Below are positions 1 to 64,000 of a stretch of 64,000 nt of DNA, piece after piece. The stretch is from positions 91,996 through 155,995 of the forward strand of contig CANJUR010000001.1 of NCBI GenBank assembly GCA_947477565.1. The letters are read 5' to 3'. Numbering within the stretch: the first letter of the stretch is position 1; every line of letters begins with the position of its first letter. The DNA comes from Deltaproteobacteria bacterium. GTDB taxonomy: Bacteria; Myxococcota_A; Polyangia; Polyangiales; Ga0077539. A program made the position numbers and the translations under genes. The notes beneath the pieces are model-generated. The model saw nothing but the letters and a program-made list of their open reading frames with translations, did not search any database and was not told the origin of the DNA.

Positions 1-1287
1 AAGCGCGTCGATGCGTTGTCTAAACTCGCCGAGCGGGCGCGCGCCCGACATGAAGTGCCCGTTGACGAAAAACGCTGGTGTTCCCATGCGTAGCCCCGTA
101 GCGCTGGCCGCGGCGATGTCGGCATCGATGACCGCGCGGTGCCGATGGTCTTCGAGGGCGAGGCGCAACCGGGCCCGGTCTGCGCCCGCTTCGACCGCGA
201 TGCGCTCGATGCTGGCGGGGTTCAGGCCGTCCTCGCTCGACTGCGCGGCGAAGAGGAGGTTGTGCATCTGCCAGAAGGCCTCGGAGCCATGTTGGGACAG
301 CACCTCCCGTGCAGCCTCGGCGGCCATCAGGGCGTGAGCGTGGCGGGGCAGCGGCAGGTCGCGCCAGACGATGCGCAGCCGGTCGCCGTAGTGAGCCTCG
401 AGCGCGTCGAGGGTGGGCCGGACGCGCGCACAAAAAGGGCACTCAAAGTCACTGAACACCTGGAGCACCACCGGCGCGGTGGTGGGTCCGCGGACGGGCG
501 CCGTCGCGGGCACTGGGAGCAGGTGCAGGTCCGCCCACGGATCGACGCTGGCTCGGCCCACATCGACGCCCGCCGGGAGGGCGACCGACGCGCGCACCAT
601 GTCGGCGTACACCCGGATCGGGTCGGGCATCGCTGCAGCCCGCGTGAGAATGAGCCGCGCCGTCGATTCGAACACGGAGAAGGGCTGCAGTCCGACCACG
701 GACGTCCCGTTGAGGACAAACGCGGGGGTGCCGTTGACTCCGATTCGCTCGGCGAGCGCGATGTCGCCGTCCACGGCTGCGCGTTGGCTGCCCTCATCGA
801 GCGCCTGCGCGAAGCGAACCGGATCGACGCCGACCGCGCGGGCGTCGCGCCCGAGGCTCTCCCGGGAGAGTTCGGCCTGGTGTGCGAACACGAGGTCGTG
901 AAACCGCCAGAAGGCTTCGTCGCCAGCCTGCGCGCGAACCTCCATCGCAGCCTCCGCGGCCTGGTGCGCCATCGGGTGCCGGAGCAATGGCAGGTTGCGC
1001 CAGAATACCCGCACCGACTGCGGGAAGAGCGCCCGCAGGTCGCTCACGACGAGCCGGGCGCGCGCGCAGTAGGGGCATTGAAAGTCACTGAATACGACGA
1101 CGGTGAGGGGCGCCGAGGCGGGCCCGAGACGGGGCGCGTCGGCGGTGGGGAGACGGTCGCTGTCGAGGAGCTCCGTGGTCGGGGCGACGACCTCCGGGGC
1201 ACGAGACGGACATCGCGCGGGCGGCGCGTAGCGGGCGGCGCAGGCGGCGAGGAGAGACAACGCGACGAGCCGAGCGAGGCGATTCAT
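1..1287 (-). CDS. Tandem DsbA-like thiol-disulfide lipoprotein (3' end cut by window edge)
   Basis: The frame starts at an ATG at 1287 and is open to base 1, giving about 429 visible residues without a stop. The N-terminus has a short hydrophobic run ending in a lipobox (L13-A-A-C16), so it is probably a periplasm-facing lipoprotein. Two DsbA/DSBA-family thioredoxin domains follow. The first has redox motif CPYC at about 71-74 and cis-proline segment NGTPAFVLNG near 186-195. The second has CPFC at about 284-287 and MGTPAFFVNG near 402. Both carry the DsbA helical insert. DsbA-like domains of this form oxidise, or as DsbC/DsbG-type proteins reduce or isomerise, disulfides in exported proteins. 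Two complete domains in one chain is unusual. A third domain or tail could lie beyond the edge. The gene is divergent from the OmpA-type gene to the right. Confidence 0.85.
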   Translation of the reverse strand, partial: MNRLARLVALSLLAACAARYAPPARCPSRAPEVVAPTTELLDSDRLPTADAPRLGPASAPLTVVVFSDFQCPYCARARLVVSDLRALFPQSVRVFWRNLPLLRHPMAHQAAEAAMEVRAQAGDEAFWRFHDLVFAHQAELSRESLGRDARAVGVDPVRFAQALDEGSQRAAVDGDIALAERIGVNGTPAFVLNGTSVVGLQPFSVFESTARLILTRAAAMPDPIRVYADMVRASVALPAGVDVGRASVDPWADLHLLPVPATAPVRGPTTAPVVLQVFSDFECPFCARVRPTLDALEAHYGDRLRIVWRDLPLPRHAHALMAAEAAREVLSQHGSEAFWQMHNLLFAAQSSEDGLNPASIERIAVEAGADRARLRLALEDHRHRAVIDADIAAASATGLRMGTPAFFVNGHFMSGARPLGEFRQRIDAL

Positions 1288-1643
1288 GGTCGGTGGCAAT
1301 ACCGGAGCGGGGGGGCGGGGGAAGCCGAGCGCAGTGGGGTTGCACGCGGCGCACGCAGCGGTCAACCAGGGAAGACCGGAGCTCTCGGGTGGAGCGGGGT
1401 AAATGTATGGATTTCTCTTCTGATTGAGACATGGACGATGTGGTTCGGGGGGCGCCCACCGGGCCCGGAGGGGCGCTGATTACTGTGCCTATCGGTGACA
1501 ATCGACTGTATTCTCGCCCGGGACTGATGAGCGTGCTGCTGATGGGGGCCAGTGGTTCCTGATCAACTTGAGCGCAGTAGAAACAACCGATCGCCGCGAA
1601 CCTCGATGAGGTACGGACGGTCACCATCAATGAGGGCGACGGG
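1288..1643. other. Divergent intergenic region, 356 bp
   Basis: This gap separates two divergently transcribed envelope genes and should hold both promoters. I see no convincing -35/-10 pair and no structural RNA. The segment 1400-1640 is less GC-rich than its surroundings (for example the ATGTATGGATTTCTCTTCTG stretch near 1401), as expected for a promoter region. A purine-rich GAGGGCGACGGG lies immediately before the start at 1644. Confidence 0.4.
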
Positions 1644-3320
1644 ATGAGCACAGGATCGAACCCAGTAGGAAAGAACACCGCGAAAATGGCGGGCATCGTG
1701 GCCGCGATGGCCGCGGTGATGAGTGTTGCACCCGACGCCAACGCACAGGTGCTCTCGCGCTTCGCCCTTCGCCTGGAGGGCGGTGTCGGCACCATGTTGG
1801 CGACCCACCAGCGCGACACACTGGGGTTTGACGGTCTGGGTATCCAGGCGTCCGCCCGGTTGGGCTTCACCATCATCGACCCGTTGGTTCTCCAGGTCAG
1901 CCTGGCCAACTGGTGGTTTCCGAGCGCAGTCATCGGCGCGGACGGCTCGAGCCAGACGGGCCGCGTTTTGGCCCCGATGGTCGGCCTCCGCTTCGAGCCG
2001 CGCATCGGAAGCGTGGGTCGGCTCTTCCTCGACGGCAACGTCGGTCTGGCCTTCACGGGCCCCGATCAGCGCATGACCTTCGACGCCGGTCTCGGCTTCG
2101 AGTTTGCCGTAACCCCCTGGCTCGGCATCGGCCCGGCGCTGCGCCTCGGCATGGTTTTCCAGCAGGCCACGGTCGACAATATTCCTCAGAACTTTGCGGA
2201 CAAGGACGCGATGTTCTGGAGCGGCGGGCTCTCCATGACGCTCCGCGTACCGACGGATGACGCCGCCTCGGCCCGCGACACAGACAACGACGGGGTGATG
2301 GACCCGGATGACCTGTGCATCGACATCCCGCAAGGTGATCACCCCGACCCCGCGCGCCGTGGCTGCCCTGTGGCCGACACCGACGGCGACGGCGTCTATG
2401 ACAACGAAGACCTCTGCGTCAACGAGCCGGCCGGGGCGACCCCCGATCCGGCGCGGCGCGGATGCCCCGTGAGCGACCGTGACGCCGACGGCGTGACCGA
2501 CGCGGATGACCAGTGCCCGAATGATCCGCAGGGCGCTACACCCGACCCGGCGCGCCGCGGTTGCCCGCGCATGGACACTGACCATGACGGCGTGTTCGAC
2601 GACGAAGACCAGTGCCCGACCGAGCCGGTCGGCGCGCACCCGAGCGCCAGCCGCCGCGGCTGCCCCGCCCCGGATGCCGACCATGACGGCATCATCGACC
2701 AGCCCGACGGTCCCGATACCTGCCCGACGCAGCCGGAGACCTTCAACGGCCGCGACGACGAGGACGGCTGCCCCGATGGCGAGTCCCTCGCTGTGACGGA
2801 AGGCAACTCGATTCGCATTCTTCAGCAGGTGAACTTCCGCACGAACAGCGACGTGATCGTGGGCCGCCAGAGCTTCCAGGTGCTCGACTCGGTCATCTCG
2901 ATTCTCCGCGCGATGTCCACCCTCTCCGTGGACATCCAGGGCCACACCGACGACCGCGGCGTCGCGGCGCACAACCTCGAACTCTCCAACCGCCGCGCGC
3001 TCTCCGTGCGCCGGTACCTGACCGAGCACGGCCTCGTCGAGAGCCGCCTCGAAGGCCACGGATTCGGCCCCAACTGCCCGCTCATCCCGGGGAGCACAGC
3101 GCCGGCGCGCGCCGCCAACCGGCGAGTGCAGTTCGTGATCGTCACCGAGGGAAGCCCCGCGGGTCAGTGCCCCGTCGCGATCCCTTCAGGATCTGGTCCC
3201 GCGGCGATCTCCATCGCAGCACCGGTTGAAGACCTCGCCCCCGCGGGGCGTCGCGGTCGCCGCGGCGGCGGTCACCACGGCGGTGGTCATCACGGCGGTG
3301 GTCACCACGGCCGCCACTGA
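1644..3320 (+). CDS. OmpA-family outer-membrane protein with thrombospondin type 3 repeats and His-rich tail
   Basis: The 558-residue protein has a Sec signal peptide (cleavage probably after ANA34). A roughly 165-residue beta-barrel-like region is followed at about 212-380 by five Asp-rich thrombospondin type 3 (calcium-binding) repeats of the DxDxDGVxDxxDxCP type. An OmpA C-terminal peptidoglycan-binding domain follows at about 390-500, with GHTDDRG at 433-439 and the NRRV segment near 493. Family knowledge suggests the barrel sits in the outer membrane and the OmpA domain grips peptidoglycan. The last 23 residues are a basic, Gly/His-rich tail with GGGHH repeated, which is not part of the usual fold and could bind metal (inference). 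A strong hairpin follows the stop, so the gene is probably monocistronic. Confidence 0.9.
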   Translation: MSTGSNPVGKNTAKMAGIVAAMAAVMSVAPDANAQVLSRFALRLEGGVGTMLATHQRDTLGFDGLGIQASARLGFTIIDPLVLQVSLANWWFPSAVIGADGSSQTGRVLAPMVGLRFEPRIGSVGRLFLDGNVGLAFTGPDQRMTFDAGLGFEFAVTPWLGIGPALRLGMVFQQATVDNIPQNFADKDAMFWSGGLSMTLRVPTDDAASARDTDNDGVMDPDDLCIDIPQGDHPDPARRGCPVADTDGDGVYDNEDLCVNEPAGATPDPARRGCPVSDRDADGVTDADDQCPNDPQGATPDPARRGCPRMDTDHDGVFDDEDQCPTEPVGAHPSASRRGCPAPDADHDGIIDQPDGPDTCPTQPETFNGRDDEDGCPDGESLAVTEGNSIRILQQVNFRTNSDVIVGRQSFQVLDSVISILRAMSTLSVDIQGHTDDRGVAAHNLELSNRRALSVRRYLTEHGLVESRLEGHGFGPNCPLIPGSTAPARAANRRVQFVIVTEGSPAGQCPVAIPSGSGPAAISIAAPVEDLAPAGRRGRRGGGHHGGGHHGGGHHGRH

Positions 3321-3348
3321 TCCGGCCTGACACGGTCACGACGACCTG

Positions 3349-3395
3349 ACCGAAGGCCTCAACGGAGATGATCCGTTGGGGCCTTCGGTTATTTC
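3349..3395 (+). terminator. Rho-independent-type terminator of the OmpA gene
   Basis: An 18-bp stem (3349-3366 with 3372-3389) closes a five-base loop GATGA with a single G-T wobble. TTATTT follows. It begins 29 bases after the OmpA stop codon and faces the leftward PilZ gene, so it may serve both directions. Confidence 0.85.
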
Positions 3396-3458
3396 AGCGG
3401 GAGTGCAGAGGGAGAGAGCGGTGGCTCCCCGCGCGGGCGCGAGAGGGGAGCCGCGGAG

Positions 3459-3791
3459 TCAGGCCCAGCAGCGCAGGAGGTAATCGGCGATCCGGACCCG
3501 ATGCGCTCGGGACAGGTCGACGAAGCGCATCCCGACGCCGCGGTTTCGATGCGTGCCGGTGACCTCAGCCTCGATGCATAACGCGGCTTCGCGGTCGGGC
3601 AGGCGTAGTTCCAACATCACCCGAGTCCCCATCGGCTGCGGCAAGCCGCGGTCCAGCATCAGGCCGCCCAGGGAGAGGTCCATCGCGCGGTAAGCATGCG
3701 GTCCGCCGCCCTCGTCGGCGTCCACCCAGATCTCCACGTCGGTGCGCTCACTCGTGCGTCGGTCGGAATCCAGGCACATCGTTTCCATCAT
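3459..3791 (-). CDS. PilZ-domain protein
   Basis: This 110-residue single-domain PilZ protein has the two c-di-GMP contact motifs: RTSER (RxxxR) at 12-16 and DLSLGG (D/NxSxxG) at 38-43. The beta-barrel ends with a GVGMRFVDL strand. PilZ proteins bind cyclic di-GMP and relay it to motility, polysaccharide or other targets by direct contact. The start ATG overlaps the stop of the upstream lipoprotein gene in an ATGA, so the two are probably translationally coupled. A second ATG lies two codons downstream of the first. The partner this PilZ acts on is not evident from sequence. Confidence 0.85.
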   Translation of the reverse strand: MMETMCLDSDRRTSERTDVEIWVDADEGGGPHAYRAMDLSLGGLMLDRGLPQPMGTRVMLELRLPDREAALCIEAEVTGTHRNRGVGMRFVDLSRAHRVRIADYLLRCWA

Positions 3792-4246
3792 CGTTGCTCC
3801 TTTCGCGCGAGGCGGTGCGAGGCTTCGGGGGCGGGCGTCCCGAAGAGGCCCGGATCACCAGCGATCACCGTCTCGCCGCGCAGCCGCCACGTCCCCGTGC
3901 GGCTCTCCCACTGCTCCTCGACCAGGCTGTTCTTCACGTCGGTGGAATCCCCTGCGTGCACCCAGGACACCCGCAGCCGCGCGCTCCCTCGATCGGAGGT
4001 CGATCGCAAATTCTCGACCTCGACGTCGATCACCTGCACGGACTCTCCCCAGCCCCGGTGATGCGCCTGGAAGGCCGCGCGCATCTCGGTGTCGACGGCG
4101 GTCTCCGCCGCAGGGAGACGGCCCCACCGCAGGTCATCGTGGAAGACCGCCGCGGTCTCGTCCAGGGTCTGGCGCATCGAGGTCGCGCACCCTACTGGCA
4201 CGGTCGCCAGCCACCCCGCGCACATCAAGACTCCCGGCACTCGCAT
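3788..4246 (-). CDS. Small probable lipoprotein of unknown function
   Basis: The protein is 152 residues with a hydrophobic N-terminus and cysteine C20 in PVGCAT, a weak lipobox because the -3 position is proline. The mature part is hydrophilic, with VQVIDVEVENL and a following beta strand pattern ending in ETVIAGDPGLFG. That pattern resembles small secreted NTF2-like proteins, but I cannot assign a family. The reading frame stays open for several hundred bases upstream, but I chose ATG 4246 because it directly precedes the signal sequence and the upstream part is antisense to the WYL gene. It ends with the ATGA overlap into the PilZ gene. Confidence 0.65.
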   Translation of the reverse strand: MRVPGVLMCAGWLATVPVGCATSMRQTLDETAAVFHDDLRWGRLPAAETAVDTEMRAAFQAHHRGWGESVQVIDVEVENLRSTSDRGSARLRVSWVHAGDSTDVKNSLVEEQWESRTGTWRLRGETVIAGDPGLFGTPAPEASHRLARKEQR

Positions 4247-4501
4247 GCCCGGCGCGTAGCACCGGCGCCTCACGGGATTGAAATTTCCGACGAGGTTCGC
4301 CCGACCCAGCGTGCGCCGCAGTGACCTCTTCGAGGACGCGAACTCCGTACTCCAGAGACTCGCTCGCATGAAACCTCCCTCGGAAGCGTTGCGCTCTCCT
4401 GGAGCGTGATGCGCCTCGCTGGTCTGCGCAGCGGCGCAGAATTTCGTCACGACGAGCACGTGTGGTTCACGCTTTACCCGCGGCACGGGCTGTGACATTC
4501 C

Positions 4502-5524
4502 ATGTCCGCCATGCCGCGTCGCCCTTCTCCCGGCCGCCCTTCCGGGCAGTACACTCAGGCGGTGCGGCTCTTCCAGCTTCACCAATTGCTGGAGACCAAC
4601 GTGGAGGGCGTGCGCATCGAGGAGATCGCCCGCGACCTCGGCGTGACGCCGCGATCGATCCGGCGCGACCTGAAGGCGCTGGAGACCGCGAGCATCGAGC
4701 TGGAGGCCGTCGATGTGGCGGGCGAGCGGCGCGTTCGCCTGGTGCGCTCGGGCAAGGCGACGGATCCGGTGCGGCTCACGCGCTATCAGCGCTACTCGCT
4801 CGCCGCGGTGCGGCGGATGTTCGACGTGTTCACGGGGACGCCGCTGCACGACGACTTCTCGCAGCTGTTCGCGAAGCTCTCCCCGCCAGGCGACGAGGAG
4901 GGAGCGATGGCCGATCGCTTCCATTACATCCCCGAAGCGCCGCGAAATTACCGCAAGCTCAAAGACCAGATCTACGAGGTCTACGACGGCATCCTGCGGA
5001 CGCTGACGCTGCAGTTTCACTACGAGGGAGGCACCACCACGGGTCTGCGCAAGATCGAGCCCTACGCGCTCGTGCTCTATCAAAATCGCCTCTACGTGGT
5101 CGGCCGCGACGTGCAGAAGGACGCCGACCGAACCTTCGCCATCGACCTGATGAAGCGCGTGCGTGCGCTCTCCGCGGCGCCGTTCAAGCGCAACCCGGAG
5201 TTCAACGTGCAGCGGCTCTTCGAGGGGGCGTTTGGCATCTACGGAGGCGGCTCCGAGCGGCAGCACGTGGTGGTCGATTTCGACGCGCGCGTCGCGCAGT
5301 ACATCGAGCCGCGAGAGTGGCACCCGACGCAGAAGACCTCGCGGCTCCCAGGCGGCGAGCTACGCATCGAGTTCGACGCGACTGGGCTGACAGAAGTCGT
5401 CGGATGGGTGCTGCGCTGGGGATCCGCGGCGGTAGTGCGCGAGCCCGACGAACTCAAGAAGCGCGTGCGCGAAGAGCTCGCCCGCGGCCTCGACCGCTAC
5501 GGCGGCGACGACGCGGCGGGGTGA
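4502..5524 (+). CDS. WYL-domain transcriptional regulator
   Basis: The 340-residue protein has an N-terminal winged HTH of the DeoR/HTH_11 type at about 20-75 (IEEIARDLGVTPRSIRRDLKAL). A central WYL domain lies at about 150-235, containing the RKIEPYALVLYQNRLYVVG core, and a C-terminal WCX-type extension ends near 330. WYL proteins sense ligands, often nucleic acid or nucleotides, and regulate DNA repair, defence or metabolism. ATG 4511 is a possible alternative start. The gene is divergent from the lipoprotein-PilZ pair across 255 bases, and its 3' end overlaps the convergent Lgt-like gene by 28 bases. Nothing nearby identifies its target. Confidence 0.85.
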   Translation: MSAMPRRPSPGRPSGQYTQAVRLFQLHQLLETNVEGVRIEEIARDLGVTPRSIRRDLKALETASIELEAVDVAGERRVRLVRSGKATDPVRLTRYQRYSLAAVRRMFDVFTGTPLHDDFSQLFAKLSPPGDEEGAMADRFHYIPEAPRNYRKLKDQIYEVYDGILRTLTLQFHYEGGTTTGLRKIEPYALVLYQNRLYVVGRDVQKDADRTFAIDLMKRVRALSAAPFKRNPEFNVQRLFEGAFGIYGGGSERQHVVVDFDARVAQYIEPREWHPTQKTSRLPGGELRIEFDATGLTEVVGWVLRWGSAAVVREPDELKKRVREELARGLDRYGGDDAAG

Positions 5525-6294
5525 GCGAGGGGCAGTGGATCGTGCGTGCGCGCCCGGGCGAGCATCCACACGCCGAGGACGAACATCCCGAGGCAGGCCC
5601 ACTGCGCGGGCGTGAGGCCGCCGTAGCGGGGATCGCTCTCCGGTCCGAGGTCCGTGGCGCGAAGAAAATCCAGGGGGAAGCGCATCAGGGGGTAGGCCAC
5701 TGCGAGAGCGCCGGAGATCATCCCGGGGCGGCGCGTGCGGCGAGCGACGACGAGCACGAGGACGAGGAGCAGCGGGGTCAGCGCTAGCTCGATGAGCCCG
5801 AGATCGAAGCGCGTTCCGGCCGCGAAGCGCACGCCGAGGGCGGAGTCCGTGAGGCGTCCAGGGTGATCGTGCACGACCGCGCAGCCTGTGCGGCCGAGCA
5901 GCCAGCCGAAGGGAAACGAGTAGTTTGCGAGGTCCGTGAAAACCCACGGATTGAGCTTGTGAATCCGCACGTAAGTGAGGCCCGCGATTACCGCGCCAGT
6001 AATGCCCCCGAAGGATGACAACCCGTGGTGGAGCATGAACAACTCCCAGGGATTCCGTCGCAAAACCTCCGGGTGATAGAAGATCGCGTCGAGCATGTGG
6101 CCGCCGAGGAATCCTCCAGCGAAGACCACCAGGGTGAAGCGATCGACGAGGGCGATGGAGGCGAGTCCGAGAGCGCGAGCGCGCATCACGGCGACCTGGT
6201 GGCCGAGCAGGACGCCCACCGCCACAAGCAGCCCGAAGGAGTGGAAGGTCACACCGAAGACCCGAAAATCCGCGAGATCGATGGCTGGAATCAC
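5497..6294 (-). CDS. Compact prolipoprotein diacylglyceryl transferase-like membrane protein
   Basis: From a GTG start at 6294 the product is 265 residues with about seven hydrophobic helices. The segment HHGLSSFGGITGAV and a later RTGCAVVHDHPG loop align with the Lgt family core (the H/GGL..GG segment and the R-x-G-x-x-x-x-G loop). The HPTQLYE motif typical of canonical Lgt is missing: the equivalent stretch reads DLGLIELALTPLLL. A fuller Lgt is encoded at 39746. This one could act on a lineage-specific substrate or have lost activity (inference). The frame is open upstream, but residues before the GTG are not Lgt-like and overlap the next gene. Confidence 0.7.
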   Translation of the reverse strand: MIPAIDLADFRVFGVTFHSFGLLVAVGVLLGHQVAVMRARALGLASIALVDRFTLVVFAGGFLGGHMLDAIFYHPEVLRRNPWELFMLHHGLSSFGGITGAVIAGLTYVRIHKLNPWVFTDLANYSFPFGWLLGRTGCAVVHDHPGRLTDSALGVRFAAGTRFDLGLIELALTPLLLVLVLVVARRTRRPGMISGALAVAYPLMRFPLDFLRATDLGPESDPRYGGLTPAQWACLGMFVLGVWMLARARTHDPLPLAHPAASSPP

Positions 6295-6347
6295 TGGGGT
6301 GCGCGGGGCATAGCGCGAAGCGACCGCCGTGTCAGACCGGACGAGCC

Positions 6348-7379
6348 TCAGGTCGGTTGGAGGCCCCGGTGAAACTCCCTGGCGCGAGCGAGCAGCTGCC
6401 CGAGCGCGAGCGGGAAGGTCATGTGTCCACCGGGAATCCACTCGATGGGCGGACGCCCCCACTCCTCCCACTGCTGCTTCACGAGCGCGGCGGTGATGTA
6501 CACGTCGTCCGTCGCGGGGATCCATAGCTGCCGCTCAGGCGCGAGCCTGGGAAGCAACGTGTCGAGTCCAAGACGCCGGAAGAGCGCACGACGCTTGTCC
6601 CGATCGAGGCCGAAGCGCTCGAGATCGGAGCGCATTCGCCAGAGAATCGGCGCCTCCTCGACGGCCTCGCCGAGCTTGAGGTGACCGATGATCGGCATGA
6701 TGTAGTCGGGCGTCGGGGCGACGCACGCGAGCGCCATGGTGAGGCCGCCGCCGAGGCTGATGCCCGTGACGCCGATCTCCTCGTAGCCCTGCGTTGCACG
6801 CAGCCATGCCATGAGCGTGCGCACGTCGATGACCGACTGACGCACCGCCTCCATCGTCCGAACGAGGTCGGCGCTCCAGAAAAACTCGCCGTGAAAGAGC
6901 GCGCTCTTCGGATTTCGGCTGCCGTGGAAGGGCAGTTGGACGTGAAACACATCCACGCCCAGTTCGTCGTGGAAGCGCGGGAGCAGCACGGCCTCCTCCA
7001 CCCACGGACCAGGCTCGAGCCAACCGTGCACGTAGATGAGCGCCTGTCGCCGCTGGCCGCCGCGCGGATGGATCCACCGGGCCGTCACTCGCTGGTTGAG
7101 ACGGTATTCGCCGGCGTGTCGGGTGCGGTAGTGCGGACAGAGCGGGACGTGCTGGCTGGTCCAGCGCAGGGTCTCGGTGACGCGCGGGCCGAGGGCGAGA
7201 CGCGGACCGTGGCGTCGCACGTCGCGCGGAACAGCCGGCGTCGGAAACAACGTCTCAAGAGGCGCGTCGAGGTACGGGCCGAGGTCGCCGACGGTGTCCT
7301 CATGCACCCCGCGAATCCCATGCAGCAGATGCGACGCGATCCCGACGGCGCGGTCGATGGCTTCTCCGAAGGTCAGCAT
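6348..7379 (-). CDS. ABHD18-like alpha/beta hydrolase
   Basis: The 343-residue protein lacks an obvious signal peptide. The alpha/beta hydrolase core includes ALIYVHGW (oxyanion strand, about 113-120), the nucleophile elbow GISLGG with Ser208, an acid in PATDDVYI (D291/D292) and His319 in GGHMTF. Spacing and the HGxxEPGxWVEE-type segment after the first strand fit the ABHD18/DUF2048-like family, whose members are putative lipases of poorly known substrate. It lies 53 bases upstream of the Lgt-like gene on the same strand and downstream of comEC, so all three may be cotranscribed. Confidence 0.75.
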   Translation of the reverse strand: MLTFGEAIDRAVGIASHLLHGIRGVHEDTVGDLGPYLDAPLETLFPTPAVPRDVRRHGPRLALGPRVTETLRWTSQHVPLCPHYRTRHAGEYRLNQRVTARWIHPRGGQRRQALIYVHGWLEPGPWVEEAVLLPRFHDELGVDVFHVQLPFHGSRNPKSALFHGEFFWSADLVRTMEAVRQSVIDVRTLMAWLRATQGYEEIGVTGISLGGGLTMALACVAPTPDYIMPIIGHLKLGEAVEEAPILWRMRSDLERFGLDRDKRRALFRRLGLDTLLPRLAPERQLWIPATDDVYITAALVKQQWEEWGRPPIEWIPGGHMTFPLALGQLLARAREFHRGLQPT

Positions 7380-7448
7380 CTCTCGACAGTAGGTTTGATC
7401 GTCTTCCGTGGCGACCGGTGCGGCGCGAAGGCCCGATGCCGTCGTGGC

Positions 7449-9755
7449 TCACTCGAAGCTCCCGTCGACGCGAAGACTCACCGCGACCTGTCCCGCGCGA
7501 TCCGTGCGCAGCAAAGGAATCCTTCGACGGGCGAAGCGCTCGACCACCACCGGGTGCGGGTGATTGAACGGCGACGGGTGCCCGCTCGACACCAGCGCCA
7601 CGCGCGGACGCAGCGCGTCGAGGAAGGCCTCCGTGGAAGAAGTCCGGCTCCCGTGGTGGCCCACCTTCAGCACCGTCACCGGTGACAACCGCGCGAGCAG
7701 ACCGCGCTCGCCCGCGGCCTCCAGATCGCCCGGCAGCAACACGCTCGCCCGGCCGAAGTCGAACCGCAGCACCAGCGATGCGTCGTTGGGCGGCACGGTG
7801 GGGTTCATCGTCGGGCACGGCGCCAATACCGTGACCGTCACCGCCCCCATCGCTCGCGCGCCGCACAACTCTGCCGCCGTGCGGTGGATCACCCCGCGCC
7901 CCGCCGCCGCCGTCGCCGCTGCGCGATAGAAGCCCCCCATCCCGAGCGCCTCGCCCTGCCCGGTCTCCCAGAATTCCTTCACTGCGACCCCCTCGAAGAC
8001 CGCACGCAGCCCGCCGCCGTGGTCGGGATGCGGGTGCGTGAGGGCCACCACCGCGAGCTCCGTCCGCCGCGTCGCACGCAGCCACGGAACCACCACCGAC
8101 GCCCCCGGATCGGCCTCGCCGTGCAGCGCCCCGCCTGCGTCCACCAGTATCGTGCGCCCGTCCGGCAGATCGACCACGATCGCGTCCCCCTGACCCACGT
8201 CGAGCGCCGTCACCCGCAGCGCGCCGTGCGCCCCGTGCGTGTGTCGCAGCAGGAGTTCGAGCGCCGCGATCGCCACCGCCGCCGCCGTCCCCAGCGCCGC
8301 CCGCGCGCGCCATGACACGACCCACCCCACCACCAGCGCCGCCGTCGCGATCGCCGCCTGCCCCGGCGTCGGCGTAGGCCACACCGCGGACGCCCACGGC
8401 ACTCGCTGCGCCCACGGCGCCAGCGCGAAGAGCATTCGCAGCGCGTGCCCGGTCACCCACGCGAGCGGCACCGCCAGCGTCGGAGACAGCATCGCCAGCG
8501 CCGCCGTCGCCAGCGCGAGCGGGAGCGCGATCAGCTCGGCCAGCGGCGCCGCCACGAGGTTGACCAGCGTCGCCAGCGCGGGCGCCCGCCCGAACCGCAG
8601 CGCCAGCAGCGGCATCACTGCGAGGCCCACGCGCACCGTAGCGCGCAGCGCCTCGAGGGCCCACGCCCACAGCCGCTTACCCCACTGTGTAATCTTCACT
8701 GCGGCAACGCGGTCTGTCGGGGCGACGAGCGCGGCGGTAGCCACGGCGGAGAGCTGCAGCCCCAGATCGTGGGTCATGGCGGGCTCTCGCAGCGCCATCA
8801 CGAGCACCGTCAGCGCGAGCACGTCTAGCGCGCGCGGGTGCCGACCGCAGAGCGAGAGCAGCGCCACTGCGGCGCCAGAGAGCAGCGCGCGCACCGAGGC
8901 GGGCGACTCGCCGGTCATCAGCACGAAGAACCCTGCCAGCGGTATCGGAACCACCCTCGCCCAGCGCCACCCGAGCCCCCGCGCTGCCATCCAGCGCACC
9001 CGGTTGCACAGCCAGCAGACCACCGCGCCGAGGCCCCGCAGCACCACCGCGACGTGCGCGCCGCTCACCGCCAGAAGGTGGGCCAGGCCGGTCTCGCGAA
9101 ACGCCTCCACGGTCGCGTCGTCGAGGCCCCGCTCGTCGCCGAAGAGCAGTGCTCCGGCCTGCGCTGCGCCCGCCGGCGAGAGCGAGCGACGCAGCGCCGC
9201 ATCCACGGCCCGACGCGCCACGCGGGCCCCGCGGCGCAGTAGGTCCATCGCACCCGCGTCGCGGCCCGTCACGACGCACTGCGCGGTCTCCAGCCGCCAC
9301 GCGACGCCGCGGCGCAGCGACTGCATCGCCGGGTCTTCGAGAGGTGGATTGCGCCATGGCACCACCGGTCGCGCACTCACGATCGCCCTCACCAGATCGC
9401 CCGGCGCGGCCTCGCAACGGCCGATCGGAGCGCGGAGCGAGACCGTCCCCAGCGCATCGGAGGCGATCACGCAGCGCAGGAAATCCCCATACACATCGCA
9501 CCCCCGCACTACGCGCCCGTCGAAGGGCAGCGCACCCGGTCGAGGCAATGCCGTCCACCATGGCTCCGTCGGACCACGCAGCACCCCGGCCCCGAGCGCC
9601 GCCGCCACCACCGCGAGGGCCACCGCGCGACGACGGCCCAGGAGACACAGCCCCGCGAGCGCACCCCCCAGCACCGCGAGAGCCACGATCGGACTCGCTC
9701 GCAGACCGGTTCCGAGCGCCCACGCCACCACCACTGCCGCCACGATCCATCGCAT
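7449..9755 (-). CDS. comEC: ComEC/Rec2-family DNA uptake channel
   Basis: From ATG 9755 the product is 768 residues. An in-frame ATG 11 codons upstream is possible but precedes the hydrophobic N-terminus. The order is: membrane segments, an OB-like DUF4131 region with FDGRVVRG, the competence domain with the GLAHLLAVSGAHVAVV hallmark and about eight further helices, then a C-terminal metallo-beta-lactamase-like domain with THPHPDH, GHHGSRTS and SSGHPSPFNHP. ComEC carries single-stranded DNA across the inner membrane during natural transformation, and the C-terminal domain may degrade the other strand. The length matches full ComEC proteins. No other competence gene is present in the window. 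Confidence 0.93.
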   Translation of the reverse strand: MRWIVAAVVVAWALGTGLRASPIVALAVLGGALAGLCLLGRRRAVALAVVAAALGAGVLRGPTEPWWTALPRPGALPFDGRVVRGCDVYGDFLRCVIASDALGTVSLRAPIGRCEAAPGDLVRAIVSARPVVPWRNPPLEDPAMQSLRRGVAWRLETAQCVVTGRDAGAMDLLRRGARVARRAVDAALRRSLSPAGAAQAGALLFGDERGLDDATVEAFRETGLAHLLAVSGAHVAVVLRGLGAVVCWLCNRVRWMAARGLGWRWARVVPIPLAGFFVLMTGESPASVRALLSGAAVALLSLCGRHPRALDVLALTVLVMALREPAMTHDLGLQLSAVATAALVAPTDRVAAVKITQWGKRLWAWALEALRATVRVGLAVMPLLALRFGRAPALATLVNLVAAPLAELIALPLALATAALAMLSPTLAVPLAWVTGHALRMLFALAPWAQRVPWASAVWPTPTPGQAAIATAALVVGWVVSWRARAALGTAAAVAIAALELLLRHTHGAHGALRVTALDVGQGDAIVVDLPDGRTILVDAGGALHGEADPGASVVVPWLRATRRTELAVVALTHPHPDHGGGLRAVFEGVAVKEFWETGQGEALGMGGFYRAAATAAAGRGVIHRTAAELCGARAMGAVTVTVLAPCPTMNPTVPPNDASLVLRFDFGRASVLLPGDLEAAGERGLLARLSPVTVLKVGHHGSRTSSTEAFLDALRPRVALVSSGHPSPFNHPHPVVVERFARRRIPLLRTDRAGQVAVSLRVDGSFE

Positions 9756-9874
9756 GGACGTCCGAAGATTCCACGACCCGTGCCACACCCCAGACCACTA
9801 TGAATAAGGCATTTTCGTGCACCCACCTGGCCGCCGCCATGGCGGCGATGGGGTGGCGGCGGTGGAAACACTGC

Positions 9875-9938
9875 TTGACCCGCGAGACTCTTACCCCTAC
9901 GTAAGGGTTCGATCTCACTCCAACCCTTACGCATGGGT
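9875..9938 (+). promoter_or_regulatory. Promoter region of the isc operon with two tandem 16-bp dyads
   Basis: TTGACC at 9875-9880 is followed, after 17 bases, by TACGTA at 9898-9903, a plausible but weak -35/-10 pair. Two near-palindromes of the same design lie here: ACCCCTACGTAAGGGT at 9893-9908 and ACCCTTACGCATGGGT at 9923-9938. Their centres are exactly 30 bp apart. The inner arms, CGTAAGGGTT at 9900-9909 and AACCCTTACG at 9922-9931, also form a perfect 10-bp inverted repeat. The first dyad covers the proposed -10. Short GC-flanked dyads overlapping a core promoter are what MerR-family proteins bind, and a MerR gene starts 20 bases downstream, so autoregulation of the whole operon is likely (inference). 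Confidence 0.65.
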
Positions 9939-9957
9939 GAGGTTGTTTCGAGGCAGC

Positions 9958-10497
9958 ATGGCGATCCGGCTCCCCATCGTGAATCCTGAAGTCCTGGTTC
10001 CGCCTCCTCCTTTGCGGGGTGACGGCACGATGCTTCTGCGGGTCGGCGATCTGGCCCAGCGGACGCAGAAGACCGTTCGGGCGCTTCATCTCTATGAAGA
10101 ACTCGGGCTGCTCCAGCCGGTTGAGCGCAGCAAAGGTGGATTCCGTCTCTACAGCGATGATGCCGTACTGCGAGTGCGCTGGATCTCCCGGCTGCAAGAC
10201 CTCAGTTTCTCGCTTCCTGATATTCGAGAACTTGTGAGCGAGTGGGAGCGGTCGGGCAGCGCGACCGGCGCGATGGCGAAGATTCGCGAACTGTATCGAC
10301 AGAAGCTTTCGGATACCGAAGTTCAGTTAGAGCACTTGAAGCAGTTGCACGAGGAGTTGCGCTCGTCGGTGGCCTACCTCGAGACCTGCGACGAGTGTCA
10401 GCCCGAGCGCCTGATCACCTCCTGTCCGCAGTGCGATCTGCACGGCTGCGGAGCCCCGGATCTAGTAGCGGGCCTGCACGGCCCCCGACACGATTGA
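9958..10497 (+). CDS. MerR-family regulator with C-terminal cysteine cluster, heading the isc operon
   Basis: The protein is 179 residues. A MerR winged HTH starts near residue 25 (LRVGDLAQRTQKTVRALHLY), preceded by a proline-rich extension. A dimerisation coiled coil spans about 100-140. The C-terminus holds five cysteines (C144, C147, C156, C159, C164) spaced C-x2-C-x8-C-x2-C-x4-C, suited to binding an Fe-S cluster or metal. The start could instead be ATG 10030, which begins directly at the MerR domain and has a GGGGTGA before it. It is followed after 21 bases by iscS. By position it replaces the Rrf2-type IscR of proteobacteria, so it probably senses Fe-S or iron status and regulates the operon (inference). 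Confidence 0.85.
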   Translation: MAIRLPIVNPEVLVPPPPLRGDGTMLLRVGDLAQRTQKTVRALHLYEELGLLQPVERSKGGFRLYSDDAVLRVRWISRLQDLSFSLPDIRELVSEWERSGSATGAMAKIRELYRQKLSDTEVQLEHLKQLHEELRSSVAYLETCDECQPERLITSCPQCDLHGCGAPDLVAGLHGPRHD

Positions 10498-10518
10498 CGA
10501 CCACGGAGAGCCAAGACG

Positions 10519-11748
10519 ATGTCCCTCAAGTTCCCGATTTACATGGACAATCACTCGACGAGCCCGATGGATCCGCGCGTGCTCGAGACCATGCTCCCGT
10601 ACTTCACGGAGCACTTCGGCAACGCGGCCTCGCGCTCGCACAAGTTTGGGTGGACCGCCGAGGAGGCCGTCAACTACGCCCGCGAGCAAGTGGCTACGCT
10701 GATCGGCGCCGATCGCCCGGAGGAGATCGTGTTCACTTCCGGGGCGAGCGAGAGCAACAACCTGGCGCTGAAGGGCGTGGCGGAATTCTATCGCGATAAG
10801 GGCAACCACATCATCACGACGAAGATTGAGCACAAGGCCGTGCTCGACACCTGTAAACGGCTGGAAAAGCAGGGCTTCGAGGTGACCTACCTCGATGTCG
10901 GCGTCGAAGGAATCGTCTCCCTGGACGACGTGCGCGCAGCCATGACTGACAAGACCATCCTGGTGTCGGTGATGCTGGCCAACAACGAAGTGGGCACTAT
11001 CCAGCCCATCGGCGCAATCGGGGCGCTCTGCAAGGAGCGCGGGGTGATCTTCCACACCGACGCGGTACAGGGCGTTGGCAAGACTGAGTTCAACGTGAAT
11101 GCCATGGGCGTCGATCTCGCGTCCATCACCGCGCACAAGATGTACGGCCCGAAGGGCGTCGGCGCCCTGTACGTTCGTCGGGCCCGTCCGCGGGTGCGGC
11201 TCACCGCGCAGATCGATGGCGGAGGACACGAGCGCGGCAACCGCTCTGGAACGCTCAACGTCCCGGGCATCGTGGGCTTCGGCAAGGCCTGCGAGATTCT
11301 CACGAAGGAGTGGCGGGACGAGGCCAGGTACGTCGCTTCGCAGCGCGATCGATTGAAGGAAAAGCTGTTTGCCGAGCTCGACGAGTGCCACATCAATGGC
11401 GCCTGGGGCGAAGGCCGACGACTGCCCAACAATCTCAACGTGTCGTTTTCCTACGTCGAGGGCGAAGGGCTGATGATGGCCATCAAGGACGTCGCGGTGT
11501 CTTCGGGTAGCGCCTGCACAAGTTCGTCGCTCGAGCCGTCGTATGTGCTGCGCGCGCTCGGCGTCGAGGAAGAGCTTGCGCACACGAGCATCCGCTTCGG
11601 TCTTGGTCGGTTTACCACCGAGGAGGAGGTCGATTTCGTCGCGCGGCTCGTGATCGACAAGGTCAAGAAGCTCCGCGATCTGTCGCCGCTCTACGAGATG
11701 GCCAAAGAGGGCGTAAACCTCAAGGATATCGTCTGGGCAGCGCACTGA
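10519..11748 (+). CDS. iscS: Cysteine desulfurase IscS
   Basis: IscS removes sulfur from L-cysteine with PLP and passes it as persulfide to IscU. The 409 residues match group I NifS/IscS length. Visible features are the N-terminal [12 protein letters not shown], the PLP lysine K207 in [11 protein letters not shown], the mobile-loop cysteine C333 in [14 protein letters not shown], and the C-terminal [20 protein letters not shown] tail, which is the IscU-docking end in characterised enzymes. A GGAGAG ribosome site precedes ATG 10519. It lies 21 bases after the MerR gene and 43 bases before iscU. Confidence 0.97.
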
Positions 11749-11791
11749 CGCTCAATAGATTTTCAATCGACAACGAATAAGGATTACGAAC

Positions 11792-12187
11792 ATGGCATAC
11801 AGCGAAAAAGTCATCGAGCACGCGGAAAACCCGCGCAATGTCGGCACCCTGGACAAGGAAGACCCCAACGTGGGCACCGGGCTCGTGGGCGCGCCGGCGT
11901 GCGGCGACGTGATGCGACTGCAGATCAAGGTGAGCGACGCCGGGGTGATCGAGGACGCGAAGTTCAAGACCTTCGGCTGCGGATCGGCGATTGCCAGCTC
12001 GTCGCTCGCGACGGAGTGGCTGAAGGGTCGCACGCTCGAAGAAGCCGCGACGATTCGCAACACCGACATCGTGAAGGAACTCAACCTTCCGCCGGTCAAG
12101 ATCCATTGTTCGGTATTGGCCGAAGATGCGATCAAAAGCGCGATCGAGGACTTCCGCAAGAAGCAGTCGGCGAAGCGCAGCTCGTAG
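11792..12187 (+). CDS. iscU: Fe-S cluster scaffold IscU
   Basis: The 131-residue scaffold assembles [2Fe-2S]/[4Fe-4S] clusters with sulfur from IscS. All ligands are present: C37 and D39 in GAPACGDV, C63 in FGCGSA, and H105-C106 in KIHCSV. The HscA-recognition motif LPPVK is at 99-103, just before the third cysteine. This is the IscU type rather than SufU, matching the accompanying hscB and hscA. Confidence 0.97.
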   Translation: MAYSEKVIEHAENPRNVGTLDKEDPNVGTGLVGAPACGDVMRLQIKVSDAGVIEDAKFKTFGCGSAIASSSLATEWLKGRTLEEAATIRNTDIVKELNLPPVKIHCSVLAEDAIKSAIEDFRKKQSAKRSS

Positions 12188-12217
12188 GCTCGACGAGAGA
12201 GGCTGAGGAGGCGAGAG

Positions 12218-12556
12218 ATGGCGACGGAGCTGGCGGTGCAGGTGACCCCGAAGGCAGTAGAGAAGGCCAAGGAGGCGCTCGTGAAGAGGGGCACCCCCGA
12301 GGGGTTGCTGCGGCTGGGGGTGCGCGGCGGCGGATGTTCGGGCTTCTCCTACGTGATTGAGTTTGCCGACAAGCAGGGCACCCGTGACCAGGTGTTCAAC
12401 TTCGATGGACTGCGCGTGGTGGTCGATCCGAAGTCACTGGTGTTTCTTAACGGAACGACACTCGATTACGAGGTGAAGCTCATGCAACACGGATTCAAGT
12501 TCGTGAATCCGCAAGAGGCCGCCGGCTGCGGCTGCGGCGAGAGCTTCGGGGTCTGA
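12218..12556 (+). CDS. iscA: A-type Fe-S carrier IscA
   Basis: The 112-residue A-type carrier accepts clusters from IscU or delivers them to apoproteins. The three ligands are C40 in RGGGCSGF and C104/C106 in AAGCGCGESF. The fold elements between them, such as VVVDPKSLVFLNGTTLDY, are typical. It starts 30 bases after iscU. A GAGGCGAGAG purine run precedes the start. Confidence 0.96.
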   Translation: MATELAVQVTPKAVEKAKEALVKRGTPEGLLRLGVRGGGCSGFSYVIEFADKQGTRDQVFNFDGLRVVVDPKSLVFLNGTTLDYEVKLMQHGFKFVNPQEAAGCGCGESFGV

Positions 12557-12617
12557 GCGCTCCTTCGTCATCCGCAACACCCCTCGTCGTGATTCTTTTC
12601 ACTCGCAATTGCTAACC

Positions 12618-13130
12618 ATGACTGATCCCTTCGACCTTCTTGGCGTAGCGCGGCGCTTCTCCCTCGACCGCGCCGCGCTCGAGCAACGGCACCGAGACCT
12701 CTCCCGCACACTCCACCCTGACCGCTACGTGCAGGCCCCTCCCGGCGAGCGCCGGATGGCCCTCGATCGCGCCGTTGCGGTCAACGAAGCCTTCCGCGCC
12801 CTTCGCGATCCGCTCACCCGCGCCGAGGCTCTGCTCACCGCGCACGGTCTCTCCGTGGGTGACGCCGACCGCCCCTCGCAAGCGCTCCTGCTCGAGGTGA
12901 TGGATCTCCGCGAAGCTCTCGACGAGGGCCGCCGAACGCCCGCCAAAGTCACCGCGCTGCTCGAGCAGGTGCGCGCCCGCACAAAGTCCGAAGAGAATCT
13001 CCTCGCGGCGGTGTTCGACGGGGAAACCCCTCCGGACGCCGCGGCGCTGGCCCGCGCTCGTGACGCCCTCGTACGGTTGAAATACTTCCGTCGCTTCGAG
13101 GATGAAGCCGACGACGCGCTCGACTCCTGA
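12618..13130 (+). CDS. hscB: J-type co-chaperone HscB
   Basis: From ATG 12618 the protein is 170 residues. An ATG three codons upstream at 12609 is possible, and neither has a clear ribosome site. The N-terminal J domain has HPD at 33-35 in the context HRDLSRTLHPDRY. The C-terminal three-helix domain (about 75-165) binds IscU in characterised HscB. HscB delivers IscU to HscA and stimulates its ATPase. Its place between iscA and hscA is the classical order. Confidence 0.93.
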   Translation: MTDPFDLLGVARRFSLDRAALEQRHRDLSRTLHPDRYVQAPPGERRMALDRAVAVNEAFRALRDPLTRAEALLTAHGLSVGDADRPSQALLLEVMDLREALDEGRRTPAKVTALLEQVRARTKSEENLLAAVFDGETPPDAAALARARDALVRLKYFRRFEDEADDALDS

Positions 13131-13160
13131 AGCCACTACTCACAGGTCCCCCCAAAACCG

Positions 13161-15101
13161 ATGGCGCTCTTCCAGATCTTCGACCCTACCGCGCGACCGA
13201 CCCCGATCGGCATCGACCTCGGCACGACCCACTCGCTGGTGGCCTACACTGTCGATGGCCGCCCGGAGTGCGTGCTCGATTGCGACCTCAACCCGCTGCT
13301 CCCCAGCGTGGTTCATTACCTCCAACACGGCGGGGTGATGGTCGGTACCGAAGGGAAGGGAAAAGCCGCCCTGCACCCGCGCGAGACCCTTGTCTCCGTG
13401 AAGCGCTTCATGGGCCGCGGCGCCGACGATCCGGAGACGCGCAGGCTTGGTCCGTATGATTTTGCGATGCCCGAACCGGGGCAGTCCAACACGGTGCGCT
13501 TCAAGGTCCACGGACGAACGGTGACGCCGGTGGAGGTGTCCGCGGAGATTCTCCGGGCGCTGCGCACCCAGGCAGAAGGAAAGCTGCGCACCCTCGGCGG
13601 CGCGGTAATCACCGTCCCGGCGTACTTTGATGAAGCGCAACGGCAGGCCACCAAAGATGCCGCGAAGCTCGCGGGCGTGGAGGTGCTGCGGCTCCTCAAC
13701 GAGCCCACCGCCGCGGCCCTCGCCTATGGCCTCGACAAGGGACGCACCCGCGGAACCTTCGCCGTCTACGACCTCGGCGGCGGAACCTTCGACGTCACCA
13801 TCCTCTCCCTCGACGACGGCGTCTTCCAGGTGCGCTCCACCGGCGGCGACGCGCAGCTTGGCGGCGACGACATGGACCGTCTGCTCGCCGAGTGGGTCTT
13901 CGGACACCTGGAGATCGACTCTGCGCAGGCCGCGCCCGGCCTCGTTCGCGCGGTTCTCGACGCGGCGCGAACGGCCAAGCACGACCTCACCGATCGACCC
14001 GACACGGTGATCGCCGTCGACGTCGACGGGGTGACCTTCGAGCGCTCCATCCGGCGGACGGAGTTCGAGGACATCGTGCGGACCGTCATCGCGCGCACCA
14101 CCCCTGCGGTGAAGCGCGCCCTGCGCGATGCGGGACTGCGGCCTGACGAGATCGACGGTGTCATCCTGGTGGGCGGGAGCACGCGCGTCCCGGCGGTGCG
14201 CGAGCACGTACAGAGCCTCTTCGGGCAGGAGCCGCTCTCGGACATCGACCCCGATCAGGTGGTGGCCTTCGGCGCGGCGATTCAGGCCAACCTGCTGGCG
14301 GGCGACGGCGCGAAAGACGACGCGCTCATCCTCGATGTGATTCCGCTCTCCCTCGGCCTGGAGACCATGGGCGGCGTGGCGGAGAAGATTCTCCCTCGCA
14401 ACACCACGATTCCCGCGGGGCGCGCACAGCAGTTCACGACCTACGCCGACGGGCAGACGGGCTTCGAGGTGCACGTGGTGCAAGGCGAGCGCGAACTGGC
14501 TGCGGACAACCGCTCCCTCGCGAAGTTTACCCTACGGGGTATTCCGCTGATGCCCGCCGGGGCGGCGAAGTTGGAAGTGACCTTCCGCGTCGATGCCGAC
14601 GGGATGCTCACGGTGACCGCGCGCGAACTCAACACGGGCATTGAGCAGCACATTGAGGTGACGCCGTCCTTCGGGCTGACCGGCGACGACGTCGAGCGGA
14701 TGCTCCTGGAGTCCTATGAGCACGCGGAGTCCGACCTCGCAGTGCGGCAGTTGCGGGAGCGCATCACCGACGCAGAGCGGGTGATCGCGGCGACGGAGGC
14801 GGCGCTGCGGGTGGATGGCGACCTGCTCGACGAGGACGAGCGCGCGGAGCTTGACGGTGCCCTCAAGGCGCTGCGCGAGGCAATCGCGGCGCAGGACGGG
14901 AAGAAGGTTCATCTGCGGACGGAGGGGCTCGACCGCGCGACGCACCCGCTGGCCGAGCGACGGATGGATCGCGCGGTTCAGCACGCGATGCGCGGCCGCG
15001 CCGTGCAGGAAATCGAGGACACGGTGCGCGACCGGCCGGAGCACCCGCACCTCGCGGCCTCGTATGCGAAGGACATGGAGTCCGAGAAGGAGACCCGGTG
15101 A
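13161..15101 (+). CDS. hscA: Hsp70-type chaperone HscA for Fe-S cluster transfer
   Basis: The 646-residue protein is an Hsp70. The nucleotide-binding domain shows GIDLGTTHS near 14-22, the VKRFMGRG segment, [19 protein letters not shown] and the phosphate loop [12 protein letters not shown]. The substrate domain (about 390-520) and a helical lid follow. The DnaK-type acidic C-terminal EEVD-like tail is absent, as usual for HscA. HscA uses ATP to drive release of the cluster from IscU via the LPPVK motif. The stop overlaps the ferredoxin start as TGATG, so these are coupled. Confidence 0.95.
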
Positions 15102-15496
15102 TGGCGACGGTGCGGTTTCTAAACACGGATGACGGCGCGGTGGAGGTAGAGGTCCCGCTCGGGACGACGCTGCTCGAGGCCGCGCAGATGGCCCACGCCC
15201 CGGAGGGATCAGCCTGCGGCGGGGTGTGCGGCTGCTCGACGTGCCACGTGCACGTGAAGAAGGGCCTCCCCCTGCTCTCGGAGATTGAAGACGAGGAAAA
15301 CGACATCCTCGACAAGGCCTTTGACGTCGAGGCGAGTTCGCGCCTCGGCTGTCAGGCGAAGGTCGAGCGCGAGGGCCTCGTCGAGCTCTTCATCACCCGG
15401 GAATCTTACGAGACCTGGTATAACGAGCACCCTCAGGAGCGCCACGCCCGAGACGAGCGCATCAAGCTGACCGGCTCGCCGCGCAGCCGCCCGTAG
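15101..15496 (+). CDS. fdx: [2Fe-2S] ferredoxin of the ISC system
   Basis: The 131-residue ISC-type (adrenodoxin-like) ferredoxin has ligands C39, C45, C48 (C-x5-C-x2-C) and C84 in RLGCQAK. An extra cysteine at 43 is non-ligand in relatives. ISC ferredoxin supplies electrons for cluster assembly on IscU. The ATG at 15101 shares a base with the hscA stop; an in-frame GTG one codon earlier is possible. The roughly 20-residue C-terminal extension after the ferredoxin fold (ETWYNEHPQERHARD onward) is longer than in E. coli Fdx. It is the last gene of the operon; no iscX is present. Confidence 0.94.
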   Translation: MATVRFLNTDDGAVEVEVPLGTTLLEAAQMAHAPEGSACGGVCGCSTCHVHVKKGLPLLSEIEDEENDILDKAFDVEASSRLGCQAKVEREGLVELFITRESYETWYNEHPQERHARDERIKLTGSPRSRP

Positions 15497-15831
15497 GCTC
15501 CCGGGTGCCGTGCGCGGGAGTGGCGCCCGCGTGGTTGCACCTGCTTCGCGGCCGCTATCAGGCAGCCGCGAGGAGCGGAGAATGGATCGCGGGCCGATGG
15601 CTGGGTGAACGGCGGAGACGCCGAACGCCCGATCCGGTCCGTGTCACGTCGCGCAGGACTCAATACCGGATTCGGCAGCTTCCGCGGAGCGCTCGTGGCC
15701 CAGGCCACAATCAGCAAGGTTCCACTCAAGATCGCTGCCGAATACCGAAGTGGTATTTTGATATGCAATCAACGGCGTGCGGATTGGTGAGATCGATCGC
15801 GACCGTGGGATGACGGTGTTCTGCGGGAGGA
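15497..15831. other. Convergent intergenic region, 335 bp
   Basis: This gap lies between the converging fdx and symporter genes. It has only a weak hairpin near 15499-15521 (CTCCCG with CGGGAG) that might end the isc transcript. A leftward open frame from a TTG at 15768 has a hydrophobic beginning, but it runs into fdx and has no recognisable domain. I call nothing else here. Confidence 0.4.
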
Positions 15832-17130
15832 CTATGCGCCCGGCTCTTCGGTGCGAAATACCCCTTCCCAGCGAGCGATCACCACGCTGGCTAGCGCGTT
15901 GCCCGTCACGTTGAGGGTGGTGCGCGCCATGTCCATCACCTCATCGACCGCCAGGAGCATCGCGACCCCAGCCTCGCCCGGAAGATTATAGCTGGCGCAG
16001 GTTCCGGCGATGATGACGAGCGTGGCGCGCGGCACCCCGGCGACACCCTTCGACGACAGCATAAACGTCAGTACCATGGTGATCTGCTGGGTCATCGAGA
16101 GTTGAACGTGCGCGGCCTGGGCGATGGCCAGGCTGGCGAACACCAGATAGAGCGTCGAGCCATCAAGGTTGAAGGAATACCCCGTTGGAATGACGAAGCC
16201 CGCGACCCGACGCGGAACGCCGAACTTCACCATCTCTTCCAACAACCGGGGCAGCGCGGCCTCCGACGAAGCCGTCGAAAACGCAGTCAGCGCCGGCTCG
16301 CGAATGGCCCGGAGAAACTCTCCTACCTTCACTCGACAAATCATCAAGATGGGCACGAAGACAAAGAAGAACATCACCGCGAGTGATAGGTAGAGGCTCC
16401 CCACGAGTCGCGCATACCGCCCCAGCAGATAGAACACCGCGGGCCATCCCTTGATGAGATTCCCATCGACCAGATGCCCTGCGGCCATGTGCGAGATGTT
16501 GTATCCCATCGCCCCAAACACCCCGAGCGGCGTCAGGGACATCACCATCTCCGTGTACTTGAACATCACCTTCGCGAAGGCATCGAAGAAGACAAACACC
16601 GGGCGGCCGACCTCCCCGGCGCGGGACAGCGCGAGCCCGAGAAGCGTCGCAAACACCACCACTGGCAGGATGTCGCCCTCCGCCGCGTGCTGCACGACGT
16701 TGGAGGGAAACATGTGAAGGGCGATCTCCCAACCGTCGCGGGAGTGCTGCGTAGCGACGCCGGCCACGTGGGCGCCCACGTCCAGCGGGAGTCCATCGCC
16801 AGGCCGGATGGTGTTGGCAATGAACAGTCCGATGCCAAGCGCCAGGGTGGTCACGACTTCAAAGTAGAGCAGGGCCTTTCCGCCCATGCGGCCGACTGCT
16901 TTGATGTCGCCGGTCTGCGCGATTCCAACCACGATGGTGGAGAGCAGCAGCGGGACAATCAACCCCTTGATGAGCGCAATAAAGGCCTTCGAGAAGAAGC
17001 GAAAGAGGTTGTAGACCGCCGGGTGCTGGTCTTGTGGAAAGAACCCCCCGAGGAGCACGCCGAGCGTGAGTCCAATGAAGATCCAGAGGGTGCTCGACCG
17101 CCACCAGGGTCGCTTCTCGCCGTCGCTCAT
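15832..17130 (-). CDS. Dicarboxylate/amino-acid:cation symporter (DAACS family)
   Basis: From ATG 17130 the product is 432 residues with about eight transmembrane helices and two re-entrant loops. Family motifs are present: GYSFNLDGSTLYL, the SSKGVAGVP loop and the substrate/Na+ site segment DEVMDMARTTLNVTGN. DAACS proteins (GltP, DctA, GltPh) import glutamate, aspartate or C4-dicarboxylates with H+ or Na+. The exact substrate cannot be read from sequence. The start I use lies 19 bases after the TolC-like gene's stop. A longer frame exists but enters that gene. Confidence 0.9.
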   Translation of the reverse strand: MSDGEKRPWWRSSTLWIFIGLTLGVLLGGFFPQDQHPAVYNLFRFFSKAFIALIKGLIVPLLLSTIVVGIAQTGDIKAVGRMGGKALLYFEVVTTLALGIGLFIANTIRPGDGLPLDVGAHVAGVATQHSRDGWEIALHMFPSNVVQHAAEGDILPVVVFATLLGLALSRAGEVGRPVFVFFDAFAKVMFKYTEMVMSLTPLGVFGAMGYNISHMAAGHLVDGNLIKGWPAVFYLLGRYARLVGSLYLSLAVMFFFVFVPILMICRVKVGEFLRAIREPALTAFSTASSEAALPRLLEEMVKFGVPRRVAGFVIPTGYSFNLDGSTLYLVFASLAIAQAAHVQLSMTQQITMVLTFMLSSKGVAGVPRATLVIIAGTCASYNLPGEAGVAMLLAVDEVMDMARTTLNVTGNALASVVIARWEGVFRTEEPGA

Positions 17131-17149
17131 GACTCGGAACACTAGGCGA

Positions 17150-18766
17150 TCAGCGGGGCCGCGCGATACCCCCATCGCGACCGGGCGCGCGCGCATCTCG
17201 AGCAACGCCAACGTCGTGAGGCACACCGGCGTCGAGCACGGGCGGAGACTCCACTACCAGCGACGCCCGAAGAATGGCCTCGATGTCGTCCTCCTCCGTG
17301 CCGCCGTCGCCTACCCCCGACCCGGCGTCTGTGGACGGCGGCGCGGCGATGGGCGCGCGGCAGTCGTCCGCGGGCGCTCCGGAGAGGTCGGCCTCCCCGG
17401 TGACCATGGCAAGCTGCGAGAGGGCAGTGTTGAGGTCATAGATCGATTGGATATGACCCGCCCGAGCGCCCAGGTATTGCCGCAGCGGACTCAGGATGTC
17501 CCCGACCTCCACAGCGCCGGACTGAAACTGCGTGAATACCGCAGTAAACCACTGGAATCCCCAGCGTTCCTGGCGAGCGCGGGCGGCTTCGATGAGCTGC
17601 TGTTCTGTCGTGCGCTCGTAGGCGTCGGTGACCTCGAGCGCGATGCCGCCGAGAGCCAGGGACTGCTGCGCCTGGGTCATCGCAAGCTCTTCGGACAACC
17701 GTCGGACGCGTTGTCGATTGACGATGGGATCGAAGTTCCATCGTAAGACGAGTCCGCCGCCCCAGTAGGCGTAGTTGTTATTGTTGGCGGAGAAGGGATT
17801 GGGCTGTTCGGCCATCGTGGGCGCCGTGGAGACCGCCGCCGTCAGCCCGAGCGCGAAATCGGGGAGGTACGCGTACTCCTGGATGGACACCGCCGCCCGT
17901 CTCGCCGCCACGCCCGCCGCGATCATGTCCACCTCGGGCCGGTTGAGCCGCGCCCGCGTCAGGTGCCGCGCGAGCGATCCGATGTCCGCCCGATAGGGGC
18001 ACAACGGCTCGTCCGGAACCTCGATGGCGTCCCCGACACCCGTGAGCAACCCGAGCGCCGCACGCGCAAGATGACCGCCGCGCGTCGCCGTCGCCCGCTG
18101 CACTGCCAGCTCTTCGGCGGCAATCTCAAGCTGCGCTTCGTCGTTGGTTCCGACCACGCCGCCGTCTTGCGTACGCGCCGTGGAAAGCTGCTCGCGCGCC
18201 GTCGTGATGTATCCCTCCGCGCGCTCGATCAGGAAAAGCGCGTCTCGAGACGACTGCACCCCGAAGAACGCCTTCCGCACGTTGGCCCGCAATTCGAGTC
18301 GCGCGCGCGCCTCCTCGCCGTGGTTGGCCCGCACGCCCGCCCTCGCCGCGTCGCGCACCCGGGCGAGGCGCATCCACGTCCACGGCGAGATCGGCACACC
18401 CGTGTCCGCCGTCACCCGCGCGATGTACCCCGTCTCGGAGACCAGCGGGTTCTGCGCAAACACGTCCGGCGAGTACGTCGAATTGCCCCTCGCGGTAGGC
18501 GCGAGGGACATAAACCCCGTCACGCTCACCGGGAAGAACGGCGCCGCCCACGCCTCGTCGAGTTGCGCGTCCGATGCGGCGATCTTGTGCCGCGCTGCGA
18601 GCAACCCGGGGTAGCTGCGCTCCGCGCGGGCCAGGCACTCCGCAAGATCGAGCCGCACCGTGATCGCAGCCGGGTCAGCCCGCCCCTCACGCAGCGCCGC
18701 TCCGGCCCCGAGGCAGAGGCCACCCACGCAGGACAGGATCCTGCGCGCTCGATGCAGGCGACGCAC
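17150..18766 (-). CDS. TolC-family outer-membrane efflux protein
   Basis: The 538-residue protein has a signal peptide (to about residue 30). Two OEP (TolC-like) repeats form long alpha-helical hairpins: residues about 40-260 with LDLAECLARAERSYPGLLAAR, and about 270-470 with NRPEVDMIAAGVAARRAAVS. The region after 480 is low-complexity and Asp/Gly-rich, unlike TolC. TolC proteins are trimeric channel-tunnels serving efflux pumps or type I secretion. No inner-membrane pump or adaptor gene adjoins it. It starts 5 bases after the helicase gene ends. Confidence 0.85.
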   Translation of the reverse strand: MRRLHRARRILSCVGGLCLGAGAALREGRADPAAITVRLDLAECLARAERSYPGLLAARHKIAASDAQLDEAWAAPFFPVSVTGFMSLAPTARGNSTYSPDVFAQNPLVSETGYIARVTADTGVPISPWTWMRLARVRDAARAGVRANHGEEARARLELRANVRKAFFGVQSSRDALFLIERAEGYITTAREQLSTARTQDGGVVGTNDEAQLEIAAEELAVQRATATRGGHLARAALGLLTGVGDAIEVPDEPLCPYRADIGSLARHLTRARLNRPEVDMIAAGVAARRAAVSIQEYAYLPDFALGLTAAVSTAPTMAEQPNPFSANNNNYAYWGGGLVLRWNFDPIVNRQRVRRLSEELAMTQAQQSLALGGIALEVTDAYERTTEQQLIEAARARQERWGFQWFTAVFTQFQSGAVEVGDILSPLRQYLGARAGHIQSIYDLNTALSQLAMVTGEADLSGAPADDCRAPIAAPPSTDAGSGVGDGGTEEDDIEAILRASLVVESPPVLDAGVPHDVGVARDARAPGRDGGIARPR

Positions 18767-18771
18767 GCCGC

Positions 18772-20535
18772 TCAGTCCGCTGTCGCGGCCTCCGGCGCTT
18801 CGGCCACGTCACCACGCCGCGGCGACACCGGCACGTCGTTGTATTTCACTTCCGCGAGCGACTCGATCAGCGCGTCGAGCTTCTCCGCACGCACGCTCAC
18901 CAGCGTGACGCGATCGCGCACGTGGATGCGCCCGACCTCGGACTTCGCGAGCATCCCGACGTCGCGCAGCAGCCTCGCCACCTCGCCGGCCCGCACGCCC
19001 TCGCGCTTGCCCACCGAGAGTTCGAGGCTCTCCATCCCGACCTCCTCGCCCGGCGTCTCATCCGACGCCTTCGGATCGGCGTGCCGAACCTCGATCTTCC
19101 GCAACGGCTCGGACTCCACCCGCTCAGACCGGGGCGCTCGCTCGCGCGGCGGTCGTCCGTTGCTCCGCGGCTCGCTCTTCGCTTCCGGTGCGGCCGTCAA
19201 CGATGGGCTCACGGATACGCGCGGCACTGGCGGCATCACGTCGTCTTCGCGCACGCCCATGACGAAGCGCTCGACCAACCAGGCTACCGCGCGCTCGGCA
19301 TCGTCGTGGGTCAGCAACCGCTTCGCCAGCACCATCGCGTCGTCGGAAACGTTGCCCGCCGCAGCGATGAGTGACTCGACCCGGGCGGCCTCGATGCGCG
19401 TGCGGTTTTCCGCGGCGCTCGGCAGCGTGCGCTCGATGGGCCGGATGCCGTACGTGAGCCGCAGCAGATACAGGTTGCCGATGTCGTGAGGACCAATCAG
19501 CGAGATGGCTGTTCCGGTGCGGCCCGCGCGCCCGGTGCGCCCCGAGCGGTGCACATACGCCTCGGGCGACTCCGGGAAGCCGCAGTGAATCACGTGCGAA
19601 AGGTGCGGCACGTCGATGCCCCGCGCGGCCACGTCGGTGGCCACCAGGAAGTCCACGCGCTCGTCCCGAAGCAGGCCCATCACGCGCTCGCGGTCGTTTT
19701 GCGCGAGGTCGCCGTTGAGGTACTCGGCGCGGTAGCCCGCGTTTTGAAGCCCCCGGGCGACCATCTCGGTCTCCGCCTTCGTGTTGCAGAACACCAGTGC
19801 TGCCTTGGGCTTCTCGATCTCCAGAACCTTCAGGAGGTCGGGCACCGAGCCGCCAGAGGCGGAGAAATAGGCATGGTGAACAATGCCGTCGGGTGCGACG
19901 TGGTCGCTGCTCAGGGCGATGGTGACGGGCTCGCGCTGGTGCCGTGCGGCCATGCGCGACATCGCATCGGGCATCGTCGCCGAGAAGATCAGCGCCTGCC
20001 GGCCCTTCGGCAGCATGCCGAGAATGGCGTTGAGCTCCTCAGCGAAGCCCATGGAGAGCATCTCGTCGCCCTCGTCGAGCACGATGGCGCGCAGGCCCGA
20101 GACGTCGAGGGTTTTTCGGCGAAGATGGTCGAGCATGCGCCCGGGCGTACCGACCACCACCTTGGCGCCGCCCTTGAGCGCGTCGATCTGCTGCTGCATC
20201 CCGGCGCCGCCGTAAATCGGAGCGACCCCGACATCGGCAAACTTCCCGAGGCGCTCGAACTCACCCGCCACCTGCAGCGCAAGCTCGCGCGTCGGGCACA
20301 GAACCATCACCTGAACGTGCCGCGCCGGCTTGATCACCCGGTCAATGAGAGGCAGCGCAAACGCCGCGGTCTTGCCGCTTCCGGTGCGGCTCTGAACGAT
20401 GACGTCCTTGCCCTCCGCGATGGTATGGAAGGTCGCCTGCTGCACCAGCGTGGGGGAGGCGTAGCCGACCTCGGCCACCGCCCGACGCACCGGCTCGCTC
20501 AACCCGAAGGACTCGAACGACTGCTCTTCACTCAT
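18772..20535 (-). CDS. DEAD-box-type RNA helicase with DbpA-like C-terminal domain (motif II is DEGD)
   Basis: From ATG 20535 the helicase is 587 residues. It has a Q motif (SFESFGLSEPVRRAV...PTLVQQATF), Walker A SRTGSGKT, PTRELA, TPGR, motif II, motif III SAT, and motif VI HRSGRTGRAGR. Motif II reads DEGD rather than DEAD, the alanine being glycine. A linker rich in Pro, Arg and Glu (about 430-500) leads to a DbpA/CsdA-like RNA-binding fold (about 500-570). Relatives act in ribosome assembly or mRNA decay, often in the cold. The start overlaps the preceding small gene by 8 bases. An earlier in-frame ATG at 20589 lies inside that gene. Confidence 0.9.
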   Translation of the reverse strand: MSEEQSFESFGLSEPVRRAVAEVGYASPTLVQQATFHTIAEGKDVIVQSRTGSGKTAAFALPLIDRVIKPARHVQVMVLCPTRELALQVAGEFERLGKFADVGVAPIYGGAGMQQQIDALKGGAKVVVGTPGRMLDHLRRKTLDVSGLRAIVLDEGDEMLSMGFAEELNAILGMLPKGRQALIFSATMPDAMSRMAARHQREPVTIALSSDHVAPDGIVHHAYFSASGGSVPDLLKVLEIEKPKAALVFCNTKAETEMVARGLQNAGYRAEYLNGDLAQNDRERVMGLLRDERVDFLVATDVAARGIDVPHLSHVIHCGFPESPEAYVHRSGRTGRAGRTGTAISLIGPHDIGNLYLLRLTYGIRPIERTLPSAAENRTRIEAARVESLIAAAGNVSDDAMVLAKRLLTHDDAERAVAWLVERFVMGVREDDVMPPVPRVSVSPSLTAAPEAKSEPRSNGRPPRERAPRSERVESEPLRKIEVRHADPKASDETPGEEVGMESLELSVGKREGVRAGEVARLLRDVGMLAKSEVGRIHVRDRVTLVSVRAEKLDALIESLAEVKYNDVPVSPRRGDVAEAPEAATAD

Positions 20536-20977
20536 GGGAATTTCCTGCAATGCCGAGCGCACGCCCGGCTTCATCGCCAACGGCTTCACGCCACAACCTC
20601 ACCTGATCTTCGGCGCGGTAGCGCCAGCGCTCCAGGTGATCAAACGCCGCCTGCGACGCGCCGCCTTCGCGCGCGCACAAGCCTCTCAATCCTCGAAGGT
20701 CACCGTCCAGTGTCACGACCTGTGGGGTCGCCGCGCCCTGCCTCTGCGCCTGCCACGCAGCCTCGTAAGCTGCATGCAGCCTGGTCAGGCCCGGCCGACA
20801 CGCGCGGTCGATCGGGTTGGGCCCCCGTACGGCGTACACCTCCCGGTGCAGCACCCCCGCGCCAAACCAGATGAATACCCCCGTAAGCACCGTCATCGTC
20901 GCCGCGCTGGCCCGCCGCCCCATCGGGGAACGCGGCACCGCAGGCTTCGTCAGGCTTTCAGGGGAAGCATCGGTCAC
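20528..20977 (-). CDS. Single-pass membrane protein of unknown function
   Basis: The 149-residue protein has one clear transmembrane helix at about 27-45 (TMTVLTGVFIWFGAGVLHRE) and a charged, helical C-terminal region with a conserved-looking CRPGLTRLHAAYEAAW segment. I do not recognise the family. Its end overlaps the helicase start by 8 bases, so the two are translationally coupled. That coupling is the main reason to believe it is a real gene. Confidence 0.6.
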   Translation of the reverse strand: MTDASPESLTKPAVPRSPMGRRASAATMTVLTGVFIWFGAGVLHREVYAVRGPNPIDRACRPGLTRLHAAYEAAWQAQRQGAATPQVVTLDGDLRGLRGLCAREGGASQAAFDHLERWRYRAEDQVRLWREAVGDEAGRALGIAGNSHE

Positions 20978-21040
20978 TGGGCACCGTCAGCACCGCAGGT
21001 GCCGCTCCACTGCGATACCGCTGCGCCGCTCAGACTATTT

Positions 21041-21073
21041 CCCCTGTGGTTTACGTCGCGGCATCCACAGGGG
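21041..21073. repeat. Perfect 9-bp inverted repeat between TPR peptidase and membrane-protein genes
   Basis: CCCCTGTGG at 21041-21049 pairs with CCACAGGGG at 21065-21073 across 15 bases. It lies in the 136-bp gap 41 bases past the TPR gene's stop. No T-run follows on the leftward strand, so it is either an intrinsic hairpin without a U-tract or a protein-binding dyad near the start of the next transcript. Confidence 0.5.
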
Positions 21074-21113
21074 TCAAGCACTACTCCGCCCCCGAAGCCA
21101 GACCGCGCACGCC

Positions 21114-23900
21114 TCACCCCGGCGGCCGGGAGGGTGCCCGGAGCAGCGGGAGATTGCGCTCGCCGCGCCGCACGGCCTCGAGGCGAGCCCGAATCTCCGC
21201 CGCGTTCGACGGATCGAGCGCCAACGCTGACTCGTAAGCTGCGAGGGCTGCGTCCGTGTCGCCGAGCTCGAGAGCAGCGTGCGCGAGCGTCAGGTGCACC
21301 GAGGTGCGCTCCGGGTCGAGAGAGACCGCGTGCTCGGCCAAGGCCCGGATGTCCGCCCAGGCGCGTACCTCCACCAAAGCACCCAGAAGCTCCCTGAGCC
21401 CATCGCGGTCATGCTGGTCGAGGCGCACCACCACCCGTAGCGCCACCAGCCGCTCCGCATCCCGGTGCGCCCGCGCGTGCAGGGCCGCGAGCGCCCGCCA
21501 CGCCTCCACCTGCGACGGATCGTGCTGCGTAGCCGCCGTGAGCGCGGTGAGCGCCCGACCATCATCCCGGGCAAGGCCCGCCGCCCGGGCCTCCAGCATT
21601 CGCACCGCGTAGCCGTCCCGGCCGCCCTCCCGCAGCGCGTCGAGTTCGGCCAGCGCCACCCGGCCCTCGTGCGCTTCGATTCCGAGCGTCGCCCGCACCC
21701 AGCGCGCCACGGGCTGTGCGCCCTCCAGGCGAATCGCCGCCTCGGCCCTCGCCGCCGCCCCGATCGGGTCGCCGCCCACCAGCAGCGCCATCGCCGCGTC
21801 GGCCTGCGCGCCGGCGTCACCGGTATGCTCGTCCGCGGTGCGCACGAGGGCTGCCCGGTCGCGGTAGCGCGCAACGTCGATGAAGTACTCGCCGTCGTAG
21901 CGCGAAAGCCGGGCGCGGAGCATGGAGCGAAAGCCCTCATCGACGACCTCGGCGGAGACCCCGAGCGCGCGAGCGATGACCTCCGGTGTACGCACCCCTT
22001 CGCCCCAGAGCGGGAGCATCTCCGCGACGTGCTCGAAGCCGTATCGCTCGATCATGAACGCCACGAGTTGTGACGCGGCGTAGTAGGCCGTGAGCATGTC
22101 GTCGGCGTGCCGCGCGTGCGTGAAGGCGGCATTAAAATCGGCCACCCGGGGGAGGCCGCCGCCGACGAGTGCGCGGTAGAGCGAGGGGTCGTCCTCGCGC
22201 GCCCACTCCGGGTGGGCGTGGAAGGCCTCCCACTCGCTCAGCCCCTCAGTAAACCATCGCGGGACCCGCGAACGCGAACGCTGCAATGCGAAGACGTGGG
22301 CAAGCTCGTGCCACACAATCTGCGCCCAGTTGAAGGGACCGCCGCGCGGCGAGAGCGCCGTCACCACGCGACCGAAACACACCCCCTGGACGCCGATTTC
22401 GGGCAGGCCCGCCGTGCGGACGGAGAAGTGCTCGGCGTCGGCGTAAAGCTCGACGGCGATGGGTCCCTCCGGCGTGAATCCGTAGCGCAGCACCATCTCT
22501 GCCCACGCGCGCCGCAGCAACTGCGGGACGAATCGCCGCAGGATCGCGCGCTCGTCCCGGTGGTAACGGATGCGAAAGGGCCCGTCGGTCTCGACCACGT
22601 ACGCATCAGGGACCGTGTGCTCGTAGAAGTTGAGAAGGTTGGCCACGCGGACGTTGAAACGGCTCTGCTCGAAGGAGCCTCGCAGCTCGACGAGCGCCTC
22701 GTCCTCGTTGCCCGTGCGCAGGAGGTTCATGCCCAGAAACGCACGCATCCGCGACCCTGCGCGACGGTCGCCCGCGATGCCGGGCCGCGCCAGTCCCTCG
22801 CGAAGCAGCGACGCGGCCTCGGCGTAGCGGTGCTCCCAGTCCGCGAAGTCCGCGAGCACCTCGTAGCCCTCGGCCCACGCCGGGGCCACCGTAAACAACG
22901 CGTCGAAGCCGCGACGAAGCCCCGGTAGATCGCCCGCGGAGAAGCGCGCCACGCCACGCATCGTGAGCACGTCGAGGTCGCGCGGGTTGATCGCCGCGGC
23001 CTCGTCGAGACGCCGCTCGGCCCCCGGCACGTCGGCGTCGCGCAGCAGCAGCGACGCCTGCGTCGCCATCGCGCCCGTAAGCCGCGGATTTACCGCCAGC
23101 GCAGCCGTGAGGTCGTCCCCTGCGCGGGCCATGTCGAGGCCTGACGAAAGCCGGGTGCGCGCCCGCAACAGCAGCGCCCGCGGGTGCCGGGGGTTGCATC
23201 GCAGCACCGCCGCGAGGCCTTCGCCCGCGGGGCCGTAATCCTCCGTGGTGAGCATCAGCGCGGCCTGCTCGAGGTTGGTCTCCGCGCGGCCAGGCTCGAC
23301 CCGCAGGGCTTCGTTGAAGGCCGCGTTGGCGTCGCGCACAGACCCGAGCGCCCGCGCAGCGATACCTACCCAGGTAAGAAAATCTGCATCTCGCACCCTC
23401 TGCGCGACCGCGCCTCGCGACCCCTCCGCGGAGGCGTCGTTGTAGGCGTCGATCAGCCCGTTGGCGGCCTCCCGCGCCTCGTCGCGCCGCCCAAGGATCG
23501 CCAGCCACGTCGCTGCCCGTGCCCGCGCCCGCCACGCCTCTCCGCGCGGTGTCGCCTCGATCGCCCGCTGCCAGCGCGCGATGGCGTCTTCGTACCGCCC
23601 GACGCCCACCAGGGCCTCGGCCTCCCAGTTGAGCCCCTCGGCGCGCGTCACCGGCGTCCGCTCGAGCCTCGTCGCGAGGGCCAGCAACGCATCGTGCTGC
23701 CCGGTCTCCCACAGCCATCGAGCACGCACCCTCTCGACCTCCGTGCGCTCGCCGGGGCGGGCTGTGCGCAGGGCGTTTTCGACCGCGCCGTAGTCTCCCC
23801 GGTCGAGCGCCGCGCGGGCGCTGGGGAGGTCGGCCCGGGCGATCGAGGCGTGGAGCCCGAGGCCCAGAAGCGCCCCGCGCCAGCCCCGGCGCACCCTCAC
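21114..23900 (-). CDS. TPR protein with embedded gluzincin (peptidase MA-like) domain
   Basis: The 928-residue exported protein has a signal peptide to about residue 23. TPR-like helical repeats span about 25-420. A metallopeptidase domain at about 430-690 has HELAH at 531-535 and the third ligand E553 in FTEGLSEWE, fitting the gluzincin arrangement of peptidase MA-like proteins. More TPR repeats follow to the end. The active-site residues are all present, so it is probably a zinc peptidase working in the periplasm or on the surface. The substrate is unknown. Its ATG overlaps the stop of the YqgE gene (ATGA), so the two genes are coupled. Confidence 0.85.
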   Translation of the reverse strand: MRVRRGWRGALLGLGLHASIARADLPSARAALDRGDYGAVENALRTARPGERTEVERVRARWLWETGQHDALLALATRLERTPVTRAEGLNWEAEALVGVGRYEDAIARWQRAIEATPRGEAWRARARAATWLAILGRRDEAREAANGLIDAYNDASAEGSRGAVAQRVRDADFLTWVGIAARALGSVRDANAAFNEALRVEPGRAETNLEQAALMLTTEDYGPAGEGLAAVLRCNPRHPRALLLRARTRLSSGLDMARAGDDLTAALAVNPRLTGAMATQASLLLRDADVPGAERRLDEAAAINPRDLDVLTMRGVARFSAGDLPGLRRGFDALFTVAPAWAEGYEVLADFADWEHRYAEAASLLREGLARPGIAGDRRAGSRMRAFLGMNLLRTGNEDEALVELRGSFEQSRFNVRVANLLNFYEHTVPDAYVVETDGPFRIRYHRDERAILRRFVPQLLRRAWAEMVLRYGFTPEGPIAVELYADAEHFSVRTAGLPEIGVQGVCFGRVVTALSPRGGPFNWAQIVWHELAHVFALQRSRSRVPRWFTEGLSEWEAFHAHPEWAREDDPSLYRALVGGGLPRVADFNAAFTHARHADDMLTAYYAASQLVAFMIERYGFEHVAEMLPLWGEGVRTPEVIARALGVSAEVVDEGFRSMLRARLSRYDGEYFIDVARYRDRAALVRTADEHTGDAGAQADAAMALLVGGDPIGAAARAEAAIRLEGAQPVARWVRATLGIEAHEGRVALAELDALREGGRDGYAVRMLEARAAGLARDDGRALTALTAATQHDPSQVEAWRALAALHARAHRDAERLVALRVVVRLDQHDRDGLRELLGALVEVRAWADIRALAEHAVSLDPERTSVHLTLAHAALELGDTDAALAAYESALALDPSNAAEIRARLEAVRRGERNLPLLRAPSRPPG

Positions 23901-24481
23901 GCGCTGCCGCCCCGCGAACCGATAAACGCCCCGGGATCGATGCCCGCCAGATGCCGATAGGCGTGCTTCCAGAGCGTCGCAGGGTCGCCGTCGAATACAA
24001 GATCGGCGTCAATGTCCGCGGGGAGCCAACCGCCTTTGGAGATCTCGTCTTCGAGTTGCGACGGCGACCATCCGGCGTACCCCAGGAGGAGGCGAAAATC
24101 ACGGGTGCGCGAGGCAACGACCGCGGCGAGCGCGTCGAGGTCGCCGGTCACGCCGAGCACGGTGCCGATGTCGATCTCCCCCGCGAGGGCCACGCTGTCC
24201 CTGCGGTACAGCAGCCACCCGGTATGCATCTGCACGGGGCCGCCGCGCCGCGCCTCGCGGGCGAAGGGTCCGTCTACGGGCAGCGCGACGTCTCCGCCGA
24301 CGAGGTTGCTCCCCTGCAAGAGGGGTCCGACGAGGCCGAGGGCTTCGCCGTTGATGATCCACCCGAGGGCGCCCTTCTCGTCGTGGCGCGCGAGCAGGAC
24401 GACAGTGTGGTCGAAGTTTGGGTCACCCAATCGGGGCGCTGCCAGCAAGAGGCAGGGTGCCAGGGTCCGTCGGTTGGTCAT
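23897..24481 (-). CDS. YqgE/AlgH family protein (UPF0301)
   Basis: The 194-residue protein contains the DUF179 hallmark CLLLAAPRLGDPNFDHTVVLL and GALGWIINGEALGL, and later a GYAGWSPSQLEDEI segment. The family is widespread and associated with alginate regulation in Pseudomonas (AlgH), but no biochemical function is firmly established. It follows the HD-GYP gene after 26 bases and is coupled to the TPR peptidase gene, suggesting a three-gene operon. Confidence 0.92.
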   Translation of the reverse strand: MTNRRTLAPCLLLAAPRLGDPNFDHTVVLLARHDEKGALGWIINGEALGLVGPLLQGSNLVGGDVALPVDGPFAREARRGGPVQMHTGWLLYRRDSVALAGEIDIGTVLGVTGDLDALAAVVASRTRDFRLLLGYAGWSPSQLEDEISKGGWLPADIDADLVFDGDPATLWKHAYRHLAGIDPGAFIGSRGGSA

Positions 24482-24507
24482 GAGGGCCCGACGATAGCAG
24501 CGACGAA

Positions 24508-26148
24508 CTACTCCGGCACCGTCTCGCCGCGCGCAGTCTTCTCCTCGCGATCAAGCTCGATGACTTGCAGAAACGGCGTCGATACGCCCGGATCAAACTG
24601 GCTCCCGCCGCAGCGCTCTACCTCGTTGATGGCCACGTCGTGGGGCATCGCGCGACGGTAACTGCGGTCGCTGGTCATCGCGTCGTAGGTGTCAGCCACG
24701 GAGATGATGCGCGCAATCACCGGGATCGCCTCGCCCTTGAGCCCGAGGGGGTAGCCCTTCCCGTCCCAGCGCTCGTGGTGCAGGTGCACCCCGGGCATCA
24801 GTGGCTGTAGAAACTTGATGGGTTCAAGAATCTCGCGGCCGTACTCCGGGTGCTTCTTGAAGATCTCGTACTCCTCCGGGGTCAGCCGCCCGGGGCGATT
24901 GAGGTTGAGCACGCAACCGATCTTGCCGATGTCGTGCATCAACGCCGCCTGGCGCACGGTCTCGATGTGGTCCGGCGACAACTTCAGCTGCGTGGCAAGC
25001 ACCCGCGAGTAATACGCGACGCGATCGGAGTGGCCTGCGGTGTAGCCGTCCATCGTGTCGATGGCTCTCGCGAGGCCCTGGATGGTCTGATTGAAGGTCG
25101 CCTTGAGGTTCTCGTACAGCCGTGCATTTTCAATCGCAGCGGCGGCGCGCGAACCCACTGCCGAGAGCAACTTCCGCTGGCCCTCGTCGAAGCGTCGGCC
25201 GCGCTGAAAGCCGACCGCGATGACGAAGCCCATGATCTTCCCGCGAATGCGCAGCGGCACCGCCACCATCGCCTGCGCGACGTGACGTTCCGAGGGGTTC
25301 ACGAGGAAGCGTCGCACTCGAGCGCCACTCAGGTTGAGCGTCGCTTCGTGAACGAAGTGTTCGGTGAGCGCCGGCACGTCGCAGCCGAGCATCCCGAGGT
25401 CGCCCTGCAGGTCGGCGATGAAGCGCGGGTTCTGCTGCCGAAACCGCTCGACGGTGCCCGTGTCCTCGTCGCCCATGTAGACGATCGCGAGGTCTGCCTG
25501 CACGTCGTCGAGCGCGGCCGCCGAGACCGTCGCTAGCACGTCGTCGAGGGAGAGCGACGCCGCGATGGCCTCGCTGACCTTGTAGAGAGACACCGCCTCG
25601 CGGAGCCGGAGGTTCTCCGCGGTGAGGCGCTTCTTCTCGAGGGCGCGCTGGATGATTCGCACCACCTCCTCGATGCGAAACGGCTTCATCACGTAGTCGT
25701 AAGCGCCATGCCGCATCGCATCGATGGCGGTCTCGACGGTGCCGAAGCCAGTCATGATGATCGTCACGATGCCGGGGTGCATGCGGTTGAGTTCGTTGAG
25801 AAGCTCAAGCCCACCCATTCCAGGCATCTTCAGGTCGGAAATGACCAGGTCGTAGGCGTTGCCATCGAGTTCCTTGAGTGCGCTCTGCCCGTCTTCCGCC
25901 GTACGGACCTCGAAGCCCTCGAGCGAGAGGAAATCCGCGAGGATCTCACGGATGACCTTCTCGTCATCCACCACCAATACTCGAGGCGCCGCGTCGAAGA
26001 AGGCGTCCTCCATTGCGGCGCCAGACTGACGACTCGCCCGCGCGGCGTCAATCGTTTGCGCGAGCACGGATTGCGCGGGACGCCCTTTCGCTGCGTCGTC
26101 CCCTCCCGTGTCATCGCCCGTTTCATCGTGGGTAAGCGAACCGTCCAT
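24508..26148 (-). CDS. Response regulator with GAF and HD-GYP domains (probable c-di-GMP phosphodiesterase)
   Basis: From ATG 26148 the product is 546 residues. An acidic lead of about 50 residues is followed by a receiver domain (LVVDDEKVIREI, phospho-acceptor Asp in DLVISDLKMPG, Lys in VMKPF). A GAF domain spans about 185-350. An HD-GYP domain follows with MHDIGKIG, HHERWDGKGYP and a DTYDAMTSDRSYR helix. HD-GYP proteins hydrolyse c-di-GMP. Residues for metal binding are intact, so activity is expected, switched by phosphorylation. The cognate kinase is not in the window. ATG 26199 is an alternative start 17 codons upstream. Its gene heads the leftward run. Confidence 0.92.
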   Translation of the reverse strand: MDGSLTHDETGDDTGGDDAAKGRPAQSVLAQTIDAARASRQSGAAMEDAFFDAAPRVLVVDDEKVIREILADFLSLEGFEVRTAEDGQSALKELDGNAYDLVISDLKMPGMGGLELLNELNRMHPGIVTIIMTGFGTVETAIDAMRHGAYDYVMKPFRIEEVVRIIQRALEKKRLTAENLRLREAVSLYKVSEAIAASLSLDDVLATVSAAALDDVQADLAIVYMGDEDTGTVERFRQQNPRFIADLQGDLGMLGCDVPALTEHFVHEATLNLSGARVRRFLVNPSERHVAQAMVAVPLRIRGKIMGFVIAVGFQRGRRFDEGQRKLLSAVGSRAAAAIENARLYENLKATFNQTIQGLARAIDTMDGYTAGHSDRVAYYSRVLATQLKLSPDHIETVRQAALMHDIGKIGCVLNLNRPGRLTPEEYEIFKKHPEYGREILEPIKFLQPLMPGVHLHHERWDGKGYPLGLKGEAIPVIARIISVADTYDAMTSDRSYRRAMPHDVAINEVERCGGSQFDPGVSTPFLQVIELDREEKTARGETVPE

Positions 26149-26251
26149 GATTCCCCGCGGATCGCTTCCCTGCTTCCTCGCGACCCACACCGCGAGCACC
26201 CAACCTCCGAGCGTTGCCTCGGGGCACCGTTTGACCGACGCGGTCCGGCGG

Positions 26252-26887
26252 ATGCCCTATGGTTGGCGTCTCGCGCCCCCAATGGCCTCTGCTCGCACCA
26301 CCGCCGCGTTGATGGTCTACGCGGGCTTCGCGCTCGCCGCGCTGACGTGGCGGAATGCACTCGGCGCGAGCGCCCTCCACGACGGTGCTCCCCTCGGCGG
26401 AACACACGCCATCGCCCTCCCCCTCGCCCTCTCCCTCGGCGCACTCAGCGGCGTCGCGGTGGTGGGTCTAACCCGCGAACTGCTCGCTCGCACCCCGTGG
26501 GCCGCTTCGATGGAGTCGGCGCTTCGCGAGGGACTCAGCGGCACCTCCGCCGGCGAACTCCGGGTGCTCGGACTCGCCGCGGCGGTCGGTGAAGAAATGC
26601 TCTTCCGCGGGGCCATGCTCCCGGTGCTGAGCGCGTGGATCAACTTCCCCGTCGGCGCACTCGCCACCGCTGCTCTCTTCGGGCTCCTGCACATCCCGGC
26701 CAACCGCGCGCTCCGCTCCTGGACGGCGAGCGCCTTCGTGATGGGCCTGGTCTTCGCGGCGCTCTATCGACTCACCGGCGAAGTGCTCGCACCGCTCACC
26801 GCCCACGCCGTGATCAACCTCGAAAACCTTGAACTCCTTCTGCGCCCGGCGCGAACCCGAGGCGCGCGGGCGGGCCTTCGTCCGTAG
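26252..26887 (+). CDS. CPBP-family (CAAX-like) intramembrane metalloprotease
   Basis: From ATG 26252 the product is 211 residues with about six hydrophobic helices. ATG 26282 is equally possible. Motif 1 reads EEMLFRG and motif 2 ends in HIPANR, with a last-helix segment AHAVINLENL, as in Abi/CPBP (Rce1-like) proteases, where the two glutamates and the histidines form the active site. Substrates are unknown. The first glutamate pair (GEEMLFRG) is intact. It is divergent from the HD-GYP gene across 103 bases and its 3' end overlaps the TonB-like gene by 74 bases, tail to tail. Confidence 0.85.
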   Translation: MPYGWRLAPPMASARTTAALMVYAGFALAALTWRNALGASALHDGAPLGGTHAIALPLALSLGALSGVAVVGLTRELLARTPWAASMESALREGLSGTSAGELRVLGLAAAVGEEMLFRGAMLPVLSAWINFPVGALATAALFGLLHIPANRALRSWTASAFVMGLVFAALYRLTGEVLAPLTAHAVINLENLELLLRPARTRGARAGLRP

Positions 26888-28400
26888 TCGGTGACGGGGT
26901 CGTCGGAGCGGGCGTCCGCGACGGAGCGGCACCCGGCGCTGGCACGATGAAAGGCTCAGCGTTGAACGTGCCGCACTGCCGATGATCGCGGTGAAAGCCC
27001 CAGCGCACGTAGACCCGCCCGTCGCCAGAAAGAATCGCCGACGGCGCATCACCGAATGGCGCCGCGCGGCGTACGGCGTTGAGCGCGGCGACGTCGAAAG
27101 GCAGCACGCCGCTGGTGTTGACGATGCCGAGCGAGTGCACCGTGCCCGTGCGTTCAAGGACGATTTCGATGGTCGTCACGAGCGCCTCATCCTGCATCGG
27201 TGAGTTCGAGGGCACGCGCCCGAGGCCCTCAAGGAAGCCATCCGCGAAGAGACGGTGGATGCGACGGTGCATCGCCGTCAGGTAGGCCGCGAAGGGCGAG
27301 GCCGCCGTGCGCAGCGCCGTCTGGTTGCCCACGCGAACGTGCGGGACAAAGTTTTCGATCGCCGCGCGGGTGTCCTGCCAGCCATCGGTGAAGCTCCCGC
27401 GAGCGACAGACCGTCGGCGTCGCGCCTCCTCCGCTTCGCGCTCGATGCGGGCATCTCCGATGATCGATGCGTACGTCGTCCATGTCGGCATCAGCGAGTC
27501 GAGCGCCCGCCGAGCGCCCATGCCCCGTAGTCCCTGGTAGCCGCCCGTAGCGGTGCTCGTCGCCCCGCCGCCGTTCTGCCCGTTGGCGCCCTGAGCGCCG
27601 CTCGCCACGTCGATCGATCCGGCTCCGCCCGGCACTGGATCGCCGGCCGCGCCCTCGCGTCCAACGGTCCCGGCGGTGGAGGGCGCCGCGCCGCTGCCAG
27701 GAGCGCGATCACCCTGAGGAGGCGTTGCGGGGGTGGGCCGCGTCGCAGCAGCAGCGGCAGTGCGAGGGCGCGGGTCGGGCACCCGGTCGGAGCGACCGTC
27801 GTTGTTGTCCGCGTCCGCGCTCACCTGCCGGTCGGCGTTGCCCGGGTGCCGCGGATCAGCGCGGTTGGGAGCTCCGCCCGCGCGAGGATTCGACTGGTCG
27901 CGGTCGAGGTTGCGCACCACGGCCTGAGTCTCCTCGGCGACGTTGCGATTGCTCTGCGCGAGGTGCTGCGGATCTTCCGGGATGGGCTCTTCGTTGGGGT
28001 TCACCTGGTCCACGAAGCGATGCAACGGCGGCGGGCGCACCGCAGGCGGAACCACCGGCGTCGCCACCACCGGGACCACCGGCGGCGGAGGCGTCGCGGG
28101 ATCGGGTCGGTGCATCGTCGGCGGCGGCGGCGTGGCCGGAGGCGGTCGGCGCTCACGGCGAGCAACCGCCGGGGGCGGCAGCGTCGGGGGCGCGACGGAC
28201 AGGGGCGGGGGCTCGGCGGGGTATTCGAACTCGACCTCGGAAACGTTGGGCGCGCCGTTACCAGGCTGTGCCACGAGGCGTGCAGCATCGACCCCGACGC
28301 GGTCAGAGATGACCCGAGTCCCCCCCGCGAAGAGCAGGTGCAGCAGTAACGACGCGCTGATCCACAGATAAATGGGGATCAAATATTCGCGCGGCCGCAT
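26814..28400 (-). CDS. TonB-like protein with proline-rich linker
   Basis: From ATG 28400 (528 residues) it starts MRPREYLIPIYLWISASLLLHLL, a single signal-anchor helix. A long Pro-rich periplasmic segment (about 55-140) and a Gly/Ala/Asn-rich stretch lead to a C-terminal domain of about 130 residues. That domain has a TTIEIVLERTGTVHSLGIV strand followed by DVAALNAVRRAAPFGDAP, matching the TonB C-terminal fold. TonB links ExbBD energy to outer-membrane receptors, but no exbB or exbD is nearby, so its partner is unknown. ATG 28496 would add 32 basic residues. Cys near the end (RQCGTF) is unusual. Confidence 0.75.
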   Translation of the reverse strand: MRPREYLIPIYLWISASLLLHLLFAGGTRVISDRVGVDAARLVAQPGNGAPNVSEVEFEYPAEPPPLSVAPPTLPPPAVARRERRPPPATPPPPTMHRPDPATPPPPVVPVVATPVVPPAVRPPPLHRFVDQVNPNEEPIPEDPQHLAQSNRNVAEETQAVVRNLDRDQSNPRAGGAPNRADPRHPGNADRQVSADADNNDGRSDRVPDPRPRTAAAAATRPTPATPPQGDRAPGSGAAPSTAGTVGREGAAGDPVPGGAGSIDVASGAQGANGQNGGGATSTATGGYQGLRGMGARRALDSLMPTWTTYASIIGDARIEREAEEARRRRSVARGSFTDGWQDTRAAIENFVPHVRVGNQTALRTAASPFAAYLTAMHRRIHRLFADGFLEGLGRVPSNSPMQDEALVTTIEIVLERTGTVHSLGIVNTSGVLPFDVAALNAVRRAAPFGDAPSAILSGDGRVYVRWGFHRDHRQCGTFNAEPFIVPAPGAAPSRTPAPTTPSPTTDEGPPARLGFAPGAEGVQGFRG

Positions 28401-28569
28401 CGTCGTTTCCGTACCACCCAGCAGGAGGGGTCGCAACGCGCCCAATGCCGCGACGCTCCCGAGGGCCCCCCGCGCCCTCCGAGACGCGGTGCTCATCTTC
28501 TTGGCGACGCACGCGAAATTGGGGTAGCCATCATGCACCTTTGACGGGCGCCACCGCTCCCTTCGCGTC

Positions 28570-29673
28570 ATGAAGCCCACCGAACTCGCGCAGACGCTCT
28601 CCCGCTTCCACGCCGGTCGCGTGCCGTTAGAGGCACTACGCGATCGGCTCCGCGTGACGCACGGAGCGCCCGAGTCGCTGCACCGCATCGAGGGAAACAT
28701 CGCCCCGCCACCGAGCGACTGCGCAGCACTCGCACCGAACATCGCCACCGACGCGGCCGAGGGACTGCGCGCGGAGGGCACTGAGGCGCTCCGCCGGGGA
28801 GAGCTTGCGGTGGTGGTTCTCGCCGGGGGCATGGCGACGCGCTACGGGTCGGTCGTAAAGGCCCTCGCCCCGCTCGGAACCGCCGGAGGAGAGCGCTTCC
28901 TCGACGTGAAGCTCGCGGACGTGGCGCGCTGGCAGGGCGCCGTTCGTGCGGCCCTGATGACGAGCTTCGCCACGCACGACCTCATCGCCGACGCGCTCGT
29001 CCATGCGCCCCCGCCGGGCGCCGAAGCGGTTTCCCTCGTACCGCAGTTTGTGTCCCTCCGCTTGACCCCCGAGGGGGAGATATTCCTTACCGAGAAAGGT
29101 ATTCCATCCCCATATTCTACGGGGCACGGCGACCTTCCGGAGGCGTTCCGCACGGCGGGAATGATCGCCGCCTGGCGCGCAGCGGGCGTACGCACGGTGC
29201 TCGTCTCCAACGTGGACAACCTCGGCGCGACCATCGACCCGACCCTCTACGCAATGCACCGGCGCAGCGGCGCGCAGATCTCCGTCGAGCTCGTCGAGAA
29301 GCGCGAGGGCGACCGCGGGGGGCTGCCCGTGCTGCGCGACGGAAGGCTCGTCCTCGCGGAGGCGTTTCGACTGCCCACAAACTTCCCCGATCGGGAGTTT
29401 CCGCTCTTCAACACCAACACCCTCTGGATCGACCTCGACGCGCTCGAGGGAGTGCACCCGTGGACGTGGTGCGCCGCACGCAAGAAGGTCGATGGACGCG
29501 ACGCGATACAATTCGAGCGGCTGATCGGCGAGCTCACGTGGTGGTACGAGACGAGGTACCTGCACGTGACGCGAGAGGGCGCGGCGTCGCGATTTCTCCC
29601 GATCAAGGAATTCGATGACCTCGCCCACCACCACGACGACCTCGTCGCGATGATCGCCGCGCAGCGCGGCTGA
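28570..29673 (+). CDS. UTP-sugar-1-phosphate uridylyltransferase family protein (UDPGP type)
   Basis: The 367-residue protein belongs to the UDPGP (eukaryote-type UDP-glucose/N-acetylhexosamine pyrophosphorylase) family rather than GalU. The nucleotide-binding loop reads VVLAGGMATRYG at about 80-91, then a lysine in VVKALAPLG. VSNVDNLGATIDPTL gives the metal-binding Asp, and LPTNFPDREFPLFNTNTLWI the sugar-binding segment. Such enzymes make UDP-sugars for surface polysaccharide or lipids. The exact sugar cannot be read. It is divergent from the TonB-like gene and ends 7 bases from the convergent membrane-protein gene. Confidence 0.85.
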   Translation: MKPTELAQTLSRFHAGRVPLEALRDRLRVTHGAPESLHRIEGNIAPPPSDCAALAPNIATDAAEGLRAEGTEALRRGELAVVVLAGGMATRYGSVVKALAPLGTAGGERFLDVKLADVARWQGAVRAALMTSFATHDLIADALVHAPPPGAEAVSLVPQFVSLRLTPEGEIFLTEKGIPSPYSTGHGDLPEAFRTAGMIAAWRAAGVRTVLVSNVDNLGATIDPTLYAMHRRSGAQISVELVEKREGDRGGLPVLRDGRLVLAEAFRLPTNFPDREFPLFNTNTLWIDLDALEGVHPWTWCAARKKVDGRDAIQFERLIGELTWWYETRYLHVTREGAASRFLPIKEFDDLAHHHDDLVAMIAAQRG

Positions 29674-29680
29674 GCGCGTC

Positions 29681-30316
29681 TCAGGCCGCCGCGCGAGCGA
29701 CCCGAGCGCGGGACGCCGTCACCACCAGCAGCGCGAGCAAGAGCGGCGTGAGAAACGCGCTCCACAGCCCCTCGAAGCCAGGCAGCGGTCGAACGAGGCG
29801 CGCCTGAACCACCAGCCCCAATACCGTCAGAATCACACCAGACATGGCCCACCCGAGCGTCGTGCGACGGGCCCAGGTGGCCCCGTGCGACCACGCCCAT
29901 GCGAGCGCCACCGCGACCACCGCGAGCACGACGTCCGCGGCGCCGAAGATCATCCCGTAGCGCTCTGGCAGCCAGCCGCCCTCGACGGCAAACATTCGCG
30001 CGCCGCCGCTGAAGCGAAGCACCTGCAGTGCCACGAGGCCGACCATGGAGGCTCCGTCCCACGCGCGTCGCAACGGCGCGACGCCCAGCCACAGGGTGCA
30101 CAGCGCGAGCGTGATCGCGGGCGCGACGGCGATGTGGGACGCCGCCGTCGAGGCAGTCGCAACGGCGACGGCGAGCCATGCGAACAGCCCGACGGCGGTC
30201 ACCGCGGGGACGACCACGCCCTTCGCCCCACGCGCGAAGACAGGTATGGCGAGCAGGGCCGCGGTCATCGAGGTGCCCATCACAGCGGCGAAGAGAAATC
30301 GGGCGAGGTCGTTCAC
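29681..30316 (-). CDS. Multi-pass membrane protein of unknown function
   Basis: I take a GTG at 30316 as the start (211 residues) because longer frames collide with the divergent hydrolase gene. Six or seven hydrophobic helices fill almost the whole length, with few charged residues and the loop WLPERYGMIFGAADVV between helices. No family motif is recognisable. A DUF4345- or DoxX-like small membrane protein is possible but not supported by a clear signature. Confidence 0.55.
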   Translation of the reverse strand: MNDLARFLFAAVMGTSMTAALLAIPVFARGAKGVVVPAVTAVGLFAWLAVAVATASTAASHIAVAPAITLALCTLWLGVAPLRRAWDGASMVGLVALQVLRFSGGARMFAVEGGWLPERYGMIFGAADVVLAVVAVALAWAWSHGATWARRTTLGWAMSGVILTVLGLVVQARLVRPLPGFEGLWSAFLTPLLLALLVVTASRARVARAAA

Positions 30317-30395
30317 GGCGAGCAGACATAGAGGCCGACCGGGGGCGCTGCAACGACCGTTCGATCGAGGCTGCAGTTGGGGTAAGGTCCGCGCC

Positions 30396-31334
30396 ATGTT
30401 GGAGCGCACGTTTACGCAGAAGGCGAGCGACGGCACCGAGGTGTTCGTCTATGGATGGCTGCCTGAGGGGACGCCCCGCGGGGTGGTGCAGGTCGCGCAC
30501 GGACTCGCGGAGCACGCCGGTCGCTACCGACGCTTCGCGGAGGCGTGCGTCGCGCGCGGCCTCGCCGTCTACGCAGACGATCACCGCGGGCACGGACGCA
30601 CCGCGAAGGATGGGCCGCTCGGGTTTTTCGCCGCGGAGCAGGGCTGGCGCGCGGTGCTCGATGACCTCTACCGCCTCGGCGATCACATCACCGGGCAGCA
30701 CCCGGGCGTGCCGCGGGTGTTTTTCGGTCACAGCATGGGGTCGTTTCTCACGCAGCAGGTGATGTTCGAGCGGGGCGATCAGCTTGCGGGCGCGGTGCTC
30801 TCCGGGTGCGCGAGCGCAGTGAGCAACCCGCTGGCGCCCATCGGTCGCTTCGTCGCCCGCATCGAGCGAGCGCGCGTCGGCGCGACGAAGCCCTCGGCGC
30901 TTCTCACCCGCATGAGCTTCGGTGACTACAACCGCGCCTTCGCCCCGACGCGCACGGAGTTCGACTGGCTCTCCCGCGATCCCGTGGAGGTCGATTCGTA
31001 CATCGCCGACGACCGCTGCGGCTTCGAAGCGACGACGCAGCTATGGGTAGACATGCTCGGCGCGTTTCCGGGCCTCGGCGCGCCAGCCAACCTCGCGCAA
31101 CTCCCGAAGAATCTCCCCGTGTACCTCACCGTCGGCGAGCGCGATCCGCTGCACCGTGGACTCAAGGACTTCCACGCCCTCGTCGCAGGCTACGAGAAGG
31201 CCGGCATGCGCAACGTGACCGTGCGTGTGTGGCCGGACGCGCGCCACGAGATTCTCAATGAGACCAACCGCGACGAGGTCACCGAGGCCATCCTGCACTG
31301 GATCGACGAAGGGCCGCTGCGCGCGGCGCGTTGA
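30396..31334 (+). CDS. Monoacylglycerol lipase-like alpha/beta hydrolase
   Basis: The 312-residue protein is of the serine aminopeptidase S33/monoglyceride lipase type. It shows VVQVAHGLAEHAGRY (oxyanion HG), YADDHRGHGRT, the nucleophile elbow GHSMGS, the acid in VGERDPLH and the histidine in PDARHEILNE. All catalytic residues are in place. It has no signal peptide, so it is probably cytoplasmic and hydrolyses lipid esters or lysophospholipids (family inference). Its stop abuts the stop of the convergent DCC gene without a gap. Confidence 0.85.
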   Translation: MLERTFTQKASDGTEVFVYGWLPEGTPRGVVQVAHGLAEHAGRYRRFAEACVARGLAVYADDHRGHGRTAKDGPLGFFAAEQGWRAVLDDLYRLGDHITGQHPGVPRVFFGHSMGSFLTQQVMFERGDQLAGAVLSGCASAVSNPLAPIGRFVARIERARVGATKPSALLTRMSFGDYNRAFAPTRTEFDWLSRDPVEVDSYIADDRCGFEATTQLWVDMLGAFPGLGAPANLAQLPKNLPVYLTVGERDPLHRGLKDFHALVAGYEKAGMRNVTVRVWPDARHEILNETNRDEVTEAILHWIDEGPLRAAR

Positions 31335-31757
31335 TCAGCCGCCGGGCGCGCTCAGGAAGCGGGCTTTCTCTGCGGGCGTGGCGACGCGGCACGTCTCGGT
31401 CTTCCCAAACCATCGATAACGGTTGCGCGCGATCCATCGGTAGACGCCGTCGCGGATCGATCGCGGTACCCAGGCAAACCACCCGATCATCCCCCACGGG
31501 AAGCGCAGTCGGCGCGCGACCCGCAGCGCGGCATCGGAGTGGCTCCACACGATTCCTGCTTCCACCAGGAGGACGGTGTCCGGGTCGCCCGGGGGCAGCG
31601 TGACGCCGTGCCTCCCGAGGAGCGCGCGCCCGGCCTCGGACTGCAGCGAAGCGAATCGGATTTCCGCCGATGCCTCGCGGGTCAGGACGAAATCCACGGC
31701 GCGGTTGCAGAGGTTGCAATGGCCGTCGAAGAGCATCACGGGTCCGTCGGCATGCAT
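31335..31757 (-). CDS. DCC-family thiol-disulfide oxidoreductase-like protein (DUF393)
   Basis: The 140-residue protein begins with the DCC signature FDGHCNLCNRAVDFVL at about 10-25, giving a thioredoxin-like CxxC (C14-x2-C17). The rest, including IRFASLQSEAGRALL and the basic YRWIARNRYRWFG tail, is typical of DUF393. The family is thought to act in thiol redox chemistry, but its substrate is unknown. It is divergent from the metallochaperone gene. Confidence 0.88.
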   Translation of the reverse strand: MHADGPVMLFDGHCNLCNRAVDFVLTREASAEIRFASLQSEAGRALLGRHGVTLPPGDPDTVLLVEAGIVWSHSDAALRVARRLRFPWGMIGWFAWVPRSIRDGVYRWIARNRYRWFGKTETCRVATPAEKARFLSAPGG

Positions 31758-31821
31758 GACGTTTCGAGCGTATCGCGGGACGGCTCTGGTCGGCGACCTC
31801 GGATGGCGCTACCTCCTCGGC

Positions 31822-32037
31822 ATGCGAAGCGCGACGATGATGATCGAAGGGATGACCTGCGGCGGCTGCGTGGTGTCCGTGAAGCGCGTGCTCGAGCGCG
31901 TTCCGGGCGTAAGCGACCTCATGGTGGAGGTCGGCGAGGCGCATCTCACCATCGATGACGCGGTGGTCACCGAGGCTGCGCTACGGCAAATCGTCGAGCG
32001 CGCGGGCTTCGAAGTGCACGAGGTGGTCTGGGAGTAG
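31822..32037 (+). CDS. Heavy-metal-associated (CopZ-like) domain protein
   Basis: The 71-residue protein is a single HMA domain with the metal-binding motif GMTCGGC near 14-20, followed by the VxxVKRVLERVPGV helix and the typical second strand and helix. Small free HMA proteins carry Cu(I) or other soft metals to ATPases. No copper ATPase gene is in the window. ATG 31837 is a possible later start. Confidence 0.85.
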   Translation: MRSATMMIEGMTCGGCVVSVKRVLERVPGVSDLMVEVGEAHLTIDDAVVTEAALRQIVERAGFEVHEVVWE

Positions 32038-32100
32038 CGCCCTCCCCGCTCCGCCACCTGCCTTGCGCTCGCGCCCCGGCGGCCCGACAACCGTCCGCCG

Positions 32101-34218
32101 ATGAACACCCCGCGCCAGCCCAACGCCCTGATTCACGAGCGTTCGCCGTATCTCCTGCAGCACGCGCACAACCCCGTCGCGTGGGAACCCTGGGGCGACG
32201 CGGCCTTCGCGCGCGCAGCCGCAGAGGACAAGCCGGTCTTTCTCTCCATCGGGTACAGCGCCTGTCACTGGTGCCACGTGATGGAGCGCGAGAGCTTCGA
32301 GCATGAGGCCACCGCCGCGCTGCTCAACGAGCGCTTCGTCGCCATCAAGGTCGATCGCGAGGAGCGCCCGGACGTCGATCAGGTCTATCAGCTTGCGCAT
32401 CAGGTGATCGCGCAGCGCGGCGGGGGCTGGCCACTGTCGATGTTTCTGACCCCGGACCGACGCCCGTTTTACGGAGGAACGTATTTCCCCGTCGAGCGCC
32501 GCTACGGGATGCCCGGCTTTCGGGAGGTGCTCCGCGCCATCGTTGATGCATGGACAGCCCGGCGCGACGACGTGCTCGGGCAGGCCGACGAACTTACCGC
32601 CACCCTTGCGCGGGTGACTCGCCAGCACGACCCCGCGATGCCCAACACCCTCTCCGCGGAAGCCCTCGCGCACGGCTTGCGGCGCGTGCTCCCGCGCGTC
32701 GATCAGCGCTTCGGCGGCTTCGGCGGGGCGCCGAAATTTCCCAACACCATGACCCACGACCTGCTGCTCATCGGCGCGGCGCTCGACCTGGAGGGACTCG
32801 GCGCGCAGTGCCGCGACGCCACGCTGCTCACGCTCCAGCGCATGCGCGGGGGCGGCATCTGGGATCACCTCGGCGGCGGGTTTGCGCGCTACTCCACGGA
32901 CGCGGAATGGAAGATTCCGCACTTCGAGAAGATGCTCTACGACAACGCTCAACTGCTCCGGTTGGCGGTTGATGCCGCGGGGCTGGAAAGCGGAACAGGG
33001 AGGGAGACTCTGCTCGGCATCGCCAAGGATATTCGCGAATACCTGCGACGGGAGATGCGATCGCCGGAGGGGTTGTTCTACTCCGCGCAGGACGCCGACA
33101 GCGAGGGCGAGGAGGGGCGGTTTTTCGTGTGGACCGCCGCGGAGATCAGCGCCCTCCTCGGGCCCGCCGAGGGGGAGGTGTTTTGCGCCGCCTTCGACGT
33201 GAGCGCGGAGGGCAACTTCGAGCACGGCCGCTCGGTGCTCTGGACCCCGCGCCCGCTCGCCGCGGTCGCCGCCGCGCTCGGCCGCACCGTTCCCGAGGTG
33301 GTCGCCGTCATCGACCGCGTGCGCCCGCTTCTGCTCGGCGTCCGCGAGACCCGCCCGCACCCGATGCGCGACGACAAATGCCTCGCCTCCTGGAACGGCC
33401 TCGTCCTCGGCGCGCTCGCCCACCTCGGCGCGACCCTCGGGGATGCCGACACCGTGGCCCTGGCCCGCGATGGCCTCTACGCCTGGCGCGACCGCGCGCT
33501 CGCCGCCGGCCCCCTCGCCCACGCGATCAAAGACGGCGTCGCCTACGGGACGGCGTTTCTCGACGACCACGGCGCCCTCGCCAACGCCGCGGTGGACGTC
33601 TTCGAGGCCACCTTCGATCCCGCTGCGCTTACCATGGCTCGTAATCTTCTCGACGCCGTACTCGCGCGCTTCATCGATGCCGACACCGGCGCTCTCTGCT
33701 TCTCGGCGATCGACGCCGAGGTGGTGCTCTACCGCTCCCGGGACGCCTTCGACCACGCCTACCCCGGCGGCGTCGGGCTCACCGTCGAGGCGCTGCTGCG
33801 GGTCGCGGCGCTCACCGGAGAAACGCGCTACCGGGTGGCCGCCGAGCAGGCGCTCGCCCACTGCGCCGACGCCGCGAGAGACAACCCACTCGGCATGGGC
33901 TCGGTGCTCCGCGCGCTCGATCGCGCCACGCGGGGGAGCGTCGAGGTGATCGTGCTCGGAGACGCCACGCGCGACGACACCCGTGCCCTGCTGACGGCGG
34001 CGCGCTCCCTCTTCCTGCCGCACCGCGTGCTGGTGTGCGCCCCTGACGCGGCGACCGGCGTCGCCCTGGGCCTCGACGCGGAGTTGTTTCACGGACGCGC
34101 GAGCGGCGAGGACGGCGCGCCGCGGGCGTATGTGTGCCTGGGTACGACCTGCCTGGCGCCGGTCGGAGACGGGCCCGCGCTGATCGCGACGCTGCGTGAG
34201 GCGATGCGCCCGAACTAG
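32101..34218 (+). CDS. DUF255 (YyaL/SSP411-like) thioredoxin-domain protein
   Basis: The 705-residue protein begins with a DUF255 thioredoxin-like domain: [19 protein letters not shown] near 8-26, WxPW, then the CxxC motif [15 protein letters not shown]. An (alpha/alpha)-barrel like that of glycosidase/N-acylglucosamine epimerases follows ([47 protein letters not shown]). Length and motif order match the ubiquitous YyaL/spermatogenesis-associated protein 20 family, whose biochemical role is not settled. It begins 63 bases after the metallochaperone gene on the same strand. Confidence 0.92.
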
Positions 34219-34219
34219 C

Positions 34220-34272
34220 AGCGCGTTGACCGGACCGTTGGGCAGGCGGTTTATGCCTGCGCGAAACGCGCT
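34220..34272 (+). terminator. Nested hairpin after the DUF255 gene, and the rest of the gap to 34562
   Basis: AGCGCGTT at 34220-34227 pairs with AACGCGCT at 34265-34272. Inside it GCAGGC at 34242-34247 pairs with GCCTGC at 34255-34260. The structure starts right after the stop codon but lacks a T-run, so its role as a terminator is a guess. The remaining 290 bases up to 34562 hold no gene I can support. A GGAG precedes the next start by 10 bases. Confidence 0.4.
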
Positions 34273-34562
34273 GATGGGCATCACTGCGATGTCGTCGTTG
34301 TGCTGCCCGAAGCCCGAATGCACCGTTCGGCGCGAGCACCGCCACCCCGGAACAGGAATCGCGGCCGCGGGTGGCTGTGATTCGGCCATGGGAGCTGACT
34401 GGGCCCGACGGGGATTTCACACCGGCGGAGGCACCGCTGCGAGCGCGTTCGAGGGGGATGGTTACGGCGGGGAAACAGCCCTCGCGAGGGCTATGGTTTC
34501 GCCTTGGGAATGCGACTATCTTCCGCCGCCCACGTAGGCCGCAAAGGCATGGAGATTCATCG

Positions 34563-36557
34563 ATGACCGAGACCGTTGACGCCACTGCGATTCGCCGCGC
34601 GCTCGACCAGAGCCGCGGACAGCGCACCCAGATCACCCGCGGCGCGCCGCTCCCCATCGACACCGCCCACGTGGTTGGTGCCTGCCCCAATTGCGGGCAC
34701 GTGGGTGCGACGATCCTCGGGTTCCCTGATCCTCCGTACGCTGGTCCGCAGGGGCAGCCGCGCTACCGCGGCGCGAAGGAACTCAACCGCTTCATCGAGG
34801 AGCTCTTCAAGAACCCCCCGCCGCTCCCTGCGGTGGAGGATCCGTCGGAGCCCTCGAATACCGTCGGGCAGCCGCCGAACTGGAAGGGTCTCTGTGTGTG
34901 CGGCGCCAAGATCATGCCGCCGCAGCCCGATCCCCGCACGGGCGAGATGGTCAGTGTGGAGGGAGCGACCCCACGCCGCGTGTGCGGCGTTCGCTTCATC
35001 AAAGCGATGCCTGGATCTGGCGCCGAGCTTGTGGTCGAGGGCCTCTCCGGTGGCGACGGCGGCGTGCCGTACACCGACGGCGTGGTGATTCGCACGCGGC
35101 TGCTGCGCGCGCCCCTCGACGGCGCGGAGACAGAGGTTTCTGAGACCGTGGACGACGACGCGATCGAGAAGACCTTCGGCCGGACACTGACGTTGGCGAA
35201 GGTCTGGAAGATCGTGCTCGACGCGGCCGCGAAGGGAGAAGAGTCCCTCCGCGAGGTGGAGCCGGGGTACTGGGTGTGGGCCGGACCGAAGGACGATGCG
35301 GGCCTCGAGCAGCGCGTGAAGGACCTCGTCGGCGAGGACAAGCACAAGGCTGCGTTTCCGTTGGCGATGCTGCCGCAGGTCGCGCCGATGCCCCAGGGGC
35401 CGGCGTTTCCGCAGTGGGCCTACGAGCACTCCGAGGCCATCCTGAAGGGCGAGCTGCGCGCGGGCGTGGTGATGGACCAGGCCGTGACGCGCAAGCTGCT
35501 CCAGGGGCAGATGGAGCGCAGTGGACTCGGTTGGCAGGAGCAGAACGAGGGCGCGGTGCTGATCGCCACGGCGGGCGAACTGGTGTGGCCCATGGAGGTG
35601 CCGATCGTGGCGCTGGGCGCTGCGCACCTGGGGTGGTTTCTCGGAGAGACGACGGCGGCGGCGGTGGGCGAGACGACGGCACGCATCACCGAGGTGAAGC
35701 GCTTCGTCGATGGGGTGCGGGCCGAGCGGCCGGAGATCACCTTCGTGGTGCAGGGCACGCAGATCGTTCCGAAGCGGGCCGACGGCACCGCGGGGCGCGC
35801 GCTCAACCTGATGGACATGCCGTTCCGCATGCCTGTGGGCAGCAAGGACTTCAAGCGCGAGCTCCGCTTCGCGTGCGACGAACTGCCGAAGAACCTCGAC
35901 CCGACGCGGTGGTGTCCGTGCGGCGAGAAGGCCTGGGTATGCGCGCGCATCTTCCCGGCCCGCGTGGTTGAGCAGTTCAAGCAGGCGACGCAGGGCAAGA
36001 GCCCGAAGATCATCGAGCAGTGGAATGACGCGCTCCTCGTTGCGGTCATTTCCGACGACCGCCACGTGCGCATCCCGACGCAGGAGGAGCTCGAGGGCGC
36101 CGGCCTCAAGGGCGACATCTTCGATCGCCGCCTTGCGGAAGAGCTTCCCAACAGCATCTTCGCCGTCGATGTCTCGATGCACGAAGACAAGAACCAGAAG
36201 CGCGCGCTGCTCGCGTTTGGTCCGCTCGTGGCGAGCGTGGTGATCAACGACCACCTCATCAGCGCGATGCACGGCGCTTGCGGCAAGCCGCTGCGCGGCG
36301 ACGAGGTCTCCGCCGTGGTGACCACGCCCAACGTGATCTGCCTTCACGAACCGGGCTTCGACGACGCCCGCCTCGAGCAGGTGCTCGACATGGGCGCAGC
36401 GATGGACGGCCTCCCTGCCGAGGTGAAGCCCCCGTTCGATCTCTCCTGGGACGTCTCGCTCACAGCCGCCCCGGTGGGCCGCTTTCTCAACCTCAACCCT
36501 GCCCCGCAGGGTCAGGGTCCGCAGCAGGCCCCTCCCCAGCCCCAGCGCGGTCGGTGA
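34563..36557 (+). CDS. Large cysteine-containing soluble protein of unknown function
   Basis: From ATG 34563 the protein is 664 residues with no signal peptide or membrane helix. Two zinc-binding-like Cys patches are visible. One near the N-terminus combines CPNCGH with a later CVCG. The second, past the middle, reads RWCPCGEKAWVCARIFPA. Between them are alpha/beta stretches such as EGAVLIATAGELVWPMEVPI, and the C-terminus is Pro/Gln-rich. I do not recognise a family. A further frame exists upstream but is GC-biased and lacks a ribosome site; GGAG precedes ATG 34563. Codon use and the long uninterrupted frame make it a real gene. It is followed after 16 bases by the aminotransferase-like gene. 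Confidence 0.75.
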   Translation: MTETVDATAIRRALDQSRGQRTQITRGAPLPIDTAHVVGACPNCGHVGATILGFPDPPYAGPQGQPRYRGAKELNRFIEELFKNPPPLPAVEDPSEPSNTVGQPPNWKGLCVCGAKIMPPQPDPRTGEMVSVEGATPRRVCGVRFIKAMPGSGAELVVEGLSGGDGGVPYTDGVVIRTRLLRAPLDGAETEVSETVDDDAIEKTFGRTLTLAKVWKIVLDAAAKGEESLREVEPGYWVWAGPKDDAGLEQRVKDLVGEDKHKAAFPLAMLPQVAPMPQGPAFPQWAYEHSEAILKGELRAGVVMDQAVTRKLLQGQMERSGLGWQEQNEGAVLIATAGELVWPMEVPIVALGAAHLGWFLGETTAAAVGETTARITEVKRFVDGVRAERPEITFVVQGTQIVPKRADGTAGRALNLMDMPFRMPVGSKDFKRELRFACDELPKNLDPTRWCPCGEKAWVCARIFPARVVEQFKQATQGKSPKIIEQWNDALLVAVISDDRHVRIPTQEELEGAGLKGDIFDRRLAEELPNSIFAVDVSMHEDKNQKRALLAFGPLVASVVINDHLISAMHGACGKPLRGDEVSAVVTTPNVICLHEPGFDDARLEQVLDMGAAMDGLPAEVKPPFDLSWDVSLTAAPVGRFLNLNPAPQGQGPQQAPPQPQRGR

Positions 36558-36573
36558 TACATTCCCGCGCGCT

Positions 36574-37731
36574 TTGACGACCATCGACAGCGCGACCCTC
36601 CGCTCCCACTACACCGCCTTCCTCCGTCCCGATCGGGTGCTCCTCACGGGGCACTCGCACCAGGCGTGGCCCGACATCGCCCGCGACGCGCTCACCGAGT
36701 GCTTCGACGACGCTGCGCTGCACGTAGACGACAAGTGGGGCGCGGCCTTCGCGGTGGCCGATGAGGTTCGCGCGGGCATCGCCTCCGCTCTAGGCGGGCG
36801 GGCCCGAGACTATGCGCTCGACGGCAACACCCACGCCCTCGTGACGCGCTTTCTCAGTGCCCTTCCGCTGCGCACGCGTCGGCACATCGTGACCACCGCG
36901 GGCGAGTTTCACACCCTGCACCGGCAACTCCGACGCCTCGCCGAGGAGGGCGTGCGCGTGACCTTCATCGACCCGTCGCCGGTCGATACCCTCGCCGCAC
37001 GACTCACCGCCGCGGTCACCGCCGACACCGCCGCGGTGCTCTGCTCGTCGGTGCTCTTCGAGACCTCCAGCGTGGTGCCCGGCCTGGGTGACCTCGCGGC
37101 CCGATGCCGCGCGCACGGAGTGCCGCTGCTCGTAGACACGTACCACCATTTCGGCGCGCTCCCTTTCGACCGCGCGGCGCTTGGCGACGAGGTGTTCGTG
37201 CTCGGCGGCGGGTACAAGTACGCGCAGTGGGGCGAAGGCGTTTGCTTCCTCGGCGTGCCGCCGGGGTGCGACTTCCGGCCGGTGGTCACCGGTTGGTTTG
37301 CAGACTTCGCGCACCTCGCCGACCGACGCACGGACACCCCGGTGGGCTACGGCGACGACGGTGCCGACCGCTTCGCCGGGGCCACCTACGACCCACTGAG
37401 CCACTACCGCGCGCGGGCGGTGCTGCGGTTCTTCGCCGCGCAGGGCATGACCCCATCAGCGCTGCGCGCGTGCTCGCTCCGCCAGACCGCACAGATCTTT
37501 ACCTGGGCTGATAAGCTTGGCCTGGACGTGGCGACGCCTCGGGCGGAAGACCGGCGCGGAGGATTCGTCTCCGTCCGTCTGCAAGACACCGGTGCGGCGA
37601 CCGAAGCACTCGCTGCGCAGGGGATTCGCGTAGATGCGCGGGGAGACCTGTTGCGCCTCGGTCCGGCGCCCTACAGCACGGACGGCGAGATCGATCGGGC
37701 GATGAAGGCACTGGGCACATGGGTTCAATGA
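36574..37731 (+). CDS. Class-V aminotransferase, kynureninase-like
   Basis: The 385-residue PLP enzyme probably starts at TTG 36574, only 16 bases after the preceding stop; no ATG lies nearby in frame. The fold-type I core shows VDTYHHFGALPF (the Asp that pairs with the PLP nitrogen) and GGYKYAQWGEGVCFL with the Schiff-base lysine. TGHSHQAWPD near the start and WFADFAHL resemble kynureninase-type substrate loops. It could cleave kynurenine or a related 2-amino acid, but no other tryptophan catabolism gene is here, so the substrate is uncertain. Its 3' end overlaps the next gene by 13 bases. Confidence 0.75.
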   Translation: MTTIDSATLRSHYTAFLRPDRVLLTGHSHQAWPDIARDALTECFDDAALHVDDKWGAAFAVADEVRAGIASALGGRARDYALDGNTHALVTRFLSALPLRTRRHIVTTAGEFHTLHRQLRRLAEEGVRVTFIDPSPVDTLAARLTAAVTADTAAVLCSSVLFETSSVVPGLGDLAARCRAHGVPLLVDTYHHFGALPFDRAALGDEVFVLGGGYKYAQWGEGVCFLGVPPGCDFRPVVTGWFADFAHLADRRTDTPVGYGDDGADRFAGATYDPLSHYRARAVLRFFAAQGMTPSALRACSLRQTAQIFTWADKLGLDVATPRAEDRRGGFVSVRLQDTGAATEALAAQGIRVDARGDLLRLGPAPYSTDGEIDRAMKALGTWVQ

Positions 37732-38237
37732 GAAGTGCGGCAGCGCTGGCGTGCGCGCTGTTTGTGGGGTGCTCTGGCGCGACGAGCGCGGGGCACAGCC
37801 GCAGCGGGGAGATCGTCTCGCGGGTGACGGCGATCCACGGCGGCGCTGGGCCATTCGTGGTGGCGGGCTACCGCATGGGGGAGCGCGCGCTGGCGGACCT
37901 CTCGCTCACCCGCGGAAGCTTCGACGTGGAGGTCGAGCACACCTCCCCCGCGATGGTGCAGTTCAGTTGCATCGCCGACGGGTTTGCGGCGGCGACCGGG
38001 GCCAGCATGGGGCGCCTCAACCTGCGACGCATCGACGCGACGGACGGATCGACCCGTACCCTCGTGCGCGACCGACGCAGCGGACGAACGGTAGTGCTGC
38101 GGCTGGCATCGGGCTTCCTGGCGCGGTTCCTCAACGTCCCGATGCCGGGGCTCGATGCGGCCGGGCAGGCGGTGCTGGGACTGCGCGACGACGAGATCTT
38201 CGAGGTGGTGAGCGAGCGACCAGGAGAGACGCGATGA
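37719..38237 (+). CDS. FmdE-like lipoprotein
   Basis: The 172-residue protein has a signal sequence with lipobox LFVGC (C18 from ATG 37719; an ATG 9 bases later is also possible). The mature part resembles the FmdE/PF02663 fold: a IHGGAGPFVVAGYRMGERAL segment where relatives have HGHxGPxxxxGYRMG, a FSCIADGFAAATG strand with the conserved Cys, and later TVVLRLASGFLARF. In FmdE-type proteins His and Cys residues bind a metal. Here the second histidine of HGH is glycine. Function in non-methanogens is unknown. It overlaps both neighbours, so it sits inside an operon. Confidence 0.6.
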   Translation: MGSMRSAAALACALFVGCSGATSAGHSRSGEIVSRVTAIHGGAGPFVVAGYRMGERALADLSLTRGSFDVEVEHTSPAMVQFSCIADGFAAATGASMGRLNLRRIDATDGSTRTLVRDRRSGRTVVLRLASGFLARFLNVPMPGLDAAGQAVLGLRDDEIFEVVSERPGETR

Positions 38238-38767
38238 GCGAGGTGGGCATGCCGTTCAAGCTGAGTCGGGAAAGCCAGATCCGGGTCGATCGCGACGGGC
38301 ACATCTGGCACGAGGACGAGCGGGTGCTGCACCCCGGGCTGGCGCGCACCCTCGCGCGCTGGATCGACCTCGACGACAGCGGCCGCTACGTGATGCGCAA
38401 CCCTCTCGACTGGTGCTTCATCACCGTCGATCACACGCCGCTGGTCGTGCGCACGGTGCGTCTGGAGACAGACCCGGCGATGCGCGTCGAGGTGGAGTTG
38501 TCCGACGACACGACGGAGCCGCTCGACCTCGCCAAGGTGCAGGTCGATCCCGACGGCGTGGTGTACGCGCACGTACGCGGCGGAAGGCTGTTGGCGCGCT
38601 TTGACCGTCAGCCGTCTTTCAAGTTTCTCGAGCATGTCGAGACCGACGAGAGCGGGCTGATGATTTTCGAACTCGGGAGCCTGAGCGCGCGCATCGCACC
38701 GTTGGAGCGGGGCGAGACGCTGGTGCCCCCTGCGCCCCCGACGAGGGCCATCACCGAGCGCCGCTGA
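38234..38767 (+). CDS. DUF1285-like protein
   Basis: The 177-residue soluble protein starts at ATG 38234, overlapping the FmdE-like stop as ATGA. Its segment IRVDRDGHIWHEDERVLHPG, then a partner helix and YVMRNPLDWCFITVDHTPLVV, resembles the DUF1285 pattern (dry-strand GxWYHDGxPI ... PVEKWxIxVEDxPFV). The family has solved folds but no known function. The assignment rests on pattern memory and is tentative. The C-terminal 40 residues are Pro- and Glu-rich. Confidence 0.6.
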   Translation: MSEVGMPFKLSRESQIRVDRDGHIWHEDERVLHPGLARTLARWIDLDDSGRYVMRNPLDWCFITVDHTPLVVRTVRLETDPAMRVEVELSDDTTEPLDLAKVQVDPDGVVYAHVRGGRLLARFDRQPSFKFLEHVETDESGLMIFELGSLSARIAPLERGETLVPPAPPTRAITERR

Positions 38768-38833
38768 CCCGACGCCGTGGCGGTTGACCCCGCGCGCGGC
38801 CCGGTGCTACCGCCCTTCGCGAGAAGCCTCAGG

Positions 38834-39088
38834 ATGGTCACGGTCACTCTCTACACCCGGCGCGGTTGCCACCTCTGCGATGAGGCGAAGGCGGTGCTTG
38901 AGGCGGTTTGTGAGCAACATCCATTCGAGTTAACGATCTTCGATATCGACGATGATCCGGTGCTCATCGCCCGCTACACCAACGACGTGCCGGTCATCGC
39001 CGTCGCCGGTCGCACGGCCTTCAAATATCGGCTCACCGCCGATGACCTCCTCGCGCGCCTCCGCCGCGCTGAAGCGCAGGACCCATGA
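38834..39088 (+). CDS. Glutaredoxin-like protein (DUF836 type)
   Basis: The 84-residue protein is a thioredoxin-fold glutaredoxin-like domain with CHLC at C12-C15 in LYTRRGCHLCDEAK, a DIDDDPVLIARY segment and the cis-proline VPVIAV. DUF836 members are small cytoplasmic redox proteins. Its stop overlaps the next start as ATGA, coupling it to the TlpA-like gene. A GTG at 38777 would extend it by 19 residues. Confidence 0.85.
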   Translation: MVTVTLYTRRGCHLCDEAKAVLEAVCEQHPFELTIFDIDDDPVLIARYTNDVPVIAVAGRTAFKYRLTADDLLARLRRAEAQDP

Positions 39089-39669
39089 CCGCTCCCCGTC
39101 CCCCAAGTCATTCCATCGTCACGGCCATCACCGGGCTCTTCGTCGTCGCGGCGCTGTGCGTGGCAGTGGCTTTCGGCGTGGCTGCCCTCGACGGCGAACA
39201 CCGTCGCGGCGCGGCACTCATCACCGCGCTCCGCCCGGACTACGTCGGCAACGACCGCCTCGCGCCGGACTTCACCCTCCGCGATCGCAACGGGCAGGCC
39301 TTGCGCTTGAGTTCACTGCGCGGCCGCACGGTAATTCTTCACTTCTGGTCGCGGGAGTGCCCGCCGTGCATCGAGGAGCTATCCGAGTCGCTGCCTGCCT
39401 TTGACGAGCTTCTTCAGGGCTCACCCGAGCTAGCGCTGGTGCTGGTGAGCGTCGATGCCAACTGGGAGGCCGTCGCCCCGCTGGTGCCGCCGTCGATGCG
39501 CTCGCCGGTTCTTTTCGACCCCGACCGCAGCGTGGTCGAGCGCCGCTACGGCACCAAACTCTTCCCAGAGACGTGGATCATCGATCGCAACGGCGTGATT
39601 CGCGCCCGCTTCGACCGCACCCTCGAGTGGACCAACCCGGCGCTGCTCTCCTTCGTCCGCTCGCTCTGA
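39085..39669 (+). CDS. Membrane-anchored TlpA/ResA-like thioredoxin
   Basis: The 194-residue protein has one N-terminal membrane helix (about 13-35, TGLFVVAALCVAVAFGVAAL) and a periplasmic AhpC/TSA-like redoxin domain. DFTLRDRNGQALRLSSLRGR leads to the CxxC WSRECPPCIEEL near 90-101, and VLVSVDANWEAV and KLFPETWIIDRNG follow. Such proteins reduce disulfides, for instance in cytochrome c maturation. It lies between a glutaredoxin-like gene and lgt. Confidence 0.88.
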   Translation: MTAPRPPSHSIVTAITGLFVVAALCVAVAFGVAALDGEHRRGAALITALRPDYVGNDRLAPDFTLRDRNGQALRLSSLRGRTVILHFWSRECPPCIEELSESLPAFDELLQGSPELALVLVSVDANWEAVAPLVPPSMRSPVLFDPDRSVVERRYGTKLFPETWIIDRNGVIRARFDRTLEWTNPALLSFVRSL

Positions 39670-39745
39670 ATCCGCGACCGCTGGAGTGCATTCAGCACTG
39701 ATGGGTGCTTGACCGCGTGGGGATGCCCTTCTACACCGCCACCCC

Positions 39746-41014
39746 ATGCATCCGGTCATGATCACGGTCCCAGGGTGGGCGTTCAAGTTCATCGTACCCG
39801 CACTTATTTTGTGGGGTATTTATTCCATCATCGTCAACGTCAACCGCGCCGGCGCCGTCCCGCCGAAGAAGGTCGCGGGCGCTGACGCCAAGGACGACAC
39901 CGCCGATAAGGGTCCCATCGCCGATTCCCCCGCCAACGCGCTGCTCTCCGTCGCCATCGGCATCGGGGTCTTCGCCTACGCCGCCCCGCTCGGGCTCCAC
40001 GGCACCAACGGCGAGAAGGCCCTCCAGGTCCTCAAGGGCTTCGCCAACGGGCCCAACTGGAAGGGCGCCTGGGAGTCTCTCCCCATCTACTCGTACGGCG
40101 TGATGCTCGGGCTCTCGCTTGTCGTCGGCTGGTACGTTGTGCTCGGCCTCACCGACCGGCAGGGCCTCCCCCGCGAGAAGATGGCTGACTGCTACGTTTT
40201 CACGGCCTTCATGGCCGTGGTCGGCGCGCGGGTCCTCTACTTCCTCACCAACCTCGACGAGTTCTCCTCGCCGCTGCAGATCTTGCAGCTCCGCTCCGGT
40301 GGACTGGTCGCCTACGGCGGCTTCCTCGGCGGTCTGCTCGGCAGCATGATCTTCCTCTTCCGCAACGGCTTCTCGCTCTGGAAGTGGGCCGACGCCGCGG
40401 TGCCCGCGCTCGGCTCCGGGCTCATGATCACCCGACTCGGTTGCTACATGTACGGCTGCGACTTCGGCCAGCCGCTTCCGCCGCACGCGCCCGGGTGGTT
40501 GAAATTTCTCGGCACCTTCCCCCACTGGGTTGACGGCCACGGCGCACCCGCCTGGCAGCAGCACGTCCGCCTCGGGTTTCGCGCCTCGCGTGACCTCTGC
40601 GAGCGCGCCTACCACGGCCTCTTCAACGCCGCCGATGGCCTCTGTCACATCGCCCCGACCACCGAGCACTCCGTCCCGGTGCATCCGACGCAACTTTACG
40701 AGTCACTGCTCGGCCTCGGCGTCTTCGCGACGCTGCTCTTCATGTGGCGTCGACGCCAGTGGGAAGGCCAGATCTTCCTCTCCTTCTGGATCGTCTACGG
40801 CATCGGCCGCGGGCTCCTCGAGGTCATCCGCGACGACGCTGAGCGCGGCACCGTGGGCAGCCTCTCGACTTCGCAGTTCATCGCCCTGGTGACGATCGTC
40901 GTCTGCGTGCCGCTGTACCTCTACCGCCGCAAGAACGCCGAGCGCGCCGCACCCGCGAACCTCTTCGCCCCGATCGTTTCCGCTCCCGCCGCCGTGCCTG
41001 CTCCCGCCACCTGA
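39746..41014 (+). CDS. lgt: Prolipoprotein diacylglyceryl transferase Lgt, with N- and C-terminal extensions
   Basis: Lgt transfers diacylglycerol from phosphatidylglycerol to the lipobox cysteine of lipoproteins, the first lipidation step in the inner membrane. The 422 residues exceed the usual 260-300. Visible motifs include SGGLVAYGGFLGGLLGS, RLGCYMYGCDFG, HPTQLYESLLGLGVF and GRGLLEVIRDD near the end of the core. An extra N-terminal helix with a charged loop (about 30-65) and an Ala/Pro-rich tail are additions. A long insert rich in aromatic residues (HAPGWLKFLGTFPHW onward) sits between the RLG loop and HPTQ. This region encodes many lipoproteins, and this is the better candidate for the housekeeping enzyme than the copy at 5497. 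Confidence 0.9.
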   Translation: MHPVMITVPGWAFKFIVPALILWGIYSIIVNVNRAGAVPPKKVAGADAKDDTADKGPIADSPANALLSVAIGIGVFAYAAPLGLHGTNGEKALQVLKGFANGPNWKGAWESLPIYSYGVMLGLSLVVGWYVVLGLTDRQGLPREKMADCYVFTAFMAVVGARVLYFLTNLDEFSSPLQILQLRSGGLVAYGGFLGGLLGSMIFLFRNGFSLWKWADAAVPALGSGLMITRLGCYMYGCDFGQPLPPHAPGWLKFLGTFPHWVDGHGAPAWQQHVRLGFRASRDLCERAYHGLFNAADGLCHIAPTTEHSVPVHPTQLYESLLGLGVFATLLFMWRRRQWEGQIFLSFWIVYGIGRGLLEVIRDDAERGTVGSLSTSQFIALVTIVVCVPLYLYRRKNAERAAPANLFAPIVSAPAAVPAPAT

Positions 41015-41183
41015 GCAATTCGAACATCTTCGTTTGAAAATCTCGCAGGTGTGGCCCTTGCGCCGCACATCGTCTTGCGGTCCCCTGCCTCGTGGGCTTC
41101 GAGTTGCGACGTGATCGTCGCGGGTTGCTGCCCCGTCGCGACGCGACGGCGCGCCGCCTGGGCTCACCGGAAGGGCGTCCTCC

Positions 41184-43289
41184 ATGCCTCATCTCATTGG
41201 AATCCAACTGCACTCCGACGGTCTCGGAGTGGCTGCCATGAGGCCCGACCAGACCATCGCGCTGCGATCGGTGGGTGACATGGCGAGCGTCATCGAGCGC
41301 ACCAGCGCACAGCCATGGAAGTGGTCACTCGGGGCCGACGGGCGCGACGCCGAGGCGGTGGCGGCCGCGCACGAACTCTTCCTGGGCCTGCAGCACGCCA
41401 TGGGCGACGACAGCATCCTCGCCGCCATCGCGGTGCCTGCGATCTGGAACGACCGCAAGCGCCGATCGCTTCTCCTCGCGATGGAAGACACCTCGGTGGA
41501 GACCATGCGCCTCGTGCGCGACACGACCGCGCTGGCCGCCGCAGCTACGACGCTCAACCCCTCGCTCAGCGGGCTCTGCGCCATCGCCCACGTCGGAACT
41601 CACAAGCTCGAAGTGACCCTCGCGGAGGTCACCCGGGGCACCATCCAGGCGCGCTCGCGCCAGTCCGTGATGGGGCTCAGCGGGTCCAACATGCGACCCG
41701 AGTCGATGCTGCCGCTCATCAGCGAGGTCGCGCGCTTCGCCACCCGCGAGGCCGGCTTGGCCGCTGGGGATGTGCGTCACTTTCTCTGCGCCGGACGACG
41801 CGCCGCCGAGCCCACGCTGGCCAAAGGCCTCGCCACCATCTGGGGCCTTCCCGCGCAAGTGTTTCCCGAAGGCGTCATCGCCATTGGCGCCGCCCACATC
41901 GCCGTCGGCCTCACCGGCTTGATGGCTCCCTGGAACCTCCTCGACGACCTCGACGAGTCCCCGCTCGCCAACTTCCGAGGCAAACCCCGCCGCCGCACGA
42001 CCGGCGCCACGCCCACGCCCGCACGAAAAGCTGTCCCGGTGGACGTCTACCGCGCCCCCGCGGCACCCCCGGCGCGCCCCGACCTCCGCGATGTCGTGGT
42101 CGCTCGCGCCCCCGTCGTGGAGCGCCCGCCGGTGGCACCTCCGTCGATGCCGATGAGCGCGCACGTACCCAGTGACGAAGCCCACGACCGCAGCGGGCGC
42201 ATCAGCGAACACTCCTCCATCGCGCCCACATCCGGGCGCATCGTCGAGGTCCGGCCCTCGGGATCTTTCGTGGGGCTTCCGACGCTCGACTCCGTGCGCG
42301 CGCTGCATCTGATACACCCCTCCGAAGTCGACGCCCTCGCGCACCCGACCCTGGCCGCGCTGCTCAACCAGTTCACCTTCCTGCGCGCCCTGTCCGGAAC
42401 CCTCACGCTGCGCCACAACGCCGAGGAAGTTGTGCTCCACATCGAGCGCGGCGGTGTGTGTTTGACCCCTTCCGAGCGCGCCCGCGCACTGCACCCCTTC
42501 GACTGGTCCGATGGCACCTACAGCTGGCATCCCGAGAAGATCGCCTGGGCGGTGCAGAAGCACCGCGTGCCCATGACGGGCTTCGTCGTCGCCGGGCTCC
42601 GCATCCGCCTGCGTAACTTCGACGACGGCGTGTTCGCGCAAGGGCATCTGTCGAAGCTGCGACTGGCTCCGTCGGTACTCGACGACCGGCGCAGTCGCCT
42701 CGCGCGCCTCGGTCTCCCGGAAGCAGAAGAGCGCGCGGTGGACTACGTTCTCGACGGCACGCGCAGCTTCGAAAAGATTCTTGGCGAGGGCTACATCGGT
42801 CGCACGACGATGCACCGCCTGGTGGTACTGCTCGACCTCTACGGCATCCTGGACTGGCTGCAGCCCGCCGCGGCGGTGGTCGAAGATCCGGTCGCCGTGA
42901 TGGCCGCCCTGCTCGCGCGAATCGATACCGCCAACCACTTCGTCGCGCTCGGCGTGCACTGGAGTGCGCCGGAGGACGAGATTCGTGCGGCCTTTGAGAA
43001 GATGCAGACGACCTACGGAATGGGCGGAAGCTGGCAGCGACACGATCCCGCCCTGGCCGCGCGCATCATGGCGCGGAGCGCCGCAGCGTGGGCGGTTCTT
43101 CGCCTCGACGTGACCCGGGTGAAGCACCGGCGCGACGCGTACCCGGGGATGGATGAAGAGCTACTCGCGCCGCTGGTCGAGGCCCGCGCCAAGGCATTGC
43201 AGATGCGTGGCGAGAGCCGCGAAGCCGCGCGAATGATGCAACTGCACAACGAGTTTCACTTCACGCCGACGCCGAAGCCCAAGACCTGA
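41184..43289 (+). CDS. Fusion of degenerate Hsp70-like ATPase, DUF4388-like region and J-like domain
   Basis: The 701-residue protein has three parts. Residues about 1-245 resemble an Hsp70/actin-fold ATPase (IGIQLHSDG start, AIAVPAIWNDRKRRSLLLAMEDT, LVRDTTALAAAA, then AIAHVGTHKLEVTLAEV and GAAHIAVGL) but lack the DLGTT and DxGGG phosphate loops. A Pro/Arg-rich linker spans about 265-370. About 370-575 is a DUF4388-like region (LTLRHNAEEVVLHIERGGVC...LRLAPSVLDDRR), a module common in myxobacterial signalling proteins. About 585-660 looks like a J domain (HFVALGVHWSAPEDEIRAAFEK) without HPD. I infer a regulatory chaperone-derived scaffold. Homology calls here are pattern-based. Confidence 0.7.
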   Translation: MPHLIGIQLHSDGLGVAAMRPDQTIALRSVGDMASVIERTSAQPWKWSLGADGRDAEAVAAAHELFLGLQHAMGDDSILAAIAVPAIWNDRKRRSLLLAMEDTSVETMRLVRDTTALAAAATTLNPSLSGLCAIAHVGTHKLEVTLAEVTRGTIQARSRQSVMGLSGSNMRPESMLPLISEVARFATREAGLAAGDVRHFLCAGRRAAEPTLAKGLATIWGLPAQVFPEGVIAIGAAHIAVGLTGLMAPWNLLDDLDESPLANFRGKPRRRTTGATPTPARKAVPVDVYRAPAAPPARPDLRDVVVARAPVVERPPVAPPSMPMSAHVPSDEAHDRSGRISEHSSIAPTSGRIVEVRPSGSFVGLPTLDSVRALHLIHPSEVDALAHPTLAALLNQFTFLRALSGTLTLRHNAEEVVLHIERGGVCLTPSERARALHPFDWSDGTYSWHPEKIAWAVQKHRVPMTGFVVAGLRIRLRNFDDGVFAQGHLSKLRLAPSVLDDRRSRLARLGLPEAEERAVDYVLDGTRSFEKILGEGYIGRTTMHRLVVLLDLYGILDWLQPAAAVVEDPVAVMAALLARIDTANHFVALGVHWSAPEDEIRAAFEKMQTTYGMGGSWQRHDPALAARIMARSAAAWAVLRLDVTRVKHRRDAYPGMDEELLAPLVEARAKALQMRGESREAARMMQLHNEFHFTPTPKPKT

Positions 43290-43318
43290 GTTAGAGCGGT
43301 TCTCTGACCGGTCGGGCG

Positions 43319-45445
43319 CTAACGGGTGAAGGCCAGGTTGCGCGCGGCATACGCAGACCAGTAAAGCTGCGACAGGTTGTTGTAGCGAAATTCATTGAAG
43401 ACGAACCCTGCCACGCGAAACGCTGACAGGTACATGTAGTAGGCCGCGCCGGTCGGGAGGTCGCGCAGGCCCATCACCCCAGACAGATCCGGGAAGCGGA
43501 AGGTGCGCTCGGTGCGGTTCGCCCAAGTCTGCCAATACAGTACGTCGCCGCTCAACGAGAGGCTGAACATGTCCGGGTCGTTGCCCCGCTGTACGAAGCG
43601 AACGGTTCGATCGACGGGCAACCGGCCGCCCTCCGTCGGCGCCTCGAACTCCGGAATGCCCACCCAGTTGTCGATGTGCACGATGTCGTCCGGCGTGGTG
43701 ATGCTACCGACGACCACGGCGCTCGACGGCGGGCTGAGGTACTCGGTGCCGTCCGCCTGGCGGCCGGAGGTGACGCCGTAGGTCGCCCGCACGATCAGCC
43801 GCGCATCTGCGAGGGCTCCGCTAAACGGCGGCAGCGCCACGAGGTTGTAGCTGTCGCTCACATCGCGGCCGTAGGTGGTCACGTCCGGGCGGGCGATCAC
43901 TCCTTCGCCACCGAGATCGATGAAGCCCTCGACGCGCAGGCGGTTGGGGCCGTCGCGGGTCACCGGCGGGAGGTTCGCGAGGCGCACGTCGGTCTGGTGG
44001 TCGAGGGGGATGTTCATCGGCACGACGACGCGGGTGATCATCGCGCGAGGCGAGCCGAGCACGCCGCGCGCGACGCCCATGAGGTACGGCGTAAACCGCG
44101 ATGGATCGCGGTTGTTCTCGATGCCCGCGATGGCGTAGATGGCGAGCGAAGCGGGGCGGGTGGCGATGGCGAAGGGGTAACCCCGACCGCCGTAGCCGGG
44201 CGTCACGACCTCGACGACCTGGCCACCCGCGGCGGGTTGGTTGGGGGTGCTGAGAATGTCTGCGGTGGTGGCATACACCCGAGCGACGCGGCGCTCGCCC
44301 GCCCGTGGCTCGGGGACGTTGTGCCACGGGTTGGGCGCAAACTCGTTGGGGCCGTCCCACACAAGCTCGCCGGAGACCTGGGTGCCGTAGGTTCCGCGGC
44401 TCGGGGTGGACTCTGGCGGCATGCCCTCGGAGGCGCACGCGGGAATCATCTGCGCGTACAGGTAGATCGACACGTTGCGCGCATCGAAGACCTGCACCGT
44501 GTGGCTGCTGAAGCAGCGCGCGCTGATGGTCAGCGTGGTCGGGCCGCGCAGTTCGGGGAAGCCTACGGAGGCCCGGCCGCGGTCGTTGGTGCGCGTCGAG
44601 CGCGGCGGAGCCACCTGCGGGTCGTCGCCGAGGAAGACCAGCGCGTTGGGAATCGGGTCGCCCGTGTTGGCCGCAAGAACAGTGACGTTGATGTTGCCGA
44701 CGATGGTTCCGCCGCCGAGGCCGCCGCGCGCTGCCTCCGCGCTGTCGGTGAACGTGAACGCATCCGCCACGGCGATGCGCTCGTCGCCAGTGACCACGGT
44801 GACATCGACCCGCCCCTCGGGGTGCGGCGGCGTGAGGCAGGTGAGCTGCTCCGGGCCGCCGACGCGCAGGCCCGTGCACGGGAGTCCGTCGAGCGTCACC
44901 GTGGTCGCGTCGGTGAAATGCGTGCCGAGGCCCCGCACCGTCAGCAGCGTATTGCCCGCGGGCGAGCCGTCGCCAGGATCGGCCTGGATTGCGTCGTAGC
45001 GGTACCCGCGTGGGAGCGTCGCGATGTGGCCATCGACTTCGACGGTGACATCGACCTCCCCTGCGCGCCCGGCGGGCGGGAGCACCGTGAGACGGCCCTG
45101 GTCGTTGGCAGTCGTGTCGCGCGGCTGCACCAGGTTTCCCGCAAAGGTGACCACGGACTCCGGTGTGAAGTTGGATCCACGCACGACCACGCGGTTGCCG
45201 CCCGCGAACGGACCGTGATCGGGCACCACGCCGACCACCACGGGGTTGGTGTTGCGCGGCACATCGACCCGCGGAACATCGCGCGCAGTCACAGGGACAT
45301 CGGCGGTGATGATGCGCGGGACATCAACCCCCGCATCGGCGCTACCGTCCGGCGCGGGAGCACCGAAGGGGTCGTCGGCGCAGGCCGTGAGGAGCACGAC
45401 CGCGACGAGGGCCAACGAACGCGAACGGGGATCGATGGGTTCCAC
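43319..45445 (-). CDS. IPT/TIG-domain surface lipoprotein
   Basis: The 708-residue lipoprotein has a lipobox LLTAC, then an Asp/Pro-rich spacer with VDVPR repeats. Two IPT/TIG (immunoglobulin-like) domains follow at about 60-215 (VVVGVVPDHGPFAGGNRVVVRGSNF and ... GNTLLTVRGLGTHFTDATTVTLDG). The central part, about 235-310, resembles a carboxypeptidase-regulatory/CNA-B-like beta-sandwich (NTGDPIPNALVFLGD, TNDRGRASVGFPELRGPTTL). The C-terminal 350 residues are beta-rich and unassigned. It is probably an exported adhesion or structural protein. The preceding gene ends about 100 bases upstream, so shared transcription is possible. It converges on the Hsp70/J fusion gene. Confidence 0.8.
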   Translation of the reverse strand: MEPIDPRSRSLALVAVVLLTACADDPFGAPAPDGSADAGVDVPRIITADVPVTARDVPRVDVPRNTNPVVVGVVPDHGPFAGGNRVVVRGSNFTPESVVTFAGNLVQPRDTTANDQGRLTVLPPAGRAGEVDVTVEVDGHIATLPRGYRYDAIQADPGDGSPAGNTLLTVRGLGTHFTDATTVTLDGLPCTGLRVGGPEQLTCLTPPHPEGRVDVTVVTGDERIAVADAFTFTDSAEAARGGLGGGTIVGNINVTVLAANTGDPIPNALVFLGDDPQVAPPRSTRTNDRGRASVGFPELRGPTTLTISARCFSSHTVQVFDARNVSIYLYAQMIPACASEGMPPESTPSRGTYGTQVSGELVWDGPNEFAPNPWHNVPEPRAGERRVARVYATTADILSTPNQPAAGGQVVEVVTPGYGGRGYPFAIATRPASLAIYAIAGIENNRDPSRFTPYLMGVARGVLGSPRAMITRVVVPMNIPLDHQTDVRLANLPPVTRDGPNRLRVEGFIDLGGEGVIARPDVTTYGRDVSDSYNLVALPPFSGALADARLIVRATYGVTSGRQADGTEYLSPPSSAVVVGSITTPDDIVHIDNWVGIPEFEAPTEGGRLPVDRTVRFVQRGNDPDMFSLSLSGDVLYWQTWANRTERTFRFPDLSGVMGLRDLPTGAAYYMYLSAFRVAGFVFNEFRYNNLSQLYWSAYAARNLAFTR

Positions 45446-45546
45446 CGAACGAGTATCAGGTCGGGAGCGCGACCGCGCAATCGTGCAGCGGGTGCGGACG
45501 CGCGAGCGCAGCGGGGCCGTCAGAGAAAGTGGAGGTGACGAAGCGC

Positions 45547-47574
45547 TCAGCGCACAGGGACGAGGTTGGTGCCGCCTGCGTAGGCATAAGAGACGAAGCG
45601 GTCGAAGCCGGTGACGAGCACCATCACGCCCTCCGGGGGGCGGTCGGACGGCGTGACTGCGCGCACAACGTGGACGCCGTCACCCTGGCGGCCGGCGGTG
45701 ATCGCGGGTGGCATCCGGCTGTTGTCGATGCGCGGAAACGAGAGCTGGCAGCGGTAGGTCACGTACACCGGCGGAGGGCACACGTTGGTGCGCGTCTCGA
45801 CGCACCCGTCGGAGCGGCTGCGGGTGCAGTCGGAGAAGTCGCTCACGTCCGTGTCGTCGAGAAATACCGTCATATCGGGGCGCGCGACGATTTGCACGAA
45901 GTCGAAGCTGTACTTGTTTGGCGTGAGGAATACGTAGTCCGAGCGCCACTGCTCGACCGGCGGAACGATGATCAGCGCAGGGTCGCCGCCGGGGAGTGTG
46001 AAGGGAATCCCGGTGGTCGATTGCGATCCCTGGAGCTGGCCCACGGAGATGGGCGCGTCGCCGCGAATCTGGAAGTCCGCGAGCGCGCGAATGTCGCGGT
46101 AGCCGCCCTCCTCGAGGTCGAACTCCACCTTCGGGCCGGCGGGGATACTGATGTCCTCGGGCAGCGTCGTTGTCACGTGGACGATGCGCGACGACACGTT
46201 GAGCACACGAAACCACTCGGGCTCGTTGACCTCGGCCACCGAGGCGCCCGCAAGGTTGACCGCGCGGGTTCGCGTCGGAGTGCGAGACGCGACGTAGTTC
46301 TGGCCGGCGGTGCTCGCGGGGAAGAGTTGCTCCTCGATGTGGTCGCAGGCCGGCTGCCGCTCGGCGGTGGTGCGCCAAAACGGGACGTCGGTGCACTCGG
46401 TGCCGGAGAACACCGCGAGCGGTCCGTCGGCGGTGATGAGGCTACCGGTGAAGTCTGCCAGGAAGGCCCCGGTCTCGAGGTTGAGTACGTCGAAGGCACC
46501 GAGCACGATGTCGAAGGGCGTCCCCGCAGGGTGCCGCGTGCGGAAGGGACCGCCGGGGATGATGTCCGCCGTCGGCGTCACCCGCACCCGCGTGTTGGCC
46601 CGCGTCCCGACGATGGTCATGTACGACCGAATCTCCTCGCCGCCGTTGGTGTCCGGGTTGGCCGTACGCGACCACTGCTGTGGATACCCCAGGAAGCGAT
46701 AGTTGCCTTCGAGCGAGTTGGTCGGCACCAGCAGCGAGGCGTCGTTGGAGAACACCCCGACGTTGGACAACGGGTTGAACTGGTACGCGACCACCGGGTA
46801 GTTAGACGTGACCCGGTACGACCGCGACGAGAGGCACGTCCCGGTGCCGTCGTTGAGCCCCGCAACCGTCGAACAATCGACCTCGCGGGCGGGCAGTTCG
46901 AGCACCTCGAGGTCGCGCGGCGGAATCACCCGGGTCTCCAGCCGCTCGATCACCGGCGGCATCCCCTGCGGCGCCGTGTTGCGCGACACCTCGACGCGCA
47001 CCGTCAGCACCGGATCGGGGTTGGACACCACGATCGCGTACTGCTGCGACGCCGCGGAGCGCCCTCCCGTCTCCACGATGTTATCGAGATCGACGCCGTA
47101 GTACTCGCAGCCGATGTTGCTGTTCACCACCGAGTCGTCGGTGCAGAGCACCACGCACTGGCCCCTCCGACAGGCCTCGCCACGCGCCGTGTCGCAGTCG
47201 CGCAGCGGGGCGTAGCCCGAGCCGTCAGCGCGGCACTGCTCGACGCCGAGGGCGTTCTCCGTGCAGCGAAACTCCCCTGGACGACAAGCCACGCACCAGA
47301 GGCGCGGATCGCAGACCATTCCGCGCGGCAAGCACGGGTCTTCCACCACCTGCGTAAGTTCACCCGCCGCGGCGCAGCGCTGATGAATCTCCTGGTAGCA
47401 GCGCTCCTGCCCGGGCTGGCACTCGATCCACAGGCGCGGGTCTGGCGGCGGGCGCACGCGTGCGTCCACGGTTCCCCCGTCCTCAGTGCTTCGCGCCGTG
47501 TCCGAACACGCCACCAGGAAGATCACCACCATCACTCCGCGGAGCCCCGCCGTACCATCTCGCATCGTCGACAT
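45547..47574 (-). CDS. IgGFc-binding-type surface lipoprotein
   Basis: From ATG 47574 the product is 675 residues. A short hydrophobic segment ends in lipobox FLVAC. A Cys-rich region at about 40-150 has several C-x4-C pairs (GQERCYQEIHQRC, GEFRCTENALGVEQC). A domain resembling the IgGFc-binding N-terminal region follows, with YPVVAYQFNPLSNVGVFSNDASLLVP and GNYRFLGYPQQW. The C-terminus is beta-rich with CPPPVYVTYRC. In bacteria such proteins are exported, of unknown ligand, and are often found in myxobacteria and planctomycetes. It follows the zinc-ribbon gene after 65 bases. Confidence 0.8.
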   Translation of the reverse strand: MSTMRDGTAGLRGVMVVIFLVACSDTARSTEDGGTVDARVRPPPDPRLWIECQPGQERCYQEIHQRCAAAGELTQVVEDPCLPRGMVCDPRLWCVACRPGEFRCTENALGVEQCRADGSGYAPLRDCDTARGEACRRGQCVVLCTDDSVVNSNIGCEYYGVDLDNIVETGGRSAASQQYAIVVSNPDPVLTVRVEVSRNTAPQGMPPVIERLETRVIPPRDLEVLELPAREVDCSTVAGLNDGTGTCLSSRSYRVTSNYPVVAYQFNPLSNVGVFSNDASLLVPTNSLEGNYRFLGYPQQWSRTANPDTNGGEEIRSYMTIVGTRANTRVRVTPTADIIPGGPFRTRHPAGTPFDIVLGAFDVLNLETGAFLADFTGSLITADGPLAVFSGTECTDVPFWRTTAERQPACDHIEEQLFPASTAGQNYVASRTPTRTRAVNLAGASVAEVNEPEWFRVLNVSSRIVHVTTTLPEDISIPAGPKVEFDLEEGGYRDIRALADFQIRGDAPISVGQLQGSQSTTGIPFTLPGGDPALIIVPPVEQWRSDYVFLTPNKYSFDFVQIVARPDMTVFLDDTDVSDFSDCTRSRSDGCVETRTNVCPPPVYVTYRCQLSFPRIDNSRMPPAITAGRQGDGVHVVRAVTPSDRPPEGVMVLVTGFDRFVSYAYAGGTNLVPVR

Positions 47575-47639
47575 CCTTCCAACCATGTGCCGCAGTGGAC
47601 TCCCTGCGTAGCCAGTATCATCGCGCACCCGCGACGCGA

Positions 47640-48386
47640 TCAATCCCCGACTGCGGGCGGGTCGTGCATCGCCCCGCTGCGCACCGCGACGTCCACCCGG
47701 TCGCGGTTGGCGTCGAGAAACACCCGATACGCCGCGTAAAGCGAGAACTGCGCTGTCACCCGGCCGGGCGTTCGGGCCAGCACCAGCGCGCGCGTCTGCG
47801 GGTCATCAGCGCCGCCGTGCGCCGAACAATATCCCGGACAGTGACCCTCGGCGGGTGCGTCCAGGGTCGCCTCGTGCCCTGAGATCACCCCTGCCTCGCG
47901 GGCCGAGAGGCGCAGCGCGCGCGTCGCCGGTTGCCCGCAGCGAACGCAGGCGTCACCCCAGGCGAGCGCATCGAGTTCTGCGGCCCCAAAGCCGACCTCG
48001 AATCCAGGGGACTCCAACGTGCGACGAAACGGCACCTCGCGCACGGTGCCGCCGGACGCGTCCACGTAGATGCCGCAGGCGGCGCAGCGGTGGTCGTGCA
48101 CGTGCGGGCCCATCACGGGCTCGTCGGGAAGTTGAACGAGGGACGCGCCGAGGAGCGAGCCGCACCCAGGACACGGCGCCACGAAGGGCCGACGGATGGA
48201 CGCGAGGGTAAACGCCGCGGGGATCGCCAGCACCCCGGCGAGGGCCCACGCCCATCCGCCCACCGCGAGTGCGAGGGTTCCGGAGGCGGCGGCAAAGGAG
48301 ACGCCGACGAGTGCACGGCGCAGCACCAAGGCGACGTCGCGGCGCACCTCTGTCTGGTCGGGCGAACGTCGTCCTCGGAGCAGCAT
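47640..48386 (-). CDS. Zinc-ribbon membrane protein of unknown function
   Basis: From ATG 48386 the product is 248 residues. Two adjacent hydrophobic helices lie at about 20-60. The rest is soluble, with CPGC near 70, CAAC near 98, CVRC near 145 and CPGYC near 182, which suggests two zinc ribbons. I do not recognise a named family. It follows the channel-like gene after 17 bases. Confidence 0.6.
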   Translation of the reverse strand: MLLRGRRSPDQTEVRRDVALVLRRALVGVSFAAASGTLALAVGGWAWALAGVLAIPAAFTLASIRRPFVAPCPGCGSLLGASLVQLPDEPVMGPHVHDHRCAACGIYVDASGGTVREVPFRRTLESPGFEVGFGAAELDALAWGDACVRCGQPATRALRLSAREAGVISGHEATLDAPAEGHCPGYCSAHGGADDPQTRALVLARTPGRVTAQFSLYAAYRVFLDANRDRVDVAVRSGAMHDPPAVGD

Positions 48387-48403
48387 TCCCGGTGGTCCGT
48401 CGA

Positions 48404-48898
48404 TCAGGAGGGCGAAGGCTTCTGAGCGACGGCCACGAGCACGTCGAGGCGCGCGAGAATCTGCCGCTGGAGGTCGGCGATTTCCTGCAGCGCCGGATCG
48501 CGCCGGGCCACCGCCTCCGGGCGCGGCGGCGGGGCGAAGAGTTGCGCGGTGATGGACGGCCCGATGGTCATGACCGCCGAAGCGATGGTCTTGCCCGCGG
48601 TGGTGCGCGCAAAGATGTCGGAGTAGCCCACAGAGAGGCATGTGGTGATGAACACCAGGGCGTCCGCGGGAGACTTCACCCTGGGGTTCACGTTTCGCTC
48701 GGCGAGGTAGAAGAGCATCGTGGCGCCGGTGATGGTCGCGAGCGCGGACTCAAGCGGGTCGCGCATCACCGTGGTGCGTACGGCCTCCTTTGCGGACGAC
48801 CACTGACCGGTGTCGCCAAGAATGCCCGAGAGCGCCTGTACGGCGACCTGTCCGAGCACTCTGGCGGTCTGCGGGTCGATCTTCTTCAGCGCACTCAT
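48404..48898 (-). CDS. Small two-helix K+-channel-like protein with non-canonical filter SVGYSD
   Basis: From ATG 48898 the product is 164 residues. It has hydrophobic helix LATITGATMLFYLAE (about 55-69), pore helix SPADALVFITTC, filter-like motif LSVGYSD (TVGYGD in K+ channels), and second helix AGKTIASAVMTIGPSITAQLF. The topology and the residues around the filter fit the Ion_trans_2 (KcsA-like) family, but T to S and G to S changes in the filter would be expected to alter selectivity or conductance. A coiled-coil-like tail (LQEIADLQRQILARLDVL) could promote oligomerisation. It forms the head of the leftward group and is divergent from mgtE. Confidence 0.7.
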   Translation of the reverse strand: MSALKKIDPQTARVLGQVAVQALSGILGDTGQWSSAKEAVRTTVMRDPLESALATITGATMLFYLAERNVNPRVKSPADALVFITTCLSVGYSDIFARTTAGKTIASAVMTIGPSITAQLFAPPPRPEAVARRDPALQEIADLQRQILARLDVLVAVAQKPSPS

Positions 48899-49051
48899 CA
48901 GCGTCGCGAGAGTACCCACACACAACCAGGGGTTGCACGCGCCAATCCACCGACGCGCAGGTCTTCCTTGACAGGGCTTCGCGTTCCCGGTCATAGGCCA
49001 CCGCGACCGCCCAAGGGACCCCTTCTCAAGCTGCTTCGCCGAGGTGCCGAA

Positions 49052-50365
49052 ATGAGTGATGCCAGACTCACCGGCGATGATCTTCGCGACGCCTGGGCGG
49101 TGCTCTCCGCCACGGAGCGCCTGGAGGGATTCCAGCACCTGAAGCGTGCCGAGGCCGATGAGTTTTTTCTCGGGCTCAGTACGCACGAGCAGGCCGCGAT
49201 GCTGCGAGCCATGCCGAGCGCAGAGCGGAGACTATGGCTTCGGCTGCTCGCCCCGGACGACGCCGCCGACCTGGTGCAAGAGCTTCCGGAGGCCGAGCGA
49301 GCTTTCTTCCTCGGGCAGCTCGACGACGTGTCGCGCCGCGAGGTGGTCGCGCTGATGGCCTACGCCGAGGACGCCGCGGGCGGCCTGATGAGCCCGCGGT
49401 TCGCACGGTTGCGGCCAGAGATGACCGTGGACGAGGCCATTCGTTACTTACGGCGTCAGGCCCGCGAGCGCCTGGAGACCATCTACTACGCCTACGTGCT
49501 CGACCAGGAGCAGCGCATCCGCGGCGTCGTGACCTTCCGCGACCTGTTTACCGCGCCGGGCGGCAAGCCACTGGCAGAGGTGATGCACACCGCGGTCATC
49601 TCCGTGCCAGACACCATGGATCAGGAGGCCGTCGCGCGCGTCATCGCCGAGCACGACCTCAACGCACTGCCCGTGGTGGACGCCGACGGTCGAATGAAGG
49701 GCATCGTGACCGTCGACGACATCGTCGATGTCGTCCAGCACGAGGCCACGGAGGACATCCAGAAGCTCGGTGGCATGGAGGCCCTCGACACGCCGTACAT
49801 GGAGACGGGCTTCGGCGCGATGGTGAAGAAGCGCGGCGGCTGGCTCGCGGCGCTCTTCCTCGGCGAGATGCTCACCGCGAGCGCGATGGCTCACTACGAG
49901 CACGAGATCGCCCGCGCGGTGGTGCTCACGCTCTTCATCCCGCTGATCATTTCGAGCGGCGGAAACTCGGGCTCGCAGGCCACCACGCTGATCATTCGCG
50001 CGATGGCGCTCGGCGAGATCAACGGCCGCGACTGGTGGCTCATCATCCGCCGCGAGGTGGCCGCGGGGCTCGCGCTCGGGGGCATCCTCGCCACCATCGG
50101 TTTCATCCGCATCCTGGTGTGGCAGGCGGTGTTTCACTCCTACGGCCCGTCGTTCGTGCGCATCGGGCTCACGGTGTCCTTCAGCCTCATCGGGGTCGTC
50201 AGCTGGGGCACCATCGCGGGCTCGATGCTGCCCTTCATCGTGAAGCGCTTCGGCTTCGATCCGGCGACCGCCTCCGCCCCCTTCGTGGCGACCCTGGTGG
50301 ATGTCGCCGGGTTGATCATCTACTTCAATGTCGCCGAGGTACTGCTACGCGGCACCCTGCTCTGA
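49052..50365 (+). CDS. mgtE: MgtE-family magnesium transporter
   Basis: The 437-residue protein has the MgtE_N superhelix (about 20-120), a CBS pair (about 130-250, with AEVMHTAVISVPDTMD and LPVVDADGRMKGIVTVDDIVDV), a plug helix, and five transmembrane helices from about 275. The pore segment LIISSGGNSGSQATTLIIRAMALGE is intact. MgtE is a Mg2+ channel gated by Mg2+ binding to the N and CBS domains. ATG 49052 follows a weak purine run and is downstream of a longer open frame that is antisense to the channel-like gene. Confidence 0.94.
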   Translation: MSDARLTGDDLRDAWAVLSATERLEGFQHLKRAEADEFFLGLSTHEQAAMLRAMPSAERRLWLRLLAPDDAADLVQELPEAERAFFLGQLDDVSRREVVALMAYAEDAAGGLMSPRFARLRPEMTVDEAIRYLRRQARERLETIYYAYVLDQEQRIRGVVTFRDLFTAPGGKPLAEVMHTAVISVPDTMDQEAVARVIAEHDLNALPVVDADGRMKGIVTVDDIVDVVQHEATEDIQKLGGMEALDTPYMETGFGAMVKKRGGWLAALFLGEMLTASAMAHYEHEIARAVVLTLFIPLIISSGGNSGSQATTLIIRAMALGEINGRDWWLIIRREVAAGLALGGILATIGFIRILVWQAVFHSYGPSFVRIGLTVSFSLIGVVSWGTIAGSMLPFIVKRFGFDPATASAPFVATLVDVAGLIIYFNVAEVLLRGTLL

Positions 50366-50599
50366 GCAGGCATCCGGGGGACGGCCGTAACCCCCTGAGA
50401 ATACACACATAAAGCCATTGCACGGCCGCTGGTCGGGGAGCCGTTCTCTACGCGGGACGCCCCTCGATCAAAGTCGGAGGTGCGCGTTCTCTGATGCATT
50501 CAACGTCAGGGTGCCCGTCTGCGCGAGACGTGACGGTTTCGCTCGCTCGTTTCCGCGGGGTCTGATTGGAGAAGCCGGTATTCCCGGATCCCTGCGGAG

Positions 50600-52087
50600 T
50601 CACTCCGATACCGGAGTCAGTCGATCTCGCGAGTTGAGCCGCGACCGACGCCGACGCCGCCCGATCGTCAGCGCGGCCAGGGCCGCAAGAACCGTAACCG
50701 ACCCTCCACCCGAAGGACCGGGCCGCGCGGCCCGACAAGCACACGCCCCCTGATCCGCAGGCGCGAAGGTCCCGGCATCGAACCCTGCGCTCACGTCCAC
50801 CGCCCTCGATGCATCAACCGCCACGCCGACATCCGCCACGCCGACGTCCGCCACGCCGACGTCCGCCACGCCGACGTCCGCCACGCCGACGTCCGCCACG
50901 CCGACGTCCGCCACACCGACATCCGCCACGCCGACGTCCGCCACACCGCTATCGAGCATCGTCGAACAGCGCCCGCTCGCTGAGTCACACACGAGCCCCG
51001 CAGCGCAGTCGCCTGTGCCGCGACAGCCGACGCAAATGTTGGTGGCGGCGTTGCACACCGGCGTAGCCCCGGAGCACTGGGCGTTGGCGGTGCATTGCGC
51101 GCAAACACCCGGAGTGGGTACTCCCGCGGTCACGCAGGTTCCGCTCGCGCACGATTCGTTGCCGATCACCCCTGGAGCCGCTGCGTTGCATGGACTGCCG
51201 CTGCGAACTCGGCACATGGCATCGCAGGTGGTGGAGCCGTTGCCCATGCCGCTGTCGCACCCTTCGCCCACCTCGAGCACCCCGTTGCCACAGCGCACCG
51301 CAACGCAGATGTCCCCGAGGCTGTCGATCACTTGCGACGGAGTGATCGGTGCGTCGGCGATCTGAAGGTAAGACACCACGCCGGGGTTCGATTCTGAGAT
51401 CGCTGCAGCCCCGATGGTGTTGTCCAGGAAAAAGTACAGTGCTCCTCCCGCCTGCGCGTAGAGGTCCGTCGTGTCGGTGTACGTGCCCGAAGCGACGCCG
51501 TTGATGAAGAGGCTCACCACGCGGGTCGTGGCGTCGCGAGTGAGCGTGACAAAGGTGTCCTCGTTCTGGACGAAGCTGCCCGCGGCGAAGGTGCCAACCG
51601 GGTAGAAACTCACCCCACCGGCGAGTTCGTAGATGCCTGTATCGAGTGTCGAATTCGAGAAGTCCACAAGGCGCGCAAACCCGCCTGACTGAGGGTTAAA
51701 GCGCACCAACATCGAGATTGTGTAAGAGCCCGTGGCGATCACCGGCGCCATGTTGGGATAGCGGAAACCGCCCTGCGCCGGAAACGACCAGGCCCGGACG
51801 CCAGGCTGCGAAGCACACGCCCGAGCAGTTATGGTCTGCGTCACGAAGCTGCCGTTCTGGAAGCTCGGCGTGCCCTCCGTGAGAATCGCCGGAGAACCAC
51901 CGCCGTTGAACACCGGCACCAGCGCGGTGCCCCCCTCGCGCGGAAGAAGGGTGTCGCGGAAGGTATAGGTGTGCGTAATCGCTCCCGCGGGGGATGCGAG
52001 GCTGAGCAAACCGACCGCGATGGCTAGCGCAGCAGAGGTACGAACCACAGGATCGGGCCGTGCAGAAGGGTGCGATCGGGTGGACAT
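50600..52087 (-). CDS. LamG-like/DUF4215 surface protein with VADVG repeats and MYXO-CTERM sorting signal
   Basis: From ATG 52087 the product is 495 residues with a Sec signal (cleavage near SPAGA). A concanavalin/LamG-like beta-sandwich spans about 35-240 (SGGFARLVDFSNSTLDTGIYEL, VTLTRDATTRVVSLFINGV). A DUF4215-like Cys region is next (CGNGVLEVGEGCDSG), then more Cys pairs (CTANAQC, CRGTGDC). Eight VADVG pentapeptides follow, then a C-terminal tail with CAC, a Gly/Ser break, a hydrophobic helix and GRRRRR, the MYXO-CTERM pattern for Cys-anchored surface display in myxobacteria. ATG 52258 is upstream but the signal peptide begins at 52087. Confidence 0.8.
   Translation of the reverse strand: MSTRSHPSARPDPVVRTSAALAIAVGLLSLASPAGAITHTYTFRDTLLPREGGTALVPVFNGGGSPAILTEGTPSFQNGSFVTQTITARACASQPGVRAWSFPAQGGFRYPNMAPVIATGSYTISMLVRFNPQSGGFARLVDFSNSTLDTGIYELAGGVSFYPVGTFAAGSFVQNEDTFVTLTRDATTRVVSLFINGVASGTYTDTTDLYAQAGGALYFFLDNTIGAAAISESNPGVVSYLQIADAPITPSQVIDSLGDICVAVRCGNGVLEVGEGCDSGMGNGSTTCDAMCRVRSGSPCNAAAPGVIGNESCASGTCVTAGVPTPGVCAQCTANAQCSGATPVCNAATNICVGCRGTGDCAAGLVCDSASGRCSTMLDSGVADVGVADVGVADVGVADVGVADVGVADVGVADVGVADVGVAVDASRAVDVSAGFDAGTFAPADQGACACRAARPGPSGGGSVTVLAALAALTIGRRRRRSRLNSRDRLTPVSE
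50821..50940. repeat. 15-bp tandem repeat (8 units) encoding VADVG
   Basis: Eight near-identical 15-bp units CCACGCCGACGTCCG, with only G/A variants at the 5th and 11th bases, run in frame and encode VADVG on the minus strand. A degenerate partial unit follows at 50941. The near-identity suggests recent expansion by slippage and a likely length-variable stalk. Confidence 0.9.
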
Positions 52088-52271
52088 CCTTCGGACGCTA
52101 CCACAACTGTAAAGACCTCCGATGCCAAGCTCTGCAGGCCAGACCGCGTTACGAAGCGCCCGGGCATGGCCCCATGTGCCTCCCTGAACACCCCCCGAAT
52201 ACCCTCCCAGCCCTCGGCCGATTCGCAGGGAAACAAGTGCTTCGGCTAATATCCCCATCGGGCTCTGGACT

Positions 52272-52446
52272 GACGAGCGCTCGGAGGCTCCGCAGCTTCG
52301 TTCGACCGCGCCCTGGCAAAGCGAATGATGCCGCGTGGTTGACTGTCACTCGCCCGCGGTGGCGCTTCGCCAAACCACTATCTCTTTTATAAACTCTAGC
52401 GAACTCATACCCAAAGGAATGGGGCGTTGCATCGCTTATCCCCTGC
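52272..52446. repeat. Dispersed repeat, copy A
   Basis: This stretch aligns with 56220-56397 over its length, with substitutions and small indels. Shared runs include GCTCGGAGGCT, CGCGTGGTTGAC, CGGTGGCGCTTCGCCAAACC and ATCGCTTATCCC. In the rightward frame both copies can read RPRPGxAxxAAWLTVTRxRW, but neither makes a convincing gene. The 411-bp gap 52088-52498 around it holds nothing else I can support. Confidence 0.8.
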
Positions 52447-52498
52447 CTCCCAACCATGGATGAAGGCCATGAAGAGGACAACCCGGACGCTGGATGGC

Positions 52499-54022
52499 CT
52501 ACGGTTCGCTGTACCAGAAGGCCGCCGTCGTCCAAGCCGGGTGATCCCGCGCAATGATCACTTCGGCGCCGCGATGTCCCGTCGTCTCCACCATCACTCG
52601 AAGACTGCGTTGAAACTGAAACGCGTCGTTCGTGTGAAACGAGTAGATCGCGACCGGCTGCGACTGGTAAGCGATGAAACCAGCGGTGGCCTGACGGTCG
52701 AAGCGCTCCCAGCCTGAGTTGAAGTACTCCTCCGTACCCGTGCCGTGGTAGCGAGGCGGCCAGGAGTCGTTGTCCGTCCAGATCATCCAGTCACCTTCTC
52801 CCCACCAGTCGGGAGTGGCCCACGCGACCTGCATCATCACTCCTACGTACTTCCCGCGACCATGCGCATTGAGTACCTCGTGGACGGGCACACCCTGCAC
52901 CCGTGTCGCCTGGGGTCCGCCCGCAGGAGTGCTGTTGCGGGTCACCTGAAACCGTCCCCAGTTTGCGGGCACCGACGTGCGCCGATCGATCTCGAGTGAA
53001 CCGTCGATTCGCACAGGAATTGACGCACGATTCTCAATCGTTACCCGCGCGCCACGCGCGAATGGCATCGGCAGTCGTGTCCAGAGTTCATTGCCACGCG
53101 CGCCCATCAGCAACGAACTGTATGGGACCCCCGTGATGTTGTTGTATCCCGCGACTCCAAAGAAGTCTCCGAGTGAGACATCCACCGCGGGTAGGCGGGC
53201 TCCGTCCCAGGTCAACAGCAGATGAACCTGGCGCGTCGCCGAGGCTGGCGACACGGCGACACGCAACTCCCGAATCGTCCCCATTCCCGACAGATCGATG
53301 GACCGCGCGGCCCCAGGGCTCAACTCGTGGTCAAGCCGGGCCGATTCCAGGCCCGACGGCAACGGGGAACGCTCGCGCTCGGCGAGCGACCACGCCGCAC
53401 GCACACGGGAAACCTCAGTCTGCTCCGCGGTGGTAAGCGGCAGCCGGAGAGACTCGACCGGAGTGTTCGGTGCATATCGCGACCATGTAATCTGCCAGTA
53501 ACCGCCCCAAAAATGATTCGGCCCGATGATCCGCACTCGGGCGTGGTGGGCGAAGGGGATCGGAAATAGTGATCCTGGATACGAACGCGTAGTGACGAGC
53601 GGCGGGGGGAACGCGCCACGGTCTTCTGAGAGATAGTCGTTTAGCAGCATGTCGATGGTCGGCGTTGAGGCCCGGTCGAGTGTGATCTCGATGCGGACAC
53701 CCACGAAGAGTGGACCGAGCACTCCCGTGTAGATCCTGTGAATGCAGCCTGGTCCGTCGATGTCGACGGGGACGTACGCGTCGCCGTCGATGCGAGAGTA
53801 TCCAGCCCAATCGATGTTTCCGCCGGAGCGGTCCCACGTGCTCTCCATCTCGGTGACGGAGCGGTCCAGTTCGGGCAGGTACGAGATGTCGTGGAGTCGA
53901 CGAAGAAACCATACGAGGTCTCGCGCATCCGGACGGTGGACGTCAGTTCGACCGCACACACATCCGAAGACCGCGGCCAGGACGAAGATGGCCCGCCGGG
54001 CGCTTACAGGGATCGTGCGCAA
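52499..54022 (-). CDS. DUF2961 (GH172-type) secreted protein
   Basis: The 507-residue protein has a hydrophobic N-terminus with cysteines (LAAVFGCVCGR), possibly a lipoprotein. The DUF2961 hallmarks are STWDRSGGNIDWAGY, a VDIDGPGCIHRIYTG strand, a central VGVMMQVAWATP and the signature GEGDWMIWTDNDSWPPRYHG then TEEYFNSGW. GH172 enzymes of this family act on difructose dianhydride or arabinofuranosyl/fructofuranosyl linkages and form jelly-roll trimers. Asp and Glu of the GEGD and TEEYF motifs are retained. Its ATG overlaps the end of the FGE-like gene by 19 bases, implying cotranscription. Confidence 0.85.
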   Translation of the reverse strand: MRTIPVSARRAIFVLAAVFGCVCGRTDVHRPDARDLVWFLRRLHDISYLPELDRSVTEMESTWDRSGGNIDWAGYSRIDGDAYVPVDIDGPGCIHRIYTGVLGPLFVGVRIEITLDRASTPTIDMLLNDYLSEDRGAFPPPLVTTRSYPGSLFPIPFAHHARVRIIGPNHFWGGYWQITWSRYAPNTPVESLRLPLTTAEQTEVSRVRAAWSLAERERSPLPSGLESARLDHELSPGAARSIDLSGMGTIRELRVAVSPASATRQVHLLLTWDGARLPAVDVSLGDFFGVAGYNNITGVPYSSLLMGARGNELWTRLPMPFARGARVTIENRASIPVRIDGSLEIDRRTSVPANWGRFQVTRNSTPAGGPQATRVQGVPVHEVLNAHGRGKYVGVMMQVAWATPDWWGEGDWMIWTDNDSWPPRYHGTGTEEYFNSGWERFDRQATAGFIAYQSQPVAIYSFHTNDAFQFQRSLRVMVETTGHRGAEVIIARDHPAWTTAAFWYSEP

Positions 54023-55629
54023 CGGAACCCGACGGAGTTGAGCGGCAACGATGGAGAGAAGCCCACGCGCGATGCAGATCGTGCGTTGACCTCAGGGTTG
54101 ACCCACGCGCCCCCTGCGATGAGTCGCAGTTCCGCGGTCGACGTGCAGACAGGATCGATGCGAGTGGGCCAGCATCCGACCCGGTGCGCTGCGGGGACAA
54201 AAGCGTCGGCGACCCACTCCGCAAGGTTGCCTGCGAGGTCGTAGACTCCAGCGGTTGCAGCGAAGCGTCCGACGCGGCGAGTGGAAGCTCCATCTTCGCC
54301 GGGACAGGGAGCGATGAGCGCTCGATCACACGAAGCAAGCTCGGCGCCCGAAGCGGGTGTCTGGTTGCCCCATGGGTAGACCCGAGCAGCGATCAGTCCG
54401 CTCGCTGGCACCGTCCGACCACGCGCAGTGAACTCCCACTCCGCTTCGGTCGGCAGGCGGCCCCCGTCCCACACGCAGAACTCCTGTGCGGCCCACCATG
54501 TCAGACAGTTAATCGGGTGGGCTTCTCGTCTGTCCGCCACATCACTCCAGTTGCACGAAGGAAACGCAGCGGTTGTGACCGGGGCGCCCGCAGCTTCTCC
54601 CCAGGGGACAAACACGACACCTGGATATGCAATCGGGCGTGACCGAATCCGCTCGATGTCCGCTGCTCTTGCCGACCAGAATGCCCGGAAGCGAGCGACC
54701 GTTACCTCGTGGCTGTCGATGCTGAACGTGCTCACTCGCACGGCGGTGACCTCCGGAGCGCTGTAGATCGCGCAGCCCGGCGACACCGAGCCGGAGGCGC
54801 AGATCGTGTCGTTGCCGATGGTGAATGTGCCGCCCGCTACGCTGATCAGCCCGCAGCCCGGCGTCCCCGTCGCGCTACAGCTCGGCTGCTCAGAACCACA
54901 TACGCCAGCGACGCACGCTCCGTCGCAGGCCTGGAAGCCCGCGATGCAGTCCCGACGACAGACCGCCGCGACGCAGTTTGCCATCACGTTGTCGCCGCCC
55001 GGGCAGACGATTCCACACCCGCCGCAGTGCTGATTATTGGTGCTGGTGTCGATGCAGCTACCCGCGCAGAGCGTCGGCGACGAGGGCATGCACCCGCTCG
55101 AACACGCGTAGGCCCCTCCTGACGAAGCACACACGGGGGTGCCGCCCGCACAACGCGTCGTGCACGCGCCGCAATGGTCCGTCGCGGCGAGGCTCGTCTC
55201 GCAGCCGCGCGAGGTATCCGCGGAGCACCGATCCCACCCCGTGGCGCAGGCGGTCGCGTCGATAACGCACGCGCTCGAGGCGCAGCGAACGTTGCCCGCG
55301 ACGACGTTGGGGAGCGCCGCGCAGTTGTTGCCACACGCTCCGCAATCGGAGACCTCCACCGAGACATCGATGCACCGCGAGCCGCACCGAACGAGCGGCG
55401 CGGGACACTCCGACACGTCGGGCCGGTCGACGCCGATCGGAACGTCAACCGCCGTGGGGGCATCAGCGACGTCCGGCGTGTCGAGCGTGATGGGCACTTC
55501 GGACATCTCAGACGTACTGAGGTCCGTCGCCGCATCCGCCGCGGAGTCGAGCACCACGCGTATCTCGGGCACACACCCCGCTGCCCACACGCTCACCAAC
55601 GCAGCCGCTCGCCATTTCATCAAGGTCAT
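54004..55629 (-). CDS. FGE/SUMF1-like lipoprotein with Cys-rich stalk
   Basis: From ATG 55629 (AGAAGGGA ribosome site 8 bases upstream) the product is 541 residues. Lipobox WAAGC, an Asp/Val/Thr-rich spacer, then a CGACG-type Cys region (about 75-260: DCGACGNNC, HCGACTTRC, HCGGCGIVC). A formylglycine-generating-enzyme-like domain follows (about 270-540: ISVAGGTFTIGND, LPTEAEWEFTARGR, YDLAGNLAEWVADAF, IAGGAWVNPEVNARSASR, VGFRCARS). In FGE the catalytic cysteines lie near the last motif; none is present there, so it is probably a non-catalytic sugar- or peptide-binding relative. It is upstream of, and overlaps, the DUF2961 gene. Confidence 0.83.
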   Translation of the reverse strand: MTLMKWRAAALVSVWAAGCVPEIRVVLDSAADAATDLSTSEMSEVPITLDTPDVADAPTAVDVPIGVDRPDVSECPAPLVRCGSRCIDVSVEVSDCGACGNNCAALPNVVAGNVRCASSACVIDATACATGWDRCSADTSRGCETSLAATDHCGACTTRCAGGTPVCASSGGAYACSSGCMPSSPTLCAGSCIDTSTNNQHCGGCGIVCPGGDNVMANCVAAVCRRDCIAGFQACDGACVAGVCGSEQPSCSATGTPGCGLISVAGGTFTIGNDTICASGSVSPGCAIYSAPEVTAVRVSTFSIDSHEVTVARFRAFWSARAADIERIRSRPIAYPGVVFVPWGEAAGAPVTTAAFPSCNWSDVADRREAHPINCLTWWAAQEFCVWDGGRLPTEAEWEFTARGRTVPASGLIAARVYPWGNQTPASGAELASCDRALIAPCPGEDGASTRRVGRFAATAGVYDLAGNLAEWVADAFVPAAHRVGCWPTRIDPVCTSTAELRLIAGGAWVNPEVNARSASRVGFSPSLPLNSVGFRCARSL

Positions 55630-56219
55630 GATTCGTCCCTTCTGAGAGGTTGAATCGTCCGCATCGCCCCGCGGGAGCCTGCCGCTCGAGCTGAACCCCG
55701 TGGTGAGTGATGCGGCCTGAACGCCACATGGTCGCGTCAAGGCGTCGAGACGTTGCTCTTCCGCCTCGACCGTGCCGAGAACATCCCGATGCTCTGCGCA
55801 GAACGATTCAGATTTTGCGCCGGACCGAACCTGAGCGGATGGGACATTTCTCGTCGCGGCCCCGTCGGCGGTGCCATCAGCGCTTCCACGGATGACTACC
55901 GCTCGTAATAATCATTGAACAAAGCCGCTCCGTTGTACGGTTGGAGCCCAATCGCAAGCACCAGTGCGAGGCCCGCTCCCCGCCGCCCGTCGTGGTCAAA
56001 TTCACGCGGAACCTGGTGGCCGTCTACACACCGGGACACCCTCTGTCGCTCGCGTGCGAGGCGCTCGATGCAATGGGTACGCGCGCCGCATCTCGGGTCA
56101 CACAGCGGAGCCATCACGAGGTCGCACCGACAGGTCGCGGTCGATGGCAGCGCGGCCCAATGCAACGCTGCGGGCGCACCGGTCGATCGAGGGCCAAACC
56201 TATTCCCACATCGACGACG

Positions 56220-56397
56220 GACGACCGCTCGGAGGCTCTGCGGCTTCGTTCAACCTCGCCCTGGCGAAGCGTCCGAGGCCGCGTGGTTGACGGTCACCCG
56301 CTCGCGGTGGCGCTTCGCCAAACCGCTATCTCTTTCTGTAACTGGAGGGGATGCGTGCCAGAAGGGCTGCGGGGGTTGGATCGCTTATCCCCCTGCG
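56220..56397. repeat. Dispersed repeat, copy B
   Basis: This is the second copy of the sequence at 52272-52446. It lies about 3.9 kb away in the same orientation. Its right end coincides with the point where nhaA homology begins. No terminal inverted repeats or target duplication is obvious, so I cannot say whether it is a MITE-like element or a shared leftover of a gene. Confidence 0.8.
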
Positions 56398-56540
56398 CAG
56401 CTCTTCCCGCAGGATGTCCCGCTTGATCTCGAGCCCGACGGCCAGGAAAAAGGGGTCATGAAGCCCTCGTTGATCCGGTGGCGGACGGACCAGCGCAGCA
56501 CGCCGCGGACGACCACCTCGTCGCGGAACTCGACGACCGG
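56397..56540 (-). pseudogene. Fragment of Na+/H+ antiporter NhaA
   Basis: The leftward frame reads VEFRDEVVVRGVLRWSVRH, then INEGFMTPFFLAVGLEIKRD and ILREEL. This matches NhaA near its first conserved block (WINDGLMAxFFFxVGLEIKRExLxGEL). Only about 48 residues are present. The upstream and downstream parts of the roughly 390-residue protein are missing, and the frame continues into repeat copy B. So it is a remnant, not a gene. Confidence 0.7.
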
Positions 56541-56666
56541 ACCGCGCCGCCGAAGCGACCGCTGGTCATCGCTGGGTGGAGCTACCGCGTACTGATGATG
56601 ATCTGGAAGTGCCCGACGCCCACCGAACGGTTGGCGTCGCGCCGCCGCGACGGGCGGGTGGGTCGA

Positions 56667-58334
56667 TCAGTCGCCGCTCTGGATACGGATGCCCGGTGGG
56701 TTTGGGCAGGGGAGGCACAGGCGCATGCCCGCGAACAGCACACCGGCGGCGCCGCCCGCGCAGCGTGCCGTGCAGTCCCAGGCGCGCACCTCGGGGCGGA
56801 AGTGACGGAAGCAGGTGCCCCGGCACGCGATCCGGTCGGGCCACGCGGCGCACGCGGCTTCGGTGCCGAAGACACCGCCGTAGCGGATGACCATCTGGCA
56901 ACCCGGCTCACAGACCCATCCGCGGGTGATGGAGTAGTTTTCGAACTGCTCGCTGGGGCACGTGGGCGGCGGGGCGACGCAGCCCGAGAAGCCCATCGCC
57001 CCCTCCACGTACACCTGACCGTCGGGGCAGCGGCGCGTTTCACACACATCGTCCATCATCGCCCAGCCGTCGCCCATCTGGATTCCGCACATCAACGCCA
57101 CGGGCAGGTTGCGCTGCCGGTAGACCCTCGTCTGACCGGCGGGGCAGAGGCAGCCCTCATCGACGCGGCCGTCGCAGTTGTCGTCGATGCTGTTGCAGAG
57201 TTCGGCGACGGGCACCACCTGGCCGCCGCACGCGCCCCATCGGCCGTCGGTGCATCGCATCGATCCGGCGTGGCACGCCCCGATGGTGGTCGACGCCGAA
57301 GGACCATCGAAGCACGACCGCATCTCACCGGTGGTGCAGGGACAGTCCTCGTCGACCTCGCCGTCGCAGTCGTCATCGGCGCCGTTGCACGCCTCCTCGC
57401 GGGGGCCTACGGCCTGCCCGCAGACGCTCCAGTCCGAGCCTCCGGACATCCGGTCGACGCAGCGCTGAGTACCCGCGAGGCAGGTGCCGCGACCGACCGT
57501 CCCGGCGGGGCCGGGGTAGCACGAGCGCATCTCGCCGAGACGGCAGTTGCAGTTCTCGTCGACGACCCCGTCGCAGTCATCATCCACACCGTTACAGGAC
57601 TCGAAATTGGGTACGATCATCCCATCGCAGTTGCCCCACGTGAGACCGCCGAAGGTGTCGCGCGCGCAGGTCTGGGCGCCCCCGCGGCAGGGTCCGACCC
57701 CCGGCGTCGCAGCGGGACCGGCGTAGCACGACCGGGTCGCGCCCTCGGTCGGACACGAACAGTCCTCGTCGACGCGCCCGTCGCAGTTGTCGTCCATGCC
57801 GTTGCATTGCTCGATCTCCGGGCTCCCGGCGCCGGTGCAGGCGAGCCAGGTGCCGCCCTCGGCGCAGCGCATCGCGCCCCACTGACACCGCGTTCCGCCC
57901 GCATGGTCAGCGCGACCCGGGTAGCAGGGCTGACTGGTTCCGGGTTCGCAAGGGCAGTCCTGGTCGACGTAACCGTCGAAGTCGTCGTCGAGGCCGTTGC
58001 CGCAGATGTCGCCACCCGACATCAGCCCAACGCGCGGCAGGCCCGCGTCGTCGCTCATCGACGCATCGCCTGACATCGACGCGTCGCCTGACATCGACCC
58101 ATCGGTCGAAGCGCCGATGTCAAGGGGGGTGATCGTCCCGGTGTCCACCGGTTCGGCTGTGTCCAGCGCTCCGGCATCGCCTCCGGTCGCCGCATCATCT
58201 CCCGGCATCGCGCCCGTGTCGGGCGACGGGCGATCGGATGACACCGCCGTCGGCTCGATGATGCCGTCGCCGTTCTGCGAACAGCCCTCAGCCGCCACAA
58301 TGCCTAGAACCATTGCGAACGCCATAGATCTCAT
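56667..58334 (-). CDS. MopE-type metal-binding-repeat lipoprotein
   Basis: From ATG 58334 (AGGAG 9-13 bases upstream) the product is 555 residues. Lipobox AAEGC, an Asp/Ser/Thr-rich spacer with GDASMS repeats, then five Cys/Asp repeats: CGNGLDDDFDGYVDQDC, CNGMDDNCDGRVDEDC, CNGVDDDCDGVVDENC, CNGADDDCDGEVDEDC and CNSIDDNCDGRVDEGC. These are the MopE putative metal-binding motif (PF11617), known from copper-repressible surface protein MopE of Methylococcus and common in myxobacteria. Between repeats are CYPG-type segments. The C-terminus has about 12 further cysteines. The metal is unknown. Its leader holds an IS91 remnant. Confidence 0.85.
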   Translation of the reverse strand: MRSMAFAMVLGIVAAEGCSQNGDGIIEPTAVSSDRPSPDTGAMPGDDAATGGDAGALDTAEPVDTGTITPLDIGASTDGSMSGDASMSGDASMSDDAGLPRVGLMSGGDICGNGLDDDFDGYVDQDCPCEPGTSQPCYPGRADHAGGTRCQWGAMRCAEGGTWLACTGAGSPEIEQCNGMDDNCDGRVDEDCSCPTEGATRSCYAGPAATPGVGPCRGGAQTCARDTFGGLTWGNCDGMIVPNFESCNGVDDDCDGVVDENCNCRLGEMRSCYPGPAGTVGRGTCLAGTQRCVDRMSGGSDWSVCGQAVGPREEACNGADDDCDGEVDEDCPCTTGEMRSCFDGPSASTTIGACHAGSMRCTDGRWGACGGQVVPVAELCNSIDDNCDGRVDEGCLCPAGQTRVYRQRNLPVALMCGIQMGDGWAMMDDVCETRRCPDGQVYVEGAMGFSGCVAPPPTCPSEQFENYSITRGWVCEPGCQMVIRYGGVFGTEAACAAWPDRIACRGTCFRHFRPEVRAWDCTARCAGGAAGVLFAGMRLCLPCPNPPGIRIQSGD

Positions 58335-58384
58335 CGGTGATGCTCCTGGCAAACCGCTGAACCGCGCCGGTCTCGCCGTCGCGG

Positions 58385-58406
58385 ATGGCACCGGAGAAGG
58401 TGCCAT
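58385..58406. repeat. Perfect 8-bp inverted repeat in the leader of the MopE-like gene
   Basis: ATGGCACC at 58385-58392 and GGTGCCAT at 58399-58406 surround the 6-base loop GGAGAA. It lies 50 bases upstream of the ATG at 58334 and could be an operator or a leader hairpin. No U-run follows. Confidence 0.6.
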
Positions 58407-58481
58407 TCGTCAAGGCGGGCGATGACGCATTGTGGGTGCGCGGCGGTGCAGAAGCACTGCGCCATGCGGCCGAGCGAGAGG

Positions 58482-58664
58482 GCCCACATCCACGCCGTCG
58501 TGATCGCGGGCGCGGGCGCGCTGCCACCGCGCAGTGCGTCCGACATGCTCGACCCACTCCGCGCGGCGCTCTACCGAACCGACTGGGTGGTCTGCGCCAG
58601 GGCATCCTTTCTCGGCGCCGAGCAGGTGTACGCGTACCTCCGCAGGATGGAAGAGCGACCTTTC
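58482..58664 (+). pseudogene. Collapsed IS91-type transposase fragment
   Basis: The rightward frame reads HIHAVVIAG (compare HPHVHAIVxxGG) and, about 15 residues on, LRAALYRTDWVVCARASFLG then AEQVYAYLRR. This matches the IS91/IS801 family block LxRxDWVVYAKPPFGGPEQVLxYLGR. The block between these two conserved parts, normally about 80 residues, is deleted and the rest of the element is absent. The 410-bp stretch between the MopE-like and TPR-like genes (58335-58744) contains this and the 8-bp dyad only. Confidence 0.6.
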
Positions 58665-58744
58665 AGTACCCCTTCGCGGGCGCCGCGAGTCGCGCTGAGG
58701 AGCGCGTCGAGCGTGGTGCACGCCGCACCTCCGGACCCGTCGCC

Positions 58745-59602
58745 CTACCACGCGATGCGCGCCCCCAGCGCAAACGCTCCACCGCCTCGTTGCACCGTCA
58801 CGAGCACCGGCGCGGCTGCGCGATGGCCCACCCTGGGCACGATCCACCAGAGCGCACCCGTCAGCAGGGCGGCCCCACCGACGATGGTCGCCACGTCGCC
58901 TGCAACGAGCGCGGCGCGGTACCGATCGTCGAAGGCCACGGCCGCGGGATCACAGTGCAGCGGCGCTGCAGGACAGAGCGCATCGCGCTCACGCTGCGCC
59001 TCGGCGGCAACAACGAAGAGTACGCCCGATGCCACGACGCTCGCGAGGCCTGCGCCACCCAGTATCCACGGACCCGCGACGGGGGGCCGCGGGGCACCTC
59101 CCGGCCGAGGCACCGGGGCGAGCGTAGGGGATCGGTCGCGGCTCTGCACGAGGGCTGGGAAGACCGCAGGTGCGGGGGCTCCCACCGTGGGCCGCGGCCA
59201 TGGAACGGGCTCTGGAACCGCGACTACGGGTGGGGCCGTGCGCGCGACGATGGACGCGCAGGCGCGCAGCAAGAGGTCGCGGTCGCGCAGGGCGGGTTCG
59301 GTCTCGGCCGCACGTACGCAGCGCGTAGCCAGTCGGTGCGCCTCGTCGCGATGGCCGAGGGCGTCGTGTTCCCGCGCGACGAAATACTCGATCGACGGCG
59401 AGCTGCGCATCTCCATCGACCGCGTGGCGGCGTCGAGGGCCTCGCGGTGATCGCCTGCTCCGCGCGCGCGCTGCGCACGCAGGATGAGCTCGCGGCGCAC
59501 GCGCTCGTTGCTCCCCTCCTGCGCGTACGACGACCTGGCGCAGAGCGCAGCGGGAGCGAGCACGAGCCAGAACCCGAACGCAATCCGCAGAGGCTCGCGC
59601 AT
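58745..59602 (-). CDS. Secreted TPR-like membrane-anchored partner of the adjacent kinase
   Basis: From ATG 59602 the product is 285 residues with a signal peptide (APAALCARSSYAQ), a TPR-like helical region (about 30-110: RAGDHREALDAATRSMEM...LGHRDEAHRLATRCV), a Pro/Arg-rich linker and two hydrophobic C-terminal helices (WILGGAGLASVVASGVLFVV and ATIVGGAALLTGALWWIV). Proteins of this architecture commonly follow Hanks-type kinases in myxobacteria. The start is one base past the kinase stop, so it is cotranscribed. Function is not established. Confidence 0.75.
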   Translation of the reverse strand: MREPLRIAFGFWLVLAPAALCARSSYAQEGSNERVRRELILRAQRARGAGDHREALDAATRSMEMRSSPSIEYFVAREHDALGHRDEAHRLATRCVRAAETEPALRDRDLLLRACASIVARTAPPVVAVPEPVPWPRPTVGAPAPAVFPALVQSRDRSPTLAPVPRPGGAPRPPVAGPWILGGAGLASVVASGVLFVVAAEAQRERDALCPAAPLHCDPAAVAFDDRYRAALVAGDVATIVGGAALLTGALWWIVPRVGHRAAAPVLVTVQRGGGAFALGARIAW

Positions 59603-59603
59603 C

Positions 59604-60962
59604 TCAGTCGATCTCGATATCCGGTTCAACGACTTCGACGGAGGGTGTGCTCCGCGCTGCCGTCGTCGCCCCGCGCGGTGGTGCGTTGCGTCGGCGTCTG
59701 GGAGGCGCAGCCCGCGACGCCGAGGGCGGGACGACGCCCGCACGCTCCATGGATGCCGCGCCCGTCGCGAGGCCGTGAGCCGCTGGAGCCGCGGGCTGCA
59801 CGGGGCCTTGCCCATCGGCGACCGCTGCGTCCGCGTTGGAGGGTGCGACGCTCACGCGCGGCATCGCGAGCCTTTCCGGGGCGCGAGGCACGCGCCAGCC
59901 CATCGGCACGAGCGCCACGATGGCGAGCGCCGCGACGATGCGAGCGCTGGGACCGCGGCGTCGAGCCTCGAAACCCTCTGTCTTCACGCCGTTCGGGGCG
60001 GCGTCGAGCGTCGGGCGACGCGCCCAGCGCGCCTCGGCGTCGTCTACGGTGGCGGCGAGGGCCTCGTGCATCGCGCCCGCCGCGGCGTACCGATCGCCCG
60101 GTTGCAGCGCCAGCGCCTTGCGGAGCACCGGCTCCCACGGGCCCAGATCGCGGCCGCCGCGGGCCGTCGTGGGGCGCGCGGGAGACATCACCTCGCCGTA
60201 GAGAGAAAAACTGTCCGTGCTCGCGTAGGCGCGGGTGCCCAACAGCAGCTCGATTACGAGCAGGCCGAGTGCGTGGACGTCGGTCCATGGGCCCGTCCGC
60301 GCGCGCGCCACCTGCTCGGGTGCGGAATAGCTCAGCGAGAACGATGCGTGATCGCTCCGGGTGTCGGTGACTCCCGTGCCCGCGCACTCATCGGGGAGCA
60401 TCACTTTTGCGATGCCAAAATCGAGCACGCGCAGATCGACGTCACCGCGCGCTGTGGCTGCGAGCATCAGGTTGGCGGGCTTGACATCGCGGTGCGCGAT
60501 GCCTTGCGCATGCACGCAAGCGAGTGCATCGAAGACCGGCGCGAGGAGCGCCAACACCGCGCGCGGCGAGCGCCCGAGGCCATCGCGAGCGGCGAGGTCG
60601 CGGTCGAGGGTGACGCCGTCGAGCCACTCGAGGGCCATCCACACGCCCCCGTTGGGGGCCACTGCGTGGGCGAGCGCGCCGAGCTCGTACACGCGCACGA
60701 TGGCATGGTGACGCAGCCCCGCGAGGATGCGCGCCTCGACGCGGAAGCGCTCGACGAGCGCATCCTCGGAAGCGCCCCGAAGCCGCGGCGGAATGTGCAG
60801 CACCTTGAGCGCCACGGGCACCCCAAGGTCGAGCCGTGTAGCCTTGTACACAACGCCCGAACCGCCGCGGGCGACGACGCCATGCACCGCGTACCGCCCC
60901 TCGAGCAGATGACCCGCGAGTTGAAACACGTCGTCGGCGCAGCGCTCCACCACGCGCGGCAT
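59604..60962 (-). CDS. Hanks-type serine/threonine protein kinase
   Basis: From ATG 60962 the product is 452 residues. The kinase domain (about 20-285) has the Gly-rich loop VVARGGSGVVYKA, the VAIK-type lysine in VALKVLH, the catalytic HRDVKPANLML, the DFG-like DFGIAKV, SAPEQ and the conserved WxDVHALGLLVIELL helix. All catalytic residues are present, so it should be active. A transmembrane helix at about 345-362 (ARIVAALAIVALVPMG) leads to a low-complexity, Ala/Arg/Pro-rich extracytoplasmic tail. Longer frames upstream lack kinase sequence. It is divergent from the Cys-rich lipoprotein genes. Confidence 0.93.
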   Translation of the reverse strand: MPRVVERCADDVFQLAGHLLEGRYAVHGVVARGGSGVVYKATRLDLGVPVALKVLHIPPRLRGASEDALVERFRVEARILAGLRHHAIVRVYELGALAHAVAPNGGVWMALEWLDGVTLDRDLAARDGLGRSPRAVLALLAPVFDALACVHAQGIAHRDVKPANLMLAATARGDVDLRVLDFGIAKVMLPDECAGTGVTDTRSDHASFSLSYSAPEQVARARTGPWTDVHALGLLVIELLLGTRAYASTDSFSLYGEVMSPARPTTARGGRDLGPWEPVLRKALALQPGDRYAAAGAMHEALAATVDDAEARWARRPTLDAAPNGVKTEGFEARRRGPSARIVAALAIVALVPMGWRVPRAPERLAMPRVSVAPSNADAAVADGQGPVQPAAPAAHGLATGAASMERAGVVPPSASRAAPPRRRRNAPPRGATTAARSTPSVEVVEPDIEID

Positions 60963-61150
60963 CCTAAACCACCTCCACGTTGGGAACGTAGCCTTCACGC
61001 GTCCGCTCGTCGAAGGGGAGCGGGTGATATCGGGGTGACATTGCGCCACGCGCCACGGCTCGCGTTGAATCGACGGGCGCTCCATCGACGGTTGCGCCAC
61101 GGCGGAGCGACCTCGAGGCCGCATCGATGTGTCAGCCCAGATTGGAAGAC

Positions 61151-63247
61151 ATGGACGTGCATTCGCAGGTGGCGCGACGTTTTTGGGCGGCTGTTATTGT
61201 TGTATTGACATCCAGCATCTGCGGCTTTGCGTGCAACGGGGAAAGGGTGTGCGTCCCGGGAGAATCGACGGCTTGCCATTGCGATGGCGGGGCCGTGGGG
61301 GCTTCGGTCTGCGCGCCCTCGGGCGATGGCCTCGGCCCGTGCACGTGTAAGCCCCGCACCGCGGAGGACGCATCGATCTCCGACGCGAGCGCCGGCGACG
61401 GCGGGGGCCGCTCCGACGCGACCGTTGCTGACGGCGATGCGCGCGTCGCCGATGCGAGCATGGCCATCCTCGATGTGCCGCCCCGCGACGCCCGCACGGC
61501 GACCTCGACCTCGTGCGCCTCGGGGCGCACCCACTGCGGTCGGTGCGTTGATGTGACCGCAGACCCGCTCCACTGCGGCGCCTGCGGCCATGCGTGCAGC
61601 GAGGGAGACTACTGTCTCGATGGCGCGTGTGCGCGGGGCTGCATCGCGCCGCGCACCGTCTGCGACAACCACTGCGTCGATCGGGCTACGGACATCGCCC
61701 ACTGCGGCGCCTGCGGCGAGCAATGCGGCGCAGGGCTCACCTGCGCGGGCGGCGCGTGCGTGCCCGGCTGCGCTCCGGGGCAGTCATGGTGCGCGTCGGC
61801 CGCGGCGTGCATCGATGTGAGCGGAACGCTCGGACACTGCGGGCGCTGCGACAACGCCTGCGCGGCGGGGCAAGACTGCGTGGGCGGCACTTGCGTCGCG
61901 GGCGCGCTGCCCTTCGCGGCGAGTATGCGCTTCGGCTCGGGACTGCTGCCAAACCCCGGTGGTTCACCGTATTTTCCGACGTTTCTGGCCCACCTGTACG
62001 GCGATGCGGAGGTCACGAGCCGCGCCGTGGTGCCCGCGACCGTGTGCTTCTCGCTCGCGGCCTCGGCGGCCTCGATGCCCCGCGCCGTCGGCCTCGCCAT
62101 CGAAGCGACGGCGTACTCCGCCGCAGCGCAGCGCACGTTCTTTCTCAACCCGCGGGTCAACGCCTCGCCCTGCATGAGCCCGGTCTTCGCCGTGGCCGAC
62201 CTCGCGCAACTGCGGGCCCCGATGCCCATCACGCTCGCGGCCACCGTGCGCGACGCGCAGGGGTCCGTCGCGGCCATGACGCGCGCCGTGCAGTCTGCCA
62301 CGCTCCTGCCGGGCAATGTCTTCACCTGGGATCCTCCCTTCGCCGCGGTGGGCCGCGAAGCGATGGACGAACTCAGCGCCGTCTGGGTCATGCCGCACGC
62401 GCGCCCGATCGAGGGGCTGTTTCGCACCGTCGAGGCGCTGAGCGTCTTTCCGGGCGGCTTTGGCCTGCGGGCCTACGATCGCGGCACCTGGACCCGCTCG
62501 GCCACCGTGCCCATCGAGGGCTACGCCTACGAGAACCTCTACCTCGAGGGCGAAGAGGCGCTCGACATCCAGATCCTGTCGGCCACCGGCGACGCGGTCG
62601 ATCTCACGCTCCTGACACCCGCGCAGTACGGCGCGTGGCGCAGTGACCACGGTGCCGCCGCGAGCGCGCGCTGGTCGGGCGTCGGGGTCGGCGCAGCGCT
62701 CACGCGCCGTCCTGGGACGCCCGGGTGGTACGTGCTCGCGCTTACAGTCTCGGCGGGCACCGCGACGCCTGTCGAGGTCCGTTGGTCGCGCTCCAACACC
62801 CGCGAAGACGTCGTCGAAGACCTCCTGCGTGCGGTGTACGACACCCTCGTGGCGCGGGGCGTCTCGGTCACGCCCGTCACCGCGGCGACCTTCCACGGTT
62901 TCACGCAGATGCGCCGCAGCGTCGAGGTGCTCGGCATGCGCAGCGGCTCCACCGTCGATGTCGCGATGCTCGCCGCGAGCCTCGTCGAACTCGTCGGCAT
63001 GGAGCCCGTGCTGCTCTACACCGACGAACAGCTCTACCTCGGCGTGCGTTCGCGCCTGGTACTGGGCGCCGCATCGGAGCCCCTGGTGTGGGCCCTCGAC
63101 CTCTCGAACCTCAGGCCCGGCGGCTTCGACACGGCTTTCGACGACGGGCTTCGTGCCGTCGCCAACGCGCGCAGCCGGGCACCCTACTTCCACGCACAGG
63201 ACATCGCGACCGCGCGCGCGCACGGCATCGCCCCACTACCCCGATGA
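61151..63247 (+). CDS. Cys-rich (CGACG-repeat) surface lipoprotein
   Basis: From ATG 61151 the product is 698 residues. A hydrophobic helix ends with SSICGFAC (lipoprotein-like), followed by a Cys-rich start (RVCVPGESTACHCDGG), an Asp/Ala-rich spacer, and CGRCVDVTADPLHCGACG, CVDRATDIAHCGACG and CIDVSGTLGHCGRC repeats (about 120-250). A long C-terminal region of about 440 residues is beta-rich, unassigned, and begins LPFAASMRFGSGLLPNPGGS. ATG 61127 is an alternative start. The stop overlaps the next start by ATGA, and that gene is a close paralogue. Confidence 0.8.
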   Translation: MDVHSQVARRFWAAVIVVLTSSICGFACNGERVCVPGESTACHCDGGAVGASVCAPSGDGLGPCTCKPRTAEDASISDASAGDGGGRSDATVADGDARVADASMAILDVPPRDARTATSTSCASGRTHCGRCVDVTADPLHCGACGHACSEGDYCLDGACARGCIAPRTVCDNHCVDRATDIAHCGACGEQCGAGLTCAGGACVPGCAPGQSWCASAAACIDVSGTLGHCGRCDNACAAGQDCVGGTCVAGALPFAASMRFGSGLLPNPGGSPYFPTFLAHLYGDAEVTSRAVVPATVCFSLAASAASMPRAVGLAIEATAYSAAAQRTFFLNPRVNASPCMSPVFAVADLAQLRAPMPITLAATVRDAQGSVAAMTRAVQSATLLPGNVFTWDPPFAAVGREAMDELSAVWVMPHARPIEGLFRTVEALSVFPGGFGLRAYDRGTWTRSATVPIEGYAYENLYLEGEEALDIQILSATGDAVDLTLLTPAQYGAWRSDHGAAASARWSGVGVGAALTRRPGTPGWYVLALTVSAGTATPVEVRWSRSNTREDVVEDLLRAVYDTLVARGVSVTPVTAATFHGFTQMRRSVEVLGMRSGSTVDVAMLAASLVELVGMEPVLLYTDEQLYLGVRSRLVLGAASEPLVWALDLSNLRPGGFDTAFDDGLRAVANARSRAPYFHAQDIATARAHGIAPLPR

Positions 63248-64000
63248 AAACTGCCACCTTCGCCTTTCGGCTCGCCTCCCTGGCGCTCGGGCTGTGGTTC
63301 TGCGCCACCCTCGGATGCTCCGACCCCGCGCCCTCGGCCTGCCCGGCCAATGTCGAACGTCCGTGTACATGCACGAATGGTCGTGTGGGTACGCAGGTGT
63401 GCAACGCGACGAGAACGGCGCTCCTGGCGTGTCGGTGTGACGGCGGCCTCGACGCCTCGGTACCGTCCGACGGCAGCCCTGCCGTGCTGGGCGAGATCGC
63501 CGACACCCACTGCGCCGAAGGGCTCACCCACTGCGGTCGCTGCGTGAACCTCCAGAGCGACCCCGCGCACTGCGGGGCCTGCGGTCGCGCGTGCGGCGCG
63601 GGACAGTGGTGCAGCGACGGCTCGTGCGGCGGCGGCTGCACAGAGGCGCGAGTGTTCTGCGCCGACCGCTGCGTCGATACCACGAGCGATCAGGCCCACT
63701 GCGGCGCGTGTGGCCGGGCCTGCGCCGCGGGTGAAACGTGCCTCACGGGGCGCTGCACGCCGAGCTGCGAAGCCCCGCAGACGTCGTGCGGCGGGGCCTG
63801 CGTGCTCACCGCGTCGGACCCCGCCCACTGCGGGTCCTGCGGCCGCGCCTGCCCTTCTGGGAGCATGTGCTTCCGTCGCAACTGCCTGAGCGCCGCCCTC
63901 CCCTTCAACGTCAGCGTGACGCACCCTGTCGTGCGACCGCCCGCGCTCGGCTCGCGCTCGTTCCCGCTGTACCTCTCGCATCTTATCGGCAGCGCCACCG
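63244..64000 (+). CDS. Cys-rich (CGACG-repeat) surface lipoprotein, paralogue (cut by right edge)
   Basis: The 252 visible residues start at ATG 63244, coupled to the preceding gene. Lipobox ATLGC, then ACPANVERPCTCTNG, a spacer, and the same repeats as the neighbour (CGRCVNLQSDPAHCGACG, CVDTTSDQAHCGACG, CVLTASDPAHCGSCG). The following segment LPFNVSVTHPVVRPPALGSRSFPLYLSHL aligns with the beginning of the neighbour's long domain. It is therefore a tandem duplication, and probably about 680 residues in full (inference). Confidence 0.8.
   Translation, partial: MKTATFAFRLASLALGLWFCATLGCSDPAPSACPANVERPCTCTNGRVGTQVCNATRTALLACRCDGGLDASVPSDGSPAVLGEIADTHCAEGLTHCGRCVNLQSDPAHCGACGRACGAGQWCSDGSCGGGCTEARVFCADRCVDTTSDQAHCGACGRACAAGETCLTGRCTPSCEAPQTSCGGACVLTASDPAHCGSCGRACPSGSMCFRRNCLSAALPFNVSVTHPVVRPPALGSRSFPLYLSHLIGSAT

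Follow-up and report, generated by a model that had tools for sequence, protein, structure and literature searches.

A 24-bp palindrome upstream of a MerR-headed isc operon in Myxococcota, the candidate operator of a proposed feedback repressor

Introduction

Only few regulators of Fe-S cluster assembly are known, namely IscR, RirA and SufR. In E. coli, IscR is encoded by the first gene of the isc operon, represses this operon including its own gene, and acts as an Fe-S sensor with the help of cysteines. Here we analysed a 64-kb stretch of DNA (the window) from a 6.65-Mb draft genome that is 93% complete and whose nearest named relatives are Myxococcota MAGs. It carries an isc operon whose first gene encodes a regulator of the MerR family, devoid of an Rrf2 domain, in agreement with a first-pass annotation of this DNA that had proposed a type of control unlike that by Rrf2/IscR.

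Results

The isc locus

Profile searches bore out the proposed arrangement, a complete isc operon (iscS-iscU-iscA-hscB-hscA-fdx, 10519-15496) with the MerR gene in first position. A comEC-like gene (7449-9788) lies divergently upstream of the operator region. The genes of the operon are:

9958-10497, plus strand: regulator of the MerR family with 179 aa, at the head of the operon (PF13411 50.5 bits, PF09278 38.4 bits, both over cut-off)
10519-11748, plus strand: iscS, cysteine desulfurase (NF010611 651.5 bits, over cut-off)
11792-12187, plus strand: iscU, scaffold (TIGR01999 223.5 bits, over cut-off)
12218-12556, plus strand: iscA, A-type carrier (TIGR00049 over cut-off; best equivalog TIGR02011 under cut-off)
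12609-13130, plus strand: hscB, co-chaperone (TIGR00714 68.3 bits, over cut-off)
13161-15101, plus strand: hscA, chaperone (TIGR01991 800.7 bits, over cut-off)
15098-15496, plus strand: fdx, 2Fe-2S ferredoxin (PF00111 over cut-off; TIGR02007, the best ISC-type match, under cut-off)

A conserved 24-bp palindrome

Two 16-bp dyads of common design had been described upstream of the MerR gene, and dyad 1 (ACCCCTACGTAAGGGT, 9893-9908) and dyad 2 (ACCCTTACGCATGGGT, 9923-9938) were recovered with exactly these sequences and positions. Their shared pattern ACCCNTRCGYANGGGT matches nothing else in the 64 kb even if two mismatches are allowed, and the 6.65-Mb genome contains no further exact match. The 10-bp inverted repeat reported between them, consisting of CGTAAGGGTT (9900-9909) and AACCCTTACG (9922-9931), is real as well. 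A one-mismatch 16-mer at C1:70084 is located inside a long coding frame and was taken as chance.

The conservation of the dyads in related genomes, a check suggested in the first-pass annotation, was then assessed in the upstream regions of 110 MerR orthologues, all from the window's own order. Motif discovery by an EM search was seeded with the commonest 7-mers over all 110 regions, none of them taken from the window, and arrived at ACCCT-ACGC-TACGTAAGGGTT, present in about 99% of the regions. The symmetrised matrix describes a 24-bp palindrome, AACCCTyACGCrTACGTrAGGGTT (30.7 bits), and scored above the maximum reached in 2200 simulated sequences (11.9 bits) in 109 of the 110 regions. The strict 16-bp pattern without mismatch, tried as an alternative frame, is found in just 13 of them. 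Outside the order, 36 of 40 further loci from other orders of the class and other classes of the phylum have the operator at more than 8 bits, and iscS comes shortly after the MerR gene in most cases. The conserved unit is therefore the 24-mer, with the 16-mer as a sub-frame of it, and the two dyads each represent the same 24-bp control site:

9875-9880, plus strand: -35 element TTGACC of the isc promoter, kept in five of five same-genus genomes
9886-9909, plus strand: operator 1, GACTCTTACCCCTACGTAAGGGTT (24 bp), 28.4 bits, one mismatch to the consensus pattern; contains the dyad at 9893-9908 and covers the -10 element
9898-9903, plus strand: probable -10 element TACGTA inside operator 1, 17 bp after the -35 element, a spacing as in relatives
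9922-9945, plus strand: operator 2, AACCCTTACGCATGGGTGAGGTTG (24 bp), 29.8 bits, kept in five of five same-genus genomes; contains the dyad at 9923-9938 and lies at about +12 to +36

In the five same-genus genomes, GACyCTT is kept ahead of dyad 1 and rAGGkT behind dyad 2, and the spacer past dyad 1 is scrambled, so that what is conserved around the 16-mers is what the 24-mer predicts. Because of this fit the operator centres have to be placed 36 bp apart; the distance of 30 bp given earlier follows from dyad positions that are themselves correct, and does not hold for the operators. The 16-bp sub-palindromes arise when operator position 10 (or its mirror position 15) carries the minority base, so that pairing takes place between an inner ACCC and the outer GGGT. 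A fixed arrangement of paired dyads three helical turns apart was not borne out either. A single operator is present in 70 of the 110 relatives, and where there are two, the distances are 25, 29, 30, 36 and 48-79 bp, the second site often being located upstream of the -35 element. Three-turn spacing is thus no conserved feature.

Promoter geometry

The earlier suggestion that dyad 1 overlaps a plausible -10 element is supported by the position of TACGTA 17 bp after TTGACC. A generic sigma-70 scan of the window called no promoter and TACGTA is weak, for which reason this -10 assignment is given as probable. The isc transcript is predicted to start near 9910. In 94 of 108 upstream regions of the order, an operator start is preceded by TTGAC at a distance of 26-47 bp, where the background is 0.011 per stretch of that length; TTGAC occurrences of this kind that fit TTGAC-N16-18-TA number 91 in relatives. 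In most relatives the distance from TTGAC to the operator start is 33-47 bp, which places the operator about at the presumed start of the transcript. As far as it can be read from the predicted elements, this geometry is of the repressor type and not that of classical MerR activation.

The MerR protein and its cysteine tail

PF13411, PF00376 and PF09278 all score over cut-off, identifying a MerR winged-helix DNA-binding domain. The start of the gene is fixed by 91% identity between same-genus orthologues across residues 1-179. In many orthologues the HTH is preceded by an N-terminal extension (9958-10035 in the window) with an RLP[ILV]-like motif, found in 71 of 110 with a loose pattern. An AlphaFold2 model (mean pLDDT 86.6) has a confident MerR fold with a predicted long dimerisation helix (residues 102-142); in Foldseek, CadR is the best fold match of the model, and SoxR and CueR are among the nearest solved folds. 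None of the curated NCBIfam equivalogs is matched over its cut-off. The CueR, ZntR, CadR/PbrR and MerR models give 55-62 bits against cut-offs of 143-168, and the SoxR model TIGR01950 gives 43.7 bits against 116.9, the CX2CXCX5C motif of SoxR being absent. The protein matches MerR models only, and is thus no IscR (Rrf2) protein.

Its C-terminal tail carries a further element:

10387-10443, plus strand: motif C144-X2-C147-X8-C156-X2-C159-X2-H162, candidate site for an Fe-S cluster or metal

All 110 orthologues have the four cysteines (C144, C147, C156, C159) in the form CX2-3C-X8-CX2C, and 105 have H162. Since the model is of low confidence in the tail (pLDDT about 57-66 over residues 141-160, too uncertain for the placement of a metal site), ligation of a cluster is a guess from the cysteine pattern and the gene context. 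This pattern suggests that the tail probably senses Fe-S clusters or metal; a metal-free redox switch or a zinc site would fit it as well as an Fe-S cluster.

Distribution of the operator

Synteny is strict within the order, iscS following directly after the MerR gene in 110 of 110 relatives. When 16 whole genomes were searched with up to two mismatches, the isc locus was matched in each, and a reversed-pattern control gave no match in the same genomes. Two extra sites were obtained in total, one in front of the gene for an A-type carrier in G007 and the other in G000 (C9:69682, two mismatches). The latter, the sole other 24-mer match of G000, lies inside a coding frame and was taken as chance, and a wider regulon in that genome was discarded. 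With up to one mismatch, nearly all sites among the matches listed for 184 genomes of the order are isc sites; the site in G095, for example, belongs to that genome's own merR-iscS locus. Among these matches, genus g3 (G005, G006, G007) has an orthologous operator before the A-type carrier gene (88-99% identical), and this Fe-S gene is therefore apparently regulated in trans.

In G080 (L281, 1170-1193) a one-mismatch operator is found about 200 bp before a gene for a 63-aa ferredoxin, either a further member of the regulon or a chance match. Second MerR copies in family f39 (L272, L276, L277) have a similar 24-bp site upstream and are not followed by iscS; the gene next to the paralogue encodes an ECF-like sigma factor in L272 and L276. 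From this gene context these paralogues seem to have been recruited to another target, and the MerR family is therefore not strictly bound to isc.

MerR with ISC or Rrf2 with SUF

Furthermore, two presence tables were compared for the 184 genomes of the order, as raw genome counts uncorrected for relatedness: 129 genomes have MerR only, 3 MerR and SufB/D, 41 SUF only and 11 neither. The presence of MerR and of SufB/D is thus nearly exclusive, SufB/D occurring in 3 of 132 genomes with MerR and in 41 of 52 without it. Two of the three genomes with both (G048, G103, G115) are 6-8% contaminated, and the SufB/D match of the third is weak. The SUF-only state is present in families f3, f6, f10, f11 and f12. 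Family f3 is without MerR, and its 34 MerR-less genomes are without an operator at up to one mismatch among the matches listed. In five f3 genomes examined, SufB/D is present in all and an Rrf2 gene lies within about 2 kb of iscS in four. A search for Rrf2 proteins gave no match in G000, G008 or G012. Rrf2 proteins do occur in the MerR genomes G003, G164, G146, G084 and G181, all away from the isc locus, and replacement of IscR is therefore claimed for isc and not for the whole genome. Two states thus appear to alternate in these genomes, MerR with ISC, or Rrf2 with SUF.

Discussion

Taken together, we consider it likely that the two dyads are parts of two operators of the adjacent MerR protein, and that this protein is a dedicated feedback repressor of isc which senses through its cysteine tail. 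The first-pass interpretation is partly supported, namely in the MerR-headed operon, the conservation of the dyads and a control unlike that by Rrf2/IscR, and not in the 16-bp unit and the three-turn design. The sequences themselves show the operator, the synteny with its partner gene and the promoter geometry, all with good support, as well as the invariant cysteines and the near-exclusivity with SUF. That MerR binds the operator, that the sign of control is repression, and that the tail binds Fe-S or metal, we infer from genomic linkage, co-occurrence, promoter geometry and cysteine pattern. In the proposed mechanism, a MerR dimer would bind the 24-bp palindrome at the -10 element (operator 1) and at the beginning of the transcribed sequence (operator 2), and would keep RNA polymerase off the promoter or stalled, making the protein a dedicated autoregulatory repressor of the operon. 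The CX2CX8CX2CX2H tail would be the sensor, with an Fe-S cluster (or iron or zinc) bound there leading to repression. If clusters run short, the tail would empty and isc, including merR itself, would be switched on. This feedback logic would resemble that of E. coli IscR, executed by an unrelated protein in genomes with ISC and without SufB/D.

The same protein might instead bind these sites and activate isc by DNA distortion, as at the classical MerR, CueR and SoxR promoters. It is a true member of the family with CadR, SoxR and CueR folds close by, and operator 1 of the window does overlap the spacer and the -10 element. The classical mode, however, needs -35 and -10 elements that are 19-20 bp apart with the dyad between them, 19 bp being given for the mer promoter (PMC11049809). 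In most relatives the spacer has 16-18 bp, and the operator is located beyond the -10 element, near the transcript start. We therefore regard activation as unlikely. Binding by some other regulator, with the MerR gene as a mere passenger of the isc operon, would be compatible with the correlations as long as that regulator co-occurs with MerR, given that MerR binding is itself deduced. Yet the sites are missing, among the matches listed, from the MerR-less family f3, no Rrf2 protein was matched in G000, G008 and G012, and paralogues in another family bear similar sites before their own genes, which makes a passenger role quite improbable.

Operator 2 might also act at the RNA level, as a hairpin or attenuator in the 5'-UTR of the isc transcript, and a weak terminator-like stem (9925-9942) is indeed located within the predicted leader. 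However, the half-sites pair as expected from independent columns, with a slight excess at the centre only and no hairpin-like covariation, no Rfam family reaches threshold, and in some relatives the second site is located upstream of the -35 element, starting 23-28 bp before TTGAC. We accordingly consider a role in RNA very unlikely.

On the favoured reading, repression by the MerR protein, this would be a regulator apparently not yet described, in the role that IscR has in E. coli. No paper on a MerR-controlled isc operon was found in the open-licence literature, which is weak evidence of absence. If true, this would add another regulator of Fe-S assembly, one with a sharply defined operator that is conserved through most of the phylum, and from a family known more for its activators. 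It would also be a clean case of a regulator and an assembly system being swapped together, MerR with ISC and Rrf2 with SUF. Whether a MerR subfamily whose cysteine motif is new serves as Fe-S-sensing feedback repressor of isc in much of the Myxococcota, independently of IscR, SufR and RirA, in step with the loss of SUF and perhaps in other phyla too, we judge to be an evenly balanced question.

Outside the phylum, the closest counterparts are found in Latescibacterota and one Gemmatimonas-labelled MAG (L013, L014, L016, L019), where a MerR protein with a CX2C-X9-CX2C tail followed by PD[MV]V is encoded directly before iscA and iscS. These proteins are about 30-35% identical, their gene set is shorter and their upstream sequence is different. 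The upstream regions of these four loci share TTGACA-N17-TATATT and a different palindrome, TATATTCACCACGAAATATA.

With CadR/PbrR, CueR and ZntR, the window's protein shares fold and length class, and these are its best profile matches, CadR being the best by fold; all equivalog scores are nevertheless less than half of the cut-offs, and the operon serves Fe-S assembly and not metal efflux. SoxR, a [2Fe-2S] protein of the MerR family, is similar in its fold and in having C-terminal cysteines near the dimer helix, but differs in its CX2CXCX5C motif, in an operator placed within a long spacer, and in its target, which is not isc. Like E. coli IscR (PMC12594620), the protein is encoded by the first gene of the isc operon, is a proposed autorepressor of isc and contains the cysteines of a putative Fe-S sensor. 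Unlike IscR, which belongs to the Rrf2 family, it is an unrelated protein that carries four cysteines and a histidine in a C-terminal tail and would act through a single type of 24-bp palindromic operator.

Follow-up and report, generated by a model that had tools for sequence, protein, structure and literature searches.

A MerR-Family Protein with Four Conserved Cysteines as a Candidate Repressor of the isc Operon in Myxococcota

The merR-isc Locus

The window, by which we mean the whole stretch of 64,000 nucleotides that was analyzed, encodes on its forward strand a MerR-type regulator of 179 amino acids (positions 9958–10497). The gene stands directly 5′ of iscS-iscU-iscA-hscB-hscA-fdx and is the first gene of this operon. 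The genes that follow on the same strand were assigned with profile models: iscS (10519–11748; NF010611, 651 bits), iscU (11792–12187; TIGR01999), an iscA-type gene for an A-type carrier (12218–12556; TIGR00049), hscB (12618–13130; TIGR00714), and hscA (13161–15101; TIGR01991, 800.7 bits) all score above the respective cut-offs. The last gene, fdx (15101–15496), codes for a [2Fe-2S] ferredoxin that exceeds the cut-off of Pfam Fer2; its best NCBIfam match, TIGR02007, lies below its own cut-off. Since merR and iscS are separated by 21 bp, co-transcription of the two genes is likely.

The regulator was recognized from its translation and its MerR domain matches, and it has orthologues. An alternative start codon, ATG at 10030, corresponds to residue M25. 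Pfam MerR_1 matches the protein with E 2e-13, and both PF13411 and PF00376 exceed their cut-offs, which places it in the MerR superfamily with its N-terminal winged helix-turn-helix and long dimerization helix. Matches in Pfam and NCBIfam are to MerR models only. AlphaFold2, run with a 70-row alignment, predicts a confident MerR fold (pLDDT 91) in a model that by its nature cannot reveal a bound metal. The predicted dimerization helix spans residues 102–144 and is followed by a short helix (153–158) and a tail helix (168–174). The tail carries a conserved P-x-[LM]-[VI] motif (P167–A171, 10456–10470, + strand), in which the proline is found in 61/70, L or M in 70/70, and V or I in 68/70 of the relatives. 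The best matches among solved folds, CadR, NmlR, PbrR, and SoxR, are all MerR proteins and are tied within 1 at Z scores of 10–11; zinc- or cadmium-bound CadR is among the closest of them.

Four Conserved Cysteines

An earlier note on this DNA had drawn attention to a cluster of five cysteines near the C-terminus. Their positions are correct: C144 (10387–10389), C147 (10396–10398), C156 (10423–10425), C159 (10432–10434), and C164 (10447–10449) form the pattern C-x2-C-x8-C-x2-C-x4-C, and C144 is the last residue of the predicted dimerization helix. The alignment of orthologues that the same note had proposed was made with 70 relatives, mostly only 34–62% identical to the window protein and drawn from 90 MerR genes standing before an IscS-like gene. 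It bears out the first four cysteines (CX2C-X8-CX2C, 10387–10434, + strand), with C144, C147, and C159 present in 70/70 and C156 in 69/70 proteins. It does not bear out the fifth: C164 is lineage-specific, with cysteine at this position in 10 of the 70 relatives and histidine in 28. Five invariant cysteines are thus ruled out, and the five-cysteine cluster does not hold as the conserved unit.

Some variation surrounds the conserved residues. The first pair reads C-x2-C or C-x3-C, and the loop between the pairs mostly has 8 residues with a range from 7 to 12, giving the family motif C-x2/3-C-x7..12-C-x2-C. Exactly four cysteines occur within the aligned part of 40/70 proteins, and histidine is common at positions 162 and 164, just after the second cysteine pair. 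Judged from this conservation, the cysteine pattern is no chance occurrence; on the same grounds, the conserved unit comprises four cysteines, to which C164 has been added locally.

A further MerR clade, paralogous to the first, has similarly arranged cysteines (CX2C-X7/8-CX2C) and a conserved "...LW" tail, and is encoded in many of the genomes that have the isc-linked protein (L137–L149, L152). Genes of this clade lie close to folE, which codes for GTP cyclohydrolase I, in 8/14 loci (for example L207:7476–8027, − strand, and L208:5023–5574, + strand), once with a DUF2203 gene in between. A second MerR paralogue (family f32; L119, L127, L128, L130–L132, L135, L239) is often followed by a sigma-factor-like gene, and the paralogue at L239 is preceded by the same operator as isc (see below).

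Distribution and Absence of IscR

A protein search over 284 Myxococcota genomes gave a match in 151 of them. We retrieved about 110 loci and inspected the genes 3′ of each merR. A total of 90 MerR genes directly precede an IscS-like gene, including 4 on contigs labeled Latescibacterota or Gemmatimonas, in which iscA comes before iscS. Among the 284 genomes searched, 74 contain HscA above cut-off, and 72 of these also contain the isc-linked MerR (Fisher p about 7e-52, a statistic that ignores shared ancestry). The two HscA genomes with no visible MerR (G193 and G152) carry HscA within 1.8 kb of a contig end, and for this reason the upstream part is out of view. Conversely, 12 genomes contain MerR together with an HscA that is below cut-off or fragmented.

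In a maximum-likelihood tree of a subset, the isc-linked sequences from Myxococcota fall on one side of a single branch (support 91/85). This clade spans many Myxococcota families, and the order of sequences in the tree follows the bacterial families, as would be expected of vertical inheritance. The Latescibacterota contigs carry a related operon, merR-iscA-iscS-ThiF/rhodanese (L037:5136–8410; also L038, L040, and L043), in which the MerR protein has CX2C-X8-CX2C.

None of the 284 Myxococcota genomes encodes an IscR above cut-off. The genome to which the window belongs (6.65 Mb, 93% complete) was searched for IscR elsewhere and no match was found, neither to the IscR-like model TIGR02010 nor to the Rrf2 domain PF02082. 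SUF proteins, as represented by the SufB/SufD domain (PF01458), were likewise not detected in this 93% complete genome, and ISC is therefore the only Fe–S assembly pathway visible there. Together with the position at the head of isc in one clade and an operator found almost only at isc, these absences lend good genomic support to the suggestion in the earlier note that the MerR protein takes the place of IscR.

We also inspected five loci from sister lineages where the isc operon occurs without MerR. One of them (L244, family f20) encodes an Rrf2-like protein, a call read from the sequence rather than scored with a model, some 130–580 bp before iscS. Others among these five loci show no clear regulator before iscS. 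At L241 and L242, GAC-N7-GTC-like repeats upstream of iscS resemble the RisR site of M. xanthus. The position ahead of iscS seems to have been taken by regulators of different families, depending on the lineage.

Operator and Promoter

Upstream of merR we find a conserved 22-bp dyad, ACYCTNACGNNNNCGTNAGRGT, with the consensus ACYCTNACG-N4-CGTNAGRGT. The dyad reaches a score of at least 13 in 80/89 isc-merR promoters compared to 0.45% of shuffled promoters, an effect size that is somewhat inflated by the fact that the consensus was built from the same promoters. About ten promoters, mostly from distant relatives, have no recognizable operator, and the merR-iscA-iscS loci of Latescibacterota contain no recognizable copy either. 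Operators of the CueR, ZntR, and CadR type are also 22-bp dyads with ACYCT/AGRGT-like ends.

A comparison of six close relatives reveals an invariant block upstream of merR with differing flanks. The best sigma70 match on the + strand is the −35 hexamer TTGACC (9875–9880), which occurs as CTTGACC at a fixed distance in all six relatives, followed after 17 bp by the candidate −10 hexamer TACGTA (9898–9903). Operator site 1, ACTCTTACCCCTACGTAAGGGT (9887–9908, + strand), overlaps this hexamer and is the sole place in the 6.65-Mb genome that matches the family dyad with at most one mismatch. Operator site 2, ACCCTTACGCATGGGTGAGGTT (9923–9944), lies in the opposite orientation downstream of the promoter and is conserved in the six close relatives. 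Its core (9923–9938) deviates at two positions from the 16-bp palindrome ACCCTNACGTNAGGGT, which was the first operator model and has been superseded by the 22-bp dyad that fits more promoters.

The layout of these promoters was examined in 67 cases by pairing the closest TTGAC 5′ of the operator with the best −10 element without any spacing penalty. A 17-bp spacer is the mode (38.7/67 promoters versus 5.6 in shuffles), and a 19-bp spacer shows no enrichment (4.5 versus 4.5 in shuffles). In 55/67 promoters the operator starts 19 to 47 nt after the −35 element. For example, the sequence TTGACG-N17-TATAAC runs directly into ACTCTTACG. The operators of family f34 begin within the final bases of TATAAC. 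A few promoters, that of the window with its site 1 among them, have an operator that covers the spacer and the −10 element; site 2 of the window lies downstream. Known MerR activators require a dyad inside a promoter spacer of 19–20 bp. The isc-linked promoters differ on both counts, with spacers that are mostly 17 bp long and operators that lie mostly downstream of the −10 element. Read from sequence, an operator over or just 3′ of a sigma70 promoter would suit a repressor, unlike the layout of a MerR activator.

Target Sites in Other Genomes

A scan of 84 MerR-bearing genomes with at most one mismatch to the dyad returned sites almost only at isc-merR promoters. Nine sites lie elsewhere, a number close to the seven that the reversed pattern gave as a control. 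Four of these nine fall within coding sequence and appear to be random matches. The remaining five are intergenic and precede the gene of an A-type Fe–S carrier (L203), three cysteine synthase operons from family f34 with adjoining JAB-domain and/or ThiS-type genes (L201, L202, and L234), and the merR paralogue at L239. These five targets fit Fe–S and sulfur supply, in so far as such a small number can. No zinc transporter or zinc gene is found among the extra sites in the 84 genomes. A wider regulon in the genome of the window was considered and rejected, as no further site above background was detected there.

Comparison with Known Regulators

The protein resembles E. coli IscR in that both are encoded by the first isc gene, both have conserved cysteines, and both are part of an autoregulated feedback on isc, predicted in the present case. 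The two are nevertheless different proteins: IscR belongs to the Rrf2 family, has three cysteines and a histidine, and recognizes another operator, whereas the isc-linked protein is a MerR protein with four cysteines, and neither PF02082 nor TIGR02010 is found in it. In the same phylum, the Rrf2 protein RisR (group IS6) from Myxococcus xanthus represses isc in its holo-form by covering the −10 element and the start site (PMC9973013). RisR is encoded in the suf operon, controls both isc and suf, and binds T(t/g)GAC-N7-GTCC(t/a) (PMC9973013). The layout of RisR at isc is the layout that we predict for the MerR protein. In contrast to this suf-encoded Rrf2 regulator, the window belongs to a genome in which neither Rrf2 nor SUF proteins were detected. 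Conversely, M. xanthus uses RisR, and no MerR protein has been described at its isc operon (PMC9973013). With its gene at the head of isc and a conserved operator at that promoter, the MerR protein stands beside IscR and RisR at the level of genome organization.

Among MerR proteins, the [2Fe-2S] sensor SoxR shares the fold (Z 10.1) and the location of four cysteines just past the dimerization helix. In the structural model, the cysteines of the isc-linked protein occupy the region that bears the ligands in SoxR and the metal sensors, with a different spacing. The C-x2-C-x-C-x5-C spacing of SoxR is indeed absent, as the earlier note had remarked; the window protein has CX2C-X8-CX2C, and its relatives show small changes in loop length. 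A score of 43.7 bits against a TIGR01950 cut-off of 116.9, together with this spacing, rules out an orthologue of SoxR, and the repressor-like 17-bp promoter is not of the activator type. CueR, ZntR, and CadR/PbrR are similar in fold and helix-turn-helix. The isc-linked protein scores far below the cut-offs of their models (62 vs 147, 61 vs 168, and 55 vs 151 bits, respectively), and their cysteine arrangements and target genes are unlike those of the isc-linked protein. By these curated equivalog cut-offs and by spacing, an orthologue of CueR, ZntR, CadR/PbrR, or MerR is also ruled out.

Proposed Mechanism and Alternatives

We propose that a MerR dimer binds the 22-bp inverted repeat lying over or immediately 3′ of the −10 element of an ordinary promoter with a 17-bp spacer, and that the bound protein would block transcription of isc, including its own gene. 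The four cysteines just past the dimerization helix may hold a cofactor, most likely an Fe–S cluster, which the ISC machinery would itself supply. With clusters in ample supply, the loaded protein would repress isc; under scarcity, as during iron shortage or exposure to oxidants, the cluster would be lost and isc derepressed. An unrelated protein would thus do the job of holo-IscR or RisR. We favor a holo-repressor with an Fe–S cluster on two grounds, the analogy to IscR and RisR and the nature of the target, which is the operon for cluster assembly. The parts of this proposal differ in strength. The protein is very probably a dedicated isc regulator acting at the 22-bp dyad, and it quite probably acts by repression. 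The full statement, a dedicated and autoregulated isc repressor gated by an Fe–S cluster on four cysteines, is in our analysis somewhat better than an even bet.

The main rival to an Fe–S cluster is zinc or thiol sensing. Zinc on the four cysteines, either structural or as a zinc/thiol redox switch, would leave operator and target unchanged; loss of zinc or oxidation of the cysteines would alter DNA binding, and isc would answer to oxidants or metal stress instead of cluster supply. The spacing of the cysteines matches no Fe–S motif that we can name and would suit zinc equally. CX2C...CX2C pairs are common zinc sites, the frequent histidines at 162 and 164 after the second pair could serve the same reading, and CadR with zinc or cadmium is among the closest solved folds. 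The paralogous clade with similar cysteines adjoins folE, which encodes an enzyme type that uses zinc, the GTP cyclohydrolase I here being of the zinc-dependent type, and zinc therefore stays in play. We nevertheless judge this explanation rather unlikely: the operator is nearly restricted to isc, its extra sites include no zinc-related gene, the family cut-offs of ZntR, CueR, and CadR are not reached, and a feedback on isc would be served more directly by a cluster.

Another explanation holds that the thiols sense sulfur supply in the form of cysteine, sulfide, or persulfide rather than iron or clusters, and thereby link isc to cysteine synthesis. The operator copies before cysteine synthase in three genomes, with their JAB and/or ThiS-type neighbors, and the Latescibacterota relative, whose gene comes first in an operon encoding IscS and a ThiF-rhodanese protein, are consistent with such a role. 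This explanation appears improbable, as operators before cysteine synthase occur in a single family only, the remaining sites are at isc, a carrier gene, and a merR paralogue, and two CxxC pairs with four cysteines look more like a set of ligands than like a lone thiol switch. A classic activator of the MerR/SoxR type, which would bind in either form and, when loaded or oxidized, untwist the promoter to turn isc on, would be in keeping with the MerR fold and its neighbors SoxR, CadR, and CueR, with cysteines placed after the dimerization helix as in SoxR, and with site 1 overlapping the spacer and −10 element, but the spacer scan gives no support to a 19-bp activator promoter and most operators lie downstream of the −10 region, which makes this last alternative very doubtful.

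Returning to the cluster-gated repressor, a broader version of the proposal is that an ancient MerR branch became a cluster-sensing isc repressor in much of Myxococcota, with a diverged form in Latescibacterota. It would carry an Fe–S cluster on a new CX2C-X8-CX2C set, act by ordinary promoter blocking without the long-spacer twist, and represent a third family after Rrf2 and the ArsR-like SufR. We advance this version more tentatively and would give it slightly less than an even chance.

Conclusions

Control of Fe–S assembly has so far been described almost wholly in terms of the Rrf2 proteins IscR and RisR and of the ArsR-like SufR. In the open-licence literature that we searched, we found no published description of isc or suf being regulated by a MerR protein, nor any experimental study of a member of the present family. 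What appears to be new is a MerR protein in the role of IscR, with a ligand motif and an operator of its own. In an entire bacterial lineage, the sole Fe–S assembly pathway in view appears to be under the control of this protein. The family, its 22-bp operator, and the short list of targets are sufficiently defined to be tested directly. If the proposal is true, the MerR family would gain a new metal-binding motif as well as a promoter layout of the repressor type. If confirmed, it would reveal a separately evolved control of iron–sulfur cluster supply in a large group of myxobacteria-like bacteria.
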